54,982 nucleotides of DNA, from positions 1 through 54,982 of IMG/VR virus record IMGVR_UViG_3300030329_003381. One strand, given 5' to 3'. This DNA is from a virus. The notes beneath the pieces were generated by a model, which was given only the letters and a program-made list of their open reading frames with translations, had not been told where the DNA came from and searched no databases. The position numbers were made by a program, and so were the translations under genes. Shown here in pieces: positions 1 through 54,982 of this stretch (positions are counted from its first letter, which is position 1; every line of letters starts with the position of its first letter).

Positions 1-1
1 A

Positions 2-205
2 TCAGATCAGATTACAGAAATTGATATAACAGATGGAGCTGGTTCAGCTTTGACACTAACAACAGGTTCATACATAACCGTATTTGGTGCAAGTGGTGAT
101 GTAGCAAATGATACAACACCAGATGGTTCAATTTTTGAAGAAACAGATACAGGAAAACACTATGTATGGAATGCAACATCGGATTCGTGGACAGAGATTG
201 CATAA
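2..205 (+). CDS. C-terminal end of a tail or fibre structural protein (5' partial)
   Basis: Reading frame 2 is open from the window edge to a TAA and gives 67 residues without a start, so the gene begins outside the window. The residues are rich in Thr, Ser, Gly and Asp and end in a stretch with 'HYVWNATSDSWTEI'. Such Asn/Trp endings are common in phage tail and fibre proteins that pass a product description into a beta-structured tip. It lies just upstream of other fibre-like genes on the same strand. The exact function is unknown. Confidence 0.6.
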   Translation, partial: SDQITEIDITDGAGSALTLTTGSYITVFGASGDVANDTTPDGSIFEETDTGKHYVWNATSDSWTEIA

Positions 206-253
206 CCATGGTGCCGGGAACCTTTATGACCTTACATATGGAGAGAATTAACA

Positions 254-625
254 TTGTCTGAGGAATTTGAAAATTTACTTGCTTTAGGTACTTCCTATCA
301 AGCATTAGCTATTGGAGATACTTCTGGTGCAAAAGGTCAAAATGTAGAATGGTTTTCAACTGATCTAACAAGAACAGGCGGACCACAATTTTCATCTAAA
401 TACAGAATATCCTTAGCATTAGATGCCGAGAAATCTGTTGAAGTTACATTAAACAGTGGATCCAATTGGGTTAAATTAAATGGTGGTACAGCTTTAACAG
501 CTAATTGTGCTTATGTATTTGATATACCAATCAGAGCTTCTGATACTTTTAATGTTCGTATTCCTGATGCAAGTGGAGCTACAGTTGTTTATTGTAGAGT
601 CGACGAGGTATTTAGTGAAGGATAA
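254..625 (+). CDS. Virion-associated hypothetical protein (123 aa)
   Basis: This is a 123-residue protein starting at TTG and ending in a TAATG junction with the next gene. It is predicted to be beta-rich, with alternating Thr/Val/Ser, and has no transmembrane segment or cysteine cluster. I do not recognise a family. Its place between two fibre-like proteins in the virion block suggests a small decoration, head-fibre or tail-fibre component. The start is supported only by frame and position; the preceding bases (GGAGAGAATTAACA) offer a GGAG ribosome site. Confidence 0.65.
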   Translation: MSEEFENLLALGTSYQALAIGDTSGAKGQNVEWFSTDLTRTGGPQFSSKYRISLALDAEKSVEVTLNSGSNWVKLNGGTALTANCAYVFDIPIRASDTFNVRIPDASGATVVYCRVDEVFSEG

Positions 626-1242
626 TGGGTAGCAATCCTCCTCAAGGTGGTGGCGGCGGAACCGTTATCAATGCTTTATCTGATGTAGAAGATGTAACAA
701 TTAGTGGTAATAGTTCTGGTGAAATTTTAAAGTGGAATGGTTCAGCTTGGATTAATCAAACTTTAGCTGAAACTGGTATCCAAACTACATTATCAAATGC
801 TGCAATTAAAACTGCTTATGAAGCAAATGCAGATACTAATGAATTTTCAGATGCTGAACAAACTAAATTAGCTGGTATAGCTGCTAATGCAAATAATTAT
901 ACACATACAACTAATGCTAATTTAACAGGCGAAGTAACATCAACAGGTAATGCTGCAACAGTGGCAGATGATATTATCGATGAAGCAAATCTTAAAGTTG
1001 ATAATAGTCCAACAAATGATTATGTATTAACAGCCAAATCAAGTGCAGCAGGTGGCTTGACATGGAAAGTTGGCGGTGGAGGTAATCATACAGTTCAAGA
1101 TTGGGACTTACAAGGTTCAACTCCAGCAGATCCAGGAACTGATACTGGTAGAATGTATATGAAAGACATTGACAGTAACAACGAAGGTCTCTTTATGAAA
1201 ATAAAGAAAAATGGTACAGTAAGTGAAGTGCAAGTACTTTGA
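625..1242 (+). CDS. Fibre/tail-needle-like protein (205 aa)
   Basis: The protein has a Gly run near the N-terminus (residues 8-12) and then low-complexity Ala/Asn/Thr segments. It contains 'ILKWNGSAWI' and 'DAEQTKLAGIAANANNYTH', phrases I associate with fibre and collar proteins of marine tailed phages. The C-terminal part carries an Asp-rich 'DPGTDTGRMYMKD' element. It most likely forms an elongated trimeric fibre or fibre base. It starts on the last base of the previous stop codon and overlaps the metalloprotease gene by TTGA, so these genes are translationally coupled. The receptor, if any, cannot be inferred. Confidence 0.65.
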   Translation: MGSNPPQGGGGGTVINALSDVEDVTISGNSSGEILKWNGSAWINQTLAETGIQTTLSNAAIKTAYEANADTNEFSDAEQTKLAGIAANANNYTHTTNANLTGEVTSTGNAATVADDIIDEANLKVDNSPTNDYVLTAKSSAAGGLTWKVGGGGNHTVQDWDLQGSTPADPGTDTGRMYMKDIDSNNEGLFMKIKKNGTVSEVQVL

Positions 1243-1919
1243 GCGAATTTAGAAGCTGCGTATATAAATACGACAGCAATGGTAAAGATTTAATAGCTGA
1301 AGAAATTAACATTGGCGGAGAAATTGAAGAATGGCCTCACAAATGGGAAGACCCTGTCCTTTATTGGGATTTAGTTTCTGATTCACCAGATATTGAAGGT
1401 GTTGATTTAGAAGAGAAATCTATTAAACGTGCATTGTTACGTTGGCAAGTTGTAATAAGTGATTTAAAATTTAGAAAATGGAGAAAGAATAAACCAGCTC
1501 CAAAAATTAGAATAGAATTTCGTACTGGTGAGAATGATGATTTATTTAGAAAAAGTAAAGGAACTTTAGCTTATGCATATTTCCCAGGTCAAGGAGCTGT
1601 ATCTGGTAAAGTAGTTTTTAATGATGACAATTTATGGTCAACAACTGGTGAAGGTGTACCTCACATTAATCCAGATGGTTCTAGAGTTGTATTAAAAGCA
1701 TATCTTTTAGAACATGTATTGATACATGAATTTGGTCATATGTTAGGATTAAGACATGACAAAGTCGATAGAAAAAGTGTAATGTATCCTTTCTATAGTG
1801 GTATATTAGATTTATCAGGTACTGATATCTTAAGAATACAAAGGAAATACGGAGCGAGAAGCATATGGAAAAAGTTGCTAGCCAGATTACAAGGATACTT
1901 CAACAGGAAGATTCAGTGA
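1239..1919 (+). CDS. Matrixin-like (M10) zinc metalloprotease
   Basis: The 226-residue protein carries the metzincin zinc motif HExxHxxGxxH (His163, Glu164, His167, His173). A Met-turn follows at Met182 ('SVMYP'). Upstream of the active site it has the matrixin signatures 'AYAYFPG' and 'GKVVFNDDNLW', and downstream a 'DILRIQRKYG' helix like the end of matrixin domains. All catalytic residues are present. There is no propeptide cysteine switch, signal peptide or membrane segment. The start is TTG, overlapping the previous stop by TTGA. It sits among virion genes, so it may be a virion-borne or late-expressed protease. Cutting host S-layer protein during entry or exit is an attractive inference, since most archaea lack peptidoglycan; virion protein processing is an alternative. 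Confidence 0.85.
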   Translation: MSEFRSCVYKYDSNGKDLIAEEINIGGEIEEWPHKWEDPVLYWDLVSDSPDIEGVDLEEKSIKRALLRWQVVISDLKFRKWRKNKPAPKIRIEFRTGENDDLFRKSKGTLAYAYFPGQGAVSGKVVFNDDNLWSTTGEGVPHINPDGSRVVLKAYLLEHVLIHEFGHMLGLRHDKVDRKSVMYPFYSGILDLSGTDILRIQRKYGARSIWKKLLARLQGYFNRKIQ

Positions 1920-2047
1920 GATGTTCGAATGCTCTACATGCTTGGGTAGAGATTTTGAATTTAAAAGAAAACAGATACACTAGAAAATGTGTTAAATGTT
2001 CTTCAGAACAAGAGTATAAAGGAGGTAAATGGGATTGGATAGTATAA
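1865..2047 (+). CDS. Small zinc-ribbon-like protein (60 aa)
   Basis: A 60-residue protein overlaps the end of the protease gene in another frame. Its second half carries Cys20, His25 and a CVKC knuckle followed by a Gly-Lys-Trp-Asp-Trp tail, typical of a small zinc ribbon. The start used is ATG after a GGAG-like sequence, which costs a 55-base overlap; a later start is possible but no better ATG exists before the cysteines. It lies directly before the small terminase gene. A role as terminase accessory or DNA-binding factor is only a guess from position. Confidence 0.5.
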   Translation: MEKVASQITRILQQEDSVRCSNALHAWVEILNLKENRYTRKCVKCSSEQEYKGGKWDWIV

Positions 2048-2577
2048 AGGATGAAATTAAATTATTACAACCTGAGCGTCCTTGTGATATCTGCAGGACT
2101 CCTAATGTAGAAGATATTGAGTTGAAATATGTACAAAAACAATTATCAACACAAGAGGTTATCACGCAATTAGATTGCTCTAAATGGAAATGGTATCATC
2201 ATGTAAAATACCACCTTAAACCAGGTGTAGCAGCAGTGATGAGTAAAAATGCAGATTTCCTAGCTAACCAAATTGTAGATAAAACTGGTGATTTATTAGA
2301 GAGTTTAGAACGATTACAAGAGAAAGTTAATTTATTAGAATCACAAATAGATGGTAATACTGAACCAGCTAAAATTAAAGCATACACTAGTATGGAAGCT
2401 GAGATTAGAAATACTATATTAGCTTTAGGAAAAATTCAAGGTGACTTTAAAGATTCTGCTTACATTCAAGTTAACAATATTACACTTCAATTAAATAAAA
2501 TATCTGATGTTATAATGTCAAACGCTTGTCCAAAGTGTAAACCAATTTTCGCAACCAAACTAGAAGATCTTAAATGA
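2029..2577 (+). CDS. Probable terminase small subunit
   Basis: This 182-residue protein directly precedes and overlaps (ATGA) the large terminase gene, the usual place for the small subunit. It starts with a 'CDIC' pair and a segment like a zinc-stabilised helix-turn-helix ('STQEVITQLDCSKWKWYHHVKYHL'-region, about residues 40-64). Long amphipathic helices (about 80-165) follow, suited to oligomerisation, then a closing 'CPKC' pair. Small subunits recognise viral DNA and regulate the motor. Assignment rests on position, size and the HTH-plus-helix build rather than on a recognised family. A GGAGGT ribosome site lies very close to the ATG. Confidence 0.65.
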   Translation: MGLDSIKDEIKLLQPERPCDICRTPNVEDIELKYVQKQLSTQEVITQLDCSKWKWYHHVKYHLKPGVAAVMSKNADFLANQIVDKTGDLLESLERLQEKVNLLESQIDGNTEPAKIKAYTSMEAEIRNTILALGKIQGDFKDSAYIQVNNITLQLNKISDVIMSNACPKCKPIFATKLEDLK

Positions 2578-4103
2578 AGTCCGGAATAATTTCTACTTGT
2601 GACCCAGCTGATTGGACTGATCTACCACAAAATAAAAAAATGAGTATATTACTTCAAGCATCTGAAGACCCTGTTTTCTTTTGGACACATCCTTCATTAG
2701 GTAATACAAAACCATGGGACGCACAAACTAAAATGTTAAAGGATTTTTATTCTAAAGATGAGAAAGGTAAAAGAAACTATTCTGAGTTGATTTTTGTATC
2801 AGGAATGCGGGGTGGTAAAACTACTTTAGCTGCTATGATTAGTTTGTATGAAGTATTTAAATTATTAATTCTAGATGACCCAGCTAAACATTACAAGCTT
2901 GGTCCAGGTAGTGAGATTCAATGTATTAATGTAGCTCCTTCAGAGCCTCAAGCATTAGATACAGTATTTAAGAGAAGTAAAGAACTTGTAGCACATAGTC
3001 CTTTTTTTATGGCTAGAGAATATGAACTAGTTTATAATGCAATTAAATTCCCAGATAAAAATATTACAATTAAAGCTTTAGGTTCTAACTCCGGTTCTGG
3101 TGTAGGAAGAACAGTAAAGTGTTTTATTGCAGATGAGGTTAGTAGTTTCTTAGATAATCAAAATAAAAGATCTGCCCAAGAAGTATATTCTAGATTATCA
3201 AAATCAACTGCAACTTTTAAACCATGGAATGAAAATATTAGGGTAGCTATCTCTTCCCCTCTCTATGACGGGGACTTTATCACAAGTATGCATAAAAGGG
3301 CAAAAGAAGAAAAATGGGATTGGGCTATGATAATTTGGGAACCGACTTGGAATCTTAATCCTAATTTAACTAAAGATGTGTTAGAGGAAGAGAGAAAGAA
3401 AGATCCAATTTCTTTTGATAGAGATTTCGGTGCAACTCCTGGTGTTGAAGTTGAAAACTTCTTTTCTAGTGAATTAATCAAAAGAATTAAAATGTCTCAG
3501 TTAAGAAACCATAATTTATTAGAAGACTTGGAACATCTCGAAGCTAAAAATGATGCTGTATATTATATTGTAGGAACAGACCCTGCAATTAAAAATGACT
3601 CTTTTGGTTTAGCTTTGGGTCATGTAACAACTAGTGGTGATATAATTATTGATGGTTCATTATCCTTTTCAGCTGATAGAGGAGAAGAAATAAAATCAGA
3701 TGATATTAAAGAAATACTTGTTCCTTTATTTGAACAATTACCAGTACAGTATTATGTATTTGATGCATACTTACACGGTGAATTAAAAGACTTGGCAGAA
3801 ACATATGGTATTACTACTTTCCAACATTATCTTAATATTGAAGATTGGATTAAAACACGAGATGCACTAGATAAAGGAACTGCTCAATTGCCCTTAGATG
3901 AACAATTAACTAAAGAATTACAATATCTACAACTGATTAAAGCAAAGCAAGTAGATCACCCTAGAAAGTTTCCTGACGGTTCTCAAGGGGGAAAAGACGT
4001 TGCTGATGCTTGCTGCCAGATTATATCGCTGGTTAAGAGGACAGAGGATCTCCAATCAAACAAATACTCTAAAGTCCCTAGTTTTATCGTGCAAACATTT
4101 TAG
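2574..4103 (+). CDS. terL: Terminase large subunit (packaging ATPase-nuclease)
   Basis: The 509-residue length is normal for the family. The ATPase domain shows a Walker A 'SGMRGGKTT' (about 76-84) and a Walker B 'FIADE' (about 184-188). The C-terminal RNase H-like nuclease domain starts with 'VGTDPAIKND' (first catalytic Asp), has a central 'YVFDAYLHG' and ends with 'GGKDVADA' (last Asp). The protein pumps DNA into the procapsid and cuts the concatemer. The ATG overlaps the small-subunit stop. It is followed by the portal gene after nine bases, as is usual. All main motifs are intact. Confidence 0.95.
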   Translation: MKSGIISTCDPADWTDLPQNKKMSILLQASEDPVFFWTHPSLGNTKPWDAQTKMLKDFYSKDEKGKRNYSELIFVSGMRGGKTTLAAMISLYEVFKLLILDDPAKHYKLGPGSEIQCINVAPSEPQALDTVFKRSKELVAHSPFFMAREYELVYNAIKFPDKNITIKALGSNSGSGVGRTVKCFIADEVSSFLDNQNKRSAQEVYSRLSKSTATFKPWNENIRVAISSPLYDGDFITSMHKRAKEEKWDWAMIIWEPTWNLNPNLTKDVLEEERKKDPISFDRDFGATPGVEVENFFSSELIKRIKMSQLRNHNLLEDLEHLEAKNDAVYYIVGTDPAIKNDSFGLALGHVTTSGDIIIDGSLSFSADRGEEIKSDDIKEILVPLFEQLPVQYYVFDAYLHGELKDLAETYGITTFQHYLNIEDWIKTRDALDKGTAQLPLDEQLTKELQYLQLIKAKQVDHPRKFPDGSQGGKDVADACCQIISLVKRTEDLQSNKYSKVPSFIVQTF

Positions 4104-4112
4104 GTGAAATAG

Positions 4113-5618
4113 TTGGGAATTTTTGATATTTTTAAATCTAAAGCAGCTTCTAATCCTGTACCTCAAACAACTCAACCATCAGATCCATTAGTAATGGAAC
4201 CTTTCCAGGTTGAAACAGGTAGATTAGTAGATTCAAGAACACAAAGAGCATCTAATAGATATACCGAAGCAGACGCTCTTGTAAACATGGATGAGAGATT
4301 ATGGTCTGTTATTGAATTAGCAGCAGTTATGGTTAGAAAGTCATATAATGGAATAAGTTTAAAACCAGAGGGAAACGAACCAATTCCAACAAATACTTCT
4401 AACGCTGAAGAGAATGCAATCTTAGAAGCAAAGAAATTTGCAGATCAAATTGATATTCCAGGTTTACTTTATAATTACACAAAAGATTTGTGGAAATATG
4501 GCGATGCTGTAGATAAAATTACATTCTACGGTGGCAATGGTATTTCTAAAATAACACCTTTACCTATGAATCTAGTCACAGCAATTGATAATAGAAAACA
4601 ATTCCAACAGCAATTAGGTTTAGGTGGTGAAGTTATCCAAGATCCAAAATTCTATTGTGTAGATGAATTGAATGCTAATTTAAGAGTTAAAGATCAAGTC
4701 ATTCCTGCAAATAGAATTATGCACATCTCATTCGATAATCGTAGACAATGGATAGTTGATAATATTGGCAGATGGACATTTAATGTTTGGTCACATTCTC
4801 CAATTGAAACCTTAAAAGTTCTTATTGAATGGAAACATAACTTAATTAGAAATGACCTACTTTGGAGAAATAGACTATTACCAAGAGAGCATCATAAATT
4901 AGATTTATCTGTATATGATCCAAGTAAATATACTGGAACATATTCTACTAAAGTTGCAAATGCTAAATCAGATGCAACAACTGCAATTAAAGATTATAAT
5001 GACAAGATTAAGAGAAGAGAAGCTGACCAAGGTTTCACTACTGGTACAAATGTTGATATTGATATCATCGAACCAAAAACAACTAATTACACTTCACCAA
5101 ATCAAATCATAGATCAAATCAATAGCTTGATCTCAACTCCAACCGGCACTCCAGGTGCGTTAGTTGGTGGTGAGAGCAAAGGATTTACATCATTACTTCA
5201 TTCATCATCTTTTACTGCTATGAGAGCAGATATATATGCAATGAGAATCACAAATGCACTTGAAGGACTAGTCAAGAAACACGTTGCACTAGTTAGACCT
5301 GGTTTGAAACAAGAAGTGATAGATAGATTATTTATAAGAAATAAATTAATTCTAGATAGAGATAGAACAGAATTGGCAAAGATAATTGGTGTACTTGTAA
5401 ATACAAATGTATTTACTCCATCAGAGATAAGAGCAATATGGGGATTAGATCCTTTAACTGAACAACAAAGTCAAGAGATAGAAGCAATATTAAATAAACC
5501 ATCTCATACTGATTCTGTTACAGAAGATTTACTTAGAGAGAATCCTGAAAGTCCAACTGGTGATATGGAAACTGGTGCACAGCGCGGTAGAAATATTAAT
5601 CAGAGAGGAGATTTATAA
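4113..5618 (+). CDS. Portal protein
   Basis: The 501-residue protein lies between terminase and protease genes. It has the character of HK97/SPP1-type portals: an N-terminal region of basic turns, a 'LLYNYTKDLWKYGDAVDKI' core, 'NRIMHISFDNRRQW', and a C-terminal 'AIWGLDPLTEQQSQEI' near the crown. It would form the dodecameric DNA gate at one capsid vertex and dock the terminase. Translation starts at TTG, with a strong AGGTGA ribosome site eight bases upstream. The stop overlaps the next start by TAATG. Confidence 0.85.
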   Translation: MGIFDIFKSKAASNPVPQTTQPSDPLVMEPFQVETGRLVDSRTQRASNRYTEADALVNMDERLWSVIELAAVMVRKSYNGISLKPEGNEPIPTNTSNAEENAILEAKKFADQIDIPGLLYNYTKDLWKYGDAVDKITFYGGNGISKITPLPMNLVTAIDNRKQFQQQLGLGGEVIQDPKFYCVDELNANLRVKDQVIPANRIMHISFDNRRQWIVDNIGRWTFNVWSHSPIETLKVLIEWKHNLIRNDLLWRNRLLPREHHKLDLSVYDPSKYTGTYSTKVANAKSDATTAIKDYNDKIKRREADQGFTTGTNVDIDIIEPKTTNYTSPNQIIDQINSLISTPTGTPGALVGGESKGFTSLLHSSSFTAMRADIYAMRITNALEGLVKKHVALVRPGLKQEVIDRLFIRNKLILDRDRTELAKIIGVLVNTNVFTPSEIRAIWGLDPLTEQQSQEIEAILNKPSHTDSVTEDLLRENPESPTGDMETGAQRGRNINQRGDL

Positions 5619-5791
5619 TGGAAGAAATAGAAAGTAAACAAGCAATAGAAAAGATAGATTTGATTATGGAACAATTACAAGAAATTAAACAACATCTTGA
5701 AGGTGCTGCTCCTAAAGCAGAAGAAGAACCTGAAGAATATGATGAACTACCAGATGATGTGAGGGCTTTAATAAATGGCGCTACTTCCTGA
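5618..5791 (+). CDS. Small acidic coiled-coil protein between portal and protease (57 aa)
   Basis: A 57-codon gene fills the interval between portal and protease. It starts on the last base of the portal stop (TAATG), with a GAGAGGAG ribosome site in front. The first 30 residues form an amphipathic helix with a heptad pattern ('IEKIDLIMEQLQEIKQHL'). An Ala/Glu-rich acidic tail follows. It overlaps the protease gene by 17 bases. No family is recognised; it could be a portal- or scaffold-associated chaperone. Confidence 0.65.
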   Translation: MEEIESKQAIEKIDLIMEQLQEIKQHLEGAAPKAEEEPEEYDELPDDVRALINGATS

Positions 5792-6794
5792 AGATAATAG
5801 TAATCATTCTTACAGTATTCATACTGTATGGAGAGGCAGAACACCTAAACTATTTCTTAATTTAAAATTCGGATCTAATGTGCATACTTTTAAATTTTCA
5901 CTACCACACGAAGAAGAAAGATCAATTAGAACATATAAATTCGCACAACGTAAAACTGAAGAATTAAGTTACTTGTCTGACAATGTAAATGTATCTAGAT
6001 TATTTGGTCAATTTGCTGAGATTAGAGCACCTTCTTGGTTGAATCTAGAAGGCGTAGATAATAAAACAAAAGAAGTTTATGTAAAGAATGCTATGGGTGA
6101 ATTTACAGTTGGTACACAAACAGATGAATTTACAGAGTTGTTCTTTCATAAAGGTAAATTATCAGGTAGATGGGTATTAAGAAATATTCCTAATGTATTT
6201 GCAAAGGAATTTCTTAATAAGAAAAAAGATGTATATTTATTATGGAAGCCTACAGAACAAACACCTCATGCAGAGCAAAAATCAATTAATTGTGGTGTAT
6301 GTCCAGCTAAATCATTACAAAGCCAGCCTATGAAAAAAGGTAAATTAACACCAAAAAAGGCTAAATTTCAGATGCAAATTAATGTAGATGAAGAGAATCA
6401 TACATTTGAAGGCATTGCATCCGCAGAAGGAACTTGGGTAGATATGTATGGAAACAAGTTCATTTACACAGCAGATTTTGTCAAAACGTTATACAATCGT
6501 ATGACAGAGACAACTTTAAAGGGAAAATTAACGGTTGATAAGGAACATGACGAAGAAGACAGCGGATTAATAACTAGTGTCCAGCTGGTCCAAGAACCTA
6601 TAAACCATATCATCGTTAAGGGAACTTATAGCGGTACTTTAGACGATGTTCGAGGTTTGTCCCCCGAGCTAGTATTACGTTCTGCCTGGAATGAGGAATT
6701 CGCTGGGTGGGTACCGGTAGATGTCACACCCGATAGGGTATCATTGGTAACAAACCCAGCATGTAAAATATGCTGGATTCAGGAAATTAGGTGA
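5775..6794 (+). CDS. Prohead protease (XkdF/S78-like) with an extra N-terminal domain
   Basis: The C-terminal part (about residues 190-339) looks like a capsid maturation protease. It has an 'FEGIASAEG' entry strand, a putative catalytic His in 'DKEHDEE', strands 'ITSVQLV' and 'HIIVKGTY', a Ser in 'GLSPEL', and a closing 'VSLVTNPAC' of the kind seen in XkdF-like proteins. The first about 165 residues form a separate beta-rich domain with 'HTVWRG', 'LNLKFG' and 'GRWVLRN'. That pattern resembles phosphoesterase/ligase-like N-terminal regions that I have seen fused to phage proteases. A Lys-rich linker ('MKKGKLTPKKAK') joins them. Position between portal and capsid supports the protease role. 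The function of the N-terminal domain is unknown. Confidence 0.75.
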   Translation: MALLPEDNSNHSYSIHTVWRGRTPKLFLNLKFGSNVHTFKFSLPHEEERSIRTYKFAQRKTEELSYLSDNVNVSRLFGQFAEIRAPSWLNLEGVDNKTKEVYVKNAMGEFTVGTQTDEFTELFFHKGKLSGRWVLRNIPNVFAKEFLNKKKDVYLLWKPTEQTPHAEQKSINCGVCPAKSLQSQPMKKGKLTPKKAKFQMQINVDEENHTFEGIASAEGTWVDMYGNKFIYTADFVKTLYNRMTETTLKGKLTVDKEHDEEDSGLITSVQLVQEPINHIIVKGTYSGTLDDVRGLSPELVLRSAWNEEFAGWVPVDVTPDRVSLVTNPACKICWIQEIR

Positions 6795-6801
6795 ACAAAC
6801 A

Positions 6802-7449
6802 ATGTCAACCAAAACAACAGAGACTCCAGAAACTTCAAACAAATACTTAGAGTTTGAAAGTGATGATCTCAAGAATGAAGCTACACTAATTAAAGAAGCA
6901 CTCGTTGCATCTAAAGTAGACTTACATTCCGCATTTGGTCTTGAAAAAACTGAGGTACAAGTAGACAACACCGAAGCAATCGCAGCTCTTCAAAAAATCC
7001 ATATTGCTACAGGCAAGAAGATCGAAGAACTCGGTGGCGAAATAACTTCTAAACAATCTTCAATCGAACAATCACCAGCTGAGAAACAAGTTTATGCTGA
7101 ACTAGAAAAACTTCATGCATCTTCATTGTCTGCAAAGACACAAGAGGTATTGAAACTAGATCCAGACTTTCCAGTTGATGTAATCAAAGAAGCATCCATT
7201 CCTACTGCTGATAAAGTTTCATTAATGTCTGCAATGACTACCGTTGCTGCAAGACAATCTGAAGCAATCAACAGAGTAAAATCTGAAGTAGCAGCACAGG
7301 AATCTGAAACAGAGGAGACCGCTAAATTTAGTGCTCCAGAAACAGAAGCAAAAACAGAAGATGATCCAGAAGCAGGTGCAAAATACTTAGCAGCTCTTCA
7401 AGCAAAGTTTGGAATAACCGAAACTGAAACTAAAGAGGTCGAAAACTAA
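6802..7449 (+). CDS. Scaffold-like protein
   Basis: A 215-residue, strongly charged, mostly helical protein (rich in Glu, Lys, Ala, Ser) with no cysteine. It lies between protease and capsid proteins, where scaffolds are encoded. A long helical stretch (about 50-175) is followed by a Glu/Thr-rich segment. A C-terminal 'YLAALQAKFGI' helix resembles the capsid-binding hook of scaffolds. It would guide procapsid assembly and be removed by the protease. Its call rests on composition and position. Confidence 0.65.
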   Translation: MSTKTTETPETSNKYLEFESDDLKNEATLIKEALVASKVDLHSAFGLEKTEVQVDNTEAIAALQKIHIATGKKIEELGGEITSKQSSIEQSPAEKQVYAELEKLHASSLSAKTQEVLKLDPDFPVDVIKEASIPTADKVSLMSAMTTVAARQSEAINRVKSEVAAQESETEETAKFSAPETEAKTEDDPEAGAKYLAALQAKFGITETETKEVEN

Positions 7450-7450
7450 A

Positions 7451-7999
7451 ATGGCAACATATTCAGGTGCCGGTAGAGTCAGAGAACCTGGCGAAATCTG
7501 GTACGAACAGTTGAAAAACGCAGACACTTTAGATGATTCTGGTTACGTATTAGCATATGTTACTGAAAGTAGCACTGTTAAACTAACTAAGGCAGGCAGT
7601 TCGGATTTAGGCGTTGCAGTTAACTATAGGTCTACAAGAGATCCACACGATCTCAATTTCCCAGCCGGAGACTTTAAAACTGGTCAAACCATCGGTGAGA
7701 TGGGTATCCCAGTTCTAGATGAAGGATGGGTAAGACTTAAAGTAGCAAACAACAATGCACAAATTGCTATTGGTGATCCAATTAAAATCTCAGCAGGTGG
7801 TAAAGTGGATAAATACACTGCAACCACAATTGGTGATACATCTTCTGCAAATCAAGCAACCGCTTTGAATGCAAGATTTACCGAGTTGAGAAAAGTAGTT
7901 GGAATTGCTAAAGAAGCAGTTGCTGCAGGATCTGGAAGCGCTCCTGGACAAGACAAAGTGTTAGTTAAATTAACACTTGGTACTGTAGGTACTCAATAG
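7451..7999 (+). CDS. Capsid decoration / head-stabilising protein
   Basis: This 182-residue beta-rich protein precedes the major capsid gene. It has the look of DUF2190-type or 'head fibre' decoration proteins: 'VLAYVTESSTVKLTKAGSSDLGVAV', 'GIPVLDEGWVRLKV' and 'AIGDPIKISAGGKVDKY'. Such proteins bind capsid symmetry axes and lock the expanded shell. It starts one base after the scaffold stop, so it is probably translated by coupling. Confidence 0.7.
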   Translation: MATYSGAGRVREPGEIWYEQLKNADTLDDSGYVLAYVTESSTVKLTKAGSSDLGVAVNYRSTRDPHDLNFPAGDFKTGQTIGEMGIPVLDEGWVRLKVANNNAQIAIGDPIKISAGGKVDKYTATTIGDTSSANQATALNARFTELRKVVGIAKEAVAAGSGSAPGQDKVLVKLTLGTVGTQ

Positions 8000-8009
8000 G
8001 TGAATTAAA

Positions 8010-8999
8010 ATGGCAGATATTCCATATATTAATACACAAGAGTTAAAGTCCTATAACGCAGGCGCACTAGAAAAGCTTAAAACCAAATTCGGTGGAGAGG
8101 CTTCATTTGATGAAGCAGTTCAACTAAACATCATTAGAGAGAAAATTTATCAAGAATCCGCACTTCTATCAGTTGTAAATCAAGTTGTACGTCAACGTGC
8201 AATGAACCAACTAGAAGCACAGATTTTTGCTCCTGGTGATGACGCAGTTAAGGTAACTTATCCTGTTCCTCCTGAGGCAATCGGTACTACAGCTAGATCT
8301 GAACCAGTCACATACAACTTGAAGAAAGTTGACCTCCAAATGGCAGAAGTTAGATACTTTATATCTGATGATGCAAAATTGAGAGGAGCATATAACTGGT
8401 TACAAGAAGACTCCATTAGAAGAGCAGCTGAGCACCTCGCAGAACAAAGAGACAAACACGTCTTAACCGAGTTAAACACTGCAGCTCCATCTGGAAACAA
8501 TGTAGCAGCAACAGCAACTTGGGCAAACGCATCTGCAACCCCAGAAGATGATGTAGCTAAAGCAATTGCTAATATCGTAAAGAACAGTAACATCCCAACA
8601 GCACAGTTGAATAAACCAAGAGCATTCGGTTTGGTACTCCCTGCAGAAGCATTTGTAGGTGTAACTAAATTGAAACTCATCCGAAACATAACTCAGCCGA
8701 TACAAGACTTCCTTTCCACAGAATATAAATTATCAATTTTCTTAACTAGAAAACCAAGAATCGAAAGTTCATGGCCAGTAGCTAATGATGCATTAATTGT
8801 ACCATTAGATGACCCATCACTTGGATTCTTAGGCACTTTCGATGGTGCAGGAATTATCCCAGCACAAAAGAGAATTGAGTTTGATCGTGGAGAAGATATC
8901 ATCACAAGAGAATGGTTCAGATACATAACTATCCCAGAACCACTGGACGGAACAACAACAACAAACGCAAGAATAGCAAAGATTACCGGAGTAGCATAA
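8010..8999 (+). CDS. Major capsid protein (HK97 fold)
   Basis: The 329-residue protein follows scaffold and decoration genes and has the order and composition of HK97-fold capsid proteins. It has an N-terminal amphipathic arm ('GALEKLKTKFGGEASFDEAVQ'-region). A long helix follows ('RRAAEHLAEQRDKHVL'), then a P-domain with 'LVLPAEAFVG', and a C-terminal 'IEFDRGEDIITREWFRY' strand pair typical of this family. An AGGTGA ribosome site lies seven bases before ATG. It would form the icosahedral shell. Confidence 0.85.
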   Translation: MADIPYINTQELKSYNAGALEKLKTKFGGEASFDEAVQLNIIREKIYQESALLSVVNQVVRQRAMNQLEAQIFAPGDDAVKVTYPVPPEAIGTTARSEPVTYNLKKVDLQMAEVRYFISDDAKLRGAYNWLQEDSIRRAAEHLAEQRDKHVLTELNTAAPSGNNVAATATWANASATPEDDVAKAIANIVKNSNIPTAQLNKPRAFGLVLPAEAFVGVTKLKLIRNITQPIQDFLSTEYKLSIFLTRKPRIESSWPVANDALIVPLDDPSLGFLGTFDGAGIIPAQKRIEFDRGEDIITREWFRYITIPEPLDGTTTTNARIAKITGVA

Positions 9000-9057
9000 T
9001 CATCATAGGACAGTGAGATTAGCGTAAAACTTCCTTTTCTTTTTTTTACGATGAACA
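9000..9057 (+). terminator. U-tract terminator after the capsid gene
   Basis: After the capsid stop there is a short gap with a pyrimidine run. It contains TTTT-C and a T8 run (9040-9047), flanked by GTAAA and TTTAC that can pair. Archaeal polymerases stop at such U-tracts. It could end or weaken transcription behind the most highly needed structural gene. Confidence 0.5.
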
Positions 9058-9375
9058 ATGATTGAAATAATTGAGAATAATTTAGGTTTTATAGGATTAG
9101 CAATAGGCACAGTTACCGCTGCAATTGGCAGTGTAGCTGCATATAATAAATATTGGATGGAGAGAGGTAGAGAGAAGGGTATAGACCAAATCCAAGATGA
9201 AATCATGAAACAAGAGATCAAAGGAATACATGAATGCATTACTGCCTTGGAAAACAAAGTGGATAGTACCCGTAAGGATTTATATCAGCGTTATGAGCAT
9301 ATTCATGGAGAGATCAAAGAAGTGACTGGTAAAGTGGATACTGTTATAGATTTAATTAGGAGAAATGGAAATTGA
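9058..9375 (+). CDS. Membrane-anchored coiled-coil protein (105 aa)
   Basis: One hydrophobic segment near the N-terminus ('FIGLAIGTVTAAIGSVAAY', about residues 11-29) is followed by charged helices with a heptad pattern to the end. The layout resembles small anchored phage proteins of the holin or spanin-partner kind. However, it sits between capsid and connector genes, where a head-associated role is equally possible. The start follows the U-tract directly and has no clear ribosome site. It overlaps the next TTG start by TTGA. Confidence 0.65.
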   Translation: MIEIIENNLGFIGLAIGTVTAAIGSVAAYNKYWMERGREKGIDQIQDEIMKQEIKGIHECITALENKVDSTRKDLYQRYEHIHGEIKEVTGKVDTVIDLIRRNGN

Positions 9376-9779
9376 CCGCAACAATTGCTGAAGTCAGAGA
9401 TTTAATGGACTCAGTTTCTGCAAGTCAATTATCTAATGATGTATTAACTGCTAACTTGACTAGATCGCAAAATTGGATTGATAATATTAAAGAAGCAACA
9501 GCTACTGCAGCTGATGTAGATAATGCTGTAAGAGCATTATGTGTATGGTTAGCTTATGGTAGCTATACTGAAGGAATTGATAGACAACTCGGTGCTGTTC
9601 CACAAACAGCAAAATGGAAATTAGAACATTATAGAAAAGTAGCAGAATTATTTATTAACGATGTTAGTAAATCTTCAATCGACTTTGATGATGACCATAG
9701 TCCTATAGGATTACCACCATTAGTAGAATTTCCTACTTCTGAAGGCTGGCAAAAAAGTTGCGATTGTGATTGTGACTAA
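9372..9779 (+). CDS. Head-tail connector protein (gp6-like)
   Basis: The 135-residue helical protein lies just behind the capsid gene. It has the typical start of head-tail adaptors ('TIAEVRDLMDSVSASQLSNDVLTANLTRSQNWID'-type helices). These resemble HK97 gp6 / YqbG-like proteins, which form a ring under the portal. It closes with a Cys-Asp repeat 'CDCDCD', which is odd and could bind metal or form disulfides. Start is TTG with AGGAGA upstream. Confidence 0.65.
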   Translation: MTATIAEVRDLMDSVSASQLSNDVLTANLTRSQNWIDNIKEATATAADVDNAVRALCVWLAYGSYTEGIDRQLGAVPQTAKWKLEHYRKVAELFINDVSKSSIDFDDDHSPIGLPPLVEFPTSEGWQKSCDCDCD

Positions 9780-10270
9780 TGAAACCTTCAATTAGACTAA
9801 CAGTTAGAGCTAGTCCTATCAAAGTTAATAATCTTTCTAATGCAATCAATAATGCAAAAAATTCAATAAATAAACAATTACCAGGAATTGGCAGATCAAT
9901 GACTATGGTAATAACTAAAGCTTTAAAAGAAGAAGTTCCTGTAAGAACAGGTAGATTAAAGAACTCTATTAAAGTATTAGAACGAAGTCAAAATCTAATA
10001 GGAGATACTGGTAAATTAAGTAGGGTAGTTGGACCTACTGCTAGATATACAAATTATGTAATTAAAGGTACTGCACCTAGTATTGGTAAATTTGTACCAC
10101 AATTTAATGCAAGAATAAGTAGAGGTTTCCATCCTGGAACACCTGCAAATAATTTTGTAGATAGAGCTAGAATAAGAGTTAGAGGAGAAATTCAAACTAG
10201 AAAGGGTAGATGGCAACAAAAGATGACTAATGCATTTAAACTTTCATTCTATCAAGGAGGTAGAAGTTAA
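9779..10270 (+). CDS. HK97 gp10-like head-tail / tail completion protein
   Basis: The protein shows the hallmark 'EEVPVRTGRLKNSI' (residues about 51-64) of the HK97 gp10 family. It continues with 'ARYTNYVIKGTAP' and ends with 'HPGTPANNFVDRA', both usual in that family. The 163-residue length fits. It should join the head-tail connector to the tail tube. It starts on the last base of the previous stop (TAATG). Confidence 0.8.
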   Translation: MKPSIRLTVRASPIKVNNLSNAINNAKNSINKQLPGIGRSMTMVITKALKEEVPVRTGRLKNSIKVLERSQNLIGDTGKLSRVVGPTARYTNYVIKGTAPSIGKFVPQFNARISRGFHPGTPANNFVDRARIRVRGEIQTRKGRWQQKMTNAFKLSFYQGGRS

Positions 10271-10710
10271 TGGCTTTAGCAAACATTTATAAAAATTTGG
10301 TAACTGAGATAGTTACTCAATGTAAGACGATTAGCGAGTTAGCAGACGATAGTGGAAACACTAGAGTACATAAATGGCAAGGTAAACGCAGAATGAAAAC
10401 TGACGATTACGAAGCCGTAGTAATAGCAGGTCCAATGGATAACATAGGAGGATATACTTCTAATAGTACATTGAACAACTTTACTGTTTATGTAGATATA
10501 TCATACAACTCTCAAAACTTTGACACTGGATTCGATAATGCGATGGGTGTCGCCGAGAAAGTATATGATAAATTCCACCTCACTAATATCAATAACAAGT
10601 GCCGTCAAGCACGAGTTGAACTATTGCCTGGAGAGACATCAGTCGAAGGATTTTATATGATAACGGTACGATGCGTTATATTATGTGAAAAAATAGTAAC
10701 ACAAACATAG
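10270..10710 (+). CDS. Tail terminator / minor tail protein
   Basis: A 146-residue alpha/beta protein between the gp10-like gene and the major tail protein, the usual place of the tail terminator. It has alternating strands and helices with 'DDYEAVVIAGPM' and 'FTVYVDISYN', then 'VEGFYMITVRCVILCEK' at the end, as in the gpU-like fold. Tail terminators cap the growing tail tube. The call is from position and general pattern. Confidence 0.6.
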   Translation: MALANIYKNLVTEIVTQCKTISELADDSGNTRVHKWQGKRRMKTDDYEAVVIAGPMDNIGGYTSNSTLNNFTVYVDISYNSQNFDTGFDNAMGVAEKVYDKFHLTNINNKCRQARVELLPGETSVEGFYMITVRCVILCEKIVTQT

Positions 10711-10723
10711 AAGGTGAATAAGT

Positions 10724-11698
10724 ATGACAAAAAGATACACACGATTTGAAACACAAGCAGCAATGACTACTAATGATAGTAGTTGGACTGCAGGTGCCAA
10801 TGTGCATGTGCTCGATGTCAGCGGCGAAGATATTTCTGTAGATAATGGATATATTTATCCAGCAACAGCTTCTAGTAGACACTATAAACGTGGTATTAAA
10901 GGCCCGGTAAAAATTACAGGACCTATTGATACTCCTTTGTTCCCAAAAGGTGCAGCATCATTGCTATACTATACATTGGGTTCAAATACTACTTCAGGAA
11001 GCTCAGCACCATATACTCACACAATAAAGAAAGGAGATTCAATTCCTCAATTTAGTTGTGAAGTAGGTAAAGATGTTAAAGCTCACAAATTTGTTGGTGG
11101 TATAGTTAATTCTGCAACTATAGATTATGCACCAGATGATACACTCAATGGATCATTTGATACAATCTTTAGAAAAGAATTAGCAACAAGTTCCCTAGCA
11201 AGTGTCACATTCCCAGACTTTGATAGTGCTGAAAGAGCATTTGCAGGTCATGAATGTACCTTTAAGATTGGTGCAGCAGAAGGAGGAAGTCCAACAACAT
11301 CTACTATTTGTGAATCATTTTCATTATCCTTAGAAAATAATGTTGCAGACGACGCATTTGCTTTAGGAGATAGATATCTTCCAGCAAATATAGTTGCACA
11401 ATTTGCAGCATCAGGTACTATGGACTTGAGATATGATGCTAGCACACACTATGATGACTTTTTAGCAACAACTGAAAAAGAAATTCATATTGTAGCCGAC
11501 AACGGTTTAAGCAGCGCAAATAATAGAAAGCTAACAATAAAACTTCCAAGAATTGCATATGATTCTAACAGATTACCAACCGACAATGTAGAAAGATTTG
11601 TACAAGCAATTAGTTTCACTTGTGAAACCAATGCAGCTGGCGATCCAATAATTGTTGAAGTAATCAACGCCGAGACAGAAGCACAATTCACAGCTTAG
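10724..11698 (+). CDS. Major tail (tube) protein
   Basis: This 324-residue beta-rich protein lies directly before the tail chaperone and tape measure, as major tail proteins do. It contains a tube-like region ('IKGPVKITGPIDTPLFPKGAA', 'FKIGAAEGGSPTTSTICESF') and a long C-terminal part that may be an outward domain. An AGGTGA ribosome site is present eight bases before ATG. It would form the tube of a long-tailed virus; I see no sheath gene, so the tail should be non-contractile (siphovirus-like). Confidence 0.7.
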   Translation: MTKRYTRFETQAAMTTNDSSWTAGANVHVLDVSGEDISVDNGYIYPATASSRHYKRGIKGPVKITGPIDTPLFPKGAASLLYYTLGSNTTSGSSAPYTHTIKKGDSIPQFSCEVGKDVKAHKFVGGIVNSATIDYAPDDTLNGSFDTIFRKELATSSLASVTFPDFDSAERAFAGHECTFKIGAAEGGSPTTSTICESFSLSLENNVADDAFALGDRYLPANIVAQFAASGTMDLRYDASTHYDDFLATTEKEIHIVADNGLSSANNRKLTIKLPRIAYDSNRLPTDNVERFVQAISFTCETNAAGDPIIVEVINAETEAQFTA

Positions 11699-11707
11699 GA
11701 GAAAAAT

Positions 11708-12157
11708 ATGGTCAATCCAAAGATTCAACGTCTACGAGAGAAAACACAGCACACCGTGATCGTAAAAGATGAAAATCTAGGTGAGATCGAATGGGTAATT
11801 CGATCAATACCTGCATATGATTTGTTACAGCATTATGATTTATTTTCTTCCATGCCTCAAGACATCAACCTTGATGTAGATAAGGATGGACAGATGAGTG
11901 ATAAACAAGCTAAAGTACTTAAAGAAAAATTACTTCCAATGATGGAATTAATTGTTCCAGCATGTGCTATAGACCCTCCTGTTACCGTTGATCTAAAGGA
12001 TCCTCGAATAGCAGAAGGAGAAGCTTTACACTTGAGAGATATTTCATTCCAAGCAGTAACTGATTTATTTGCAAAGATTTTAGACGTTTCTGGTCTGTCA
12101 AAGGAGGCAGACGAGAAAAGAAAAAAATCGGCAGGAGCCAATTCGCCAAAACAATAG
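11708..12157 (+). CDS. Tail assembly chaperone, short form (gpG-like)
   Basis: A 149-residue acidic protein lies between the major tail protein and tape measure. This is exactly where tailed phages encode the G part of the G/GT chaperone pair that binds the tape measure and recruits tube subunits. It has 'EIEWVIRSIPAYDLLQHYDLF' near the N-terminus and helices after that. The last codons run over an A7 tract where ribosomes can slip (see the fused form). The short form is the normal zero-frame product. Confidence 0.7.
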   Translation: MVNPKIQRLREKTQHTVIVKDENLGEIEWVIRSIPAYDLLQHYDLFSSMPQDINLDVDKDGQMSDKQAKVLKEKLLPMMELIVPACAIDPPVTVDLKDPRIAEGEALHLRDISFQAVTDLFAKILDVSGLSKEADEKRKKSAGANSPKQ

Positions 12158-12351
12158 GTTCGTTATGTCATGCAGTTCCTTGTACACTCCCCCATCTCAT
12201 GTTGGGATATAATATAGATGACCCCGAAGGCATATTTCTTTCAGCGGAAATTCTTAATGCTTCAGCTCCTCAAGGGCAAGGAAGCCAAAGTAGTACAAAA
12301 GCTGGTCAACAACAACGAAGAGCGCGCTTGGCTCGTAAAAGCAGGTATTAA
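11708..12351 (+). CDS. Tail assembly chaperone, -1 frameshift fusion (gpGT-like)
   Basis: The -1 frame is open from the A7 tract to a TAA and has no start codon of its own in a useful place. Zero-frame translation gives 140 residues to the slip, then 74 residues in the -1 frame ('IGRSQFAKTIGSLCHAV' to 'RRARLARKSRY'), for a 214-residue fusion. The fused tail has 'PHLMLGYNIDDPEGIFLSAEIL' and a Gln/Arg-rich end, like T-domains that touch the tape measure. Without a frameshift, about 190 bases of clean coding sequence would be unexplained. This layout is the classical conserved G/GT arrangement of long-tailed phages. Confidence 0.75.
12102..12127 (+). promoter_or_regulatory. Programmed -1 frameshift site with upstream SD-like stimulator
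   Basis: The slippery heptamer A AAA AAA lies at 12121-12127, in register with zero-frame codons AAA AAA. An AGGAGG sequence (12102-12107) ends 13 bases before it. In the bacterial dnaX system an internal Shine-Dalgarno at about this distance increases -1 slippage. A clear downstream hairpin is not obvious, though GGC/GCC pairing is possible at about 12130-12146. The same AGGAGG is not placed to start a gene. Confidence 0.7.
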
Positions 12352-12359
12352 CCCACTCC

Positions 12360-12366
12360 TTTTTTT
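12360..12366 (+). terminator. Short U-tract before the tape measure gene
   Basis: A T7 run lies between the frameshift product stop and the tape-measure start. It follows 'CCCACTCC' without a strong hairpin. It may be a weak archaeal terminator or only the A/T-rich leader. The GAGGAATTATACG ribosome site of the tape measure follows directly. Confidence 0.3.
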
Positions 12367-12383
12367 ATTAGAGGAATTATACG

Positions 12384-15300
12384 ATGAATCCTAAAGAAAC
12401 AATTAATTTTATTTTCCAGTCCAATGTAGCTGGTATCAATAAAGCAGTAAATTCTGTAAAGAAACTTAATCAACATATAAAGAATACAAAGAAAGCAAGT
12501 AACGGTAGTTTCAATGCCATGAATAATGGCATGATAGAGACTGGAACTATTGCAGAAAAATTAGGTAACAAATTCGGTTTCATTGCATTTCAGTGGACAT
12601 TTATAGCTGGTACTGCAAGTAGAGCATTAAATGAAATTCGAATGGCAGCTCAGGAAGTCTTCCGTGAAGGCGCCGAAGGCATGTCAAAGATTCAAAGAGC
12701 TTCATTAGAAGCATTTGAACTAGGTGATTCATTAGACGAAACAAACAGAAAGATGAAAATCTTCTCTCAGTATGCTCAAGAAATGGGTTCGGGAGAAACA
12801 ATGTTTGGTGCTGGAGAAATAGCAGATACATTAAAAGAAGTAGTTAAAGCTACTAACGATATTAACTCAGCAATTCCAATTACAAACTCACTTCTGAAAT
12901 TAATGACAATTGAAGAAGTGGATGCAGCTAAAGGTGCTAAAGGTTTCCTTGCTGTAATGAATAACTTTAAATTAACAGGCGAAGATGTAAATAGAGTAAC
13001 TAATACATTAGTTGCTGTAAACAAACAATCTAGACTTTCTCTAGATGAAGTAATCCATTCATATGAGTTTGCAGGTCAGCAAGCTAGATTAATGGGATTA
13101 GATATAGAAGAAGCAGGTACCTTGATTGGTATGATTGGTGACCAATTACCAGCTGGAACTGTAGGTAGAACCTTCTCACAGATGCTTGTTAACTTTAGAA
13201 AAGAAACTGTAGCATTAAATCCATTGTTATCACAGATGGGTGTTAACTTGTATGACAATGAAGGCAACATGAGAGGCTTTGCAAATATCATGAGAGATAT
13301 GTCAAAGATGATGAAAGATGCTGGTGATAAAAATGATTACTTCAGAGACTCTTTATTGAGAAGTATGAAGTTAGATACTCGAGCAGAGAGAGTATTCTTA
13401 GCATTAATTAATAACTTTGAAGAGTATGAAGATAGATTAGAAAAAGTAAGACGTGGTGGAGAGTATGTAGACTTTCTATATGAACAATTAAAGAATTCTC
13501 CTGAAGCTGCAATGAAGAGAATACAGCATGCTTTGGGTCAATTAAAGATTCAATTAGTAGCAGGATTTGCTCCAGCATTATTACAGATATTAGAAATATT
13601 AATGGAGTTTGTTAGAAGAGAAGAAATTCAAAGAGCATTCCATGCTATAGGAAAAGCTATAGGTCAAAATATAATTCCAGTTGTAGAAGGAGCAGTATGG
13701 CTATTTAGAGGATTAGTTGCATTGTATAAGAAACTAGGATTAGGTGCTGATGGACTATCAAAGATATTCTTAGGATTATCATTAGCCTTAGGATCATTAG
13801 TTGTAGTTGGTACTTTAATTACATTATTTGCAATGTTTGCTAGCTTGGCAGAAAAAGCTGCTGCTAAGATGGCTGTATTGGGAATCACAACCAGATTTAC
13901 AAACATGACAATGTCATCATTCTTAATTGGCATGATGAGAGTTGGTGCTATTATGTTTGGACTTTGGTTCTTAATATCTGGTGTTAATAGATTAATAACA
14001 ACATTATCTGATGGTTTCCAAGAAGGAGAAGAAGAAGCTGTATTAATGGGATTAGGATTAACTGCTTTGGGTGCAGCTATGGTAGCATTACCATTATTAC
14101 CGTTAATAACTAGACTAGCAGGAGCTGTAGCAGGAAGTGCAGCCTTAACAGGTGCCTTTGGTGTATTATCGATAGCAATGAAAGGAGTTGGAGTAGCATT
14201 TATGACTACTCCATTGGGTGCAGCAATTGCAGTATTTGCAGCAGTAGCCACAGCAACATACTTAGCTACTGAAGCTATCAAAGATCATGTTAATGCATGG
14301 GCTGATGTAAAACCAAATGATGATTTAGCTACTGTATGGCAAAAGATATTCTTAAAGATTGGTGACTTGAGTGCAGAAGAATTTATTGGAGGATTCCATA
14401 CTTTCTTCGAAGAGAAATTTGCAATCGGTCAATGGATATGGGATGCAGTAAGTAAAGCACATACATTTATTATGGCACAAGGTGGATTACTTGCTGCAAT
14501 GATAGATGCAGGATTTAAAGGTGATTGGTCACGTATGTTTGACATTGGTGGAGAAATTCAAAGAAATGTTACAAGTGCAGCTATTAAATTTAAAATGAGT
14601 GGTGTACTTTTGGCTGAAAGTATATGGCAAGGTATTGTAGACTTCTTTACAGGTAAAACTATATGGGATGCTGTAATGGCACAAGACACATACTTTAAAT
14701 ATAGTAATCCAGATTTATTCGAAGATGATCGTACTCAAGAAGAAAAAGATGCAGCAAAATTACATCCAGCATTCCAAATACATACAGAACAAATACAAGA
14801 GAATGTTGATTCATTAGCAGAAACAGTAGGAGAAGTAGAAGTAGCTACAGAGACAGTTGTAGCTGAAGTAGAAGAATTTACAGAAGGTATGGATGGAATA
14901 ACTAAAGAAGCTGAGAAATTAGCTGAACAAGTAGAAGAAGAAACCAAAGCAATTATTAAAGAAAATGAAATAACTACTAAAGTAAGTGATACAAAGCAAC
15001 AAGTAGAGAAGACATTATTGACTAGTAAGAACTTAGAGATTACTCATATGGCTAGAATGGTAGAATTAATAAGAGATAAGATGAGATTACATGATTTATA
15101 TCAATGGCAAATTGAAATAATGGATCAATCTTTTATACCTGAAACTATTAATACTGTAACACATTTAGTTGAATTCCAAGATAGACTTATTGTAGCTAGT
15201 AACGCTTTCGATAGATTAGCATGGGCTGCTGATAGAACAGTTAGTCGATTAGCTAGTGTAAAAATAAGTGCTTCGGGTAAATTTAGTATGGCTTCCTTTG

Positions 15301-15539
15301 GAGCATTACCAGGTGGAATGATTAACAATATGCCTGTTGCAACACCTACACGCGGAGTATCACAAGACATAATGAACCAATTGTTAGGATTGCGCCCAGA
15401 AGCTCCGGTAGTAAATAATAACATTGAATTGACAATGGATATTGAAAGTATTAGATCTGAAGAAGATATAGAAAGAATGGCAGGATTAGTAGCAGATAAA
15501 ATAGCAGAAGAATTACCTAGTAAGAGTGTGACTGAATAA
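12384..15539 (+). CDS. Tail tape measure protein
   Basis: The 1051-residue protein is the longest in the block and lies behind the chaperone pair. It starts with 'INFIFQSNVAGINKAVNSVKKLNQHI', a typical tape-measure N-terminus. It has phage tail tape measure phrases such as 'LSLDEVIHSYEFAGQQARLMGLDIEEAGTLIGMIGDQ' in pieces between residues 215 and 255. Several hydrophobic segments (about 450-625) could cross a membrane during DNA ejection, and a Glu-rich coiled region lies at about 790-880. It sets tail length: at about 1.5 Angstrom per residue the tail would be near 150 nm. GAGG precedes the ATG. Confidence 0.85.
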   Translation: MNPKETINFIFQSNVAGINKAVNSVKKLNQHIKNTKKASNGSFNAMNNGMIETGTIAEKLGNKFGFIAFQWTFIAGTASRALNEIRMAAQEVFREGAEGMSKIQRASLEAFELGDSLDETNRKMKIFSQYAQEMGSGETMFGAGEIADTLKEVVKATNDINSAIPITNSLLKLMTIEEVDAAKGAKGFLAVMNNFKLTGEDVNRVTNTLVAVNKQSRLSLDEVIHSYEFAGQQARLMGLDIEEAGTLIGMIGDQLPAGTVGRTFSQMLVNFRKETVALNPLLSQMGVNLYDNEGNMRGFANIMRDMSKMMKDAGDKNDYFRDSLLRSMKLDTRAERVFLALINNFEEYEDRLEKVRRGGEYVDFLYEQLKNSPEAAMKRIQHALGQLKIQLVAGFAPALLQILEILMEFVRREEIQRAFHAIGKAIGQNIIPVVEGAVWLFRGLVALYKKLGLGADGLSKIFLGLSLALGSLVVVGTLITLFAMFASLAEKAAAKMAVLGITTRFTNMTMSSFLIGMMRVGAIMFGLWFLISGVNRLITTLSDGFQEGEEEAVLMGLGLTALGAAMVALPLLPLITRLAGAVAGSAALTGAFGVLSIAMKGVGVAFMTTPLGAAIAVFAAVATATYLATEAIKDHVNAWADVKPNDDLATVWQKIFLKIGDLSAEEFIGGFHTFFEEKFAIGQWIWDAVSKAHTFIMAQGGLLAAMIDAGFKGDWSRMFDIGGEIQRNVTSAAIKFKMSGVLLAESIWQGIVDFFTGKTIWDAVMAQDTYFKYSNPDLFEDDRTQEEKDAAKLHPAFQIHTEQIQENVDSLAETVGEVEVATETVVAEVEEFTEGMDGITKEAEKLAEQVEEETKAIIKENEITTKVSDTKQQVEKTLLTSKNLEITHMARMVELIRDKMRLHDLYQWQIEIMDQSFIPETINTVTHLVEFQDRLIVASNAFDRLAWAADRTVSRLASVKISASGKFSMASFGALPGGMINNMPVATPTRGVSQDIMNQLLGLRPEAPVVNNNIELTMDIESIRSEEDIERMAGLVADKIAEELPSKSVTE

Positions 15540-16057
15540 TGGTTTGGAAAATAGATGATATATCATTACCAATGGATCCTACTTTAGTAGAGAGAAGAAT
15601 TATTAGAAATGCTCCTACTCAACCAACACAATTTGATTTCCCATCAATGGGTGTTACTTCTTTGCAATCATTTACATTAAAAATTAAAGGTTTTATTTGG
15701 GATGAAGTATTAGCACAACAACTGTGGGAATTAACTAAAGACGCAGAGTCTGAAATTATAAATATTCAAATAACAGATGATACTGATCATGAATGGATAG
15801 CAGGAACATATGCAGCTGCAAAAAGCTTTATTAAACGTTCAGGTCCTCAATATGTAGAAGAAACAGATGGTACTAATTCTCCAGTATGGGAATATGATAT
15901 AGCCTTTGTACAATTTGCAGAAGCAGGAATAGATGGTCCTGGTGAGGAATTATTTCCAGAAGATGAAGATCCAGGAATAGGTCCTGATAAATGGAATGAC
16001 ACATTAGATGACTGGGTATTTGATAGCTGGACCTGGTTTGCACAAATTTTGATATGA
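15539..16057 (+). CDS. Distal tail-type baseplate protein
   Basis: The 172-residue protein follows the tape measure, overlapping its stop by TAATG. It opens with 'WKIDDISLPMDPTLVERRIIRNAP' and has 'SFTLKIKGFIWDEVLAQQLWEL', a beta-start resembling distal tail (Dit) or gp16-like proteins that ring the tail tip. The C-terminal 50 residues are acidic and Pro/Gly-rich. No enzymatic motif is visible. Confidence 0.6.
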   Translation: MVWKIDDISLPMDPTLVERRIIRNAPTQPTQFDFPSMGVTSLQSFTLKIKGFIWDEVLAQQLWELTKDAESEIINIQITDDTDHEWIAGTYAAAKSFIKRSGPQYVEETDGTNSPVWEYDIAFVQFAEAGIDGPGEELFPEDEDPGIGPDKWNDTLDDWVFDSWTWFAQILI

Positions 16058-17736
16058 CTCGTATTACAGTAGCTGGTCCAAAGGATGTAAGTAAATTTCA
16101 ACCTTTAGGTAAAGTCTACAATAGAACAACTAAAGATGGAAATGTTCCTATTGCAACATATTTAATAGGTTCACATTATCAAATTAATTCTGATGGTATA
16201 CTTGATAGTTCAACTGACGGTACTTATATGACTAGTAATACTACTACAACTAGTAGTTCAAAATTAAACATTACTGGTAAATCATCTCAAGTGGGTCAAA
16301 TAGGAAAGAATATTAATTCATTCTCATCATTTACTTATTTGTATCCTAAAACAAAAATTGTAGGACATAGCGAATTAGCAATTTCATCTAGTAGTTTATC
16401 ACCAAGACCAACTCATAGATTAAGACATAAATTTGAAGATATTGCAACTACTGATTCATTAATTGTAGATTGGGGATTAAATGCTGCAGGTACTGCAAAT
16501 GAATTGACACTTAAACAAACAGTTGATGGTGTAGAATCAACAGTAGCAACCTATACAGCTTCAGCTGGAGTAACTGAAATTAATTGGGAACTTAGATATC
16601 TTGAAGAAGGAGTTACCAAGTTCTTTTATAAAACACCAAGTGGTAATAGAAAAAGATTATTCAAAGGTAATACAACAGCTGATATAGCTGAATGTAAAGT
16701 ATCTGCAGAATATTGGACTAGTGAAACTACATTAAGAACGGTTAAAAGTGACTTTTTATTTATATGGTATCCTATTATTCACTTGAATTATCAAGGTACA
16801 ATAGCTAACTATCTCTTAGGTAATTGTAAAGTATTAGATACTAAAGGTTCTGAATCTGAAGCAAATTGGGTAAGAGTATATTCAGGAGACCATGAATTTT
16901 CAGGTGATAGAATTATAGAAAATGGATTATTAAGGATGAGAATTACTACAGATCCTAAAGTAAAATTCTACGGATGGAACACTACTTCATCTACTTATGA
17001 ATATATTGGTGCATTAAATCCTATTGATTCTAATGGTAACCTTTCTACAACCTTTAGTGATGTTTTGTTTAAACAATTAACTAAATCCCGAATGAAGTTT
17101 ACAATTAAATTTGGAGTATTAGATTACGAAGTTGATTTACATAGAGGTTGGCCTCATGCAAGAATTGTATTAAACTCTAAACAATGTAGATTTGAAACTA
17201 ATAAAGGAAGATTTGCTACTAGTTCAGATTATACAAATAATAAATTAATTAACTGGAATCAAAAGACTTCTGATGATACCGGTAAAGGAAATCCATTAAA
17301 CTTATCGGCTGCTTCATTCCAGCAAGATGCTTTTCAATCTAATGCATTTCAATCTAGTATCTCAACTGGTGTGAATCCTTATGATTTTACAAACGATACT
17401 AATAATGACAGTGGATTACAAAACATAGATGATAATTGGTTTGCATTTTATGATGCAGGTCAAGCAGATGATACTGTTGGATTTATAGGTGTACTTAAAA
17501 AACCAACTGGATTACAATTAAAAGCCTCAACTACGACAGCTCTAGAATATGCTAACTTTACATTCGATAAGAAAATGATTATTGGAGTTGGTATGCTGCA
17601 GGCTTCTATTACTTCACAAGTATCAGGTATCCCATTAGCATTTCATATTGGTAACCAAGATGAATATGTAAAGTGGAGAGCTAATGAATCTGTTGTTGGC
17701 TTTGGACAAAAACAATTCTCAAGGAGAAAGAGATAA
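16054..17736 (+). CDS. Large tail-tip / baseplate protein (560 aa)
   Basis: A 560-residue beta-rich protein overlapping the previous gene by ATGA. The central part has jelly-roll-like alternation ('KFEDIATTDSLIVDWGLNA', 'ELTLKQTVDGVESTVATYT') and then 'GDHEFSGDRIIENGLLRMRI', reminiscent of carbohydrate-binding beta sandwiches. Late residues are Gln/Asp/Phe-rich ('FQQDAFQSNAFQSS'). It probably forms part of the baseplate or a side fibre that touches the host surface. No family is clearly recognised. Confidence 0.6.
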   Translation: MTRITVAGPKDVSKFQPLGKVYNRTTKDGNVPIATYLIGSHYQINSDGILDSSTDGTYMTSNTTTTSSSKLNITGKSSQVGQIGKNINSFSSFTYLYPKTKIVGHSELAISSSSLSPRPTHRLRHKFEDIATTDSLIVDWGLNAAGTANELTLKQTVDGVESTVATYTASAGVTEINWELRYLEEGVTKFFYKTPSGNRKRLFKGNTTADIAECKVSAEYWTSETTLRTVKSDFLFIWYPIIHLNYQGTIANYLLGNCKVLDTKGSESEANWVRVYSGDHEFSGDRIIENGLLRMRITTDPKVKFYGWNTTSSTYEYIGALNPIDSNGNLSTTFSDVLFKQLTKSRMKFTIKFGVLDYEVDLHRGWPHARIVLNSKQCRFETNKGRFATSSDYTNNKLINWNQKTSDDTGKGNPLNLSAASFQQDAFQSNAFQSSISTGVNPYDFTNDTNNDSGLQNIDDNWFAFYDAGQADDTVGFIGVLKKPTGLQLKASTTTALEYANFTFDKKMIIGVGMLQASITSQVSGIPLAFHIGNQDEYVKWRANESVVGFGQKQFSRRKR

Positions 17737-18347
17737 TGCCTATACAATTATATTTATCTGGTGGAACTGGTAATACTAATCCTTATGCTAGTCTTGGCGG
17801 TAAACGTTCTTCGACACAAGTAACTAATGATGCATTGGAAAATATATTTGATGATATTTCAAGACAAGAAGCTCTAGTTGGTAAGACTGAATATCGTTGC
17901 TTGTATGTATATAATCCTTCTGGTAATGCTTTAACTAATGTCAAAGTACACATTTCACAACATCCTACAATTACAAATATTTCTATTGGTTCTGATGCAG
18001 CGGGAATAGGCAATGGAACATCTACTGCTATTGCATCTTCTATTGCAACAGAAGACACAGTACCAACAGGAGTTACTTTTTATGGAGAATCAGAAGATCA
18101 TTATGGATTGGCTTTAGGAACATTAAAAGCCGGAGAGGGTACACCATTTTGGCTAAAGAGAGAAGCTGAAACTAGTACATCACAAACTATTTCTTTTACA
18201 TTAACTATAACAGAAGATTCAGGCACATTGCCTTCTACTTCTCACGCTGATGGTTTAGCTTTATCAGAATGGAGAGACTTTGATACAACACCAACTGGTA
18301 CATATAAAACAGGAACTGCAAAAGTAGGATTTAGTGATATAGGATGA
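17736..18347 (+). CDS. Beta-rich tail protein (203 aa)
   Basis: The product starts on the last base of the previous gene and ends in ATGA with the next. Its sequence has a long central beta part ('CLYVYNPSGNALTNVKVHISQHPTI' in pieces) and a late 'WLKREAETSTSQTISFTLTI', which looks like an Ig-like or jelly-roll structural module. 'KTEYRCLYVYN' is a phrase seen in phage baseplate wedge proteins. The function is structural by context. Confidence 0.6.
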   Translation: MPIQLYLSGGTGNTNPYASLGGKRSSTQVTNDALENIFDDISRQEALVGKTEYRCLYVYNPSGNALTNVKVHISQHPTITNISIGSDAAGIGNGTSTAIASSIATEDTVPTGVTFYGESEDHYGLALGTLKAGEGTPFWLKREAETSTSQTISFTLTITEDSGTLPSTSHADGLALSEWRDFDTTPTGTYKTGTAKVGFSDIG

Positions 18348-18610
18348 CTATATATGAGGAAGAGAGAGAAGCAGCTAGAAAAGCTATGCTGTTAACTGTT
18401 TATCAACGAATGGGAGATATTGCTTCTCAAATAGAATATACTATAAAAAAACAAAAACACGGCAAACCTGTCGATACAATCGGACAGTCCAGTCCAGAAG
18501 ATATTATTAAATCACTCTGGGATCGATTGAATGTACTAGAGAGTATTGTGTGCAAACAAGAGAATGAACTTAATATACGAGAAAGAAATACATTGGAGGA
18601 ATTATTATGA
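18344..18610 (+). CDS. Small coiled-coil tail-region protein (88 aa)
   Basis: This 88-residue helical protein is highly charged and has heptads through 'SLWDRLNVLESIV'. It overlaps neighbours on both sides by ATGA. It may be a chaperone or trimerisation factor for adjacent fibre proteins. No known family is recognised. Confidence 0.6.
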   Translation: MTIYEEEREAARKAMLLTVYQRMGDIASQIEYTIKKQKHGKPVDTIGQSSPEDIIKSLWDRLNVLESIVCKQENELNIRERNTLEELL

Positions 18611-19155
18611 CTTTAGATAAATGGACAACTGGAGATGTAATTACCGAAGGTAATATTAATAAACGTGGTATTAGAAGAGGTACAACATCAGATAGAGGTT
18701 CTGCAACTACAGTTGTAGGAGATCATTATTTTAATGAAGATGAAGATTGTACTCAAGTAAAAGTTTCTGCTAGTCCAGAAGTTTGGATGAATGCAGGAAG
18801 AGTATTATTGGGTGCTGATTCTAATGAAACTGCAGTCACTGGTACTACAGCTACACAAGTAAAAGATATTGATGTGATAAAACATACTTCTACTTGGGCC
18901 GGATATTTAGTTTTAATAGTTGCTAGAATAAAATCATCTAATGGTTCTCATGCTGCTTCTTTAAGAGTAAGACTCAACGGAGCTGGTAGTGATTCCTTAG
19001 TTTTAACTTCTAGTTCGACTTCTTATGCAGTAGTAAAAGGAACAATTGATGTTTCATCATTAGCTGCAGGAAGACATACTATAGAATTATTCTTAGATTC
19101 TGCAAACTCATCTTCAACCGCAACTATGGATATGACAGAAATCTGGGGATCTTAA
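18607..19155 (+). CDS. Tail/fibre protein with jelly-roll-like domain (182 aa)
   Basis: A 182-residue protein with a strong GGAGG ribosome site. After 'WTTGDVITEGNINKRGIRRGT' it contains a C-terminal beta-sandwich ('GYLVLIVARIKSSNGSHAASLRVRL', ending 'MDMTEIWG'). This design resembles phage fibre heads and collagen-like jelly-roll modules. It is probably a receptor-facing component, by context. Confidence 0.6.
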   Translation: MTLDKWTTGDVITEGNINKRGIRRGTTSDRGSATTVVGDHYFNEDEDCTQVKVSASPEVWMNAGRVLLGADSNETAVTGTTATQVKDIDVIKHTSTWAGYLVLIVARIKSSNGSHAASLRVRLNGAGSDSLVLTSSSTSYAVVKGTIDVSSLAAGRHTIELFLDSANSSSTATMDMTEIWGS

Positions 19156-19517
19156 TGGAATGGAAATTAATTAATAAACGAACCCAAGAAGATAAAGTGG
19201 GTAATTTATTACAACTTGATGGTGGAGTTATTCCAAAGAAATGTCAAAATTGTAAATCTAGTTTAGATAGCGAAATAACACTTAAAGAAATGAAACAAAC
19301 AATTCCATATTTTAAATGCAATGATTGTAAATTTGAAACAGCTGACGGTGGTCAAGCTTTATGGCATGAACATGAAGAATCCGCACATACAATAGAATTT
19401 ACAACTGGTGAGAAAGTTCTTGAGATTAATAAAGTAATTGAAAATCCTCCTAGAATTATTAAAGAGGATGATGACGTAATTATTTTATGTTCGGAATGCT
19501 ATGACAAGAAGTATTAG
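19155..19517 (+). CDS. Zinc-finger protein within the tail block (120 aa)
   Basis: The protein carries a CxxC pair ('CQNCKS', about residues 32-35), a second pair ('CNDC', about 56-59), then 'LWHEHEESAHTIEF', which supplies a C2H2-like His pair, and a last 'LCSECY'. It is thus rich in potential zinc ligands. The Cys/His pattern resembles a zinc ribbon followed by a C2H2 finger. It sits between two fibre genes, so it may be a chaperone or a metal-stabilised tail part. The last bases overlap the next start by 17 nt. Confidence 0.65.
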   Translation: MEWKLINKRTQEDKVGNLLQLDGGVIPKKCQNCKSSLDSEITLKEMKQTIPYFKCNDCKFETADGGQALWHEHEESAHTIEFTTGEKVLEINKVIENPPRIIKEDDDVIILCSECYDKKY

Positions 19518-20802
19518 AAAAAATAATATTCCTCAAAACCTTATATTATTTACAGGTTTAGGTTCTGCACCTTCTAAATTTATTATAGAAAGTAACAACG
19601 ATAAAATGCCTAGAAATACTGCTAGCGGTGTTAATCCTGGTAATGAAATTACTACAGCTGCACATCAGCATGCTGCTTCGGGTACACACGAACACGATGG
19701 TAATGTAAGCCATGCTCATCATGTGCAAACAGATACTTATACAGGTTCAGCTGGACATGGTTCATATAATGGTTCAGCAGGAATACATTATCACGAGTAT
19801 GATACTAATGCAACTACTGCTAATTTAGATACAGCAGCTGGTGGAGACCATCAACATCCTGCTACTGCTACAGCAGATCCTCCTTATTATACTTATTTAG
19901 CTATAAAGAAAACTTCTGTTTATAATTTAAGATCATCACATCAGATACCACATAAAGCTTGTGTGATGTGGAAAAGTTCATCTCTTCATACAGGATATGG
20001 GGCCGATACAACTGGTAATGATAAATTTTTTAAATTTACAAATACTCCTGGCCAGACAGGAGGAGAATCAACTCACACACACAGTGAAGTAGCTGGACAT
20101 AATCATACTTTTACTTTAGCAAGTCATACTCATGCATTGCCTTCAGCTACAGGAACAGGTAGTAACACTTCAGCTAAGATTGGTTCTGGTAGTGCAACTG
20201 TTACTGTTGGTTCAGGACATACACATGGATTATCAGGAACTACTATTTCTAGTAATACTGCAACTGGTAGTACAGGAACTAGTGATGCCCATTCAGAGAT
20301 AGCAATAGCAAGAGATCCTGCTTGGTTTAAAGTTCAAGTTGCAAGAAGAGATATAGTCTCAATAAGAAAACCTGGAATACCTAAATCAGGTATTTGTATG
20401 TGGAAAAATACTCTAGCTAGTATCCCTACAGGCTTTGTATTAACAGATGGTAATAATGGTACTACTAATTGGTTAAATAAATTTCCTAAAATCGGCAATG
20501 GTGCTTCTAGTGTAGGTGGCAGTGATACACATCAACATGCCTCACAAACTCATACTCATACTTTAACTGCTCATCATACTCATACTATTTCTGGTAACAC
20601 TGATTCAGGTGGCTCAGGAGGAAATCCTGGCGCAGCTGGAGCCACTACAGGAACTAGATTAGGAGAACACGTACATGGTCCTGGTGATATAATGACTACA
20701 ACATTTGATCCAGCTGTTACTGGTACTGCATCGCATCAACACGCAGCTGCTACATCATTACCTAATTATATACAGGTTGCTTATATAGAGAGAACGAGTT
20801 AA
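19501..20802 (+). CDS. His-rich tail fibre tip protein with three repeated modules
   Basis: The 433-residue protein contains three copies of a module built as 'W/L..L....GF......D/N...NKF.K' followed by Gly/Ser/His-rich segments. HxH pairs are abundant (HQH, HEH, HAHH, HYH, HTH, HNH, HVH). Similar collar-type modules with HxH pairs occur in T4-like fibre tips, where His pairs bind iron along a trimer axis. It probably forms a trimeric metal-bound needle for host contact. Little else than Gly, Ser, Thr and His is found in the repeats. Confidence 0.7.
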   Translation: MTRSIRKNNIPQNLILFTGLGSAPSKFIIESNNDKMPRNTASGVNPGNEITTAAHQHAASGTHEHDGNVSHAHHVQTDTYTGSAGHGSYNGSAGIHYHEYDTNATTANLDTAAGGDHQHPATATADPPYYTYLAIKKTSVYNLRSSHQIPHKACVMWKSSSLHTGYGADTTGNDKFFKFTNTPGQTGGESTHTHSEVAGHNHTFTLASHTHALPSATGTGSNTSAKIGSGSATVTVGSGHTHGLSGTTISSNTATGSTGTSDAHSEIAIARDPAWFKVQVARRDIVSIRKPGIPKSGICMWKNTLASIPTGFVLTDGNNGTTNWLNKFPKIGNGASSVGGSDTHQHASQTHTHTLTAHHTHTISGNTDSGGSGGNPGAAGATTGTRLGEHVHGPGDIMTTTFDPAVTGTASHQHAAATSLPNYIQVAYIERTS

Positions 20803-20820
20803 GGAGCCCGAGGGAAATTT

Positions 20821-21318
20821 ATGGTCCATAATGAAAACGATGATATGATCTTACCACATCATGGTGTTTTTACTTTAAAAGTATTCGATAAAGACGGTAA
20901 TCTTAAACATCAACAAGAAACTGAAAATATAATTACTAATGCAGGTGTTTATGAATTAGGTGATTTATTAATAGGCGCTCATACTAATACAATAAACTAT
21001 CTCTCCTGTGGCACAGGAACTGCAGCACCGGCAGTTGGAGATACTGATCTCAATGTAACTTGCCAACAGGGAGGTAGTTCTAGTGCAGCACAAGTAAGAA
21101 AACAAGTTACTTCAAGAACAAGAACAACTAATACTTTAACCTTTTCTAGATTACTTGCATCTGGTGATTATGATAGACCAGCTACTATAAGCGAATTAGG
21201 AGTTTGGTTTGCACCTCAAGCTACTGGTGATTTGTTTGCTAGAGGTTTATTAAATACAACAGTTACACTTGCTAGTGGCGATACAGCTACATTAACTTAC
21301 GGGATTCTACTACGATGA
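20821..21318 (+). CDS. Tail-associated hypothetical protein (165 aa)
   Basis: It opens with 'HHGVFTLKVFDKDGNLKHQQETENIITNAGVYELG', and later has 'ISELGVWFAPQATGDLFARGLLN'. Both phrases recur in phage tail-fibre proteins whose N-terminal half forms a short beta-sandwich on the baseplate. It overlaps the following micro-gene by ATGA. It is probably a fibre adaptor or a tail-tip protein. Confidence 0.65.
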   Translation: MVHNENDDMILPHHGVFTLKVFDKDGNLKHQQETENIITNAGVYELGDLLIGAHTNTINYLSCGTGTAAPAVGDTDLNVTCQQGGSSSAAQVRKQVTSRTRTTNTLTFSRLLASGDYDRPATISELGVWFAPQATGDLFARGLLNTTVTLASGDTATLTYGILLR

Positions 21319-21428
21319 CCACTGTTAATTTTACTGCAAAGTATGTCACAGGAAGTACTACTACTGTCAGGCAAAAGCCAGAATATAATTTTGAATTTCC
21401 AAAAAGTCTTGTGGTGGTGATAGAGTAA
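21315..21428 (+). CDS. Micro-protein (37 aa) similar to the start of the hub protein
   Basis: A 37-codon gene, coupled by ATGA to the gene before and by TAATG to the gene after. Its start ('NFTAKYVTGST') resembles the N-terminus of the hub protein two genes later ('TFTAKYNTAAK'). The bases TTTACTGCxAA are shared too. It could be a remnant of a partial duplication or a genuine small partner. Confidence 0.5.
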   Translation: MTTVNFTAKYVTGSTTTVRQKPEYNFEFPKSLVVVIE

Positions 21429-21580
21429 TGCCTTTAATTAATAGATCCGAAGCTGAAGATACATTTGGTTCTGATGAACTACACAGTTCTGCATGTGAAT
21501 GTGGCAAGTGGTTTAATGGAGCACAAGTGATTGACGGTAAGGTTAAATGTAAAGAATGTGGCGCTGAGAAATCTGTATGA
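21428..21580 (+). CDS. Small zinc-ribbon protein (50 aa)
   Basis: The gene starts on the last base of the preceding stop and overlaps the next by ATGA. It has 'CECGKWF' and 'CKECGAEK', a four-cysteine zinc ribbon, after an acidic 20-residue lead. Such a ribbon inside a tail block may stabilise a tail-tip complex or regulate late genes. No specific family is recognised. Confidence 0.6.
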   Translation: MPLINRSEAEDTFGSDELHSSACECGKWFNGAQVIDGKVKCKECGAEKSV

Positions 21581-23301
21581 GTAGTTCAACATTTACTGCG
21601 AAATACAATACAGCTGCAAAGTCTGATGTAGCTCAACAATTTCCTTATAAGAAAAGAGCAACATTCAGTAATATTTCTAACTGGTCAATTGTAGATAAAC
21701 TCAATGATATAAAGACGGTAAAATTTCAAATACCAAACCAACCAGAAGAAAGAATCAATGTGGTATTAGAGAGAAATATCTCTATACCTTTTTTAACTCC
21801 ATTTAAAGGAGTCATTACTAGTAAATCTCTCGGCAGGGATAAAATTTCTGTAGTTGCCAAAGAAAATGCCTGGCATCTCACTAGAAGAATATTTCGTGCA
21901 GGTAGTCTTGTAAATCATAATTCTGATAGTTATAAACTTGAAATGCAAGGTGGCAGTGCTGCTTACGTAGATGGTAAATTTGCTAAAGCTTTTAATTTCA
22001 CAGGTTCAAATGAAATACAATGTAATGCAGCTGATGAAGGTGCTTTTGACTTTGAAAATAATGCAGCATTCTCTATGGGAGGATGGATTAAATCTTCCAA
22101 TATCGGTTCCCAGCAATATCTTTATCAAAAATTAAATGGCGTTGTTGGTATTTCTATTTATTTCTCATCATCCAATCATCTATGTGTCTCTCTGTGTAAC
22201 ACTGCAAACTCTAACGAACTTAAGAAACGATATACTACAAATCTCCTAGATGGAGAATGGCATCATATTTGGATAACAAAATCTACCTCTCTCTCAGCCT
22301 CAGGGTTAAAGCTTTATGTAGATGGCGTTGAAGTTTCAACAACAACAGATGCAGATACACTTTCTGCTTCTATTTTAAATAATAATGTTTTCACTCTAGG
22401 TGGCAAAGCTGGATCTTATAGGTTCACTGGTCATATGGATGAGTGGCGAATTTATAATGTAGAACATAATAGTACAAAAGCTAAACAGGTAATGGATAAC
22501 ACCGAATCACTATCGGGTGTAGTTGCCCGTTATCCCTTTAATAGTGCTAAACTCAGTTATACTTCGACGGCGGTCAATGTGTTAGCACAATCAATTCTTG
22601 ATAAAGCAAATGAAGATATGCCAAGTGGAATGACTTGGGAACTCGGTCCAAATACCTCTACTGAGGTAGTGGATATAGAATTCAAATTTCGTAACCACTG
22701 GGAAGCACTTCAAAAGCTTGCACAAGCAGCAAAACTAGATTTATGGGCTGATAGCGAAAACCATATCATATATCTCGAAGCGTTTAGATCCAAGGGTAAA
22801 ATGTTAGATAAGGTATTAGATATTGTAGTAGAATCAACACCACATTTATCAGTAGATCAAGTTGCTAACCAAATTAATGTTTTAGGAAAAGAAGTAGGTA
22901 CCGATACTCAATTAGAGAGTATTGCACAAGCTGAAACTGACCTAAAATATACGTATGAAATGGTAGTATCTGATAGACAGATTACTAGCATGGCAGCAGC
23001 TACAGGAGCAGCTGAAAAGTTGTTAGATGAATATAAAATTCTCACACCTGTAGTTAAAGCAAAAGTTCCGTTCCAACAATACGTAAGATTCGATATGGAA
23101 ACAGGGGATGTTATCCGTATTGTAAAACCTGAACAGGAACTAGATGGCAAATTCCGTATATTGGAATTAGCTATACAAAGTGATTCAGTAGCATTGACTC
23201 TAGAGTCAAATGATACAGCTGTATCACACGTCCGATCAAGATCTATGGGAGATATATTAGGACACTTACTCCGCAAAATGAATGATAATAACATCAATTA
23301 G
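21577..23301 (+). CDS. Baseplate hub protein with an inserted LamG/concanavalin-like domain
   Basis: The 574-residue protein has the frame of a siphovirus tail-hub protein. The N-terminal beta part (1-110) includes 'PFKGVITSKSLGRDKISVVAKENAWHL' in pieces. The C-terminal part (about 340-574) includes 'AKLDLWADSENHIIYLEAF' and 'ETGDVIRIVKPEQELDGKFRILEL'. Between them (about 115-320) lies a LamG-like sandwich with 'AFNFTGSNEIQ', 'FSMGGWIKSS', 'GEWHHIWITK', 'LKLYVDGVEV' and 'GHMDEWRIYN', the usual signature of LamG domains in bacterial surface proteins. It may bind host surface sugars. All flanking hub strands seem intact. Confidence 0.75.
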   Translation: MSSSTFTAKYNTAAKSDVAQQFPYKKRATFSNISNWSIVDKLNDIKTVKFQIPNQPEERINVVLERNISIPFLTPFKGVITSKSLGRDKISVVAKENAWHLTRRIFRAGSLVNHNSDSYKLEMQGGSAAYVDGKFAKAFNFTGSNEIQCNAADEGAFDFENNAAFSMGGWIKSSNIGSQQYLYQKLNGVVGISIYFSSSNHLCVSLCNTANSNELKKRYTTNLLDGEWHHIWITKSTSLSASGLKLYVDGVEVSTTTDADTLSASILNNNVFTLGGKAGSYRFTGHMDEWRIYNVEHNSTKAKQVMDNTESLSGVVARYPFNSAKLSYTSTAVNVLAQSILDKANEDMPSGMTWELGPNTSTEVVDIEFKFRNHWEALQKLAQAAKLDLWADSENHIIYLEAFRSKGKMLDKVLDIVVESTPHLSVDQVANQINVLGKEVGTDTQLESIAQAETDLKYTYEMVVSDRQITSMAAATGAAEKLLDEYKILTPVVKAKVPFQQYVRFDMETGDVIRIVKPEQELDGKFRILELAIQSDSVALTLESNDTAVSHVRSRSMGDILGHLLRKMNDNNIN

Positions 23302-23305
23302 GTGA

Positions 23306-23605
23306 TTGAATATGAGTTTTGAACAATTGATACTCCAAGGCACAGTCGGTATCGGTATGGGAGCTTTAATAGCTGTCGCTGGATATCTTGCAACTGCTGC
23401 AGAATCTTGGAATAATAGAAAATTCGCATACTCTGTAATCATTGGTGTCTTTACCTCATTTACTGTAATTTCTGGCTTAGGTCAAGAAATCACAACAAGT
23501 AACTTTATTCCAACATTACTATCTATTGCTGGTGTAAGTTTCTTTGCTAACAAAGGTATCAAGACAGCTTTGAGAGTACGCGGACACGACGACGAATTAT
23601 ACTAG
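23306..23605 (+). CDS. Small multi-pass membrane protein, holin-like
   Basis: A 99-residue protein with three hydrophobic stretches (about 12-29 'GIGMGALIAVAGYLATAA', 41-57 'AYSVIIGVFTSFTVISG', 66-83) and a basic-acidic tail. It is the last gene before the transcription end, after the baseplate hub, where holins are often found. AGGTGAT precedes ATG: a nearly perfect ribosome site. No endolysin gene is visible beside it, so its role in lysis is only inferred. Confidence 0.65.
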   Translation: MNMSFEQLILQGTVGIGMGALIAVAGYLATAAESWNNRKFAYSVIIGVFTSFTVISGLGQEITTSNFIPTLLSIAGVSFFANKGIKTALRVRGHDDELY

Positions 23606-23622
23606 TCAGAGTTACTCCCGAC

Positions 23623-23724
23623 GTTAATGGGACTCCCCTTACCTCATTAACAAAAGCAGGGTAGTGTGAGTATGCACACTTGAAAAAGAAGACTGGTGTT
23701 ACGAGCCAGCCCTGCTTCTTTTTT
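23623..23724 (+). terminator. Structured RNA / bidirectional terminator with tRNA-like fold
   Basis: The first hairpin is GTTAATG/CATTAAC (23623-23629 with 23645-23651). Then an 8-bp stem pairs AAGCAGGG (23654-23661) with CCCTGCTT (23710-23717) and encloses two hairpins. One is AGTGTG/CACACT with a 6-base loop (23663-23680). The other is CTGGT/GCCAG with a 7-base loop (23693-23709), directly abutting the stem. A T-run follows. The second half looks like a tRNA with an acceptor stem, a D-like arm and a T-like arm, but without an anticodon arm. It separates convergent blocks, so termination is the minimum function. The T-like loop (GTTACGA) is not the canonical TTCRANY. Confidence 0.7.
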
Positions 23725-23836
23725 ATCCTTTATTTTCGTATTCAGAAATTAATCTTTTAAAAACTCTAAGTCTGTAATCTTGAGTTATACTAGGAAGTAA
23801 ACGTTTCCACAAAATAAATCGAAAATTTTCATTCAA
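23723..23836 (-). CDS. Micro-protein at the end of the minus block (37 aa)
   Basis: A 37-codon gene starting at TTG that overlaps the previous stop by TTGA and ends inside the T-run of the terminator. It is strongly basic ('FILWKRLLP', 'RLRVFKRLI') and without cysteine. I do not recognise a family. Support is the coupling to its upstream neighbour and a full open frame in a region that would otherwise be empty. Confidence 0.45.
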   Translation of the reverse strand: MNENFRFILWKRLLPSITQDYRLRVFKRLISEYENKG

Positions 23837-24066
23837 AATATTATCTCCATTAATTGTGATCCAAATGATTCAAAGGTGGATACGCAAGGAACATATCCAA
23901 TCAGTATTGTCTGCTCCATTCGTTCTAGAACCTTCTGTCCCATTGTACTTCCTCTTCCAAAATCCAAATATATCAAATACATTATTCCAACTATACCTAA
24001 AGATAGAATAGTTCCAGGTGTAAGTTTAAAAGTTTCCGAGTTTACCATAGTCCCAGTCATCTTCAA
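23833..24066 (-). CDS. Single-pass membrane protein (77 aa)
   Basis: The 77-residue product has one hydrophobic segment at about residues 17-34 ('GTILSLGIVGIMYLIYLD'), after a short polar start. The rest is soluble ('GQKVLERMEQTILIG'). The start is TTG, or an ATG two codons later. It is part of a set of tiny membrane proteins in this part of the minus strand, and its function is unknown. Confidence 0.55.
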   Translation of the reverse strand: MKMTGTMVNSETFKLTPGTILSLGIVGIMYLIYLDFGRGSTMGQKVLERMEQTILIGYVPCVSTFESFGSQLMEIIF

Positions 24067-24085
24067 ATCTCTTTGTCTTCATACA

Positions 24086-24232
24086 TTACGGACATGGGTT
24101 AGTCATCCCCATATTTGGTGTGAAACAATCCTTAATAGGATGTGTATCTGCTGGTGTATTATGTGAAGCTATAAACATAACTAAAATAAATACAAGAACA
24201 ATTGGTACTAGATAGAATAAATTAAAGTTCAA
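24086..24232 (-). CDS. Micro-protein with N-terminal membrane segment (48 aa)
   Basis: Starts at TTG with a TTGA overlap to the previous stop. The first 22 residues are a hydrophobic segment ('FYLVPIVLVFILVMFIA'). A small polar tail with two cysteines ('HPIKDCFTPNMGMTNPCP') follows and would lie on the far side of the membrane. It could be a signal anchor for a tiny exported peptide. Unrecognised. Confidence 0.5.
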   Translation of the reverse strand: MNFNLFYLVPIVLVFILVMFIASHNTPADTHPIKDCFTPNMGMTNPCP

Positions 24233-24372
24233 AATTTTGCTCCGCAACCTACACAAGTAGAATATCCTTTTGAATGACCGTCATTCTTTCCCCAAGTCCA
24301 CTTATAACCTTGTTTCTTTTTACATTTAGGGCAAGGTTCAATTGGATAATTACCTGAACCCCAATCACTCAT
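24229..24372 (-). CDS. Zinc-ribbon micro-protein (47 aa)
   Basis: A 47-residue protein with 'CPKCKKKQGYKW' (Cys14, Cys17) and 'CVGCGAKF' (Cys41, Cys44), a complete small zinc ribbon. It starts within the ATGA of the gene upstream and its stop overlaps a TTG start. A very short zinc ribbon of this build could bind DNA, RNA or a protein partner. Confidence 0.65.
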   Translation of the reverse strand: MSDWGSGNYPIEPCPKCKKKQGYKWTWGKNDGHSKGYSTCVGCGAKF

Positions 24373-24665
24373 TTATCATCTAACTCATGTACTTCTTTAA
24401 TATCTTCATCAGATACCCATACCCATTTACCTTTATCATTCTTTGCAATAGGTTTTTTAGGTTTCTTTTTCTCTTGTATCTGATTAAGAAATATCATTGC
24501 ATTAGCTAAAGTATATAATAATCTGGTCTTTTCACTTCCTTGAGCACCAACTAATTCAGCTTGAATTGAATCTGCCCAAGCTTGTATCTCAGCATCATTA
24601 GGTAGGAGAAATTCTTCTTTTTCTAATAATCCACCTAGATTCTTAAACCAACTTCCTAATCCCAT
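24369..24665 (-). CDS. Hypothetical protein (98 aa)
   Basis: The protein begins 'MGLGSWFKNLGGLL', an amphipathic start that could touch a membrane, and then is helical with Lys-rich 'QEKKKPKKPIAK' and an acidic end. A Pro/Lys tract precedes 'GKWVWVSDEDI'. No family is recognised. It is coupled by ATGA to the zinc-ribbon gene that follows. Confidence 0.6.
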   Translation of the reverse strand: MGLGSWFKNLGGLLEKEEFLLPNDAEIQAWADSIQAELVGAQGSEKTRLLYTLANAMIFLNQIQEKKKPKKPIAKNDKGKWVWVSDEDIKEVHELDDK

Positions 24666-24781
24666 CTTCCGTCACCTTTCTTTCTTCTGCTTTCTTTCCA
24701 CTTTGGTATATAATAACCTATCGTGAGCCCACCGAAGAAATAGGCCATACAAATTAATGTAAATCCTAAATCACCGATCAT
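24656..24781 (-). CDS. Small membrane protein (41 aa)
   Basis: The 41-codon gene overlaps the helicase stop by ATGA and the next start by 10 nt. It has one hydrophobic segment ('LGFTLICMAYFFGGLTIGYYI'-region, residues 5-25) and then a strongly basic tail ('KWKESRRKKGDGR'), so the positive end should stay in the cytoplasm. Its role is unknown, but the pattern recurs at 25920-26036. Confidence 0.55.
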   Translation of the reverse strand: MIGDLGFTLICMAYFFGGLTIGYYIPKWKESRRKKGDGRWD

Positions 24782-25923
24782 TTCTTATCCCTAATGGCTA
24801 CTATATCACCATTAACTTCTTTCTTTACCCATTTCAATTTAATCAAAGTCATAATTAAATCAGATGCATCTTGCCAATCCATACCAAAGTCCAATAAATG
24901 ATTCTTTAGTTTTAATTCACTTATTCTACCTACATCTTGTACTAAGGCCCATACTTGTGCTAATTGTGTTCCTCTTTTAATCTTAAATCTATCTCCTTTC
25001 TCATTATCAAATAAAGCATCTAGTGTAGGATCCATTTTAATTGTCAAAGTCTTTGGCATTTCTTTTACTTTCATAAGCCAATACCCTAGGGCAATTCGTT
25101 CATATAATGGTTCTTCATAATGTACTACATCTAATTCATCAAGCTTTTTATAAATAGTTCTATCAAATTCTACCTTTTCTAATTTTTTCATAATATCATC
25201 ATATCGGGTATTAATAGCAGCTTTAAGTTTACTTAATGTTAAAGTATTAGTCTTTACATTCTTACTACTTCTTCTATTCAATTTGAATTGTTTGATATCA
25301 TTAAAGTTAGGAATAAGTAATAGGAATAAGAATCTTCTAGCTAAACCACTGCTCAATTCATATCTTGCAGGTTGAACTCCAGTCCACAAAGAAAGGTTAG
25401 TTTGATATTCTATTTTACCTGCGGCTAATCTTTTCCTAACCATTCCCGAGTCTAATGCTGTAAGCAAAGCTGTATCCAATCCTGCATTATAATTTTGACT
25501 TACTGCAGCAGATATAGCTGAAAACTCTTCTATTCCTACTATACTATTACTTTCATTTCTACATAAACCAGGTGACTCTTGCGCTACACCTTCGGAATTA
25601 AATTTAGCAGTTCCTACAAATCCTGCTTCGGACATTTGTGATTCAAAAGTACAACCAACTTTAGTTCCTTTTACTAGACTTAATTCATTTTCTAAAAATT
25701 GTCTAAGCCAAAATGATTTACCGAAACCTGGAACCGTAACAAGAATAATATGTTGTCTAGTGTTAACTTTCAAACCAGCTTCTGTATAAATGCCTTTTTG
25801 CTGATTCATGATATTAAATATGTGACAACCTAAAGAAGAAATATAGTACGGTGGAAACTTTCTAGCATAGGCTACATTCCTGGCCTCTAATTCATTTAAT
25901 ATTGCTTCATATACATCAGTCAT
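24778..25923 (-). CDS. MCM-like AAA+ ATPase, probable replicative helicase
   Basis: The 381-residue protein has a Walker A 'PGFGKS' (about 65-70) and a Walker B 'IVGIEE' (about 128-133). An arginine-finger-like 'SGLARRF' lies at about 197-203. The C-terminus (about 300-375) reads as a winged helix ('RGTQLAQVWALVQDVGRISELKLKNHL' in pieces). The order and the 'GLARRF' element resemble MCM helicases, but the long N-terminal DNA-binding region of MCM is reduced to some 55 residues. A role as replicative helicase or loader fits its place near PolB and ERCC4. It may instead be a DnaC- or Rad-like AAA+ helper. Confidence 0.7.
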   Translation of the reverse strand: MTDVYEAILNELEARNVAYARKFPPYYISSLGCHIFNIMNQQKGIYTEAGLKVNTRQHIILVTVPGFGKSFWLRQFLENELSLVKGTKVGCTFESQMSEAGFVGTAKFNSEGVAQESPGLCRNESNSIVGIEEFSAISAAVSQNYNAGLDTALLTALDSGMVRKRLAAGKIEYQTNLSLWTGVQPARYELSSGLARRFLFLLLIPNFNDIKQFKLNRRSSKNVKTNTLTLSKLKAAINTRYDDIMKKLEKVEFDRTIYKKLDELDVVHYEEPLYERIALGYWLMKVKEMPKTLTIKMDPTLDALFDNEKGDRFKIKRGTQLAQVWALVQDVGRISELKLKNHLLDFGMDWQDASDLIMTLIKLKWVKKEVNGDIVAIRDKK

Positions 25924-26036
25924 CTTATTATCACTTCTATTCCCATTATTGCAAAAGTAGTTACTAGCATTACTGGTACGGTGATTGCTGGGATAATTAT
26001 CACATATAATTGTGGATATTTTTTAAACAGATTCAT
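25920..26036 (-). CDS. Small membrane protein (38 aa)
   Basis: A 38-residue protein between the ERCC4 nuclease and the AAA+ ATPase with ATGA overlap on both sides. Nearly the whole product is a hydrophobic helix ('YVIIIPAITVPVMLVTTFAIMGI'-region) behind a short basic start. Coupling to two replication genes suggests co-expression but says nothing on function; membrane tethering is possible. Confidence 0.55.
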   Translation of the reverse strand: MNLFKKYPQLYVIIIPAITVPVMLVTTFAIMGIEVIIR

Positions 26037-26713
26037 TTCGATATCACATTATCCAACATGAATCGAATTCTTTGTAATCTACTTGGACCAATTCCTGGAA
26101 CTTTAAGCAATTCATCATCATCAGCATTCACTATACATCTTACTGTAGAAAATCTATCTAAAAGATTTTGTGCGACATCAGTCGGAACATTTAATAATAA
26201 TTTAACCACTTCTCTTTGTGGGTTTTCAGTTCGTTTTATTCTTCTATCTTTAATCTGATCCAGCTTCCCTTCTGCAATCTTTTTCAAGAGTTTCGTAGCC
26301 ACCATCAAACCATCATTATGTGGATCAGAATAACCATCTTGTATCCAAATTACACTTCTCAATCCAAATCTAACTATTGCACTTGCAATTGCTCCTTGAA
26401 CGTGTTCTTCGGTTATCTTGCTCTTCTTGTAATACTTTTCTACTTCTTTGTAACTACCTGTAATAAGTAAAATTGGTATAGGCTCTGAAGCTAATCGTTT
26501 TAATTGATCTTCTAATCTACCTGATAGAAGACTTTGCATAAAATCAGAAATTGCTTTTCTTTCTATTGTAACTTTACCATCATCAGCATAAGCTGCATAG
26601 TCACCACATGATAAAGCTTTTACTGTAAATTCTATTCCATTGTGTTTAAGTAAAGTTCTTTGTTTAACTTTTTCTCTGGAATCAACAACAATCTCTATGT
26701 CTTTTGCGGCCAT
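26033..26713 (-). CDS. ERCC4/XPF-family structure-specific nuclease
   Basis: The 226-residue protein shows the XPF signature: 'VDSRE' (Asp11), 'GDYA' (Asp38) and the catalytic 'ERK' (Glu51-Lys53) followed by 'AISDFMQSLLSGRLEDQL'. The C-terminus has a helix-hairpin-helix ('VPGIGPSRLQ', about 204-213) for DNA binding. It has the compact nuclease-plus-HhH build of archaeal XPF without a helicase domain. It would cut flaps or branched DNA during replication or recombination. It overlaps QueC by 19 nt. Confidence 0.85.
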   Translation of the reverse strand: MAAKDIEIVVDSREKVKQRTLLKHNGIEFTVKALSCGDYAAYADDGKVTIERKAISDFMQSLLSGRLEDQLKRLASEPIPILLITGSYKEVEKYYKKSKITEEHVQGAIASAIVRFGLRSVIWIQDGYSDPHNDGLMVATKLLKKIAEGKLDQIKDRRIKRTENPQREVVKLLLNVPTDVAQNLLDRFSTVRCIVNADDDELLKVPGIGPSRLQRIRFMLDNVISK

Positions 26714-27435
26714 GTTTCTACTCCTTCATCATAAGCGATTGGATCTTTAATTCCTGCCTGACCGAAACCTAAGAGTCTGTATTCACAACTTGGACATTTG
26801 CCACAAGCTTTCATTCCACCTCGATAACAAGACCAAGTCTTATCCCAAGGTACTCCTACTTCCTCTCCTAATCTAACTACATCTGCTTTTGTAAGATACA
26901 CAATTGGTGCATGTACAAAAATATCATTTGTATGTGTTTTGATTACTTCGTTTACTTTTGCTATGTATTCTGGTCTGCAATCCGGATAACCAGAATAATC
27001 AATAATATTAGCACCATAAAAGATATCAGTATATCCCCATGACTGTGCATATCCAGCTGCAATGGCTAACATTATAGTATTTCTAAATGGTACATAAGTT
27101 GGTGGAACATCTGAAGTTGCACCATCTGGTATTTCAATATCAGAATCTTTACTCAAAGCTGTAACAAAATTACTTGCTAGATTATTCAAGTCAATTGTTT
27201 TCACATCAGCTTGATATTCCCAACCAACTTCTCTAGCACATATAATTTCTTTACTATGGGTCTGACCATAATCAAAAGTTATACAACCTACTTCTCTAGA
27301 ACAAGATTTAGCTAGTCCTAAACAAGTTGCACTATCCATTCCACCAGATATTATTACTAGTGTCTTAGACAAGTTCAACTTTCTTGAAGTCGACATAACT
27401 TCACTTGTTGATTTACCCCATTCCATAAAATTCAT
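26695..27435 (-). CDS. queC: 7-cyano-7-deazaguanine (preQ0) synthase QueC
   Basis: QueC is an ATP-dependent enzyme that converts 7-carboxy-7-deazaguanine to preQ0 with ammonia. The sequence has the PP-loop 'SGGMDSATC' (about 30-38), 'FDYGQTHSKEI', the 'FRNTIMLAIAAGYA' segment and the zinc-binding Cys cluster 'SCYRGGMKACGKCPSC' near residues 203-218. At 246 residues it is of normal length with all motifs kept. The gene starts with TAATG on the stop of a small zinc gene. Together with FolE, QueE and QueD in the same strand it completes the preQ0 pathway. Confidence 0.95.
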   Translation of the reverse strand: MNFMEWGKSTSEVMSTSRKLNLSKTLVIISGGMDSATCLGLAKSCSREVGCITFDYGQTHSKEIICAREVGWEYQADVKTIDLNNLASNFVTALSKDSDIEIPDGATSDVPPTYVPFRNTIMLAIAAGYAQSWGYTDIFYGANIIDYSGYPDCRPEYIAKVNEVIKTHTNDIFVHAPIVYLTKADVVRLGEEVGVPWDKTWSCYRGGMKACGKCPSCEYRLLGFGQAGIKDPIAYDEGVETWPQKT

Positions 27436-27671
27436 TAGTATAACTCCATTCCTATTTTACACATAGGACAAACTGTTTTTCCATCTACTTGTTTCATTTC
27501 TTTTGGACAAAAGTCACCAGGACATTCATCACATCTTTGCAGATGAGAACTGAAACATCCTTTACAACCTTCCATTCCGCATCCCGCACAATCTTCTATA
27601 CAATACTGACAAAGAACAATCCCACATTTACTGCATAGCACTGTATGTTCACAATGTCTGACATCAGTCAT
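27435..27671 (-). CDS. Cysteine-rich zinc-binding protein (78 aa) between queC and folE
   Basis: Fourteen of 78 residues are cysteine, arranged as repeated CxxC and CxxxC pairs ('CSKCGIVLCQYC', 'CAGCGMEGCKGC', 'CDECPGDFC', 'CPMC'). That is enough for about three zinc sites, like B-box, RING-like or DnaJ-like zinc folds. It is inserted between two pathway genes with TAATG and ATG overlaps, so it is co-translated. Its function is unknown; regulation or assembly of the modification enzymes is one possibility. Confidence 0.7.
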   Translation of the reverse strand: MTDVRHCEHTVLCSKCGIVLCQYCIEDCAGCGMEGCKGCFSSHLQRCDECPGDFCPKEMKQVDGKTVCPMCKIGMELY

Positions 27672-28252
27672 TACGCCTTTCCTAGATTAAGCAAATCTAA
27701 AAATTCTTGTCGAGGATTAAATCCTTCTGGTGGCTTTGCAAATACACCTGTTAAACTACTTGTAGTAGTTACTGTCTCAGGTTGTTTTACGCCTCGAGCA
27801 CGCATACAGTTGTGAATGCCTTTACAAACAACCATTACCCCTTTACAATTCAAACCTTTGTGTAAAACGTTTGCCAACTCAGAAGTATAATCCTCTTGTA
27901 TCCAAGGATATCTTGCAAGATCAATAGCAATACGTGAGAGTTTTGAAAGTCCTATTGCTTTTCCTTCTGGAACATATCCTATGTATACGTCGTATTCTAT
28001 CAACAACATATGATGTGGACACATTGAAAACGTTTTAATTGGGTCTTGTACCACTAAGCCATTATTAATTGTTGGGAATGTAGCTTTAAAATGATCACAC
28101 AATGATTCATCGATTTGTTTTTTAGACAAACCTTGATAAACTGCGAGCCATTTAGCAAATCGTTTTGGCGTGTCATTAAAGTTGATATCTCCACCCCAAC
28201 CCATGACATCAACTAATTCTTCGATTAGTCTTTCTATCTTTTCGGTTTTCAT
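27671..28252 (-). CDS. folE: GTP cyclohydrolase I (FolE type)
   Basis: FolE turns GTP into dihydroneopterin triphosphate, the first step towards preQ0. The 193 residues keep the zinc ligands Cys78 and His81 in 'CPHHMLLIEYDVYIGYVPEGK' and Cys149 in 'HNCMRARG', and the substrate loop 'GLSKLSRI'. I chose the ATG that overlaps the QueE stop by ATGA rather than an upstream in-frame ATG inside QueE, because it gives the standard N-terminus. In a virus this step feeds base modification. Confidence 0.93.
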   Translation of the reverse strand: MKTEKIERLIEELVDVMGWGGDINFNDTPKRFAKWLAVYQGLSKKQIDESLCDHFKATFPTINNGLVVQDPIKTFSMCPHHMLLIEYDVYIGYVPEGKAIGLSKLSRIAIDLARYPWIQEDYTSELANVLHKGLNCKGVMVVCKGIHNCMRARGVKQPETVTTTSSLTGVFAKPPEGFNPRQEFLDLLNLGKA

Positions 28253-29139
28253 ATCCCGTCCATTTCTCCTGGCCAATATATTTTGTGAAGTTGACATAAT
28301 ACTCTACAATTATTTGTGTGAACTGAGTTTAAAAACGTTTCGGCGAACTCAGCATAGGACAACCATCCTTTGGGCAATTTACCCGCCTCATGTGCCGGCT
28401 GTTGAAACTTTTCAAGATACAGACTATAATCCCTTAAAGTCTCTGCGTATTCTTTATTCTTTTTAACTTCAGCTTCTGACCACATGACAGGTTGAATCGT
28501 AACGTTAATAGGATCGAAGAATTTAATTTGGTTCAAAGCATATGTAATATCTTCTTTAGTTTTTGCTATAGCCATTTTAAATTCAATTTTATTTCTTAAA
28601 GTTTCATTTTCTATACAAGCACCAATAAATTCATTCTGTACTGTTTGATCTCCTTTAAATGCTCTACTAGCTGGAGGTTTTAAATCAATAGTAATGAAAT
28701 CTAATTTATCAAGTAATGGAACATATACTTCTTCTCCTGCTGTAATCATATGCCATATCTTTTTATGATTAGGATTTCTCTTTTCAAACCATTCTATGAA
28801 ATGCAATATATCTTTTGAGAACTCTGTTGGTTCACCACCAGTCCACCAAATACGATCTACATTCCAAAACTCTTTCATAAACATTTCTTCCAAGTCTTCA
28901 AATGTATATCTTGTACCTAAAGGTTTACTATTTTTCTTTCCAGGCCAAGTAGACATTGCATCACACCAGGAACAGCCTACATTGCATCCTTGAAATCTGA
29001 CAAAGATACAGCTTTGTCCTATAAAATTACCTTCACCATTAATTGTAGGATAAGGTCTTTCATATAAATATAAAGCCTCTTCTCCCCAGCCTAATGGTTT
29101 TTCAATCACATTCGTTTGATTCTTCATTTTCATCTTCAT
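28249..29139 (-). CDS. queE: 7-carboxy-7-deazaguanine synthase QueE (radical SAM)
   Basis: QueE converts 6-carboxy-tetrahydropterin to 7-carboxy-7-deazaguanine. The sequence has 'PTINGEGNFIGQSCIFVRF' and the radical-SAM cluster motif CxxxCxxC ('CNVGCSWC', Cys52, Cys56, Cys59). 'WWTGGEPTEF' and 'FITIDLKPP' follow as in the family. The length, 296 residues, is a little above usual. Several ATG codons lie close together at the start ('MKMKMK'), and the true start could be four codons in. It overlaps FolE by ATGA. Confidence 0.93.
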   Translation of the reverse strand: MKMKMKNQTNVIEKPLGWGEEALYLYERPYPTINGEGNFIGQSCIFVRFQGCNVGCSWCDAMSTWPGKKNSKPLGTRYTFEDLEEMFMKEFWNVDRIWWTGGEPTEFSKDILHFIEWFEKRNPNHKKIWHMITAGEEVYVPLLDKLDFITIDLKPPASRAFKGDQTVQNEFIGACIENETLRNKIEFKMAIAKTKEDITYALNQIKFFDPINVTIQPVMWSEAEVKKNKEYAETLRDYSLYLEKFQQPAHEAGKLPKGWLSYAEFAETFLNSVHTNNCRVLCQLHKIYWPGEMDGI

Positions 29140-29173
29140 CTCTTAACCATGCCCATTCTGGTCTTTCTTTCAT
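29102..29173 (-). CDS. Possible micro-protein upstream of queE (23 aa)
   Basis: A 23-codon frame starts by ATGA overlap on the stop of the small zinc gene before it and runs into the start of queE. The product is acidic with three aromatic residues at the start ('ERPEWAWLRDEDENEE'). It may be a real coupled micro-gene or a device that controls queE translation. Support is only position and coupling. Confidence 0.3.
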   Translation of the reverse strand: MKERPEWAWLRDEDENEESNECD

Positions 29174-29283
29174 CTCAAAGCAGTTCCACAATGCAAGCAT
29201 CTCAAAACTTCTTCGCTCCAATCTACTCCACAATGATTAACGGTATTGTTTGTTTGGGTTGTTGGGCCATTGTCCGGTGACAA
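29170..29283 (-). CDS. Possible small zinc-ribbon protein (37 aa)
   Basis: A 37-residue product that starts at TTG inside the preceding gene. It has 'HCGVD' and 'CLHCGTALR', the back half of a short zinc ribbon with Trp between. A longer reading in this frame exists but would be read across a gene that is clearly real in another frame, so the short start is chosen. It leads by ATGA into the next small frame. Confidence 0.4.
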   Translation of the reverse strand: MSPDNGPTTQTNNTVNHCGVDWSEEVLRCLHCGTALR

Positions 29284-29446
29284 TATCTTTTCCAGCTTGC
29301 CATTCAGGACTTCCTCTTTCAACACTGATTCTACCTTTCCCGGAACATCTTCTACAGTTGGCGATCGTGACTCTTCCAATTTCATCTCGTCTCCGATATT
29401 GACCAGTTCCTTTGCAAGTATGACACCAAACATTTTCTTTGCTCAA
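29237..29446 (-). CDS. DnaJ-type zinc-finger protein (69 aa)
   Basis: The protein has 'CHTCKGTG' and 'CRRCSGKG', two CxxCxGxG knuckles like the zinc centre of DnaJ. A basic tail follows ('SPEWQAGKDIVTGQWPNN'). It is coupled to the QueD gene by ATGA. A lone DnaJ-like zinc centre can act as a protein or RNA-binding module; no specific role is known. Confidence 0.65.
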   Translation of the reverse strand: MSKENVWCHTCKGTGQYRRRDEIGRVTIANCRRCSGKGRISVERGSPEWQAGKDIVTGQWPNNPNKQYR

Positions 29447-29817
29447 ACTTCAATACCATACTTTCCAGTCTCCCAAATTCGTAAGCCCACTTTCGCGTCT
29501 TTATGTTTAAGTAATAATTCGACTTGGATTAATTTTTGTAATTCTTTTACTAGAGTTTCTGTATCCATTCCACCAATGTATCTAATTTTATTTTTAGACT
29601 CATCTGGTTCGCCTAAATGATCTAAACTTCCCAACACTGCTACTTTAATGTCTTTAAAGTCGACCCAATCTTTCGTCTTAACTCTAACTTCTAAATATGC
29701 ATCTAAATGATTATGTGGTTTAAGACAAGCCTTGTCAACTAATTCAGGTCGGTCTTTAGCTATGAAATGTCTAAAACTAAACGTAGTTTTAAATAAACGA
29801 GTATAGTTAATAGCCAT
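29443..29817 (-). CDS. queD: 6-pyruvoyl-tetrahydropterin synthase / QueD
   Basis: QueD makes 6-carboxy-tetrahydropterin, the second step to preQ0. The zinc ligands appear as His17 in 'FSFRHF' and His35/His37 in 'CLKPHNHLDAYLEV', with Cys31 in the catalytic place. 'DHLGE' and the final 'RIWETGKYG' agree with the family. Length is 124 residues, as usual. The spacing is slightly divergent ('PHNH' for 'HGHN'). It sits within two genes of QueE. Confidence 0.85.
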   Translation of the reverse strand: MAINYTRLFKTTFSFRHFIAKDRPELVDKACLKPHNHLDAYLEVRVKTKDWVDFKDIKVAVLGSLDHLGEPDESKNKIRYIGGMDTETLVKELQKLIQVELLLKHKDAKVGLRIWETGKYGIEV

Positions 29818-29822
29818 CTCCT

Positions 29823-30176
29823 TTACCTCCCTTCTTCTTCTTCTTTCGTTTCATAGTCATCTTTCCATACACCTTCTACTTGCTCTAATTCCCCTTTCAC
29901 GGATAATATTGCATATCCTAGTCTTACATAATTCAAAAGATCTAACCAGTTATCTTTTATAGACTCGTGATTTGGTTCTTTTGCATTAGGAGAATATAAG
30001 CTTAATAATCTATTTAAATGTTTATTCATAAAAGTATAGGCACTATACCATCCAAATGGGAACATATCCGATATGTCAACTGATCCGCTATTGTAATCCT
30101 GATCTTTTGAACCGAAAAGCAAAGCGTCAGCCTCATCAGTCATTTCAGCTATTTTCTTCCTTACTTCGTCATCCAT
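29823..30176 (-). CDS. DUF1599/MazG-like nucleotide-associated protein
   Basis: The 117-residue helical protein has 'KDQDYNSG', 'FMNKHLNRLLSLY' and 'DNWLDLLNYVRLGYAIL', the pattern of DUF1599, a MazG-related helical family linked in the literature to modified-nucleotide systems. Such proteins may bind or hydrolyse nucleotides. Its position directly beside QueD and PolB makes clean-up of nucleotide pools plausible. The tail is a Glu/Lys run. Confidence 0.65.
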   Translation of the reverse strand: MDDEVRKKIAEMTDEADALLFGSKDQDYNSGSVDISDMFPFGWYSAYTFMNKHLNRLLSLYSPNAKEPNHESIKDNWLDLLNYVRLGYAILSVKGELEQVEGVWKDDYETKEEEEGR

Positions 30177-30321
30177 CTTCTTCTACCTTCTTTTCCTGAG
30201 CTGCTATTACTTCATCCACACTAATAGCTGTGCACGAATGCGTAACAGTATCTATAACGTACCAATAATCGTCTGTAGTTATATACATCTTACCTTCTTT
30301 TACTTCAAACTTACAATCCAT
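30169..30321 (-). CDS. Micro-protein (50 aa)
   Basis: A 50-residue protein overlapping the DUF1599-like gene by 8 nt and the nuclease by 11 nt. It begins 'CKFEVKEGKMYITTDDYWYVIDTV', a beta-hairpin-like start, and ends in a helix with charged residues. No motif is recognised; support is the open frame filling the interval. Confidence 0.45.
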   Translation of the reverse strand: MDCKFEVKEGKMYITTDDYWYVIDTVTHSCTAISVDEVIAAQEKKVEEDG

Positions 30322-31123
30322 TTAAATCAAAATCTCCTTCACCAAAACTATACAAACAATCATTCGAATATTTACACCAACCACATAATGGACTCAAGTT
30401 CTTCTCGAACGGTCCTTTTGCTTTAATTTTTTTCACCAATTTATTATATTGATTCTCAACTGCCTTTAATGACATTGAATGGAATCTTTCAACATGATAT
30501 TGTTTTAGCATTGGATTTATACAAGCCCAATGTGTTACAGGTAAATCATACATCTTAAGTTTGTTAAGGATAATTGCATACCACCCTGTTTCCGCTCTTA
30601 GACTCGTCAAGGTCCTATCTTTGGACAAATTATAAGAACGTCCAGTCTTATATTCCACAACACATAAGGCTTTCTCTGCTGGTAAATAATCTAACCTATC
30701 AACATGCCCTGTTCGTGGATACTCACCAGGCAAGTTAACATATAGCTCTGTTGCTACTGGCATGTAAACTTTGTCTAGCTCTTTCTCGTATGCCGTCTTT
30801 GCCATGATAAATCGTCTAGCCTCAAATTCAGCAAAGTAATCAAACCAATCGTCAATGCGTTCATTGTCAGGCAGCCGAGTTCGAATATATTTAACTAGAT
30901 CCTGTTCACTATCAAGTCTCCTCATCTCCTCAAGATCTATTTTTGGAAAGAAATCATCACATCCTACATGGAAGATTTGACCTTTTCCAGTAGGGGTTTT
31001 ATCATCAACTATCGGTTGAACATAAGCATCATAATCTGGGTCACGGAAAAAGAAATACTCGAATTGTTTCTCACAATGCTTAAACATCATGAATGCAGTC
31101 TTTCTAATCTTTTTGTTTTCCAT
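30311..31123 (-). CDS. RecB/Cas4-like PD-(D/E)xK nuclease with probable iron-sulfur cluster
   Basis: The 270-residue protein has a RecB-family nuclease core: His52 ('IFHVG'), Asp142 in 'GHVDRLDYL', then Glu157 and Lys159 in 'VVEYKTG', and 'ETGWYA'. One cysteine near the N-terminus (Cys17) and three near the C-terminus ('CGWCKYSNDC', Cys246, Cys249, Cys255) match the four-cysteine cluster of Cas4/AddB nucleases. It probably degrades DNA ends during recombination or replication. A Cas4-like role in CRISPR is unlikely because no cas gene is near. Confidence 0.85.
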   Translation of the reverse strand: MENKKIRKTAFMMFKHCEKQFEYFFFRDPDYDAYVQPIVDDKTPTGKGQIFHVGCDDFFPKIDLEEMRRLDSEQDLVKYIRTRLPDNERIDDWFDYFAEFEARRFIMAKTAYEKELDKVYMPVATELYVNLPGEYPRTGHVDRLDYLPAEKALCVVEYKTGRSYNLSKDRTLTSLRAETGWYAIILNKLKMYDLPVTHWACINPMLKQYHVERFHSMSLKAVENQYNKLVKKIKAKGPFEKNLSPLCGWCKYSNDCLYSFGEGDFDLNGL

Positions 31124-31358
31124 TTCTAATCCTCGAGTAGATTAACATACCAATATTTATCATAGGTATCACTTCAATCAAATCTACACCATACAGGAAG
31201 AAATCTAATACTGGATGTACATGAGAAATTATACCCAGTTCTAAATAAAGATCTGCGTTCCATATCATATGTGGTATTTGGATATAAATGATAATCGCAG
31301 TTAATAATAATGATTCTGTTATATGTGAATCATACCATTGCCAGAATCTATTCCACAT
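31104..31358 (-). CDS. Membrane protein (84 aa)
   Basis: Two hydrophobic regions (about 15-32 'ESLLLTAIIIYIQIPHMI' and 44-75) flank aromatic residues. The start 'MWNRFWQWYDSH' is Trp-rich. It overlaps the nuclease start by 20 nt. It belongs to the set of small membrane proteins placed between replication genes. No family is known to me. Confidence 0.6.
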   Translation of the reverse strand: MWNRFWQWYDSHITESLLLTAIIIYIQIPHMIWNADLYLELGIISHVHPVLDFFLYGVDLIEVIPMINIGMLIYSRIRNGKQKD

Positions 31359-31470
31359 CTTTACCTACCTCTTTTCCACAAGTCCTACAATAAAATTTAA
31401 ATTCCTTAAAGAATAAATTAGGATGGTTACATATCCAAGCTCTTTCATGGAATTCGTCTACATCACTCAT
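31348..31470 (-). CDS. Zinc-ribbon-like micro-protein (40 aa)
   Basis: A 40-codon gene with 'WICNHPN' and 'CRTCGKEVG', giving Cys14, His16, Cys28 and Cys31 as probable zinc ligands. It starts inside the end of the gene before it and overlaps the membrane protein start. One of at least twenty such tiny zinc proteins in the window. Confidence 0.55.
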   Translation of the reverse strand: MSDVDEFHERAWICNHPNLFFKEFKFYCRTCGKEVGKDVE

Positions 31471-31639
31471 CTTCACCTGCCTCCTTTGCTTCATCTGCTT
31501 TAGCTAAAGCCATTGCTGATAATTTAATAAAAGTGTTCCTTTCATCTTGATTTGGATTATTTTGTTTAGCAAACGCTCGTTCATACCAATTAAGTATGTT
31601 TTGGTAATCCTTTACTGTTAATGTTATATCCATACTCAT
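31463..31639 (-). CDS. Helical micro-protein behind PolB (58 aa)
   Basis: A 58-residue protein that overlaps the PolB stop by ATGA. It is helical with 'YQNILNWYERAFAKQNN' and 'TFIKLSAMALAKADEAKEAG'. There is no cysteine or membrane segment. A polymerase partner is a possible role because of the coupling, but no motif confirms it. Confidence 0.55.
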   Translation of the reverse strand: MSMDITLTVKDYQNILNWYERAFAKQNNPNQDERNTFIKLSAMALAKADEAKEAGEDE

Positions 31640-33999
31640 TTAAACCATTGATCCAATTGTTGTTCTCCATCTATTACTACTCTCCAATGATATCCCATTG
31701 CATCAAGAATAGGTTCGAATTTCTTCTTCACTATCTTCTCAAACATAATACCAAAGTCTATTTCAACTTCTGGAGGCAATTTATGATGTTCTTGTATGCA
31801 AATAACATCTGTGGGCATTAATGGTGAACTGACCCTTTTGACATATAATAATCTTGGGGCAGCTGATTCATCATACCTCCACCCTAGAGTTTTTCCATAT
31901 TCCATTCCTCTCCACCAAGGCGAAGATTCATTCGCAGTGTGTATCTGTCTCGGCACCGCTATCTCATACGGATTAACGTCCTCAAATTTATTTTTTATAT
32001 TTTTTATCAAAGCCAGAGCTCCGCTTTCGTTGTCGTCGATCAACCAAACCTTAAAGAAATGTTCCATAGTATGCTTTAATATATCAGGAGTATCACTACG
32101 TCTTGTTTCGAATCCTTTAACGTACACTTCATTAGTCTTAGTTCCTTCTGACCAAGTCATCTTTGCAGCATACTTTTTCTTAACAGGTACCCATTTACCT
32201 TTACTTATCTTTCTTCTCTTAAAGGCAATCTTATCAAAGAACTTTTCAAACTTTACGTCAATCTCGCTTCCTGTAACTCCCATAGACTTTAGCTTAGTAT
32301 CTAAATATTCATGTATCAAATCTTTAACTATAAATCCACCATCGAGATTTTTACAGTTCACAAATACACTATCTGTATCTCCATATTCTACAGGATAACC
32401 TTTGGTTTTTAAATGCTCAGCAAGCCCATTAATAACCATTCTTCCAACTGCTGTAATTGCATTCGCACAATCGGGATCAAATAATCTGAATCGTGGAAAG
32501 GCCATGACGCCGTAGAAGCTAGTAATAATGAATTTATCAGCGGTATCTTCCTCCTCTAATGCTTTGTATTGTGGTGAGTCATGTCCAAATTCTTTTTCAG
32601 CAGCACGCTTTCTTTCTCTTACTCTCTCTCTCAGAGCTCTGAATTCAGTAATGGTTTCTGGCATAATTCCTTTTTGGATTTTAGGATCAAGAAACCTATA
32701 TTCATTTCCTTTTTCATCGTTAATCACAATTGTTCCTTCTTTGTTTTTTGTCTCAGGCGATATATTAAAGCCCGCAATAATGCTAGGATATAGAGCTGCT
32801 GCGTCAAATACTCCAATGTTGTAGTGAGTACCTGGTGACGGCAATAATACCATGCCTCCTTTAACATCTCTTTCAATTTCTCCTCTAGGTTTACTTGGTA
32901 GTATTCGATTACCTCGTCTTAATAAGATCGCATGGTCAATTATTTGTTCTTTAGAAGTCGTCTGAGGTAATGTGCAACCACTTAATTTAGCAACAGCTAA
33001 TGCTTGTTCTATTAATTTCTCTTTGACTATAATATTCTTTTCATTCTCAACATCAGTCTGACAATAATTAATAACTATATTTGGATCTTTTTCCCATGTA
33101 GCTTTAATTTTATCTCCATAATCTTCCCACTCTACATCTAGTTCTTTTTTAGCTACCGCATGCAAGTTATAACTATTCATCTGACCTGATGGATTCTTTT
33201 TAACCTTATATGCAGCCAAGGCATCAAAGATTATCCTACCTGCTATTTGAAATTTATGATGTACTTTTTTATCTGGAGCAGTCCAATGTCTTATTTCAGC
33301 TTTGTGTACAGGTGATAATGCATTCTTATCAATGCCAAGGTGGTCCATTCTAGCCATAATCCAACTAGCGTCATAGTCAACATTCCAACCTGTAATAATG
33401 TCTGGATCATGTTTCTTTAATAAGTTTAAAAACTCTTTCCACATTTCTTTCTCATTTGTTCCATTTGTAGAGAAAGTATATTGTTTATCTTCATAGCTAT
33501 CCCAAACAATCACACAAGCAGTTTGATATTGTGGTGTTTCCCAAGTTGGTACTATATCTGGTGTAGATATAACTTCAACGTCAACTACCCAAGTTCTTAA
33601 TTCAATATCAGTTGCATCTGCTGGTACGATTCTATTATATTCATTTAATTCAAAACCATCAGTAATACCTAGTTCTATTAACTTGCATTCAGGCCAATGA
33701 ATATCTGCTTCATGATGAGGTAATCCATCTCTAAGATCAATTACGTCACCTGGCATTTTAGAAGTAATCTTCCATAAAGGTTTTCCATAGATACTAGTGT
33801 ATCCTGATTCAACTTTTTTAACTTTCTTTTGTAAATCTAAATTATAATCTGGTTCTGTAGCAGACCAAAAGTAACTTGTTAATCCTTCTTGTCTAATACT
33901 ATAACGTTTTCCGTCATCTCCTCTAGCAAAGACAAGGAGAATAGGTTTATAATTTCCTCTCTCGTATAATTGGATTGCGTCAATTTTACGGTAGCGCAT
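31636..33999 (-). CDS. polB: Family B DNA polymerase
   Basis: The 787-residue enzyme copies the viral genome and proofreads. The exonuclease domain shows ExoI 'VVDVEV' (Asp140, Glu142), ExoII 'GWNVDYD' (204-210) and ExoIII 'YCQTD' (312-316). The polymerase domain shows motif A 'DAAALYPSI' (399-407), motif B around 'SFYGV' (494-498) and motif C 'YGDTDSV' (539-545). The size and the order fit archaeal and viral PolB. The N-terminal uracil-sensing pocket is not clear. It is protein- or RNA-primed; no primase is evident in the window. Confidence 0.95.
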   Translation of the reverse strand: MRYRKIDAIQLYERGNYKPILLVFARGDDGKRYSIRQEGLTSYFWSATEPDYNLDLQKKVKKVESGYTSIYGKPLWKITSKMPGDVIDLRDGLPHHEADIHWPECKLIELGITDGFELNEYNRIVPADATDIELRTWVVDVEVISTPDIVPTWETPQYQTACVIVWDSYEDKQYTFSTNGTNEKEMWKEFLNLLKKHDPDIITGWNVDYDASWIMARMDHLGIDKNALSPVHKAEIRHWTAPDKKVHHKFQIAGRIIFDALAAYKVKKNPSGQMNSYNLHAVAKKELDVEWEDYGDKIKATWEKDPNIVINYCQTDVENEKNIIVKEKLIEQALAVAKLSGCTLPQTTSKEQIIDHAILLRRGNRILPSKPRGEIERDVKGGMVLLPSPGTHYNIGVFDAAALYPSIIAGFNISPETKNKEGTIVINDEKGNEYRFLDPKIQKGIMPETITEFRALRERVRERKRAAEKEFGHDSPQYKALEEEDTADKFIITSFYGVMAFPRFRLFDPDCANAITAVGRMVINGLAEHLKTKGYPVEYGDTDSVFVNCKNLDGGFIVKDLIHEYLDTKLKSMGVTGSEIDVKFEKFFDKIAFKRRKISKGKWVPVKKKYAAKMTWSEGTKTNEVYVKGFETRRSDTPDILKHTMEHFFKVWLIDDNESGALALIKNIKNKFEDVNPYEIAVPRQIHTANESSPWWRGMEYGKTLGWRYDESAAPRLLYVKRVSSPLMPTDVICIQEHHKLPPEVEIDFGIMFEKIVKKKFEPILDAMGYHWRVVIDGEQQLDQWFK

Positions 34000-34228
34000 G
34001 ATCGACCATTCCGTTACTCATCTTGACATACTTTTTATTTTCAATGGCAGCTGATAGAGCAATAGCATATTCGATAAATTCATCAACAAATACTTCTGCA
34101 ACAACTTGGTCTTCATTTATTAATTTAAGTATAGGCCCCATATGTGGATCATATTTCCATTCCTTGTGAGTATAATAAATACTTTCAGTTTGAGTTTCTC
34201 TATGAGGATCTCCGTGATCAATTACCAT
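33986..34228 (-). CDS. Hypothetical protein upstream of PolB (80 aa)
   Basis: The protein starts with a His-rich 'VIDHGDPHRETQTES', then 'HMGPILKLINEDQVVAEVFVDEFIEYAIALSAAI', which forms one beta strand pair and a helix. It overlaps PolB by 14 nt and the phosphoribosyltransferase by 7 nt. I do not recognise it. Confidence 0.55.
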   Translation of the reverse strand: MVIDHGDPHRETQTESIYYTHKEWKYDPHMGPILKLINEDQVVAEVFVDEFIEYAIALSAAIENKKYVKMSNGMVDHALP

Positions 34229-34674
34229 TCTTCTGTCTCCTCATTCCATTCCCATGGAAATTGTACCCATGAATTTGTCTCTGTGGTCTGTCCAGCATAT
34301 TCAGGACTGTGGGCTGAAGTATGTGACTTGTGAACCAATACTGCTGTTGCAAATTCATATTCATCATTCTTATCCATTATTAATAATGTTCTCATTACAT
34401 TATTAAGTGTTTCACCTGAATCGGCAATATCATCAACTATTAATATTTTCCTATCTAGTATTGGTAAATCATAATGTAAAGGATAGGAATTGTTCATTTT
34501 AATAGTATCGATTGTTTTCATATTAAACTTTTTGGCAAGCATTAAAGCTGGTGTCAATCCGCCCATCTGAATACCAATTATCTTATGAGGTATCCAACCT
34601 TGATCGAGTAGTTGTTCGTAGATATAATTAATACCGTCTTTTACATCTGCTTCTGTTAGTGCTAATATGTTCAT
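34222..34674 (-). CDS. Phosphoribosyltransferase (purine type)
   Basis: A type I phosphoribosyltransferase of 150 residues. The PRPP-binding motif is 'KILIVDDIADSGET' (about 75-88) and the fold opens with 'HKIIGIQMGGLTPALMLAKKF'. The enzyme joins a base to ribose-5-phosphate. It overlaps the TGT/DpdA-like gene by ATGA and so is made together with it. That enzyme type releases guanine from its substrate, so salvage of guanine (or of another purine) is a reasonable role. The base is not determined by sequence. It resembles short archaeal hypoxanthine/xanthine types in build. Confidence 0.8.
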   Translation of the reverse strand: MNILALTEADVKDGINYIYEQLLDQGWIPHKIIGIQMGGLTPALMLAKKFNMKTIDTIKMNNSYPLHYDLPILDRKILIVDDIADSGETLNNVMRTLLIMDKNDEYEFATAVLVHKSHTSAHSPEYAGQTTETNSWVQFPWEWNEETEEW

Positions 34675-35414
34675 TTCTTTTTCAACTTGCTCTCTATTCC
34701 TAGTTTAAATCCTTTAACATGGTAATTTAATGATTGTACATCTAAAGGAAATTGTGTAAAGTAATAACCTAATTGATCTTGGAACTCTGTTGCGTATGTT
34801 ATCTTAACTGGATATTTTGTATCCATACTAACTAGTTTCCATGGTTTAGAATGGAATGTAGCTAATTCTTGCAAGTTAACAAAGCCCAAGAAATGTACCT
34901 TCTTAAACTTTTTATTAGCACCTTCCCATAATTCATCAGCAGCTTTAATTCTATCTTTCCAAAAACCTACGTGCTTTGGAATACAAACAATATCAACTGC
35001 TTTACTATAATCATCCATTACAGCATTGTAACATTCTATCAAGTCATCCATTGTTCCTCCTTGTGGAGCAAACATTAATTTAGGTCTATTATCTAATTGT
35101 ACCAAATCTGGAATAAAATCTCTAGCTAGACTAATACTTTTATTTACACTACCCATAACATCAGGTATTACTGCCCAAGTAGGTTCGAGTATACTTATAA
35201 TATCCATATAATCTTGACTATCCATAGATGCACCAAATTCCCAAGCACCATTATCTAACATTATCTGGCGTCCATTCTTTTGTAAATTATCCATAGCTGC
35301 CATATACTTTCTACCAGTTTCATCTTGGCGATTTAATAATGGTGCTAAACAAAATGTAATATCTCCTACATCCAAGTCCGAATACTTTACAGGTAGATCA
35401 ATTGCTAATTTCAT
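34671..35414 (-). CDS. TGT/DpdA-like 7-deazaguanine transglycosylase
   Basis: The 247-residue protein resembles the barrel of tRNA-guanine transglycosylases as reduced in phage DpdA proteins. It has 'IMLDNGAWEFGAS' (51-63, Asp54), where TGT enzymes have their 'DSGGFQ' segment. 'AVIPDVMGS' (81-89, Asp85) follows, then 'LMFAPQGGTMDD', 'VCIPKHVGF' and 'VHFLGFVN'. The TGT zinc cysteines are absent, as is common in DpdA. The reaction would exchange guanine in DNA for preQ0. The preQ0 genes nearby support this. Substrate DNA versus tRNA cannot be read from sequence alone. Confidence 0.75.
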   Translation of the reverse strand: MKLAIDLPVKYSDLDVGDITFCLAPLLNRQDETGRKYMAAMDNLQKNGRQIMLDNGAWEFGASMDSQDYMDIISILEPTWAVIPDVMGSVNKSISLARDFIPDLVQLDNRPKLMFAPQGGTMDDLIECYNAVMDDYSKAVDIVCIPKHVGFWKDRIKAADELWEGANKKFKKVHFLGFVNLQELATFHSKPWKLVSMDTKYPVKITYATEFQDQLGYYFTQFPLDVQSLNYHVKGFKLGIESKLKKK

Positions 35415-35719
35415 CTATAGTACCTTTTATCTACTTCTAATAACTTATTGTACATTTCTTTTCCATAGTCAGTGGCTTTGTAAAAGTTTACATACGTATC
35501 TAATCGTTTAATATATTCTGTATCAACCATTACCATATTGGCTTTAATTAATTTTCTAAGATGATAGTTCATAACACCTCTAGTTTTATGTGCTAGGTAT
35601 CTTTCCATACGTGCATAATTTACTCCATCTTTGTTACTGAGTAAATATTCTAATAATCGAACAGACTTTTCATCTTGTAATGTGTGTCCTACTAGTGCGA
35701 GTCTATCTATTCGTTTCAT
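35411..35719 (-). CDS. Winged-helix DNA-binding protein (102 aa)
   Basis: A compact winged helix: 'SVRLLEYLLSNKDGVNYARMERYLAHKTRGVMNYHLRKL' (helices 1-3) and then a 'MVMVDTEYIKR' wing. It overlaps the transglycosylase gene by ATGA and heads that operon after a U-tract terminator, so it may regulate the modification genes. Leading residues 'KRIDRLALVGHTL' form an N-terminal helix. Confidence 0.7.
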   Translation of the reverse strand: MKRIDRLALVGHTLQDEKSVRLLEYLLSNKDGVNYARMERYLAHKTRGVMNYHLRKLIKANMVMVDTEYIKRLDTYVNFYKATDYGKEMYNKLLEVDKRYYR

Positions 35720-35723
35720 AATT

Positions 35724-35732
35724 AAAAAAAAA
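35724..35732 (-). terminator. U-tract between the RecA-like gene and the winged-helix gene
   Basis: On the minus strand a CCTTCCCC is followed by T9, ending about four bases before the winged-helix start. An archaeal polymerase would stop here, separating the Sak4-like gene from the transglycosylase operon. Readthrough would link them. No TATA box stands clearly between the two. Confidence 0.55.
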
Positions 35733-35740
35733 GGGGAAGG

Positions 35741-36616
35741 TTAAACACCAAATACCTCTTTCGGAACTTCGCCTTCAAGACTTTTCTTCAATGAATCGAA
35801 TGTGATATCTTCAACTTGTAAATTATTTACAGAATTGAATCGACATTTTTCAATCGTACCCATTCTCTTCACTTGCATCTTGGCAGTTGCTTTTCCGCCT
35901 TCCATTATAGGCATTGGTCGTTTCTCTACGTGAACACTTATGTCCACATAGTATGTGCTTTCACCTTGAGCTTTAGCTTTTGTTTGATTAGTCAAGTTCC
36001 CACTTGCATCATAAACAGCACCACTTCTACTGGTAAATACTACATGACAAGGTCGTGAGAGTAATCTCATAACTAGCCATCTATATTTAGCATTAGCATG
36101 TTGCCATTCAGTTCGCATCATAAATTCCTTTCCTGACGATTTGCTTACTTTTGTAGCTGCATTGTAATGTAACCACAAACCTAACCAAGACCAAATATCA
36201 CTGATTGAATCAACAATAATTGTTCCGCCTTCGACATCTTTTAATGCTTCTGTAGCTAATTCTACTTTCTCTAATGATCTAATTGGATCAATAGCAAAAG
36301 GATCCTCATCTGTTGCGCCGCCACTCTTTTGTGGTTTGTCAGTATAAGGTTCACTACATTCCATTATTCGAATGTCTTTATCTGGGAAATGATGTTGCAA
36401 TTGGGAGACTCCAAACTCTGTAGAAATTACATAGATTGGCTCAGGGAAACTGAGACCAAAATATGTTTTACCTACTTCCTGTTCGCCCCAAACTAAAACC
36501 TTTAATCCTCTACGAGAATTGGTTTCAGTAATAGGTTTAAACAGAGCATCTACTTTAGATGCTGTGCTGTCAGCTGCCTTAGCTTTATCGGCTTTATTCA
36601 TATCGCTCATTGACAT
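35741..36616 (-). CDS. RecA-like ATPase (Sak4/AAA_24 type)
   Basis: The 291-residue protein carries a Walker A 'GEQEVGKT' (44-51) and a Walker B 'TIIVDSISDI' (about 131-140). 'HVVFTSRSG' follows, as in phage Sak4/AAA_24 recombinases. It has no N-terminal DNA-binding domain apart from a Ser/Lys-rich lead. Such proteins promote annealing or strand invasion with a single-strand-binding partner, which is encoded two genes upstream. Several ATG codons lie in the first ten residues, so the start could be later. Confidence 0.75.
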   Translation of the reverse strand: MSMSDMNKADKAKAADSTASKVDALFKPITETNSRRGLKVLVWGEQEVGKTYFGLSFPEPIYVISTEFGVSQLQHHFPDKDIRIMECSEPYTDKPQKSGGATDEDPFAIDPIRSLEKVELATEALKDVEGGTIIVDSISDIWSWLGLWLHYNAATKVSKSSGKEFMMRTEWQHANAKYRWLVMRLLSRPCHVVFTSRSGAVYDASGNLTNQTKAKAQGESTYYVDISVHVEKRPMPIMEGGKATAKMQVKRMGTIEKCRFNSVNNLQVEDITFDSLKKSLEGEVPKEVFGV

Positions 36617-36618
36617 TT

Positions 36619-36816
36619 TTATATGATGCCCTTGTACGCCATATGCGGACAGATTGTCTGAGGAATAAATTCTCCATTATCGTCTTTTCTGAATGCTTGT
36701 ATATCTTGATCGCAAACAAAACAATGAAACAATAAATGCGTCTCCGCAGTTGCTTTTCGTTTTGCTTTTACAACTCCGTCTTTTACGGATTTTGTAAGTT
36801 TTTTTGCGTTCGCCAT
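36619..36816 (-). CDS. Basic zinc-finger protein (65 aa)
   Basis: A Lys-rich start ('NAKKLTKSVKDGVVKAKRKA') leads to 'HCFVCDQD' and 'ICPHMAYKG', giving Cys/His zinc ligands. It sits between the RecA-like ATPase and the probable single-strand-binding protein, so it is likely an accessory of recombination or nucleic-acid binding. Confidence 0.6.
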   Translation of the reverse strand: MANAKKLTKSVKDGVVKAKRKATAETHLLFHCFVCDQDIQAFRKDDNGEFIPQTICPHMAYKGII

Positions 36817-36835
36817 GTATACAACAGATCCAGAT

Positions 36836-37870
36836 CTACGAGAGGAGTTCCTCGTCCGCCGGTGTAGCTAAGCCAGGAACTGGAAATACGCCGAGAGCAT
36901 TTAATGCAATCATATCTTCGTCAGTTTGTTGTTTGGCTTCTCTGTCATACTTTTTTGCTAATTGTGTTCTTGCGAATACAGTTACAACAGAACCTTTACC
37001 AAAGTTGGTATGGCCTCTGAGTGTTTTTGGTACCCAACAGGTTACACTATCAGCATCCAAGGACAAAGTCTCGTCATTCAACACGAGAAGATCACTACTG
37101 GCTTTCTCACTTTCAATGCGTCTTAGCACATCAACAGTACCTTCAGTTACCACAAAAGCTTCGTAATCGCCACGGTTGGACTCATGATAACTGATATCAA
37201 TTTCCCCCAGTGGTTTAAACTTATCTGCAAATGCAGATGAGATTATCTCCTGGACATTCGCATCTGATTCGAGTGGTCTGAAAGCTGTGACTGATGATGA
37301 TCTAAGATCATAAAAGTCTTCGCCAGTTTCGCCTAATGCTCTGAATTCTACTTCTTGGAAATATGGCAAGTCAGTTTTGGCAATGTCACCACGTAATTGT
37401 ATTTTACCTGGTACCCATTTATCGTCGCCTGCTTTTTTAACTGCCATAATTACTCTTCTAACGAACAAAGTAGCTGGCTGATCTTGACCGTATCGTGGGT
37501 TTGGTTTACCTGCGATCTCTTTACGACTGTCAGTTAAGACTAGTTCGTTGGTGTCTGCATCTAGTCTAGCTCTCTTGCTATCTAGTACACCTTGTGGATC
37601 TGATTGGTATTCTTCTACGACTTTGGCTTTGATAGCTGCCATCATATCTCTTGGTTCATCTGCACCCACAATGATTGCGCGAAATGCAATTGCTGGTGAA
37701 CGTAGATTTGATTGAATCTCGCTCTTAAGTAATTGCAAAGTACGTTTATCCTTTTGTGCTTCTGGTACTGATGAAGGCAAAGTTGCGAAAATATCTTTGT
37801 ATTTTGCTTCCAAGTCTTCCAAGGATTGTCCGGATTTAGTAGCCCAAGCTTCTAGTTTCTTAGTATCCAT
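36836..37870 (-). CDS. Probable single-stranded DNA-binding protein (RPA-like)
   Basis: A 344-residue protein with helical N-terminus ('LEAWATKSGQSLEDLEAKYKD') and a long beta-rich middle (about 80-290). It includes 'QPATLFVRRVIMAVKKAGDDKWVPGKIQLRG' and 'VTEGTVDVLRRIES', which I read as OB-fold-like. The start at the ATG behind AGGAGG (13 codons into a longer frame) is preferred because of this strong site. It lies one zinc gene from the RecA-like ATPase, the usual partnership. The RPA assignment is by pattern and context and needs structural support. Confidence 0.55.
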   Translation of the reverse strand: MDTKKLEAWATKSGQSLEDLEAKYKDIFATLPSSVPEAQKDKRTLQLLKSEIQSNLRSPAIAFRAIIVGADEPRDMMAAIKAKVVEEYQSDPQGVLDSKRARLDADTNELVLTDSRKEIAGKPNPRYGQDQPATLFVRRVIMAVKKAGDDKWVPGKIQLRGDIAKTDLPYFQEVEFRALGETGEDFYDLRSSSVTAFRPLESDANVQEIISSAFADKFKPLGEIDISYHESNRGDYEAFVVTEGTVDVLRRIESEKASSDLLVLNDETLSLDADSVTCWVPKTLRGHTNFGKGSVVTVFARTQLAKKYDREAKQQTDEDMIALNALGVFPVPGLATPADEELLS

Positions 37871-37871
37871 T

Positions 37872-38165
37872 TCAGCATTCCTCCTTACTGGTATCAGATT
37901 GTAATTCATCTGATGTTTTCTTATCTTCCGATTGTATTCTATACCACGTATTGTTTATATGTATAGCTTTAATGTCGCAAACTAGTTGGCAATTCATCGT
38001 CCGTCCACTAGCCCCTATAGGGATTTTTCCTAACTGTTTCTCTAACTGATCCAACATAAATTTAGGAATAGAAATTTGTCTATTTCTTCTAAGTCTGGCT
38101 TCAAATCTTATTTTGTTCAAGTCAGATTTTATTTCGTTTGGTGAATCTTCAAATACCCATTTCAT
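37872..38165 (-). CDS. AbrB-like swapped-hairpin protein (97 aa)
   Basis: The central 'RRNRQISIPKFMLDQLEKQLGKI' is like the AbrB/SpoVT DNA-binding hairpin ('R..RQI.IP...L..LG'). The flanks are charged and the end is Ser/Glu-rich. Such proteins bind DNA as dimers and regulate transcription. It overlaps a zinc micro-gene by ATGA and ends one base before the ssDNA-binding gene. Confidence 0.55.
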   Translation of the reverse strand: MKWVFEDSPNEIKSDLNKIRFEARLRRNRQISIPKFMLDQLEKQLGKIPIGASGRTMNCQLVCDIKAIHINNTWYRIQSEDKKTSDELQSDTSKEEC

Positions 38166-38266
38166 AATAATAACTTTAACCTTTGTAATATCTTAACATA
38201 TTTTGGACAGATACATTGTTTCAGCCCTTCGCCACATGATATACAAATTCTTACTTTGCCAACCAT
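38162..38266 (-). CDS. Zinc-finger micro-protein (34 aa)
   Basis: Thirty-four residues with 'CISCGEGLKQCIC', five cysteine or adjacent ligands in the first 20 residues, then a basic-hydrophobic helix ('KYVKILQRLKLLL'). It overlaps both neighbours. Too small for any family call. Confidence 0.5.
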   Translation of the reverse strand: MVGKVRICISCGEGLKQCICPKYVKILQRLKLLL

Positions 38267-38430
38267 TCTATATATTTTATTAGCCCAAAGACCATCCATC
38301 GTCTGTCTTTATGTTCGTTAAGTAAGAATGCAACTGTATTAACAGGACAAGTTCCTATATAGCAATCTGCGTGGTCAGAGGTGCATCTTTTTTCATGAGC
38401 ATTCCTAAGCAGTGTTTCTAAATTATCCAT
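38251..38430 (-). CDS. Cys-containing hypothetical protein (59 aa)
   Basis: The start at the ATG formed by TAATG with the previous stop is preferred over an upstream in-frame ATG, which would give an Arg-rich false extension. The 59 residues contain 'KRCTSDHADCYIGTCP' (Cys/His) and a C-terminal amphipathic helix. The Cys/His set could bind zinc. Confidence 0.55.
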   Translation of the reverse strand: MDNLETLLRNAHEKRCTSDHADCYIGTCPVNTVAFLLNEHKDRRWMVFGLIKYIEWLAK

Positions 38431-38696
38431 TATCTGTCGTCCGGTTCGTAGTCTTCTTCGGCTTCTCGGACGTCGAAAAATTGACGACAATCGCATTTTG
38501 CATCATCACATGATTCATATGCAAACTCTTCCTCGTCATTTCGAATGTTCAGTTTCTCTACAAGAGCCCTGTCTTCTTTATTCTGGGCATCATAATGATC
38601 TTCCCAGTAATGTCCACAGACACATCTAACATCACTGTCACCATAATAGGCATCAATCATACTATCAGTGACGCCAGGTGGTAGCCAGCTAGACAT
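38430..38696 (-). CDS. CxCGH zinc protein, paralogue 1 (88 aa)
   Basis: It holds 'CVCGHYWEDH' and later 'CDDAKCDCRQF', followed by an acidic tail ending 'YEPDDR'. The same order (CxCGHxxxxH, then C, CxC, then F and an acidic 'YEPEDR' tail) occurs in the gene at 46193-46408, so the two are paralogues. The ATG at a small zinc gene overlap is chosen over an upstream one. Function unknown; the ligands suggest one zinc-binding treble-clef-like domain. Confidence 0.6.
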   Translation of the reverse strand: MSSWLPPGVTDSMIDAYYGDSDVRCVCGHYWEDHYDAQNKEDRALVEKLNIRNDEEEFAYESCDDAKCDCRQFFDVREAEEDYEPDDR

Positions 38697-38799
38697 AACT
38701 CCACTTCCTAGTTTTAAAACATTTCTCACACATTCTCATTCCTACCTTTAAACATTCTATCCAAGATTGTTCTTCTTTGCAACTTTCGCATAGTGTCAT
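38689..38799 (-). CDS. Four-cysteine micro-protein (36 aa)
   Basis: The 36-residue product reads 'LCESCKEEQSWIECLKVGMRMCEKCFK', a compact CxxC...CxxC ribbon. It overlaps the CxCGH gene by 8 nt. Nothing more can be said of its role. Confidence 0.5.
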   Translation of the reverse strand: MTLCESCKEEQSWIECLKVGMRMCEKCFKTRKWSYV

Positions 38800-38849
38800 A
38801 AGTCCCACTCGTCTCTATAACTAAATTCTTTAACTCTAACTCTTAACAC
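38796..38849 (-). CDS. Possible 17-residue peptide
   Basis: A GTG-initiated frame with a GAGGTG ribosome site eight bases upstream, ending in ATGA with the next gene. The product is charged ('RVRVKEFSYRDEWDL'). The exact coupling on its downstream side is the only positive sign. It could be a leader that passes ribosomes on. Confidence 0.25.
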   Translation of the reverse strand: MLRVRVKEFSYRDEWDL

Positions 38850-38853
38850 ATCT

Positions 38854-39090
38854 CTACACCTCTATCTCTGGGTTAATAGCCCAATATACCCTACCGCGTA
38901 TTCTTTTTCGAATCACTTCATCTTTTTCCAAGTGTCGCAATAAACGTTGACGAGCACTAGGATGTGATATGTGAAGTAAAGCAGCAATCTCTTTTGTTGT
39001 ATAAGCAGTTTCAGGTTGCATATAAGCCATAACTGGTTTATTTTCGCTAATTTCACTACCTTGTTCGAATTCATCTATACTAATAGGCAT
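38854..39090 (-). CDS. Winged-helix protein of the MPI-D family, copy 1 (78 aa)
   Basis: Starts 'PISIDEFEQ' and has 'TAYTTKEIAALLHISHPSARQRLLRHLEKDEVI' and a wing 'GRVYWAIN'. It is a paralogue of the protein at 39955-40323: both start 'MPI.LD/ID', both have 'AYTT.E' and 'IHHPAALQRL/ISHPSARQRL'. It is a likely DNA-binding repressor or activator. A TAATG overlap couples it to the gene before. Confidence 0.7.
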   Translation of the reverse strand: MPISIDEFEQGSEISENKPVMAYMQPETAYTTKEIAALLHISHPSARQRLLRHLEKDEVIRKRIRGRVYWAINPEIEV

Positions 39091-39239
39091 TATTGTTCCT
39101 CCAATAGTTGTTTACATTTCTTACATAGAAGATTATTATGGTAAAGTACTACTTGCTCTTTGCAATTTCTTAAATGCCATAACAATTCCCAATCATTAAC
39201 TGGTTCCCAGTTAAATTCTATTCCTCGAATTTGAACCAA
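39090..39239 (-). CDS. Zinc-ligand micro-protein (49 aa)
   Basis: This 49-codon frame starts at TTG about 20 bases inside the previous gene and ends on TAATG with the next one. It has 'WHLRNC', 'YHNN' and 'CKKC', enough ligands for one zinc. The start is uncertain since no ATG is available. Confidence 0.45.
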   Translation of the reverse strand: MVQIRGIEFNWEPVNDWELLWHLRNCKEQVVLYHNNLLCKKCKQLLEEQ

Positions 39240-39526
39240 TCACTTGTCTCCATCATCATTAAATCTTGAAATGTTCCACAATCCATAATTTCCATACTTA
39301 ATTGTTCTAAAGTTTCTATAACTGGTTTTAAATCTGCTTCAGCCTCTGGACTTGCTGCAGATACTTTTTTTAATTTCTTAATCATACTGTCTAATTCACC
39401 TGTACGATCATCTCCACCCGAACATTGATCTTCCATCTTTTGTTGTAAATCTTCAACAAAGTATTTAGCATCTTCTAAATTATCTTCTATCTCATCATAT
39501 TGGTTTTCTGTTAATATCCTTTCCAT
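39218..39526 (-). CDS. Acidic coiled-coil protein (102 aa)
   Basis: The sequence is almost fully helical with 'NQYDEIEDNLEDAKYFVEDLQQKM' and 'PVIETLEQLSMEIMD'. The start at the ATG inside the end of the previous gene (16-nt overlap) gives this; an upstream in-frame ATG adds a basic, unlikely extension. It may dimerise. The function is unknown. Confidence 0.55.
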   Translation of the reverse strand: MERILTENQYDEIEDNLEDAKYFVEDLQQKMEDQCSGGDDRTGELDSMIKKLKKVSAASPEAEADLKPVIETLEQLSMEIMDCGTFQDLMMMETSDWFKFEE

Positions 39527-39753
39527 CTTTTTTGCGCCTCTGGTTTGTCTGGGTATTGTTTTACTTTCCAATAAAACTCTCCATTATCGTTAACCTTCTT
39601 TTCAAGATAACCTGCACTTTCCAGTCTATGTAATTGTTTAAGTACACTACATCGTTGATTGCCTTTAAGTTCAACTAATTCTAATGTACTATAGGCTTTA
39701 TGCAAACCCATTTTACGAAGTAATCGATATGTTTCGATTAGTATTTTCATCAT
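39511..39753 (-). CDS. Winged-helix protein (80 aa)
   Basis: The compact fold shows 'AYSTLELVELKGNQRCSVLKQLHRLESAGYLEKKV' with a wing 'GEFYWKVKQYP'. It is similar in layout to other winged-helix proteins in this block, ending in Trp/Lys-rich residues. It probably binds DNA. Confidence 0.65.
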   Translation of the reverse strand: MMKILIETYRLLRKMGLHKAYSTLELVELKGNQRCSVLKQLHRLESAGYLEKKVNDNGEFYWKVKQYPDKPEAQKRWKGY

Positions 39754-40025
39754 TGTACACCAGGATTATCTGTCTTATCTCCGGGCATGTTCATTGGAAC
39801 ACCTTTCGATGCAGCTACTTGTTCGACTGTTTTAAATATAAAGTCTAATGCATTAACTACTCCTTCTTCTTGTATAGCTAGCTTTGCTGTTTGATCAGCT
39901 ATACCATCTAGCTTGTACTGTAACATCTTTAAATGTTCATTCAAAGAAGAGTTATCATGCTGTAACTTTTCTATTTGTTTTTCCAGATCCTTTACTTTTG
40001 GTTGTTGTTTTATTTTCTTTTGCAT
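39750..40025 (-). CDS. Coiled-coil protein overlapping a winged-helix gene (91 aa)
   Basis: It has clear heptads ('LEKQIEKLQHDNSSLNEHLKML'). The first 71 nt overlap the end of the winged-helix gene in another frame, and that part encodes the start of the coiled coil, so both frames seem to be used. AGGTG lies ahead of the ATG. Its C-terminus is Gly/Pro-rich and flexible. Confidence 0.6.
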   Translation of the reverse strand: MQKKIKQQPKVKDLEKQIEKLQHDNSSLNEHLKMLQYKLDGIADQTAKLAIQEEGVVNALDFIFKTVEQVAASKGVPMNMPGDKTDNPGVQ

Positions 40026-40323
40026 ATTCTTTTTGCACCTCCGAATCTAATGGATTGGAGTAATCTAATTCGACCGTTTCATCTCGTGGCCAATCTTTTA
40101 TTTTTCTCCAGTACTTTGTTTTTCCTAGAGTCTTGAACTCGACAAATCCTAATTGTTCTAAACGTTTTAATCTTTGTAATGCTGCTGGGTGATGAATCTT
40201 TAGGAAGGTTTGTACTTCAGTTGTTGTATAGGCTTGGTCACTTCGCATCCAATCGAGAAGCATAGAGTTGCTTTTCAGCTCTCTTTCTTCGATATTCATC
40301 CAATCATCTAGATCTATAGGCAT
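39955..40323 (-). CDS. Winged-helix protein of the MPI-D family, copy 2 (122 aa)
   Basis: Starts 'PIDLDDWMNIEE' and has 'QAYTTTEVQTFLKIHHPAALQRLKRLEQLGFV' with a wing 'GKTKYWRKI'. It is the paralogue of the 78-residue protein, with an extra basic tail rich in Lys/Thr/Ser that could bind DNA loosely. It is a likely regulator. Confidence 0.7.
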   Translation of the reverse strand: MPIDLDDWMNIEERELKSNSMLLDWMRSDQAYTTTEVQTFLKIHHPAALQRLKRLEQLGFVEFKTLGKTKYWRKIKDWPRDETVELDYSNPLDSEVQKEYAKENKTTTKSKGSGKTNRKVTA

Positions 40324-40738
40324 GTTTTCTTCTCCTTGATTTCTTATTACTCCATTTATTATATGAAGTAACTAAATGATCTCTGCGTTCCTTTTCTACA
40401 CAAAAACTCTGCCAGTCTTTAAAGTGATGTCTTCCTACATCACCATTCATACCACCGAAAGTTTTAGGTTTTTTTAGCATAACAGAAGACTCGTAAACTA
40501 TCTCACACCATGGCATTTCATGTCTTACTAAATTACCAAAGTTATAGCTTCCGCAATCATGTGTTTTGCAAATCCATCTCTGCCACTTGTGTTTAGGAGC
40601 TTTCTTTATTTTTACCTCTTGTTTCTTTCCGGTCAAACATTCATGGCAAACAAAGCCATCCTTACCTTGTAGTTTATGAAGATTATCTCCACTACTGGAT
40701 GGTGTCCCACACTGTGCACAGGCAATTACATTGATCAT
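40304..40738 (-). CDS. Zinc-ribbon protein with basic C-terminus (144 aa)
   Basis: A first zinc pair ('CAQC' and 'CHEC', about 7-10 and 31-34) is followed by 'CKTHDCGSYNFGNLVRHEMPWC', a second Cys/His set, and then 'MNGDVGRHHFKDWQSFC'. The C-terminus is Arg/Lys-rich ('SRRRKHAYRSR'), suited to nucleic-acid binding. No family is recognised. Overlap with the next gene is 20 nt. Confidence 0.6.
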   Translation of the reverse strand: MINVIACAQCGTPSSSGDNLHKLQGKDGFVCHECLTGKKQEVKIKKAPKHKWQRWICKTHDCGSYNFGNLVRHEMPWCEIVYESSVMLKKPKTFGGMNGDVGRHHFKDWQSFCVEKERRDHLVTSYNKWSNKKSRRRKHAYRSR

Positions 40739-41019
40739 CTTAAGTCTGAAGGAACAAATTCTTCGCCAAGCTTCTGCACTGCTGCAGCGACAGCAAATGC
40801 CATCTCGATATCAAAAGCAACACTCTTACCATTCTTTGTAAGAGATAGACATCGCTTTGGATTATCTTTATCTGCGTTCTCACCATCGTATACGATACGA
40901 CTTACGTGCATGATTGCTTTTTGTGGCGTTATAAGATCTATGTGTTCTTCCTCAGACCAATGATTTTCTTTCACTGGTGCTGCGAATTTTTCGATTGTTT
41001 TGTCTTTTAAATCCATCAT
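40735..41019 (-). CDS. Hypothetical protein (94 aa)
   Basis: It is alpha/beta with 'KAIMHVSRIVYDGENADKD' and 'KSVAFDIEMAFAVAAAVQKLG'. The ATG behind an AGGTGA site is chosen over an in-frame one four codons earlier. No family is recognised. It overlaps the zinc-ribbon gene by ATGA. Confidence 0.55.
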   Translation of the reverse strand: MMDLKDKTIEKFAAPVKENHWSEEEHIDLITPQKAIMHVSRIVYDGENADKDNPKRCLSLTKNGKSVAFDIEMAFAVAAAVQKLGEEFVPSDLR

Positions 41020-41020
41020 T

Positions 41021-41308
41021 CTAATATTCACCTGTCATTGCTTTACCAATACAGTCGTCGCAACAAGGTATTCCCTTGATTAAATTATCTGCAGTCATAC
41101 TACAAAATTCACAATTCTTTAATTTCTTTATTGAGGCCTCAATATATCTATGAGTCTTACTTTCATAAACTAACTCTCCATTTATTTTTTTCTCACCGCA
41201 TTCCTTACAAAACGCATTGAAAGATGTTCCCCAATAATCCTCCCCTATTTTAATTACTTTAGCACATGCAGTGCATACGTGTTCTTTCTTACCTGTTAAC
41301 ATTCTCAA
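41021..41308 (-). CDS. Zinc-binding protein with three Cys pairs (95 aa)
   Basis: The cysteine pairs are 'CTAC', 'CKEC', 'CEFC' and 'CCDDC' in sequence, which gives two ribbons of CxxC...CxxC type. The start is TTG (or an ATG two codons later) overlapping the previous stop by TTGA. It probably is a zinc scaffold or nucleic-acid-binding protein. Confidence 0.6.
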   Translation of the reverse strand: MRMLTGKKEHVCTACAKVIKIGEDYWGTSFNAFCKECGEKKINGELVYESKTHRYIEASIKKLKNCEFCSMTADNLIKGIPCCDDCIGKAMTGEY

Positions 41309-41529
41309 TCTACTTCACCTCTATTTGCTAATCGGGCCTCACACCATCTTAATGCAAACCAATCTGCAAAGTCTTGTACTGCTTGCATATCCGCTAATGG
41401 TTTCTGGTTTCCATTTTCTTCTTCATAATCAGTTACTATCTCATCCATAGCAGTAACTGCAGCCATTTTTGGTCCATTATCTTCTACGGTCTTTACAGAT
41501 ATACCCATTTCTACTATCCAATCTATCAT
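41305..41529 (-). CDS. Hypothetical protein (74 aa)
   Basis: A helical acidic protein ('AAVTAMDEIVTDYEEENG', 'AVQDFADWFALRWCEARLANRG'). It overlaps neighbours on both sides by ATGA or TTGA. No known family. Confidence 0.55.
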   Translation of the reverse strand: MIDWIVEMGISVKTVEDNGPKMAAVTAMDEIVTDYEEENGNQKPLADMQAVQDFADWFALRWCEARLANRGEVD

Positions 41530-41603
41530 TCTAATGGTTCCTCTCCTTTTGTGTATCCTTTTTTCTTAAGCCAATTTTCATACCAAGGATGGTGTTTTTT
41601 CAT
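41526..41603 (-). CDS. Possible 25-residue peptide
   Basis: A 25-codon frame coupled by ATGA on both sides, encoding a basic, Trp-containing peptide ('KKHHPWYENWLKKKGYTKG'). The double coupling in otherwise unused sequence is the main support. Confidence 0.4.
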   Translation of the reverse strand: MKKHHPWYENWLKKKGYTKGEEPLE

Positions 41604-41938
41604 TCTAGCTTACTCTCTATTAAATTCCTACAGTCTAAACATCGTTTCGATAATTCATTATAGTTCTCATCAACATTTACTTTGCCTTTTTCAAATTTTT
41701 CAAAGTCAGGAAGAGGCGATTGATGTCTCAAGCCACGTTTAAGCATTTCATTAACAATTGCTTTGTGGCGCAAATTAATATTATGTACTTCAACTAGCCC
41801 ATTTTTAGCATAGCCTGTTAAAGTTACTGAAGGATGAGGCGATCGTTTAATAGTCCCTACAAACATATGCAATTCAACATGCTCTCCTAAAAGATGTTGT
41901 TGACACATATATTCTGGATCAACCATCCACATTCTCAT
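41600..41938 (-). CDS. T4 endonuclease V-like DNA glycosylase/lyase (DenV family)
   Basis: The 112-residue protein aligns by eye with T4 DenV. 'QQHLLGEHVELHMFVGTI' matches DenV 'DQHLMAEYRELPRVFGAV', and 'NLRHKAIVNEMLKRGL' matches 'FLRKRQIELIAECLKRGF'. DenV removes UV pyrimidine dimers. The key Glu of the 'AEYRE' helix is kept as 'GEHVE'; the N-terminal catalytic residue cannot be confirmed ('MRMWMVDPE'). It could repair viral DNA or act on other bases. Confidence 0.65.
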   Translation of the reverse strand: MRMWMVDPEYMCQQHLLGEHVELHMFVGTIKRSPHPSVTLTGYAKNGLVEVHNINLRHKAIVNEMLKRGLRHQSPLPDFEKFEKGKVNVDENYNELSKRCLDCRNLIESKLE

Positions 41939-42030
41939 TTAACTAAAACCTCCAAACTAAAACCATAAATAAATATATATCTCATTTCTCTTACACAATG
42001 CTCACATTCACACAAACCTCGATACCTCAT
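41935..42030 (-). CDS. Zinc-ligand micro-protein (31 aa)
   Basis: It is only 31 codons long and carries 'CECEHC' with three Cys and one His, then an aromatic tail. ATGA overlaps on both sides couple it to DenV-like and zinc-finger genes. Confidence 0.45.
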   Translation of the reverse strand: MRYRGLCECEHCVREMRYIFIYGFSLEVLVK

Positions 42031-42347
42031 TCTTCATTCTCCGGATTATTTAAATCAACAAACTTTGGTACATAATCTATTATAATAGCATCATCAGGCA
42101 ATGTATCTTCTCTTACCTCTTTTTCTTTCTTCTCTGGCTTCCATATCTTCATCCCATATTTCTCACTAACTTTCTTAGCTGCCCACCACTTTCGAACTTT
42201 CGGTCGTGTCTTATAAGGTAACTTTGTAATAATAACTTCGTGCCCTTCATCACTGTGTTGATTTAAAGTCTTATCATCGCAATTAACTCCACATCTGATG
42301 CACCTACCGTAGTACTTCTCTGCTTTGTCATCTAGAATTTTTCCCAT
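42027..42347 (-). CDS. C2H2-like zinc-finger protein, first gene of a leaderless transcript (106 aa)
   Basis: It has 'CIRCGVNCDDKTLNQHSDEGH', a CxxC with two His like a single C2H2 finger. A Lys-rich 'KTRPKVRKWWAAKKVSEKYG' follows, and then an acidic end. A TATA box centred about 25 nt upstream of ATG makes this the first gene of an operon with a leaderless mRNA. Probably DNA-binding. Confidence 0.65.
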   Translation of the reverse strand: MGKILDDKAEKYYGRCIRCGVNCDDKTLNQHSDEGHEVIITKLPYKTRPKVRKWWAAKKVSEKYGMKIWKPEKKEKEVREDTLPDDAIIIDYVPKFVDLNNPENEE

Positions 42348-42386
42348 AATATATATATAAAGGCGTTTATATATAACTATTTTGGC
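42348..42386 (-). promoter_or_regulatory. Promoter P1 (TATA box, AT palindrome, GCC boxes)
   Basis: On the minus strand the 26-base module is GCCAA-N5-TTATAT-N5-CGCC(T), with the TATA core some 25 nt before ATG. Between core and start lies an alternating AT tract (42348-42360). The same 26-base spacing recurs at P2 and P3. Expected transcription starts at or next to the start codon. Confidence 0.75.
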
Positions 42387-42404
42387 TTTTTGTGGCGTTG
42401 GCTC

Positions 42405-42539
42405 TTATGTCTCAGGTTTGAAACTTTCCATACATTTGGCACATTCTTGCCATTCCCAATCTTTAGGCATTAAATCTCTACAATGCTTACAGACAGGATA
42501 TTCATGTTCTTCATTTGCATTTGTTACATTCATAATCAT
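42405..42539 (-). CDS. Zinc-ribbon micro-protein (44 aa)
   Basis: The frame encodes 'CKHC' and 'CAKC' pairs around 'DLMPKDWEWQE', a short zinc ribbon. Two ATG codons two positions apart exist; I give the longer. It lies between the structured intergenic region and promoter P1, on the same strand as both neighbours. Confidence 0.5.
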   Translation of the reverse strand: MIMNVTNANEEHEYPVCKHCRDLMPKDWEWQECAKCMESFKPET

Positions 42540-42973
42540 AAAAGGTCTCAGCGGGAATTCCTCCTACCCTAACCGGACCGAGACCTGTTACTTCATCGAG
42601 GTATCAACGTGCAGTGCTTACAGTGGGCCTTTCAACTCGTGTGAGTCGAGGTACGCTTGTACTAGATATCGTGCAGGGACGTGATGAAGCCTGCTATCGT
42701 ATTAATCCGATAACTATAAAGAGAAAAGACCCATTATGATCAATAATGGGCCTGTTATAGATACTTATTAACTACGTGAGGAGAGATGTGTCGCCAGGGA
42801 CCCGAAGGTGTAGGAGGGACATGTGCACTCGTGAGAAGTTAAGTACCTACCTGTTATACCGTATACGTGATAACTGTAAAAAAAAAAGAGGTCCAAAGAG
42901 TTTGCACCGGGCGTCAAGAGTTACTGGAACTCCCTATGAATGACGTTATACAAGACCAAATTGAGTTGCCCGT
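42540..42973. other. Gene-free structured region with several hairpins and a U-tract
   Basis: No convincing gene is seen over about 430 bases. Hairpins include GGTCTC/GAGACC (42544-42585), GCAGG/CCTGC (about 42673-42695), TATCG/CGATA (about 42697-42714), CCCATTAT/ATAATGGG (42731-42752) and GTTAT/ATAAC around CGTATACG. On the minus strand, a T10 run (complement of 42878-42887) lies downstream of the winged-helix gene and would end its transcript. After it, a structured RNA could be made in either direction. The composition is richer in G and C than in the genes around. Confidence 0.55.
42878..42887 (-). terminator. U-tract terminator behind the winged-helix gene
   Basis: On the minus strand GGACCTC is followed by T10. 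It lies about 90 nt after the stop of the winged-helix gene. Such a run is a strong archaeal terminator. It isolates the region beyond it from the promoter P2 transcript. Confidence 0.65.
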
Positions 42974-43279
42974 TTATGCGTCTTTGGATTTCTTCTTTGT
43001 TGTTTTTGGGACTGACCATCTATAGTAGGTTTTAGTGTCTCTTCTACCTTGTTCGATCTTGCCCTCGCTCATCAGCTTATTCAAGACATTTCTTGTATAA
43101 ACCTCGCTCACATGAGACTCTGAAGATATGGTCTTAACAGAGGCCCATAATTGTGGACTTTCGGCTGACAAGGTTTGTAAGCATTTGATCACTCGTTCTT
43201 TCGATGATCCTACTGAGATGCTATCAAAGTCCTCGATTGACCTTGCTTCCACAAGGTCTCGATTAATCTTTTCTTCCAT
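42974..43279 (-). CDS. Winged-helix regulator under promoter P2 (101 aa)
   Basis: The core 'SSKERVIKCLQTLSAESPQLWASVKTISSESHVSEVYTRNVLNKLMSEGKIEQGRRDTKTYYRWSV' in pieces reads as helices and a wing. A Lys-rich tail ends the protein. The N-terminus 'LVEARSIEDFDSISVG' has a short motif before the fold, a build shared with other winged-helix genes here. Its own promoter has an AT palindrome, so it may autoregulate. Confidence 0.7.
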   Translation of the reverse strand: MEEKINRDLVEARSIEDFDSISVGSSKERVIKCLQTLSAESPQLWASVKTISSESHVSEVYTRNVLNKLMSEGKIEQGRRDTKTYYRWSVPKTTKKKSKDA

Positions 43280-43320
43280 ACGATATATATATCGTGGCGT
43301 TTAAATATAAAGTTATTGGC
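43280..43320 (-). promoter_or_regulatory. Promoter P2 with perfect CGATATATATATCG palindrome
   Basis: A 14-base palindrome (43281-43294) touches the start codon. Beyond it lies the 26-base module GCCAA-N5-TTATAT-N5-CGCC(A) with the TATA core about 27 nt upstream of ATG, predicting a leaderless transcript. The palindrome covers the initiation site and is a good operator candidate. Confidence 0.75.
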
Positions 43321-43331
43321 TTTATTTCGCG

Positions 43332-43532
43332 TTAGGACGTTTGTTGTATAAGCTGTGGTGCATCCATAACATACTCTTTACCACATCTACCACATACAAC
43401 TTGTGCATTGTATTTAGGGAAGTGGTTAGGTGTATTACAATGATCGCAAACTTGCTTCCATTTTACTGTCCACCCTTCTCTCTCTAGCACAACGGACTTT
43501 ATAATCATCTCGTTGATTTTTTTGCTACTCAT
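43332..43532 (-). CDS. Zinc-ribbon protein (66 aa)
   Basis: Helical first half ('KINEMIIKSVVLEREGW'), then 'CDHCNTP' and 'CGRCGKEY', a four-cysteine ribbon, and a Gln-rich end. It stops just before promoter P2. It overlaps the previous gene by 8 nt. Confidence 0.6.
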   Translation of the reverse strand: MSSKKINEMIIKSVVLEREGWTVKWKQVCDHCNTPNHFPKYNAQVVCGRCGKEYVMDAPQLIQQTS

Positions 43533-43860
43533 ACTTTACTCCGTTCACTGAAACTGAAACTGGTTTTTGTAGTTTCAGAAGATCATCTATACTCACTTCA
43601 TCACCACGACCAATTCTTGTAATAATTTGTGTATACTTGACATCTAGTTTGTCTAGATCATCTGTGGCATACCATAACCACAATTGCTTGTTGATTGCTA
43701 ATACACCTGCATACTTGTTTGGAAATTCTTTCTTCGCTGCTTTGTATTTACGAGGTAATGAATTACCCATAGTTTGTAAATTGATCATTGCGAACTCTAA
43801 TTTCATAAAGCCAATATCGAATTCAGTGTATCTAATTATCTCATCAACTTTTTTGTCCAT
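43525..43860 (-). CDS. Hypothetical protein (111 aa)
   Basis: The ATG at 'DKKVDEIIRYTEFDIGF' is preferred because the longer reading would overlap a clear zinc-finger gene by 152 nt. The product is helical with 'AGVLAINKQLWLWYATDDLDKLDVKYTQI' and ends 'VSVSVNGVKYE'. No family is recognised. Confidence 0.55.
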   Translation of the reverse strand: MDKKVDEIIRYTEFDIGFMKLEFAMINLQTMGNSLPRKYKAAKKEFPNKYAGVLAINKQLWLWYATDDLDKLDVKYTQIITRIGRGDEVSIDDLLKLQKPVSVSVNGVKYE

Positions 43861-44068
43861 TCCACAAGTTAAACCTCCGCTTACCTTTACTACTGGCAGG
43901 ACGTGTTCTAAGTCTTGTCCCACAACACGGACAAAATGCTCCTTCCCATAAGATAAATATCCCACAGGAACTACATCTTTTTCTTCCGTCACCATAGTTG
44001 AAGTCTCCCTTGTATCGTTGGTATGATTTGTGTTTTAAACAAATCCCATTGCATGTTTGTACTTTCAT
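43844..44068 (-). CDS. Small zinc protein of the CPCCG-LR-RP type, copy 1 (74 aa)
   Basis: The order is 'CNGICLKH', then 'KRCSSC', then 'FCPCCGTRLRTRP' and a basic tail. That is the pattern C-x-G-x-C...RC..C...FCPCCG.RLR.RP that I associate with a widespread Nitrososphaerota family. Its paralogue lies at 44177-44455. Possible role: transcription or translation factor; it resembles a split zinc domain. Host-related origin is a reasonable inference. Confidence 0.7.
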   Translation of the reverse strand: MKVQTCNGICLKHKSYQRYKGDFNYGDGRKRCSSCGIFILWEGAFCPCCGTRLRTRPASSKGKRRFNLWNGQKS

Positions 44069-44169
44069 TTTCTTTTATGTGTTTCCTTGACATGATTTAT
44101 AACCTCTTTAAAGTTCTTAAAGTCTCCTTTACCACAATGTATACAATGTGTAATGTCATAGGGAGGCAT
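44065..44169 (-). CDS. Single C2H2 zinc-finger micro-protein (34 aa)
   Basis: 'CIHCGKGDF' and 'HVKETHK' give one classical C2H2 finger with the right spacing. It overlaps the following gene by ATGA. Such single fingers are common in archaeal viruses. Confidence 0.6.
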   Translation of the reverse strand: MPPYDITHCIHCGKGDFKNFKEVINHVKETHKRK

Positions 44170-44176
44170 TCGTCAA

Positions 44177-44455
44177 TTACGATTTGGTGAATTCCTTTAA
44201 TGACCTTATAGGGCGACCACTTACAGAGGTCTTATTAACATATAATGAACGGTGTTTACCGCGAGGTTTCGAACGTAACCTTCTATGACAACATATGCAA
44301 TAGAAGGTTTTCCAAGTATCTTTAGGATCAAACCATTTACTGCATCCTTTGCAATACCAAAGTCTCTCATAGATTCTCTGATACCCATTATGTTTACCTG
44401 GCACACGGTCAGCACGCTGTGCATAACGCGCACACACGCCATGACATAGATACAA
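44177..44455 (-). CDS. Small zinc protein of the CPCCG-LR-RP type, copy 2 (92 aa)
   Basis: 'CHGVCARY', 'YCKGCSKWF', 'FYCICCHRRLRSKPRGKHR' follow the same order as copy 1 with an Ile for Pro in the CxxC. The C-terminus has extra 30 residues. The doubling suggests adaptation or a dosage role. Confidence 0.7.
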   Translation of the reverse strand: MYLCHGVCARYAQRADRVPGKHNGYQRIYERLWYCKGCSKWFDPKDTWKTFYCICCHRRLRSKPRGKHRSLYVNKTSVSGRPIRSLKEFTKS

Positions 44456-44456
44456 G

Positions 44457-44645
44457 TTAGTTCTTAAACTCCTTGTACGGATGTGTACTCTTCTTTTGCA
44501 ATTCTATTTGTTCGTCGTGGTGTGCTCTACAAAAGTTCACTTTAGCTTTAACATCTTCAAAGATCCCTTTCTCTTTTTCCACTCGAACTATTGCTTCAAC
44601 TACTATGTCTGTAGGTGCTTCACAACCTACTGCGTCACAGGTCAA
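44457..44645 (-). CDS. Zinc-ligand protein (62 aa)
   Basis: It begins 'TCDAVGCEAPTDIV' and later has 'FCRAHHDEQIEL', a C-C-C-H(H) ligand set typical for a zinc-stabilised hairpin. No family is recognised. It abuts the gene after by one base. Confidence 0.55.
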   Translation of the reverse strand: MTCDAVGCEAPTDIVVEAIVRVEKEKGIFEDVKAKVNFCRAHHDEQIELQKKSTHPYKEFKN

Positions 44646-45022
44646 TAGTCGTCCTCCTCTTCTTCATCATCACTGCCAAAGTCAATTGTCAATGTTCTAA
44701 TTCTACTACCTTCGTATGTGGCGTATACTGGATATGAACCGTCGCCATATAAAGTATCACATACAATACCAGATTGATATTCGTGGAAGTTTTTCTTCAT
44801 TTCGCTTGTATTCTCTGGAACATACCCTCTAATTTTAAGTAGCTGGTTATAATTCACAGTGTGTCGTTTAGGTACTTCTTCCATACATCCTGTATCTTCG
44901 TTGAGGACTTCTTCCATTTCTCTCTCCTCATCCGGTAGAACGTAACACGGATCAATGATCATTATCTGACCACTATCAACTGCACATTCGCCTATTTTTT
45001 GTCCATCATGCATCATTATCAC
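44642..45022 (-). CDS. DUF4241-like phage protein (126 aa)
   Basis: 'AVDSGQIMIIDPCYVLPDEE' and 'YGDGSYPVYATYE' are characteristic phrases of a phage protein family of unknown function (similar to DUF4241). The C-terminus is a run of Asp/Glu. It occurs in many tailed phages; its role is unknown. Confidence 0.6.
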   Translation of the reverse strand: MIMMHDGQKIGECAVDSGQIMIIDPCYVLPDEEREMEEVLNEDTGCMEEVPKRHTVNYNQLLKIRGYVPENTSEMKKNFHEYQSGIVCDTLYGDGSYPVYATYEGSRIRTLTIDFGSDDEEEEDDY

Positions 45023-45482
45023 CTCCTAGTTCTCGCATTACCCATAGGAAATCTAAACAAGGTTCTATTTCTAACTTTGTATTCCTATGCCTGCTAAAAT
45101 TGTCATGAGTGTGACCCCACAGTGAAAAACTATTCAATTCAAAGTCTAACGTATCATGCATAAACTTTACTATATCTTCCCATTCGTGACCATATATATT
45201 AATATGTGCTGGGTTACGCTCTTTAGTATAATCCCAATTCTTTTCAATTATACGTACGCTCATATAGTAATCATCTTCTCTATCGTAATGAGGATGTACA
45301 TCTCTGCCTCGTATAAGCCTGCAAGCAAAATCATATGTGAGATTATGACGTTCAGTGTTCTGGTATGGATTATGTCGACTTAGTATTTCTGCTAATCCTC
45401 TAGCTACATACTCGGCGAATTCATCATCTTCCTCCCATGTAACTTTCCATTTACTGCCTTCACCTAATTCAGTCATTGTCAT
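45006..45482 (-). CDS. Hypothetical protein (158 aa)
   Basis: Acidic alpha/beta protein with several His ('DFACRLIRGRDVHPHYDREDD', 'HINIYGHEWEDIVKFMHD', 'SLWGHTHDNFSRH'). The start could be two codons later. The His and Asp could bind metal, but no catalytic motif is recognised. It overlaps the DUF4241-like gene by 17 nt. Confidence 0.55.
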   Translation of the reverse strand: MTMTELGEGSKWKVTWEEDDEFAEYVARGLAEILSRHNPYQNTERHNLTYDFACRLIRGRDVHPHYDREDDYYMSVRIIEKNWDYTKERNPAHINIYGHEWEDIVKFMHDTLDFELNSFSLWGHTHDNFSRHRNTKLEIEPCLDFLWVMRELGGDNDA

Positions 45483-45576
45483 TGTACTCCCTAGCTAATT
45501 CTCCTATATCGTCTACGTGTATTAAATCGTCATCTTCAAACTCTTCACTACAGTGTGGACATTTTATTACTGCCAT
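45469..45576 (-). CDS. Acidic zinc-ligand micro-protein (35 aa)
   Basis: 'CPHCSEEFEDDDLIHV' gives CxxC with a distant His. The rest is acidic. It overlaps the next gene by 14 nt and starts one base after the previous stop. Confidence 0.5.
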   Translation of the reverse strand: MAVIKCPHCSEEFEDDDLIHVDDIGELAREYNDND

Positions 45577-45927
45577 CTAATCACCTCCCTCCATTGTAAC
45601 ATTATCTTCGTTGATTTCTAAAATGAACTGTCCCATTTGTTCACTAGTAAGTTCTCCTGCAGCTTCGACACCCAATGTAGAACGTATCATAGCAGTTGCA
45701 AACTTACCAGCAACAGTAGGTCCTAACAAAATTTGAAATGCTGCATCCCGTTTCCAGGCATCCCAAATCTTACCCATACCTTTACGAGGTACAGTATTTT
45801 CAGAGAACACCATATGATCTACGGCCTGCTCTTCTAACTCACAGTACTGACATATTTCAGTCTTGTTATCTCTACGAGAGAGAATATTTTTTGTTTCATT
45901 TTTATTACATCTAGTACATATCATCAT
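45577..45927 (-). CDS. Zinc-ribbon protein (116 aa)
   Basis: 'CTRCNKNETKNILSRRDNKTEICQYC' is a zinc-ribbon of a type frequently seen in phages ('C..C......R.DN.T.IC..C'). The remaining helices include 'AAFQILLGPTVAGKFATAMI', which is hydrophobic and may be a protein interface. Start is uncertain by one codon. Confidence 0.6.
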   Translation of the reverse strand: MMICTRCNKNETKNILSRRDNKTEICQYCELEEQAVDHMVFSENTVPRKGMGKIWDAWKRDAAFQILLGPTVAGKFATAMIRSTLGVEAAGELTSEQMGQFILEINEDNVTMEGGD

Positions 45928-46196
45928 CGGTGTTCATCCTCATAATCTCTAATTGAATTGTTATCAACAACTCCTATTCCGTCATCTTCGTAGGTATATT
46001 TTAATTTACCTTCACGTTTAGCTTTAATTGATTCAACTATTCTATCTGTTAGTTCACTAATACCTTGTTCTAGTTGGTCCATAAAAACTATTGTAGTTTG
46101 TGCTTGTAATAGTTCCACGTCATCTAATATAACTGTAAGCATTAGTGTGTGTTGTTCTTTGTTTTCCATTCTATCAATTCTAAATTCTTCAGTCAA
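45924..46196 (-). CDS. Hypothetical protein (90 aa)
   Basis: Alpha/beta with a helix 'LEQGISELTDRIVESIKAKREG'. It couples by ATGA on both sides. No known family is recognised. Confidence 0.5.
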   Translation of the reverse strand: MTEEFRIDRMENKEQHTLMLTVILDDVELLQAQTTIVFMDQLEQGISELTDRIVESIKAKREGKLKYTYEDDGIGVVDNNSIRDYEDEHR

Positions 46197-46408
46197 TATT
46201 CATCATCTCTATCTTCTGGTTCGTATTCAGCTAATTCGAATGTTTTGCATTCGCACTTGTTGCATTTCTCAGACCAATTAGTTTCTTGATTACCTTCATC
46301 ATGCCACTCTAAAGTATGACCACATATGCACGGATCATCATCTTCTAAATGTTCTACATAACGTTCTGCATAAGGAGAATCTCTGTCTCCATATTCTCTA
46401 CCTACCAT
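46193..46408 (-). CDS. CxCGH zinc protein, paralogue 2 (71 aa)
   Basis: It contains 'CICGHTLEWH', 'CNKCECKTF', and an acidic tail 'YEPEDRDDEY'. The order and the tail match the 88-residue protein near 38.5 kb. See there for the shared pattern. Zinc binding is likely. Confidence 0.6.
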   Translation of the reverse strand: MVGREYGDRDSPYAERYVEHLEDDDPCICGHTLEWHDEGNQETNWSEKCNKCECKTFELAEYEPEDRDDEY

Positions 46409-46638
46409 CGTTCTTCGTTATTAGTCTCCGCATGGTGCCATTCGAAAAATGCAGGAAGCTCATTAACATAATGCCATGGCTTTTCTAAGAAAGCATACAA
46501 ATCTTTTAACCCGTGCATGTCTCCCCAGTACTCTGCAAAGCGTCGTAAGTATTCATAATCATCAAAGAAAGTATGATCTAGTATGTGTCGGAAACCACAT
46601 ATCTTACACCTGTGATCTGAAGGCTTACCATCCGACAA
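46402..46638 (-). CDS. Zinc-ligand protein, TTG start (78 aa)
   Basis: Only the C-terminal part of a longer frame is likely to be real since the front overlaps a clear gene. A TTG at 46638 overlaps that gene by 14 nt. The product has 'HRCKICGFRHILDH' and later many aromatic residues ('AYWGDMHGL'-type). His and Cys could bind zinc. Confidence 0.45.
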   Translation of the reverse strand: MSDGKPSDHRCKICGFRHILDHTFFDDYEYLRRFAEYWGDMHGLKDLYAFLEKPWHYVNELPAFFEWHHAETNNEERW

Positions 46639-47020
46639 TGTGTTTACTCCCGAAGAATGTAGCTGATTGTGCGTCACGTTGATCTTCAAATACATTTGCA
46701 CAGGCATAACATTCTCCATCATAACATGCCATGCATAATTCGTTACCGCATCTATCACAATGCTCATGCCACTCGCATAAGTTACCTTGGCACATAAACT
46801 GAAAGTGCATCTTGACTCCGCACTTTTTATCTACACAATGGGCCAATTCCCATCCTGGAACAACTTTACCATTATATTCCATCCACTCATCTTTAGGTGT
46901 AGATATCCATTCACAGTCTGCCCCACACTTGTAACATCCTTCTTTCTTGATCTTAACGAATCTCTTGGGCTTCTCTGCCTTTAAATCTTCATATATTTTC
47001 CACCAGTTAATTTTTTTCAT
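46625..47020 (-). CDS. Multi-zinc protein (131 aa)
   Basis: Cysteine pairs 'CYKCGADC', 'HCVDKKC', 'CQGNLCEWHEHC', 'CGNELCMACYDGECYAC' give about 12 cysteines and several His, enough for three zinc sites. The layout resembles RING/treble-clef repeats. No enzymatic role can be seen. Confidence 0.6.
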   Translation of the reverse strand: MKKINWWKIYEDLKAEKPKRFVKIKKEGCYKCGADCEWISTPKDEWMEYNGKVVPGWELAHCVDKKCGVKMHFQFMCQGNLCEWHEHCDRCGNELCMACYDGECYACANVFEDQRDAQSATFFGSKHIVGW

Positions 47021-47244
47021 ATCGGCATATCTCCTTTATCATCACTCTCTAACCATTTGTTTACTTGAGGACTACTCATAACAAAATGCATTCCTCTATA
47101 AATTGTCCATCCTCTCTCTTGACAAATTGTGTCTATATATTGTAACCCTGTTTTTAATTCATGATCATATTGTGCTAACATAATTACGTGATCAACATTC
47201 TCTTTGAATTCACTATTGTCCCATGGATCTATATTGTCGTTCAT
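47017..47244 (-). CDS. Hypothetical protein (75 aa)
   Basis: Starts at the ATG overlapping the HerA stop (ATGA), which avoids an in-frame false extension. The product is alpha/beta ('VDHVIMLAQYDHELKTGLQYIDTICQERGW'). No family is recognised. Confidence 0.55.
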   Translation of the reverse strand: MNDNIDPWDNSEFKENVDHVIMLAQYDHELKTGLQYIDTICQERGWTIYRGMHFVMSSPQVNKWLESDDKGDMPI

Positions 47245-48227
47245 ATTAATCCAAACGTTCCTATTATACACGCAGCCCCGAATATCCCAAGTATTGCCCA
47301 ACCTAGTTGTTGTTTAAATTCTGCCTTTGATTTTTCTAAGTCAGCATTTTTAATATCTCTATTTAGATAGTCTATGTACTTGTCTTTCTTTAATCTCTTT
47401 AATTTAACCTTAGGCTCTTTTCCATCTAGTGATGGCTCAGAACCTGCATGATGAGTTTCTCTTCTTCTAATATGGTGTGGCTCTGTTAGTTTTAACCATT
47501 GTGGTGAATAAAACATTGCTTGCCCTTTACCGAATCTCTTTATCTTATTCATAATTTCTTTCCTACCTTTACTATCTATGCCATCATCATCTAATAATTC
47601 CTTCACACTTTCCAGGTCTCTATTGGCTTGCATATTCAATATTATATTTAAGTCAGCTTGTGAAAGAATATTTTTATGGAGGATTGAGGCTCTCTGAGTA
47701 ATAGACGTAACGCCGATGCCTCTGCCTCTACCTCTTCTTACAAGATTATCAATAGCTTTAAATGATGCTTTTCCTTCTTTTCCTCCACCCGTTTGTGGCG
47801 CAAAAACATCTGTCTCTTCAATAATTACATGAAGTGGTTTTCTATTTTTCTGATAAAGTTCATTAACAAATTCTGTTACAAATTCTCTCTGCGTATCTTG
47901 ATCCCAATGACTCACATCTATCAGAATAGATTTTTTTAGATCGACTATCAAGTTCGCTAGCTTTGGCCCGTCTCCCATTTCGATATCAATATCACCGTGA
48001 TCTCCTCCGAAGATTGGAATAGAATATAATTCTCTAAGACCCCAATGAGCTCCCATAGGATCTATTACCACAAATGGATAATCATTCTTTGCTAGTTCTT
48101 CTTCTAACACACCTGCCAGATAAGATTTACCTGCACCTCTCTTAGCGAGGATGTTTATGCATTTAGTGATTGTATTGGGAGGTAAACTTATTGTACCTAA
48201 ATGTAACTCTGGTAATTGTTTACTCAT
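47241..48227 (-). CDS. HerA/FtsK-like ATPase with C-terminal membrane anchor
   Basis: Walker A is 'AKRGAGKS' (28-35) and Walker B 'HVIIEETDVF' (133-142). 'NLVRRGRGRGIGVTSITQR' follows, typical of HerA-type translocases. The last 25 residues ('LGWAILGIFGAACIIGTFGLI', about 305-325) form a membrane helix, which is unusual. HerA proteins move DNA with the NurA nuclease; here no NurA is seen, but a RecB-like nuclease exists. Function could be DNA movement at the membrane. Confidence 0.8.
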   Translation of the reverse strand: MSKQLPELHLGTISLPPNTITKCINILAKRGAGKSYLAGVLEEELAKNDYPFVVIDPMGAHWGLRELYSIPIFGGDHGDIDIEMGDGPKLANLIVDLKKSILIDVSHWDQDTQREFVTEFVNELYQKNRKPLHVIIEETDVFAPQTGGGKEGKASFKAIDNLVRRGRGRGIGVTSITQRASILHKNILSQADLNIILNMQANRDLESVKELLDDDGIDSKGRKEIMNKIKRFGKGQAMFYSPQWLKLTEPHHIRRRETHHAGSEPSLDGKEPKVKLKRLKKDKYIDYLNRDIKNADLEKSKAEFKQQLGWAILGIFGAACIIGTFGLI

Positions 48228-48480
48228 CTATTTTTCGTCCCCAGTATAAATAAATTAAACATTTTGTAGCTATAAGTTCTTCTATATTTTCTTTACGGTG
48301 CATTCCAGATGCTTCTTTACATATTGCACCTTCATCATTGAGCTGAACATAACGTCTTAAAAAGTTTGATATATGTCCATCTATCTCATCTATCTCTTCA
48401 GGTGTACATTTTTCTAACAAGTCATGTAACTCTTCTGGTTTTAATGGTGCTACTCTGTGTAACACATCTTCTATATTCAT
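48220..48480 (-). CDS. Hypothetical protein before HerA (86 aa)
   Basis: A helical protein with 'LKPEELHDLLEKCTPEEIDEIDGHISNFLRRYV'. It overlaps HerA by 8 nt. It might be a HerA partner by position alone. No family is known to me. Confidence 0.5.
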   Translation of the reverse strand: MNIEDVLHRVAPLKPEELHDLLEKCTPEEIDEIDGHISNFLRRYVQLNDEGAICKEASGMHRKENIEELIATKCLIYLYWGRKIDE

Positions 48481-48587
48481 TTATCCAGCTTCTCCACTAC
48501 CAATGATAATAGTTTGTTCATTCGTTTAAGTTCAAGTAAAATATTATGAATGTCTGCATAGTAATCTACTTCATATCCTGTAACCAT
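48477..48587 (-). CDS. Coiled micro-protein (36 aa)
   Basis: A 36-codon helical peptide ('DIHNILLELKRMNKLLSLVVEKLDK') coupled by TAATG in front and ATGA behind. The heptads suggest dimer formation. Confidence 0.5.
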   Translation of the reverse strand: MVTGYEVDYYADIHNILLELKRMNKLLSLVVEKLDK

Positions 48588-48790
48588 TACTTATATCCCT
48601 CCAACTGACATACTCCACATACGGACTTTCCTCTGATATCTTCGCAAAAGTTCCCTTCGCCCTGACAAACATCACAAATTTTCCTTTTGATTTTAAATGG
48701 TAATAATATAGCTTGGAATTGTACTGCGGTTATCTTCTCCGCCAAGTAATCAGCAGTTGCTTGTTTGATTATATCGTTATCACTTGTCAA
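48587..48790 (-). CDS. DnaJ-like zinc protein (67 aa)
   Basis: 'CDVCQGEGNFCEDIRGKSVCGVCQLEG' is a zinc-knuckle pair related to DnaJ-type centres. A helical first half (1-36) precedes it. It may bind RNA or proteins. Confidence 0.55.
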   Translation of the reverse strand: MTSDNDIIKQATADYLAEKITAVQFQAILLPFKIKRKICDVCQGEGNFCEDIRGKSVCGVCQLEGYK

Positions 48791-48917
48791 GTTTCCATTC
48801 TCCTGGTTTGATCACAAAGTCTTCTTTCAAAACTAATCCTCTGAACATTTTAGCAACTAATCTTTCTAGTGTTTCTAATCGTTCGATAATATCTTCCATT
48901 GAATTCTCCTCAGCCAT
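48780..48917 (-). CDS. Coiled-coil micro-protein (45 aa)
   Basis: The start at an ATG inside the end of the winged-helix gene is chosen; an in-frame upstream ATG would add an improbable extension. Heptads at 'MEDIIERLETLERLVAKM' suggest a dimer. It overlaps the DnaJ-like gene by 11 nt. Confidence 0.5.
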   Translation of the reverse strand: MAEENSMEDIIERLETLERLVAKMFRGLVLKEDFVIKPGEWKLDK

Positions 48918-49179
48918 CATTAACTTCTCCTTCTGGTCGTAATCTAAAGTAAGCACTATGTCCTTGTTTTCTCTTCTCAATTATCCTTACGTAATTAAGT
49001 GCTTCACATATCTTTAATGCGTAAGTTCTATGAAAGTTTAAGCCCTCAGCTAACATAGTTGGTGTAAACCATTTAGTTGGATACCGTTGGAATATAGTTA
49101 ATACCTGATTGCGATAACCTTTAGGTAATATATCTACTCCTACTCTATCAAAGTAATCTACTTTTTTCTTATCGCTCAT
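48910..49179 (-). CDS. Winged-helix protein with FDRVGVDILP start motif (89 aa)
   Basis: The winged helix reads 'RNQVLTIFQRYPTKWFTPTMLAEGLNFHRTYALKICEALNYVRIIEKR' in pieces, with wing 'GHSAYFRLRP'. Before it, 'YFDRVGVDILPKG' resembles the N-terminal motif of two other proteins in this region (49494-49922 and 50249-50545). It probably binds DNA. Confidence 0.65.
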   Translation of the reverse strand: MSDKKKVDYFDRVGVDILPKGYRNQVLTIFQRYPTKWFTPTMLAEGLNFHRTYALKICEALNYVRIIEKRKQGHSAYFRLRPEGEVNDG

Positions 49180-49363
49180 TGTCCCACTCCTTTAATCTTT
49201 CTATTGTAACTAGTAGTCTGTCTTGTTTTAATTGTTCAATAGTGTTATGACATTCCTCGTTAGATTTTCTTAATCTCCTAGTCTCACTTTGTAGTAGTTC
49301 TACTAATCGTAACAAGTCCATAATGTCTGCATGTGATAATCCTCGTTCATCTGTTTGCATCAT
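49169..49363 (-). CDS. Coiled-coil protein (64 aa)
   Basis: Long helix with heptads ('IMDLLRLVELLQSETRRLRKSNEECHNTIEQLKQ' in pieces). Two adjacent ATG codons open the gene. Overlap with the winged-helix gene is 11 nt. It could dimerise with small neighbours. Confidence 0.5.
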   Translation of the reverse strand: MMQTDERGLSHADIMDLLRLVELLQSETRRLRKSNEECHNTIEQLKQDRLLVTIERLKEWDNER

Positions 49364-49497
49364 CGTAATATTAACTCCTTATGTTTTATAAAGCATTGTT
49401 TACAAATATCATTTCTCTCTCCAGTGGTAATACTAATATATGTTACGCCACCATCCCAATGTCCCATACTGTCTTTCTTACAAAGTACACAAGTCAT
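49360..49497 (-). CDS. Zinc-ribbon micro-protein (45 aa)
   Basis: 'CVLCKKDSMGHWDGG' and 'CKQCFIKHKELI' form a four-cysteine ribbon. ATGA overlap to the SWIM gene and to the coiled-coil gene is present. Confidence 0.55.
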   Translation of the reverse strand: MTCVLCKKDSMGHWDGGVTYISITTGERNDICKQCFIKHKELILR

Positions 49498-49922
49498 TCT
49501 TCTATGTTCTCCAATTGTTTCATAATATATTCTTTGTCCAGCATTGGTATATCATTCTCTATACAACTCTTCACTGCCATTATATGTTTGCAATCGCCAT
49601 CATTACCTCGATACTGAAAATCATAACAAGAACATTGCCATTTCTCATCTGTCATTCTCACATCGTAATAAGTTTTAGAACTTTCCCCATAGACTTTAAA
49701 GATATTAATCAGTTTGCCTTCTGTGTAAATGATTGGAACTGGCATTTCATTATAAGTTTTTCCTGCTGCTTCTTTGAAATGCTTAGTATGTTTCTTAACT
49801 ATCTTCTCTGCTTTGTGTTGACGACTTGAACCTCTAACTTTAGAACTAACACTATCAGCTGGCAACTCTTCTACACCCATATTCTCAAACATTCTAACAT
49901 ACTTACTTGTACTTTTTTCCAT
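49494..49922 (-). CDS. SWIM zinc-finger protein with FENMGVEELP start motif (142 aa)
   Basis: 'YYDVRMTDEKWQCSCYDFQYRGNDGDCKHIMAVK' in pieces shows the SWIM pattern CxCx(n)CxH (about residues 96-112). SWIM domains bind DNA or proteins and occur with recombinases. The N-terminus 'YVRMFENMGVEELP' shares a motif with two winged-helix genes, which may allow all three to meet one partner. The rest is Lys-rich. All ligands are kept. Confidence 0.75.
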   Translation of the reverse strand: MEKSTSKYVRMFENMGVEELPADSVSSKVRGSSRQHKAEKIVKKHTKHFKEAAGKTYNEMPVPIIYTEGKLINIFKVYGESSKTYYDVRMTDEKWQCSCYDFQYRGNDGDCKHIMAVKSCIENDIPMLDKEYIMKQLENIEE

Positions 49923-50109
49923 CCTGTCTCCACCTTTCTAAACTTTCTGAACCAAAATTAGCTATATCTCCCGTCACACCTAATAGTAATACTACGACAG
50001 ACATGCCTAACAAAAATCCTCCTATGACCCAATTTACAAACAAAAGTACAATCCCTGCTACGAATAAGACTATCGGTCCAATTGCTAATACGTAGTTTCT
50101 CATGCTCAT
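49903..50109 (-). CDS. Two-helix membrane protein (68 aa)
   Basis: Two hydrophobic segments ('VLAIGPIVLFVAGIVLLFV' and 'IGGFLLGMSVVVLLLGV') lie close to each other, followed by a charged tail. It is the first gene after promoter P3 with an 18-nt leader that starts with GGTGA. It overlaps the SWIM gene by 20 nt. Function unknown. Confidence 0.6.
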   Translation of the reverse strand: MSMRNYVLAIGPIVLFVAGIVLLFVNWVIGGFLLGMSVVVLLLGVTGDIANFGSESLERWRQDGKKYK

Positions 50110-50167
50110 TTTTCTTCTTTGTCACCATGATATATATATCTTGGCGCGCGAATATAACTTCTTTGGC
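50110..50167 (-). promoter_or_regulatory. Promoter P3 (26-base module plus AT tract)
   Basis: The module 50142-50167 reads, on the minus strand, GCCAA-N5-TTATAT-N5-CGCCA with the same spacings as P1 and P2. An alternating AT tract (50129-50140) lies at the expected initiation site. The mRNA would start near 50127 and give a short leader carrying GGTGA. Confidence 0.7.
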
Positions 50168-50194
50168 GTTTGAAGTCTCTTGTTAAAAACAAAG

Positions 50195-50232
50195 AGGGAT
50201 GCCTCCGAAGAGGACTTTTTCGTGAACTTACA
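50195..50232 (-). terminator. Hairpin plus U-tract behind the winged-helix gene
   Basis: On the minus strand, CCTC-TTCG-GAGG is followed by 'CCCTCTTTGTTTTTAAC'. On the plus strand the same hairpin is followed by ACTTTTT, so it can work both ways. It separates the 98-residue winged-helix gene from promoter P3. Confidence 0.55.
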
Positions 50233-50248
50233 ATAGTGTGTGTCTCGT

Positions 50249-50545
50249 CTATTGTCCAGCCCATTTGTAGTAAGATGTTCTACCTGACTTTACCTTTTCC
50301 AATATGTTATCTCCGACGAGTTTTTTCAACACGTTGTTGATATATGGATTGGAGTAGCCAGTTTTGTCTCCATGCTCTTGGTCGCTGAGGTTGTCACGAA
50401 AATCTCTCTGTGTAAAGAACTTCTCTGGGAATGCTTCGCACACTTCCATGATGGTACTTCTCACAGACATTAGATTTTCTGGCGTATCCTCAATTCCAAC
50501 GTTCTGGAATCTTGCTACGATTGAATCTTTGCTTTCTGAAGCCAT
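50249..50545 (-). CDS. Winged-helix protein with FQNVGIEDTP start motif (98 aa)
   Basis: 'IVARFQNVGIEDTPENLMS' is the N-terminal motif also seen in the winged-helix and SWIM genes near 49 kb. The fold follows ('FTQRDFRDNLSDQEHG', 'SNPYINNVLKKLVGDNILEKV', wing 'GRTSYYKW'). It has its own TATA promoter. Probably a regulator. Confidence 0.7.
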   Translation of the reverse strand: MASESKDSIVARFQNVGIEDTPENLMSVRSTIMEVCEAFPEKFFTQRDFRDNLSDQEHGDKTGYSNPYINNVLKKLVGDNILEKVKSGRTSYYKWAGQ

Positions 50546-50590
50546 TTTCGCTCTAATATAATTACCACTTTATAATATATAAACTTAATT
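50546..50590 (-). promoter_or_regulatory. Promoter P4 (TATA box, leaderless)
   Basis: On the minus strand 'GTTTATATATTATAAAG' has its TATA core about 30 nt before ATG. It lacks the GCC boxes of P1 to P3. Expected leader length is zero to a few bases. Confidence 0.6.
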
Positions 50591-50823
50591 CCCCAAAACA
50601 CCTTTGGTGAAGGGGGGGAACATAATTAAGAACTGTTAAAGAACAACTCTATCTCTCTCTCTCTATCTCACACCCCGTACGTACACTGTTCGCGCAGCGG
50701 CTAGTTTTGGAACTTAAAAGAACAGCGCCATGTAATGGTCCAGTACGGTAACTTCAAAAGAACACAATGACAGCCAAAGGAGTCCACTGAGGAGCAATTA
50801 AATCAAAAAAAAATAGGGAGGAA
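50591..50823. other. Gene-free region with CT repeat, repeat element A and U-tract
   Basis: No gene is seen. It holds a G7 run near 50615, a CT-rich microsatellite (50649-50675), GTACGTAC, the repeat element A (50705-50740) and, on the minus strand, a T9 run (complement of 50805-50813) behind the 194-residue gene. The T9 run should end that transcript. The stretch between run and P4 is unexplained. Confidence 0.5.
50705..50740 (+). repeat. Repeat element, copy A
   Basis: TTTTGGAACTT...AACAGCGCCATGTAATGG. It shares the order TTTTGGAA(G/C)TT, an 8-10 base spacer, AC(A/T)GC, CATGTATTGG-like end with copies at 52942 and 54936. All three are in the same orientation and in gene-free DNA. Confidence 0.55.
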
Positions 50824-51408
50824 TTAGATATGACAGTCTATTCCAATCAAAGCGTACTCTCTATACTTTCTGAGTAAGCTTATTACCTCGTCTTTCCAGA
50901 CATTAGGCTCTTTAGGTTTGTCCATAACGCCGAAATACAATGGTCTACCTTCTTCTAACCATTCACCTTCAGGAGTTACAATAGCTGAAGGAAGGAATGT
51001 TTTCTCATCGTCTTCGAGTGTCCTCAAGTAGTATCTGCACATCACATAGTTTGCGTTGACATCTTCTTCAGGAGGACTCTCTATGTTTTTGATTCTTCCA
51101 TTCCATCTTCCACCAATTACCCACCAGTCCCACTTTGATTGTGGATTGTACGTTGTTCTATAAGTACCTTTTCCAGAACATGATGGGCACTCTTCACCTT
51201 TCTCTTTGAAAGTTTCTGCAGGCGCTTTAGCTTTTACAACATCTTCTCCGAATGGAGGTTTGAAGTGTATTGCATCTTGACACCAACATGATCGTTCGTA
51301 TTCCTCTACTTCGATTCTTTCATCGAATGGTTTGATGGCATCTGTGATGGCTGAATGTACATATTCAGTTTCCATTGGAATGATTATTCCTACTGGATAG
51401 TGAGTCAT
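50824..51408 (-). CDS. Protein with DnaJ-type zinc knuckle and NPQSKWDWW motif (194 aa)
   Basis: It has 'CWCQDAIHF', 'CPSCSGKGTYRTTYNPQSKWDWWVIGGRWNG' in pieces; the last part (NPxSKWDWxxIGGRWxG) is a phrase recurrent in phage and actinobacterial proteins of unknown function. The knuckle CPSCSGKG may bind zinc. The protein is likely widely exchanged by viruses. Its role is unknown. Confidence 0.65.
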   Translation of the reverse strand: MTHYPVGIIIPMETEYVHSAITDAIKPFDERIEVEEYERSCWCQDAIHFKPPFGEDVVKAKAPAETFKEKGEECPSCSGKGTYRTTYNPQSKWDWWVIGGRWNGRIKNIESPPEEDVNANYVMCRYYLRTLEDDEKTFLPSAIVTPEGEWLEEGRPLYFGVMDKPKEPNVWKDEVISLLRKYREYALIGIDCHI

Positions 51409-51602
51409 TGTACTGTCTCCACTAGATGATCTTCAGACTTGACAAAGTCAGGAAGTTCTTCGTAGATATGTGCTAGTCCTTGGATGTGACCCATTGCGAA
51501 TTCATACTCTTCCTCGCTTATCGCTCCAAGTATTTGATTCCATTTGGTGCACCTACTCAAATCTTCAATGAATGCTTTGCACATTCTATTATCGATCTTC
51601 AA
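51405..51602 (-). CDS. Hypothetical protein (65 aa)
   Basis: Helical, with 'CKAFIEDLSRCTKWNQILGAISEEEYEFAMGHIQGLAHIYEEL' in pieces. Coupled by ATGA on both sides. Not recognised. Confidence 0.5.
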   Translation of the reverse strand: MKIDNRMCKAFIEDLSRCTKWNQILGAISEEEYEFAMGHIQGLAHIYEELPDFVKSEDHLVETVQ

Positions 51603-52108
51603 CGTTGTCGTCCTCCAATGCTTGTGTGGGCTTTGATGTTTTGTTCTGCATATACATGATATAAGAAATCTCCTGTGACTTCCAATTTGAAAGCTAGTTT
51701 GTTTACTATATCTCTTGGTATCTCTACTCCGATATATGCTGCACCACTATGATTTACTGTAGGTAATGTGACGTCAATAACTTGATAGTTATCTTTCTTC
51801 ACTAGCCAAGAATGTGCCATAGCGATATATGGTGATTCTTTTGCTATGACATATCCTTCATAGTAGTAGTGCTCTCCTGTAATGTCTGCGTGGAAACAAT
51901 TTTGGTAACAATGCTTTGGTATGCAACGATATCGTTCTATAAGCTTCTTTGATGTTATCAAATCGACATCTCTGAATACCTTTGAATGGTGTACGAACCA
52001 TCTGTATGCATCTTGTGAGTCATGTGCTCTCAGTAATTGTTCTACTGTTGGATATAAAGGCATATCAAGGAGCTCTTCGACCTCTTGTAGTTGTCTATTC
52101 AAGGCCAT
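51599..52108 (-). CDS. Hypothetical protein with Cys/His/Asp pattern (169 aa)
   Basis: 'CYQNCFHADIT', 'EGYVI', 'AMAHSWLVKKDNYQVIDVT' are seen in order. The Cys, His and Asp are placed as in papain- or transglutaminase-like folds of phage proteins. The enzyme activity is unproven. The gene overlaps the next by ATGA and the previous by 10 nt. Confidence 0.55.
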   Translation of the reverse strand: MALNRQLQEVEELLDMPLYPTVEQLLRAHDSQDAYRWFVHHSKVFRDVDLITSKKLIERYRCIPKHCYQNCFHADITGEHYYYEGYVIAKESPYIAMAHSWLVKKDNYQVIDVTLPTVNHSGAAYIGVEIPRDIVNKLAFKLEVTGDFLYHVYAEQNIKAHTSIGGRQR

Positions 52109-52476
52109 TGTTTTAGACCTCCCTTCATGCCTTTGACCATATTTGCTAACTTGTCACTCCAGGTTTGTGTGAATACATCATCCATTTCTACCCATTTGGC
52201 TCCATAGTAGACATTGATTTGCATACTATTTTCATCGTTTGGTACGACTTGAACCTTTAATGGAACTTTTGGTGGTGCTGTCATGTTTTCGTCTAAGAAG
52301 TCTTCTGCCATGATAAATCCAGTTTCGATTCGAGTCTCTAATAACATCTGTTCTGTTACCAGGCTAGATGTTATATAAAAGTACTCTTGGTCTTCTTCGA
52401 TTCTCATGTCGACAAAGTCTTGACCATATATCTTGGTCATGTTCTCTGTTAGTTTTTCTTTGATGTTACTGTTCAT
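52099..52476 (-). CDS. Hypothetical protein (125 aa)
   Basis: Alpha/beta with 'YFYITSSLVTEQMLLETRIETGFIMAEDFLDENM' in pieces and 'VPLKVQVVPNDENSMQINVYYG'. No known family. ATGA couples it to the gene before. Confidence 0.5.
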   Translation of the reverse strand: MNSNIKEKLTENMTKIYGQDFVDMRIEEDQEYFYITSSLVTEQMLLETRIETGFIMAEDFLDENMTAPPKVPLKVQVVPNDENSMQINVYYGAKWVEMDDVFTQTWSDKLANMVKGMKGGLKQWP

Positions 52477-52871
52477 TGTCCTACAATCCTTATGTGATAA
52501 AGTTTCTCATACACGTGGTATGGCATCTCTTTACTTGCACACATACGTCTTATTGTGGTTGCATCGGTAATACCTGCTTGTTTACATAATCGACCTTTAT
52601 CGCTTGGCCATCCATTCTTCCATTCTCTTAGTAATGCCCTGACGGCCTTCTGCAAGTCTGTTAATCTTGTGCCAGGTCGATACGTCGGGTATTCTTTAGG
52701 AAGTGGTACGACATAGGCTGAAGGGTTACCACATCTATTGCACTTAATAGGTATGTTCTCTATCCAACCATATTCGATATCCGCTCGATCATGTTCAAGG
52801 TATTCACATTTCCTGTCAATACAAAACACATCTCGTTTCTCGTTCGGCGTCGTGGTTTCATTCATAGTCAT
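52473..52871 (-). CDS. Zinc plus helix-turn-helix-like protein, MTMNE start (132 aa)
   Basis: The ATG is set by a TATA box 26 nt upstream; an upstream in-frame start would put the promoter inside the gene. The protein has 'CIDRKCEYLEHD' and 'CNRCGNP' and then a helical DNA-binding-like end ('LCKQAGITDATTIRRMCASKEMPYHVYEKLY'). The start 'MTMNET' matches that of the gene at 53909-54280. Confidence 0.6.
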   Translation of the reverse strand: MTMNETTTPNEKRDVFCIDRKCEYLEHDRADIEYGWIENIPIKCNRCGNPSAYVVPLPKEYPTYRPGTRLTDLQKAVRALLREWKNGWPSDKGRLCKQAGITDATTIRRMCASKEMPYHVYEKLYHIRIVGQ

Positions 52872-52903
52872 TAAATAATATATAGTTACATCATATATAA
52901 ATT
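52872..52903 (-). promoter_or_regulatory. Promoter P5 (TATA box, leaderless)
   Basis: On the minus strand 'ATTTATATATG' is centred about 26 nt before ATG, with a second AT-rich tract (TATATATT) at the start region. The bases TTAATGACTATGAATGAAA around the start are identical to those behind promoter P6. Confidence 0.65.
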
Positions 52904-53077
52904 TTTTTCTACAAATGCCATTAGGATTAGGGGGGAGCACATTTTGGAAGTTTTTAGGTACAGCCATTGTATTGTAGCGGACCAGTTGCCCACATGGGAG
53001 CCAATGGATTACATTGTCGGAACTGCGGCAAAGACCAGACCAGGAGCAACGCTCAGTAAAAAAAAGGACGGATACCG
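52904..53077. other. Gene-free region with repeat B and intrinsic-type terminator
   Basis: Contains the repeat element B (52942-52980), a G6 run (52930-52935), and at its far end the terminator of the 86-residue gene: on the minus strand GACGG-TAT-CCGTC followed by T8 (complement of 53058-53079). No gene of worth is seen; a longer reading through this region is an artefact. Confidence 0.55.
52942..52980 (+). repeat. Repeat element, copy B
   Basis: TTTTGGAAGTT...TACAGCCATTGTATTG. It aligns with copies A and C; its distance to the TATA box of P5 is about 45 nt. On the minus strand it would lie before the promoter. Confidence 0.55.
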
Positions 53078-53079
53078 TC
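53058..53079 (-). terminator. Hairpin plus T8 terminator
   Basis: A 5-bp GC-rich stem (GACGG/CCGTC, loop of three) followed by T8 on the minus strand, right at the end of the 86-residue gene. It has the form of an intrinsic terminator and needs no extra factor. Confidence 0.75.
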
Positions 53080-53338
53080 AGTATGTGAACTGAACGGATA
53101 TTTTTGGATCGTTGTGACCGAATCTTTCTGGATACCACCATTGCTCGTGATCTTCCATACAGACCACGTCAGACAAATGTTCCTGTCTGAAGTTTTCTGA
53201 TGCTGTGTGACCACCTTGTTCTCTGAGATTACTTTTCGTGAAGCGTCGGATCATCTTGACGATCTCCTCTACTTTCTCGATTGGAAACTCATCGCTTGGG
53301 AATGAGATTACAATGGTTGTCTTTCTCATATTGGTCAT
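53078..53338 (-). CDS. Hypothetical protein (86 aa)
   Basis: Starts with a beta strand 'RKTTIVISFPSDEF', helix 'IEKVEEIVKMIRRFTK', and ends 'QWWYPERFGHNDPKISVQFTY'. No family. It is the last gene of the P6 transcript. Confidence 0.5.
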   Translation of the reverse strand: MTNMRKTTIVISFPSDEFPIEKVEEIVKMIRRFTKSNLREQGGHTASENFRQEHLSDVVCMEDHEQWWYPERFGHNDPKISVQFTY

Positions 53339-53574
53339 TCTTCATCGGTCCTGAAGAGTAATAGATACTCTCCTAAGTTGGTGAACACGTGTGCTCTCTG
53401 TCTTAGACTGCCTACCTCGGACTGTGAGAAATGTTTGCCCATTGCGACCAATTCTTCTCCATATAGTTTCGCAAACAGGTTGAGATTGCGTTGCATATCT
53501 GGTGATAGACCTTGACCGAATCGACGTTTCGTATACTCTCTCAAGTTGTTTGGAGTGGCTGGTTTGCCAAACAT
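53335..53574 (-). CDS. Hypothetical helical protein (79 aa)
   Basis: The product is basic and helical ('LREYTKRRFGQGLSPDMQRNLNLFAKLYGEELVAMG' in pieces). ATGA couples it to the 86-residue gene. It has no clear motif. Confidence 0.5.
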   Translation of the reverse strand: MFGKPATPNNLREYTKRRFGQGLSPDMQRNLNLFAKLYGEELVAMGKHFSQSEVGSLRQRAHVFTNLGEYLLLFRTDEE

Positions 53575-53915
53575 TATACTAGCTCCTCCATGAACTGAAT
53601 CATCTTATCAAGTTCTTCTTGGTCATCTTTCTTTCCGACATATTCATTTCTGATACGTCTGAGTACTGTTGACCAGTGACCGGACTTGATATGTTCGACC
53701 CAGTATGGCATGCCTGTGTCTGCATTGATTGTTGGTGTGTTACTTTGTGGTGACCATTGAAGACTATCTTGTGTCTTCTCTGGTTCTTCTGCTGTGTGAA
53801 CAATAACTGGATTGTCTTGTGTGCTTTGTGGTATCTGTGATACGCCATGCACTTCTGCATCCTGTTCTGCTAACTCATCTCTGAGTTTGTCTTCTTCGTA
53901 AGGCATTGTTACCAT
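53574..53915 (-). CDS. Hypothetical protein with disordered middle (113 aa)
   Basis: Acidic start and a Ser/Thr/Gln/Pro-rich middle, then 'WVEHIKSGHWSTVLRRIRNEYVGKKDDQEELDKMIQFMEEL' in pieces. The C-terminal helix may mediate binding. Not recognised. Confidence 0.5.
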   Translation of the reverse strand: MVTMPYEEDKLRDELAEQDAEVHGVSQIPQSTQDNPVIVHTAEEPEKTQDSLQWSPQSNTPTINADTGMPYWVEHIKSGHWSTVLRRIRNEYVGKKDDQEELDKMIQFMEELV

Positions 53916-54280
53916 TCCTCTCCGTCTTGATTGAACTCGTCATAGTAGAACTCTGGACCTTCTTCTCCATGATGAACCCGTTGGTGATAAGGACATACTG
54001 TCTCACCTTGCCAGGTGTCTGGTTTAACATATCCATGTTGACCACAGTAGTACGTATTCTGTCCATGTGGTTGTTCTGACACTCGACTGGTTGGGTCAAT
54101 GTCATTAGGATCCATGTTAATTTCTTGGATTTTTCGTCCACAGTCTGGGCAACAAAGATCGCCTAAGGAGTCCATTGAACTTCTTAGTTTTTCGTCGTTC
54201 CAGTATTGTTCTACTAAAGCCTCGAGATTGTCGTGGTAGCATTTAGACTGCTTCGGTTCTGTGCTTTCATTCATAGTCAT
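53909..54280 (-). CDS. Zinc-binding protein, MTMNE start (123 aa)
   Basis: 'CCPDCGRKIQE' and 'YYCGQHGYV' and 'CPYHQRVHHGEEG' give a multi-ligand Cys/His set. A Tyr-rich acidic end follows. The start 'MTMNEST' is shared with the 132-residue gene. It heads the leaderless P6 transcript. Confidence 0.6.
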   Translation of the reverse strand: MTMNESTEPKQSKCYHDNLEALVEQYWNDEKLRSSMDSLGDLCCPDCGRKIQEINMDPNDIDPTSRVSEQPHGQNTYYCGQHGYVKPDTWQGETVCPYHQRVHHGEEGPEFYYDEFNQDGEEW

Positions 54281-54456
54281 TAATATATATATAACTTAGT
54301 TAAATATAAAGCTTGATTCCGAACATACCAATCGAGTCAGACTAAGCCAAACAAAAGGCGAACAAGGAGCCAAGTGCGGCTTTGCTCTACGCTCGCTAAG
54401 GGTTGTTTTGTTTGAACAAATGATTTATATATCACAAAAATATATATATATTAAGA
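54281..54456. promoter_or_regulatory. Divergent promoter region P6 (-) and P7 (+)
   Basis: P6 on the minus strand has 'CTTTATATTTAAC' centred about 26 nt before its ATG, preceded by an alternating AT tract next to the start. P7 on the plus strand has 'GATTTATATATC' (54422-54433) about 28 nt before its ATG, again followed by a palindromic AATATATATATATT (54440-54453). Between them lies a 9-base inverted repeat CAAACAAAA/TTTTGTTTG (54348-54356, 54406-54414) around GC-rich sequence, perhaps a shared control element or structured RNA. Confidence 0.65.
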
Positions 54457-54684
54457 ATGAAACAGACGATTACAATGAGCGATACATGGTTCGAGACGAT
54501 CGAAGCATTAAGTATCGTACAAAAGGCAAAAGAAGACATAGAGTGGGACTTGCAGCACTATAAAGGCCAAGAGCTCAAGGACAGGATCTTTGAGATTGCT
54601 GATATAGAGCTATCAAATGCATTAGCTTCAATAACAAAGCTAATCATACGCAGTCAAGATCTGGAGCGATATAAGGCAAAATGA
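54457..54684 (+). CDS. Small helical protein, first gene of P7 (75 aa)
   Basis: The protein is helical ('FETIEALSIVQKAKEDIEWDLQHYKGQELKDRIFEIADIELSNALASITKL' in pieces) and acidic. The start is set by the TATA distance. It overlaps the next gene by ATGA. As the first plus-strand gene of a divergent pair it may be early. Not recognised. Confidence 0.6.
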   Translation: MKQTITMSDTWFETIEALSIVQKAKEDIEWDLQHYKGQELKDRIFEIADIELSNALASITKLIIRSQDLERYKAK

Positions 54685-54905
54685 CCGCAAAGTTTCCAGA
54701 AGCACTCAAGGTCTATACTAATGCGCTCAGACACGCATATGTCAATGTCGGAGCAATAGATAGGCAAACAGAGGATGAGAAAAAAGAAGGCTTTCATAGG
54801 CTAGACATAACAGTTATGATGCTGTCAGAATTCGGTCACGAAGTAACAGTGAACGATGACGGAACATACGTTGTCAAAGCAGGAAAGCACTTTAATCTCT
54901 CCTAA
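54681..54905 (+). CDS. Small protein (74 aa)
   Basis: Helical start ('PEALKVYTNALRHAYVNVGAI') and a small alpha/beta end ('LSEFGHEVTVNDDGTYVVKAG'). Coupled to the preceding gene. No family is recognised. A T10 run follows its stop. Confidence 0.55.
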   Translation: MTAKFPEALKVYTNALRHAYVNVGAIDRQTEDEKKEGFHRLDITVMMLSEFGHEVTVNDDGTYVVKAGKHFNLS

Positions 54906-54911
54906 GTCTCT

Positions 54912-54921
54912 TTTTTTTTTG
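54912..54921 (+). terminator. U-tract terminator of the P7 transcript
   Basis: T10 run six bases after the stop of the 74-residue gene. It is a typical archaeal terminator without need of a hairpin. Confidence 0.65.
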
Positions 54922-54935
54922 ATCATCTCTGTACT

Positions 54936-54972
54936 TTTGGAAGTTTTCAAAAACTGCCCATGTATTGGAGTT
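54936..54972 (+). repeat. Repeat element, copy C
   Basis: TTTTGGAAGTTTTCAAAAACTGCCCATGTATTGGAG. Similar to copies A and B (see copy A). It lies just behind the P7 terminator at the window edge. Confidence 0.55.
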
Positions 54973-54982
54973 GGTCATTTTT

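Follow-up and report, generated by a model that had tools for sequence, protein, structure and literature searches.

A likely −1 frameshift with a putative internal Shine-Dalgarno-like stimulator in the tail chaperone gene of an archaeal virus

The tail gene region of IMG/VR virus record IMGVR_UViG_3300030329_003381, all 54,982 nt of which are referred to here as the window, raises the question of how two overlapping reading frames between the tail tube and tape measure genes are translated. The tail tube protein gene (10724-11698, + strand; PF18906, E 2e-19; PHROG 290) is followed on the same strand by gene G (11708-12157, ATG at 11708 and TAG ending at 12157), the zero frame for a tail assembly chaperone short form of 149 aa, then by the T segment in the −1 frame (12127-12351, + strand) and the tape measure protein gene (12384-15539, + strand; PF10145, E 1e-18; PHROG tape measure families). 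The placement of the G/T pair between the tube and the tape measure genes is the lambda G/GT layout, and a sequence-only reading of this DNA had rightly identified it as the tailed-phage order. G itself matches the PHROG 344 tail assembly chaperone weakly (E 6e-4) and has no match in Pfam or NCBIfam. The AlphaFold model of G, built without an alignment, is of low confidence (pLDDT 43) and was not used for fold searches. Searches with tblastn of G and the tube protein against phage records returned nothing, and single-protein scans of viral contigs with G, tube, terminase and tape measure recovered only one contig. With an alignment as the query, distant G homologs at 27-30% identity were found in four viral contigs (L228-L231) and in genome G807, in addition to a close homolog in L001 (IMGVR_UViG_3300032006_000047), an independently assembled contig about 5% different from the window.

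Two further observations concern the neighbourhood of the pair. A run of seven T's at 12360-12366 follows the T stop, precedes the tape measure gene and is kept in the close relative; it might act as a weak archaeal terminator or pause site for transcription between GT and that gene. Comparison of the tape measure proteins of the two close relatives (window 12384-15539 and L003:4001-7372) showed ~64-69% identity, versus 97% for the tube, G and terminase. The divergence lies mostly beyond ~residue 575, a pattern suggestive of recombination or of a region that changes fast locally.

Near the end of G, inside its overlap with the T frame, lies a run of seven A's (12121-12127, + strand). As 12121 occupies the third position of a G codon, the run reads A_AAA_AAA and forms a slippery heptamer in the X_XXY_YYZ register. 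The register is thus as the sequence-only reading had described it, at the end of the zero frame. In-register A_AAA_AAN heptamers occur 12 times in the 13,790 codon positions of the window's genes, and the chance of one falling within the 31-codon overlap is ~0.027. The sequence 3' of the slip site showed no stable or conserved structure or stem-loop, folding no better than shuffled sequences; a conserved 3' structure was rejected on this ground.

The −1 frame is open from 12064 to 12351, and its part from the slip site onward, the T segment, comprises 74 codons plus a TAA at 12349-12351. Slippage on the heptamer would yield a GT fusion reading ...KK|IGRSQFAKT... across the junction. An earlier description of this frame as 74 codons with no start was correct in the length but not in the start, as an ATG is present at 12199, the first of the T frame, with no Shine-Dalgarno (SD) sequence visible ahead of it. 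The close relative keeps the A7 run and both frames. Comparison of the two sequences downstream of the slip site showed 16 synonymous and 7 non-synonymous nucleotide changes when read in the −1 frame, versus 2/21 in the zero frame and 1/22 in the +1 frame, indicating that the T frame is under purifying selection. Replacements such as TCA to AGC, AGA to CGT and CGC to AGG leave the protein read in the −1 frame unchanged. In the 24 codons ahead of the ATG (12127-12198) there are three changes, each of them likewise synonymous in that frame. This substitution pattern is the strongest evidence in the sequences that T would be translated in the −1 frame from the overlap onward. A zero-frame open reading frame at 12218-12394 was considered as coding and rejected (2 synonymous and 21 non-synonymous changes).

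These results support the earlier proposal of a programmed −1 frameshift in a G/GT tail chaperone through the layout, the register, the purifying selection on the T frame and the conservation of the site in the close relative, and we consider it very likely that −1 frameshifting makes GT. Most ribosomes would translate G and stop at 12157, producing the short chaperone. In a minority, both Lys tRNAs would slip back by one base on A_AAA_AAA and T would be read to 12351, producing the GT fusion. On the model of lambda, the tape measure protein may be bound by the G part and the tail tube subunit by the T part, and assembly would be sensitive to the G:GT ratio.

An SD-like element, AGGAGG, lies inside G at 12102-12107 (+ strand), forms the core of AAAGGAGG (12100-12107) and is kept in the close relative. 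It is a candidate stimulator of the −1 shift. A spacer of 13 nt (12108-12120, + strand) separates it from the heptamer, the distance that the sequence-only reading had noted. In the published account of −1 stimulation, the SD element precedes the slip site by 9-14 nt and has no competing SD sequences ahead of it (PMC5009743). The 13-nt spacer falls within this published range, and a competing SD is absent for ~40 nt upstream of AGGAGG, where the pairing profile is near zero from about −69 to −27 nt. AGGAGG is not an ordinary start-codon SD because no ATG, GTG or TTG lies within initiation distance of it in any frame. Its duplex with the anti-SD has an energy of −10.0 kcal/mol, and equal or stronger pairing at that distance was found at 0.2-0.4% of frame-matched coding positions (0.2% with a narrower interval). 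The joint occurrence of the heptamer and an anti-SD pairing of this strength by chance is unlikely. The virus uses SD sequences for initiation, as SD pairing of −5 kcal/mol or stronger is found at 56% of its gene starts and at 10% of random sites. Of the 27 loci whose sequence reached far enough to show the 16S 3' end, nearly all are archaeal, and every one carries there the anti-SD ATCACCTCC, with which AGGAGG would pair. Shuffling of synonymous codons in the window gave p = 0.0485 for the element. The conservation of AGGAGG over ~40 nt, in one close relative only, is not significant by itself.

To place the element in context, tail-tube loci from archaeal genomes were sampled, and the gene after the tube was scanned for −1 overlaps with heptamers. 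Some of the −1 heptamers in this survey (GGGTTTT, CCCTTTA and AAATTTC types) are probably chance matches, and little was gained from searching the Methanocaldococcus and Asgard phyla. SD statistics were calculated over 13 homology groups with the window left out. Pairing with the anti-SD peaks just upstream of the slip site, with a mean of −5.5 versus about −2.5 kcal/mol, and the true anti-SD ranks 7th of 168 letter permutations. The enriched SD-like sequence could nevertheless be a by-product of a purine-rich, Glu/Lys/Gly-rich protein tail. As a separate observation, the HHTV-2 record (L012:1508-1568) annotates G and T as two genes, although the −1 frame of T stays open upstream into G and a GGAGG lies 10 nt before a GGAAAAC at the G end; this heptamer is not canonical.

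The main alternative for the element is that the A7 run shifts as proposed and AGGAGG is incidental, encoding Lys-Glu-Ala with no role in slippage. Synonymous shuffling over the 13 other archaeal families gave a median combined p of 0.57 and no sign of codons being chosen to favour SD, the SD signal before archaeal slip sites is mostly generic purine richness, and an SD 5-mer is missing altogether from several A6 sites in archaea. However, the spacing in the window fits the −1 rule and upstream competitors are absent. In 3.4 of the 13 independent archaeal families an SD 5-mer is present at 7-15 nt, where 0.7 would be expected (P about 0.004-0.03), and AAG and GAG are the minority Lys and Glu codons here (279 versus 753 and 233 versus 739, respectively). 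An incidental AGGAGG retains a sizeable but lesser share of our confidence, and stimulation of the −1 shift by AGGAGG is plausible on the strength of its sequence and position. The element would probably pair with the 3' end of the 16S rRNA of the translating ribosome and raise the shift rate, as in dnaX.

Other explanations concern the shift itself. RNA polymerase, rather than the ribosome, could slip on the A7 run and produce mRNAs with an extra A, since a homopolymer of seven A's can support transcriptional slippage. Such slippage needs neither a codon register nor a precisely spaced SD, and the corresponding junction in the distant relatives, TTT_CGC, has no suitable homopolymer, so we regard this explanation as improbable. 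We give slightly less credence still to separate genes, with T started from the internal ATG at 12199 or by re-initiation after the G stop. The ATG exists in the T frame, but it lacks a visible SD, the conservation of 12127-12198 in the T frame lies ahead of it, and in the distant relatives, too, the T frame reaches upstream into G. The frame change could also be a mistake in assembling the A7 tract, as homopolymers are error-prone on some platforms. However, the second contig, despite its differences, has the same A7 run and both frames, and five other contigs or genomes also have an out-of-frame T, making such an error already very unlikely. The production of G and GT by a −1 slip on the A7 run, with AGGAGG probably stimulating, is thus strongly favoured as a whole from the sequences. 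The layout, the register, the T-frame selection, the conservation in the close relative and the out-of-frame T of the distant relatives are observed here; from them we infer the occurrence of the shift, its rate, the effect of the SD-like element and the roles of the proteins.

The sequence-only reading had proposed to check whether relatives keep both the heptamer and AGGAGG. The close relative does, whereas the distant relatives have neither and carry a +1 junction at TTT_CGC. In all five of them T lies in the +1 frame, AAA_TTT_CGC is kept in the overlap, and the T frames likewise extend upstream into G. The +1 T frame is under purifying selection among these relatives (for example, 19/9 versus 2/26 and 0/28, in the notation used above). 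A further homolog, in L168, matches that of L228 with E 4e-11 and that of the window with no better than E 0.02; TTT_CGC is present and the T pattern is similar. Between the window and L228, T shows weak profile similarity (E 0.023) together with a match in position and pattern, and its putative homology is suggested mainly by the latter two. The window has no TTT_CGN, and its predicted shift direction is −1. The simplest reading, with the direction drawn from few lineages, is that +1 shifting at UUU_CGC would be older in the G family and that the lineage of the window would have switched to −1. We give about even weight to the fuller proposal that one chaperone family flipped its recoding direction, in which two related clades would shift +1 at UUU_CGC and the lineage of the window substituted a −1 shift on A7 with a dnaX-type internal SD.

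The TTT_CGN motif is known from some eukaryotic viruses. In HF1-like haloviruses, a conserved TTT-CGC has been pointed out for the +1 shift (PMC7230728). In our sample, TTT_CGN was found at +1 overlaps in loci of Thermoproteota, Halobacteriota and Thermoplasmatota and in HSTV-2, HF2 and HRTV-27; the archaeal loci with the motif are L228-L231, L233, L168, L138, L147, L148, L157, L160, L162, L175, L191, L202, L136, L139, HSTV-2 (L237), HF2 (L238) and HRTV-27 (L008). Under one automatic rule, TTT_CGN in the last 30 codons of the candidate G, the motif was present in 14 of 80 archaeal loci versus 1.0 expected (P about 1e-9 or less if the loci are independent). The loci span at least four or five homology groups, so that the effective number is smaller, and the excess remains. 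In 12 of the 14, the +1 frame is open for at least 35 codons past the stop. Elsewhere the motif is rare (2-4 per 10,000 codons). It was found in none of the 24 Pseudomonadota loci of the same tube family, eleven of which have canonical signals, all −1, and in none of the −1-type haloviruses. Nearly all archaeal loci with a +1 T have an in-frame TTT_CGN at the G end, L153 being an exception. HRTV-27 (L008:13063-13903) is annotated with a putative −2 frameshift; its overlap has TTT_CGC, and a +1 shift reaches the same frame.

The gene content supports the earlier assignment to an archaeal virus. The window encodes an XPF/Hef-type nuclease of the archaeal type, a HerA closest to archaeal models, and a PolB nearest that of the haloarchaeal virus HRTV-27. 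Homologs of FolE, QueC and QueE are encoded at 26695-29139 and suggest 7-deazaguanine DNA modification, as in HCTV-5, which likewise carries Hef, QueC, QueD, QueE and a GTP cyclohydrolase. The contig that carries one of the distant G homologs was assigned to a genome belonging to the same phylum as a Poseidoniales genome. The virus probably infects a marine archaeon, with "marine" taken from the relatives of the virus group in the literature (PMC8651126).

Comparisons with known systems place the site among them. The window resembles lambda gpG/gpGT in the layout, the −1 direction, a T without its own start and the inferred role. Lambda slips on G_GGA_AAG, whereas the window has an archaeal host and combines an A7 heptamer with an SD-like element. 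Escherichia coli dnaX shares an A6-type heptamer and an SD-like element within 9-14 nt (PMC5009743), but the window belongs to an archaeal virus, no stable 3' stem was found in it, and stimulation here is putative. In fucA1 of Saccharolobus solfataricus, a −1 shift at A_AAA_AAT has been demonstrated in vitro (PMC8211752). This is likewise a −1 shift at an A6 heptamer in an archaeon, but fucA1 is a cellular gene with rare codons and a stem-loop instead of an SD element. The HF1-group haloviruses, with +1 at TTT_CGC (PMC7230728), have the same gene pair and output, and their motif is shared by the distant G relatives of the window, whereas the window itself lacks TTT_CGN and would shift −1. Shifting between G and T has already been listed as −1 for HVTV-1, HCTV-1, -2 and -5 and as +1 for HSTV-2 (PMC5009743, PMC8211752). 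Since −1 G/GT shifting in archaeal viruses has been described before (PMC5009743), only the SD element would be new. HVTV-1, HCTV-1, HCTV-2 and HCTV-5 are, like the virus of the window, archaeal tailed viruses with the tube-G-T-tape measure order, and HCTV-5 and HVTV-1 have a GGAGG of their own 10 nt upstream of the slip site. In comparison with these sites, the G of the window is not detectably related, its heptamer is different and its SD stands out more strongly from its own background. A search of the open-licence literature found no account of archaeal frameshifting stimulated by an SD.

With this site, tail-chaperone frameshifting reaches an uncultured archaeal virus, probably a marine one, and a clean candidate becomes available for asking if an internal SD influences archaeal ribosomes as they elongate, an effect of which the open-licence literature yielded no report. 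More is gained from the comparison than from the site alone: sister clades appear to join a homologous gene pair by shifts in opposite directions. The occurrence of TTT_CGN at archaeal +1 junctions and in none of the sampled bacterial loci makes a shared archaeal and eukaryotic weakness at UUU_CGN directly testable. The chaperone layout appears to be conserved and the way of making it not. If the proposed flip is true, an SD-stimulated −1 frameshift would have taken over from a +1 signal in archaea while the fusion protein itself was conserved all along.

Follow-up and report, generated by a model that had tools for sequence, protein, structure and literature searches.

The tailed virus analyzed here, known solely through metagenomes (IMG/VR record IMGVR_UViG_3300030329_003381; hereafter the window, 54,982 nt), probably encodes its own module for 7-deazaguanine modification of DNA, a reading to which we assign a probability of roughly 0.78. 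The genome carries a set of genes for conversion of GTP to preQ0, judged complete on the basis of three enzymes identified by HMM searches (QueC, FolE and QueE) and one probable enzyme (QueD), and also encodes a DpdA-type transglycosylase recognized by fold and motifs. The positions, strand and lengths given in an initial annotation for the preQ0 genes and for the gene of the 247-residue transglycosylase were all correct. All features described below lie on the minus strand.

Three of the preQ0 enzymes are clear family members, as had been claimed. QueC (7-cyano-7-deazaguanine synthase, 246 aa; 26695..27435) matches PF06508 at 2e-64 and TIGR00364 with 194 bits against a cut-off of 150; it contains the SGGMDS motif and the Cys cluster, and its best annotated phage match is QueC of Weizmannia phage Youna2 (45%). 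FolE, a type IA GTP cyclohydrolase I of 208 aa (27671..28297), matches PF01227 at 8e-39 and PHROG 2197 at 4e-43. QueE (28249..29139) matches the QueE family PHROG 2076 at 7e-23 and TIGR03365 at 5e-22, the latter under that model's curated cut-off, and carries the CxxxCxxC motif as CNVGCSWC. Between folE and queC lies a gene for a 78-aa Cys-rich, zinc-ribbon-like protein (27435..27671), which has no family match in PHROGs or NCBIfam and is kept in this place in three relatives (L002, L011 and L012).

The 124-aa protein encoded at 29443..29817 had been described as QueD with intact motifs. The motifs are indeed present, while its identity as a divergent 6-carboxytetrahydropterin synthase is probable only. 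The protein retains CxxxHxH (CLKPHNH), DFxxIK (DFKDIK), LDH, DTE and a C-terminal WET, and a counterpart, apparently without the histidine of the DH pair, occupies the same place in L011. In a profile-profile alignment (hhalign) it stays in register with phage QueDs across 117 columns, although the match is weak (P = 0.0014). The AlphaFold2 model is of low confidence (pLDDT 65), and its top five PDB matches are 6-pyruvoyl-tetrahydropterin synthases (best E = 0.0066). A phmmer search of PDB sequences returned chance matches only. That no PTPS family match was found, whether in Pfam, PHROGs and NCBIfam or by searching with PF01242 itself, relaxed thresholds included, would fit a protein with some other role in a virus whose host provides 6-carboxytetrahydropterin. 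We consider such a loss of QueD function quite unlikely, since the motifs, the operon order, the conserved L011 neighbor and the top fold matches point to QueD.

The 247-aa protein (34671..35414) is a predicted DpdA-like DNA guanine transglycosylase, and the proposal that it resembles TGT and DpdA was borne out by fold, motifs and homologues. Its AlphaFold2 model (pLDDT 93.3, pTM 0.90) has the TIM-barrel fold of TGT: the best 50 Foldseek matches in the PDB are all TGTs, with E-values from 5.6e-8, a probability of 1.00 and TM scores (query) of about 0.52-0.62. In a viral structure library the matches include phage queuine transferases and R9TGF0, the DpdA2 of Vibrio phage nt-1, and tblastn found a Flavobacterium phage gene annotated as DpdA at 1e-8. 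Across 32 relatives D54, N55, E59, P84, D85, Q118, G119, R155, H174, L176, G177, E183 and D198 are invariant. These include both catalytic-type aspartates, D54 (in LDN) and D198 (in SxDT), which by motif order we take to correspond to TGT D102 and D280. The only cysteines are at positions 22, 128 and 144; a tRNA-type TGT identity was rejected because the CxCxxC..H zinc site is missing.

In direct sequence comparison the protein resembles DpdA1 and DpdA2 only very weakly. The family profile matched 9g DpdA at E=1.1 and VpKK5 DpdA at E=0.038, and hhalign gave P=0.0039 and P=2.8e-5, respectively. Against PDB sequences the best profile match was 7ui4, solved as a 'DNA-guanine transglycosylase', at only E=0.27, and phmmer with the single protein gave chance matches only. 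The sister protein in L026 matches the Pfam TGT family at 7e-5, under the family cut-off. DpdA3 and DpdA4, reportedly types from Cui et al. 2023, were considered for the 247-aa protein. A short DpdA lineage separate from the characterised ones, in a tailed virus of archaeal type, looks new.

A search of IMG/VR with the single DpdA sequence found nothing; an alignment-based search recovered 401 relatives. Among 80 loci fetched from these, many of them truncated, DpdA is accompanied by FolE in 57, QueD in 50, QueE in 50 and QueC in 40. Synteny with the window is complete in L011 and L012. Chance is excluded as an explanation of the arrangement because the entire block has the same order in a distant virus whose DpdA and PolB are only 41% and 55% identical to those of the window. 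In the DpdA tree the window groups with L011 in a separate clade (100/98), apart from immuto and CP220.

The polymerase is the best lineage marker of this virus. The family B DNA polymerase (787 aa; 31636..33999; PF00136 at 2.5e-30) has Halorubrum tailed virus 27 as its best annotated relative, and its 33 best GTDB relatives are all archaeal. Mainly on this kinship, the host is probably archaeal. The best annotated matches of TerL are in bacterial phages (27%). No TerL relative was found in 14 genomes of PolB relatives, a search that had no positive control and shows little; likewise without a positive control, no relatives of TerL or DpdA turned up in 340 genomes from a single class of marine archaea (that of L161). 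At the PolB loci of GTDB genomes, no other tested window genes were found apart from unrelated FolE matches.

Two further genes overlap dpdA. Directly upstream, the stop codon of a 102-aa gene (35411..35719) overlaps the dpdA start (TAGATGA); reading of its sequence suggests a possible winged-helix regulator. Downstream, the start codon of a purine (Gpt-like) phosphoribosyltransferase gene (150 aa; 34222..34674) overlaps the dpdA stop. This PRTase, on which the initial annotation did not comment, is in our view the most informative additional part of the module. It matches PF00156 at 1.6e-13, carries the PRPP motif ILIVDDIADSGET, and has the purine PRTases GpT-2 (4z1o; 2.4e-10) and 1vdm as its best PDB relatives. 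A PRT homologue is present at 35/80 DpdA loci. PRTase-FolE fusions occur in phages of Vibrio, Pseudomonas and Variovorax, and phages with such fusions carry DpdA too; in Pseudomonas jumbo phages the PRTase lies beside queE. The coupling of a Gpt-like PRTase to dpdA, and elsewhere to FolE or QueE, looks new.

We propose that FolE, the probable QueD, QueE and QueC would convert GTP to preQ0, and that the DpdA-like enzyme would excise guanine from viral DNA and insert preQ0 by TGT-type base exchange, with D198 as the likely nucleophile and D54 as the likely acid/base. Up to 19,747 guanines could be replaced per genome copy, and the resulting dPreQ0 would protect the genome against host restriction. 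The coupled PRTase might turn the released guanine into GMP and so supply GTP to FolE again, a step to which we give somewhat less than even odds. At that same tentative level, the PRTase could be a dedicated guanine-recycling arm of base-exchanging viruses that recurs with several DpdA lineages. In Brevundimonas phage MaInes the PRTase lies beside FolE and ribonucleotide reductase, and so the link may be one of general GTP or dNTP supply; QueC, QueD and QueE were not seen in the part of MaInes inspected.

Unchanged preQ0 remains the best prediction for the base in the viral DNA, as had been expected. Neither QueF above cut-off nor DUF5591 (ArcS) was found in the window or in a 70,958-base relative (G001), and neither GAT-QueC nor QueF-L was found in the window, where QueC has no GAT or other added domain; the earlier claim that these enzymes are lacking therefore holds. 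A PF14489 (QueF) match in the window was rejected as a stretch of 23 residues with an internal stop, and sub-cut-off matches in two relatives were rejected as lying in the FolE region, as they do in VpKK5 FolE. The prediction also follows from comparison with known minimal sets: CAjan and Mycobacterium phage Rosebush have, like the window, FolE, QueD, QueE, QueC and DpdA with no amidotransferase or QueF, their DNA contains dPreQ0, and in CAjan dpdA is an essential gene (PMC6884629). In contrast to the window, with its short, very weakly similar DpdA and archaeal-type PolB, these phages have a DpdA of the 9g type, which is about 310 aa long in 9g itself and in VpKK5.

A full set in a virus with PolB-type replication and archaeal promoters had been put forward as a notable case. 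The set, with its probable QueD, is present, yet it is not the first among tailed viruses of archaea, as HVTV-1, whose DNA contains mainly dPreQ1 (PMC6884629), and the haloarchaeal Druskaviridae, which carry the preQ0 pathway (PMC8651126), precede it. These viruses are likewise tailed, with an archaeal-type PolB and FolE-QueE-QueD-QueC as one block. Unlike the window, HVTV-1 has QueF and no DpdA of the window's family; its gp69, which adjoins FolE and has HLLG and SID motifs, may act as the transglycosylase of that virus. Transglycosylases homologous to the window DpdA are encoded by Flavobacterium phage immuto (25% identity) and by Campylobacter phage CP220 (23%). In immuto QueD, QueE, PRTase and FolE also lie beside the transglycosylase, with QueF, a formyltransferase and a thymidylate-kinase-like gene in addition. 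A single block of Youna2 holds QueC, QueD, QueE, FolE and a DpdA-like gene, with QueF not annotated there, but Youna2 is a bacterial phage with a family A polymerase and a DpdA just 18% identical. Vibrio phage VpKK5 (Queuovirinae) has QueE, QueC, QueD, PRTase and FolE domains and then DpdA; in VpKK5, unlike in the window, the PRTase makes up the N-terminal region of FolE and the DpdA is of the 9g type.

Because archaea make the archaeosine of their tRNA from preQ0 and the fold is that of TGT, the virus could instead raise preQ0 for a TGT-like enzyme that alters host or viral tRNA, and the sequence alone reveals neither a tRNA gene nor a DNA target. We regard this as highly improbable. At 247 aa the protein is far shorter than the matched TGT structures (337-379 residues), its three scattered cysteines form no zinc site, the closest of its relatives to carry an annotation are DNA transglycosylases of phages, and its viral fold matches include the DpdA2 of nt-1, whose DNA contains dPreQ0 (PMC6884629). 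Very unlikely, too, is a route through dNTPs, in which the PRTase makes a preQ0 nucleotide, the polymerase incorporates the modified dNTP and the TGT-like protein is otherwise engaged. Such a route was formerly proposed for Campylobacter phages (PMC6884629) and would suit the position of the PRTase gene beside dpdA and of related genes next to ribonucleotide reductase in phiST and MaInes. However, the PRTase resembles ordinary guanine/xanthine/hypoxanthine enzymes, DpdA is also present in phages with PRTase-FolE fusions, the window yielded no homologue of thymidylate-kinase-like enzymes (dNMP kinases), and no ribonucleotide reductase was found among those of its proteins that were scanned.

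Base exchange in DNA by the DpdA-like enzyme remains our preferred reading, and within it the final base could differ from preQ0 if archaeosine, ADG or preQ1 were made in DNA by an enzyme of the host or through a viral gene that escaped notice. QueF occurs in 54/80 loci of a related group, HVTV-1 contains minor dADG and dG+ for which a host role was considered (PMC6884629), and the virus record may be a fragment, so that a QueF or amidotransferase gene may lie outside it. Given the results for QueF and DUF5591 in the window and G001, we consider a base other than preQ0 unlikely.

Guanine replacement is known from other viruses, where it conceals DNA from host defences. Our results would extend it to an uncultured lineage of tailed viruses whose polymerase is of archaeal type and whose transglycosylase is not close to those characterised, and this extension suggests its use against archaeal defences beyond salterns. 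The PRTase link offers a testable answer to a neglected question, the fate of the guanine expelled during extensive exchange. If the recycling arm is real, it would be expected where guanine replacement is extensive, and it would close a loop in which every base exchanged helps fund the next.

Together the results confirm that the window encodes a preQ0 pathway, with a probable QueD, and a DpdA-like enzyme, and they support the 7-deazaguanine modification of viral DNA that the initial annotation had predicted. The chemistry is already known; the virus, its DpdA and its QueD are divergent.

A direct sequence search with the 247-residue DpdA-like protein (34671-35414, minus strand) was nearly empty, returning a marginal DUF6610 match and one Flavobacterium phage gene annotated as DpdA (E=1e-8). 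A family alignment built from the latter led to 401 IMG/VR relatives, 80 of which were fetched. Residues D54, N55, E59, P84, D85, Q118, G119, R155, H174, L176, G177, E183 and D198 are invariant in 32 aligned members and follow the order of the TGT motifs DSGGFQ, D156, QGG, GE and D280. The AlphaFold2 model (pLDDT 93.3, pTM 0.90) matches TGT in all 50 top hits of a PDB structure search (E 5.6e-8), and a viral structure library returned phiST M4SLA5, nt-1 R9TGF0 and several phage queuine transferases. The predicted fold is therefore TGT-like; the initial annotation had named a fold unlike TGT/DpdA as refuting its reading, and the model shows no such fold. By sequence, a sister protein from the fetched locus L026 matched Pfam TGT at 7e-5, below the cut-off, and the best PDB match of the DpdA family profile was the DNA-guanine transglycosylase 7ui4, at an E of only 0.27. 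Sub-threshold matches link Pfam DUF6610 (PF20314) to the DpdA-like proteins of the window, L011 (a distant virus; 9998-10732), CP220 and Youna2, and thus the DUF6610 family may consist of DpdA-type transglycosylases.

The four preQ0 enzymes proposed earlier did not fare equally. QueC, FolE and QueE are secure; QueE scored below the NCBIfam curated cut-offs and was assigned from the PHROG QueE profile, its radical-SAM motif and gene position. The QueD candidate (124 residues) was recognised by none of the libraries searched, and a direct PF01242 search was also empty. The protein retains the Cys-x3-His-x-His, DF, DH, TE and C-terminal Glu positions and stays in register when aligned with 37 phage QueDs (P=0.0014). 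The five best PDB matches of its AlphaFold2 model, a low-confidence one (pLDDT 65, from only four sequences), were 6-pyruvoyl-tetrahydropterin synthases. It is a probable divergent QueD and the weak point of the set.

Homologues of FolE (57/80), QueD (50/80), QueE (50/80) and QueC (40/80) lie near DpdA in the fetched loci, several of which are short fragments. Since these loci were picked by DpdA alone, the co-occurring genes independently support the pathway. The fetched loci L011 and L012 keep thirteen genes in the window's order, with DpdA about 41-42% and PolB 55% identical. In a tree of DpdA-like proteins the window and L011 form a separate clade (100/98); with moderate support (91/80), its nearest neighbour is a group to which L013 and L026 belong. 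Short DpdA-like proteins also make up a second group (L013, L018-L021, L026, L046 and L089), in which, where a locus is long enough, QueD often lies nearby and neither QueC nor FolE is seen within 10 kb.

In transcription order, the minus-strand block (26033-36616) encodes a Sak4-like ATPase, a 102-residue protein, the DpdA-like protein, a 150-residue phosphoribosyltransferase, an 80-residue protein, PolB, an 84-residue protein, a PD-(D/E)XK (Cas4/RecB-like) nuclease, a 117-residue protein, the QueD candidate, an 87-residue ORF, QueE, FolE, a 78-residue Cys-rich protein, QueC and an ERCC4 nuclease. Overlaps of a few bases are common between adjacent genes, with TAGATGA at the dpdA start and ATGA at that of the phosphoribosyltransferase. 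The Cys-rich protein (27435-27671), which has no known family, keeps its place between the folE and queC genes in every close relative, and it may serve the pathway as an accessory factor. Outside the block, a 381-residue P-loop ATPase (24778-25923) has no Pfam or PHROG match, is kept in relatives and, judged by eye, reads like an MCM/AAA+ relative. This IMG/VR virus record also encodes a large terminase and a tape-measure protein, and a matrixin-type (M10) metallopeptidase gene (1239-1919) lies near the left end of the tailed-virus genome.

An archaeal host is likely. The best annotated relative of PolB is from a haloarchaeal tailed virus and among genomes its best relatives come from Methanomicrobiales and haloarchaea; a related contig carries an AAA_5 and VWA pair, and annotated AAA and VWA genes are also present in HVTV-1. 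TerL was uninformative, and no relatives were found in one marine archaeal class.

The initial annotation expected unchanged preQ0 in the DNA, and searches of the window bear out its reported absence of ArcS, QueF and Gat-QueC. Neither the window nor its 70,958-base relative yielded a QueF or ArcS-type domain, and the window's QueC lacks a GAT domain. In CAjan and Rosebush a minimal preQ0 set yields dPreQ0 (PMC6884629), and by this precedent the window's set is predicted to do the same. HVTV-1 has QueF and its DNA contains mainly dPreQ1 (PMC6884629). The main group of relatives, mostly with QueF (54/80 loci) and a formyltransferase (59/80 loci), probably makes other derivatives. In HVTV-1 the hypothetical protein gp69 (33803-34963), adjoining folE, has HLLG and SID motifs resembling those of DpdA and may be that virus's missing transglycosylase.

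The phosphoribosyltransferase (34222-34674, minus strand) is of the Gpt type, its closest solved relatives being the purine phosphoribosyltransferases 4z1o (GpT-2) and 1vdm. Its family occurs near DpdA in 35 of the 80 loci and is absent from 80 PolB loci of comparable length, an imperfect control drawn mostly from cellular genomes. In VpKK5 it is fused to the FolE N-terminus, with the PRPP motif within residues 1 to about 115. Pseudomonas phage Baskent_P4_1 and Variovorax phage VPv64 have the same fusion, together with QueE, QueC, QueD and DpdA; the gene directly adjoins queE in Pseudomonas jumbo phage Callisto and lies inside the queD-dpdA block of immuto. As exceptions, MaInes has FolE and the phosphoribosyltransferase beside ribonucleotide reductase, with no QueC, QueD or QueE in the part inspected, and three unannotated records (two short) carry it in a stretch that, as far as read, contains no Que genes. 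The fusions and adjacent placements of the phosphoribosyltransferase recur with several DpdA lineages, which points to a common function. The simplest we can propose is guanine salvage, whereby guanine released during base exchange by DpdA would be returned through GMP to GTP for FolE. No proposal of this role turned up in text searches of the literature, which did not extend to a 2023 NAR article on 7-deazaguanines in phages. The link between this phosphoribosyltransferase and preQ0/DpdA modules is the part of our results most worth a specialist's time.
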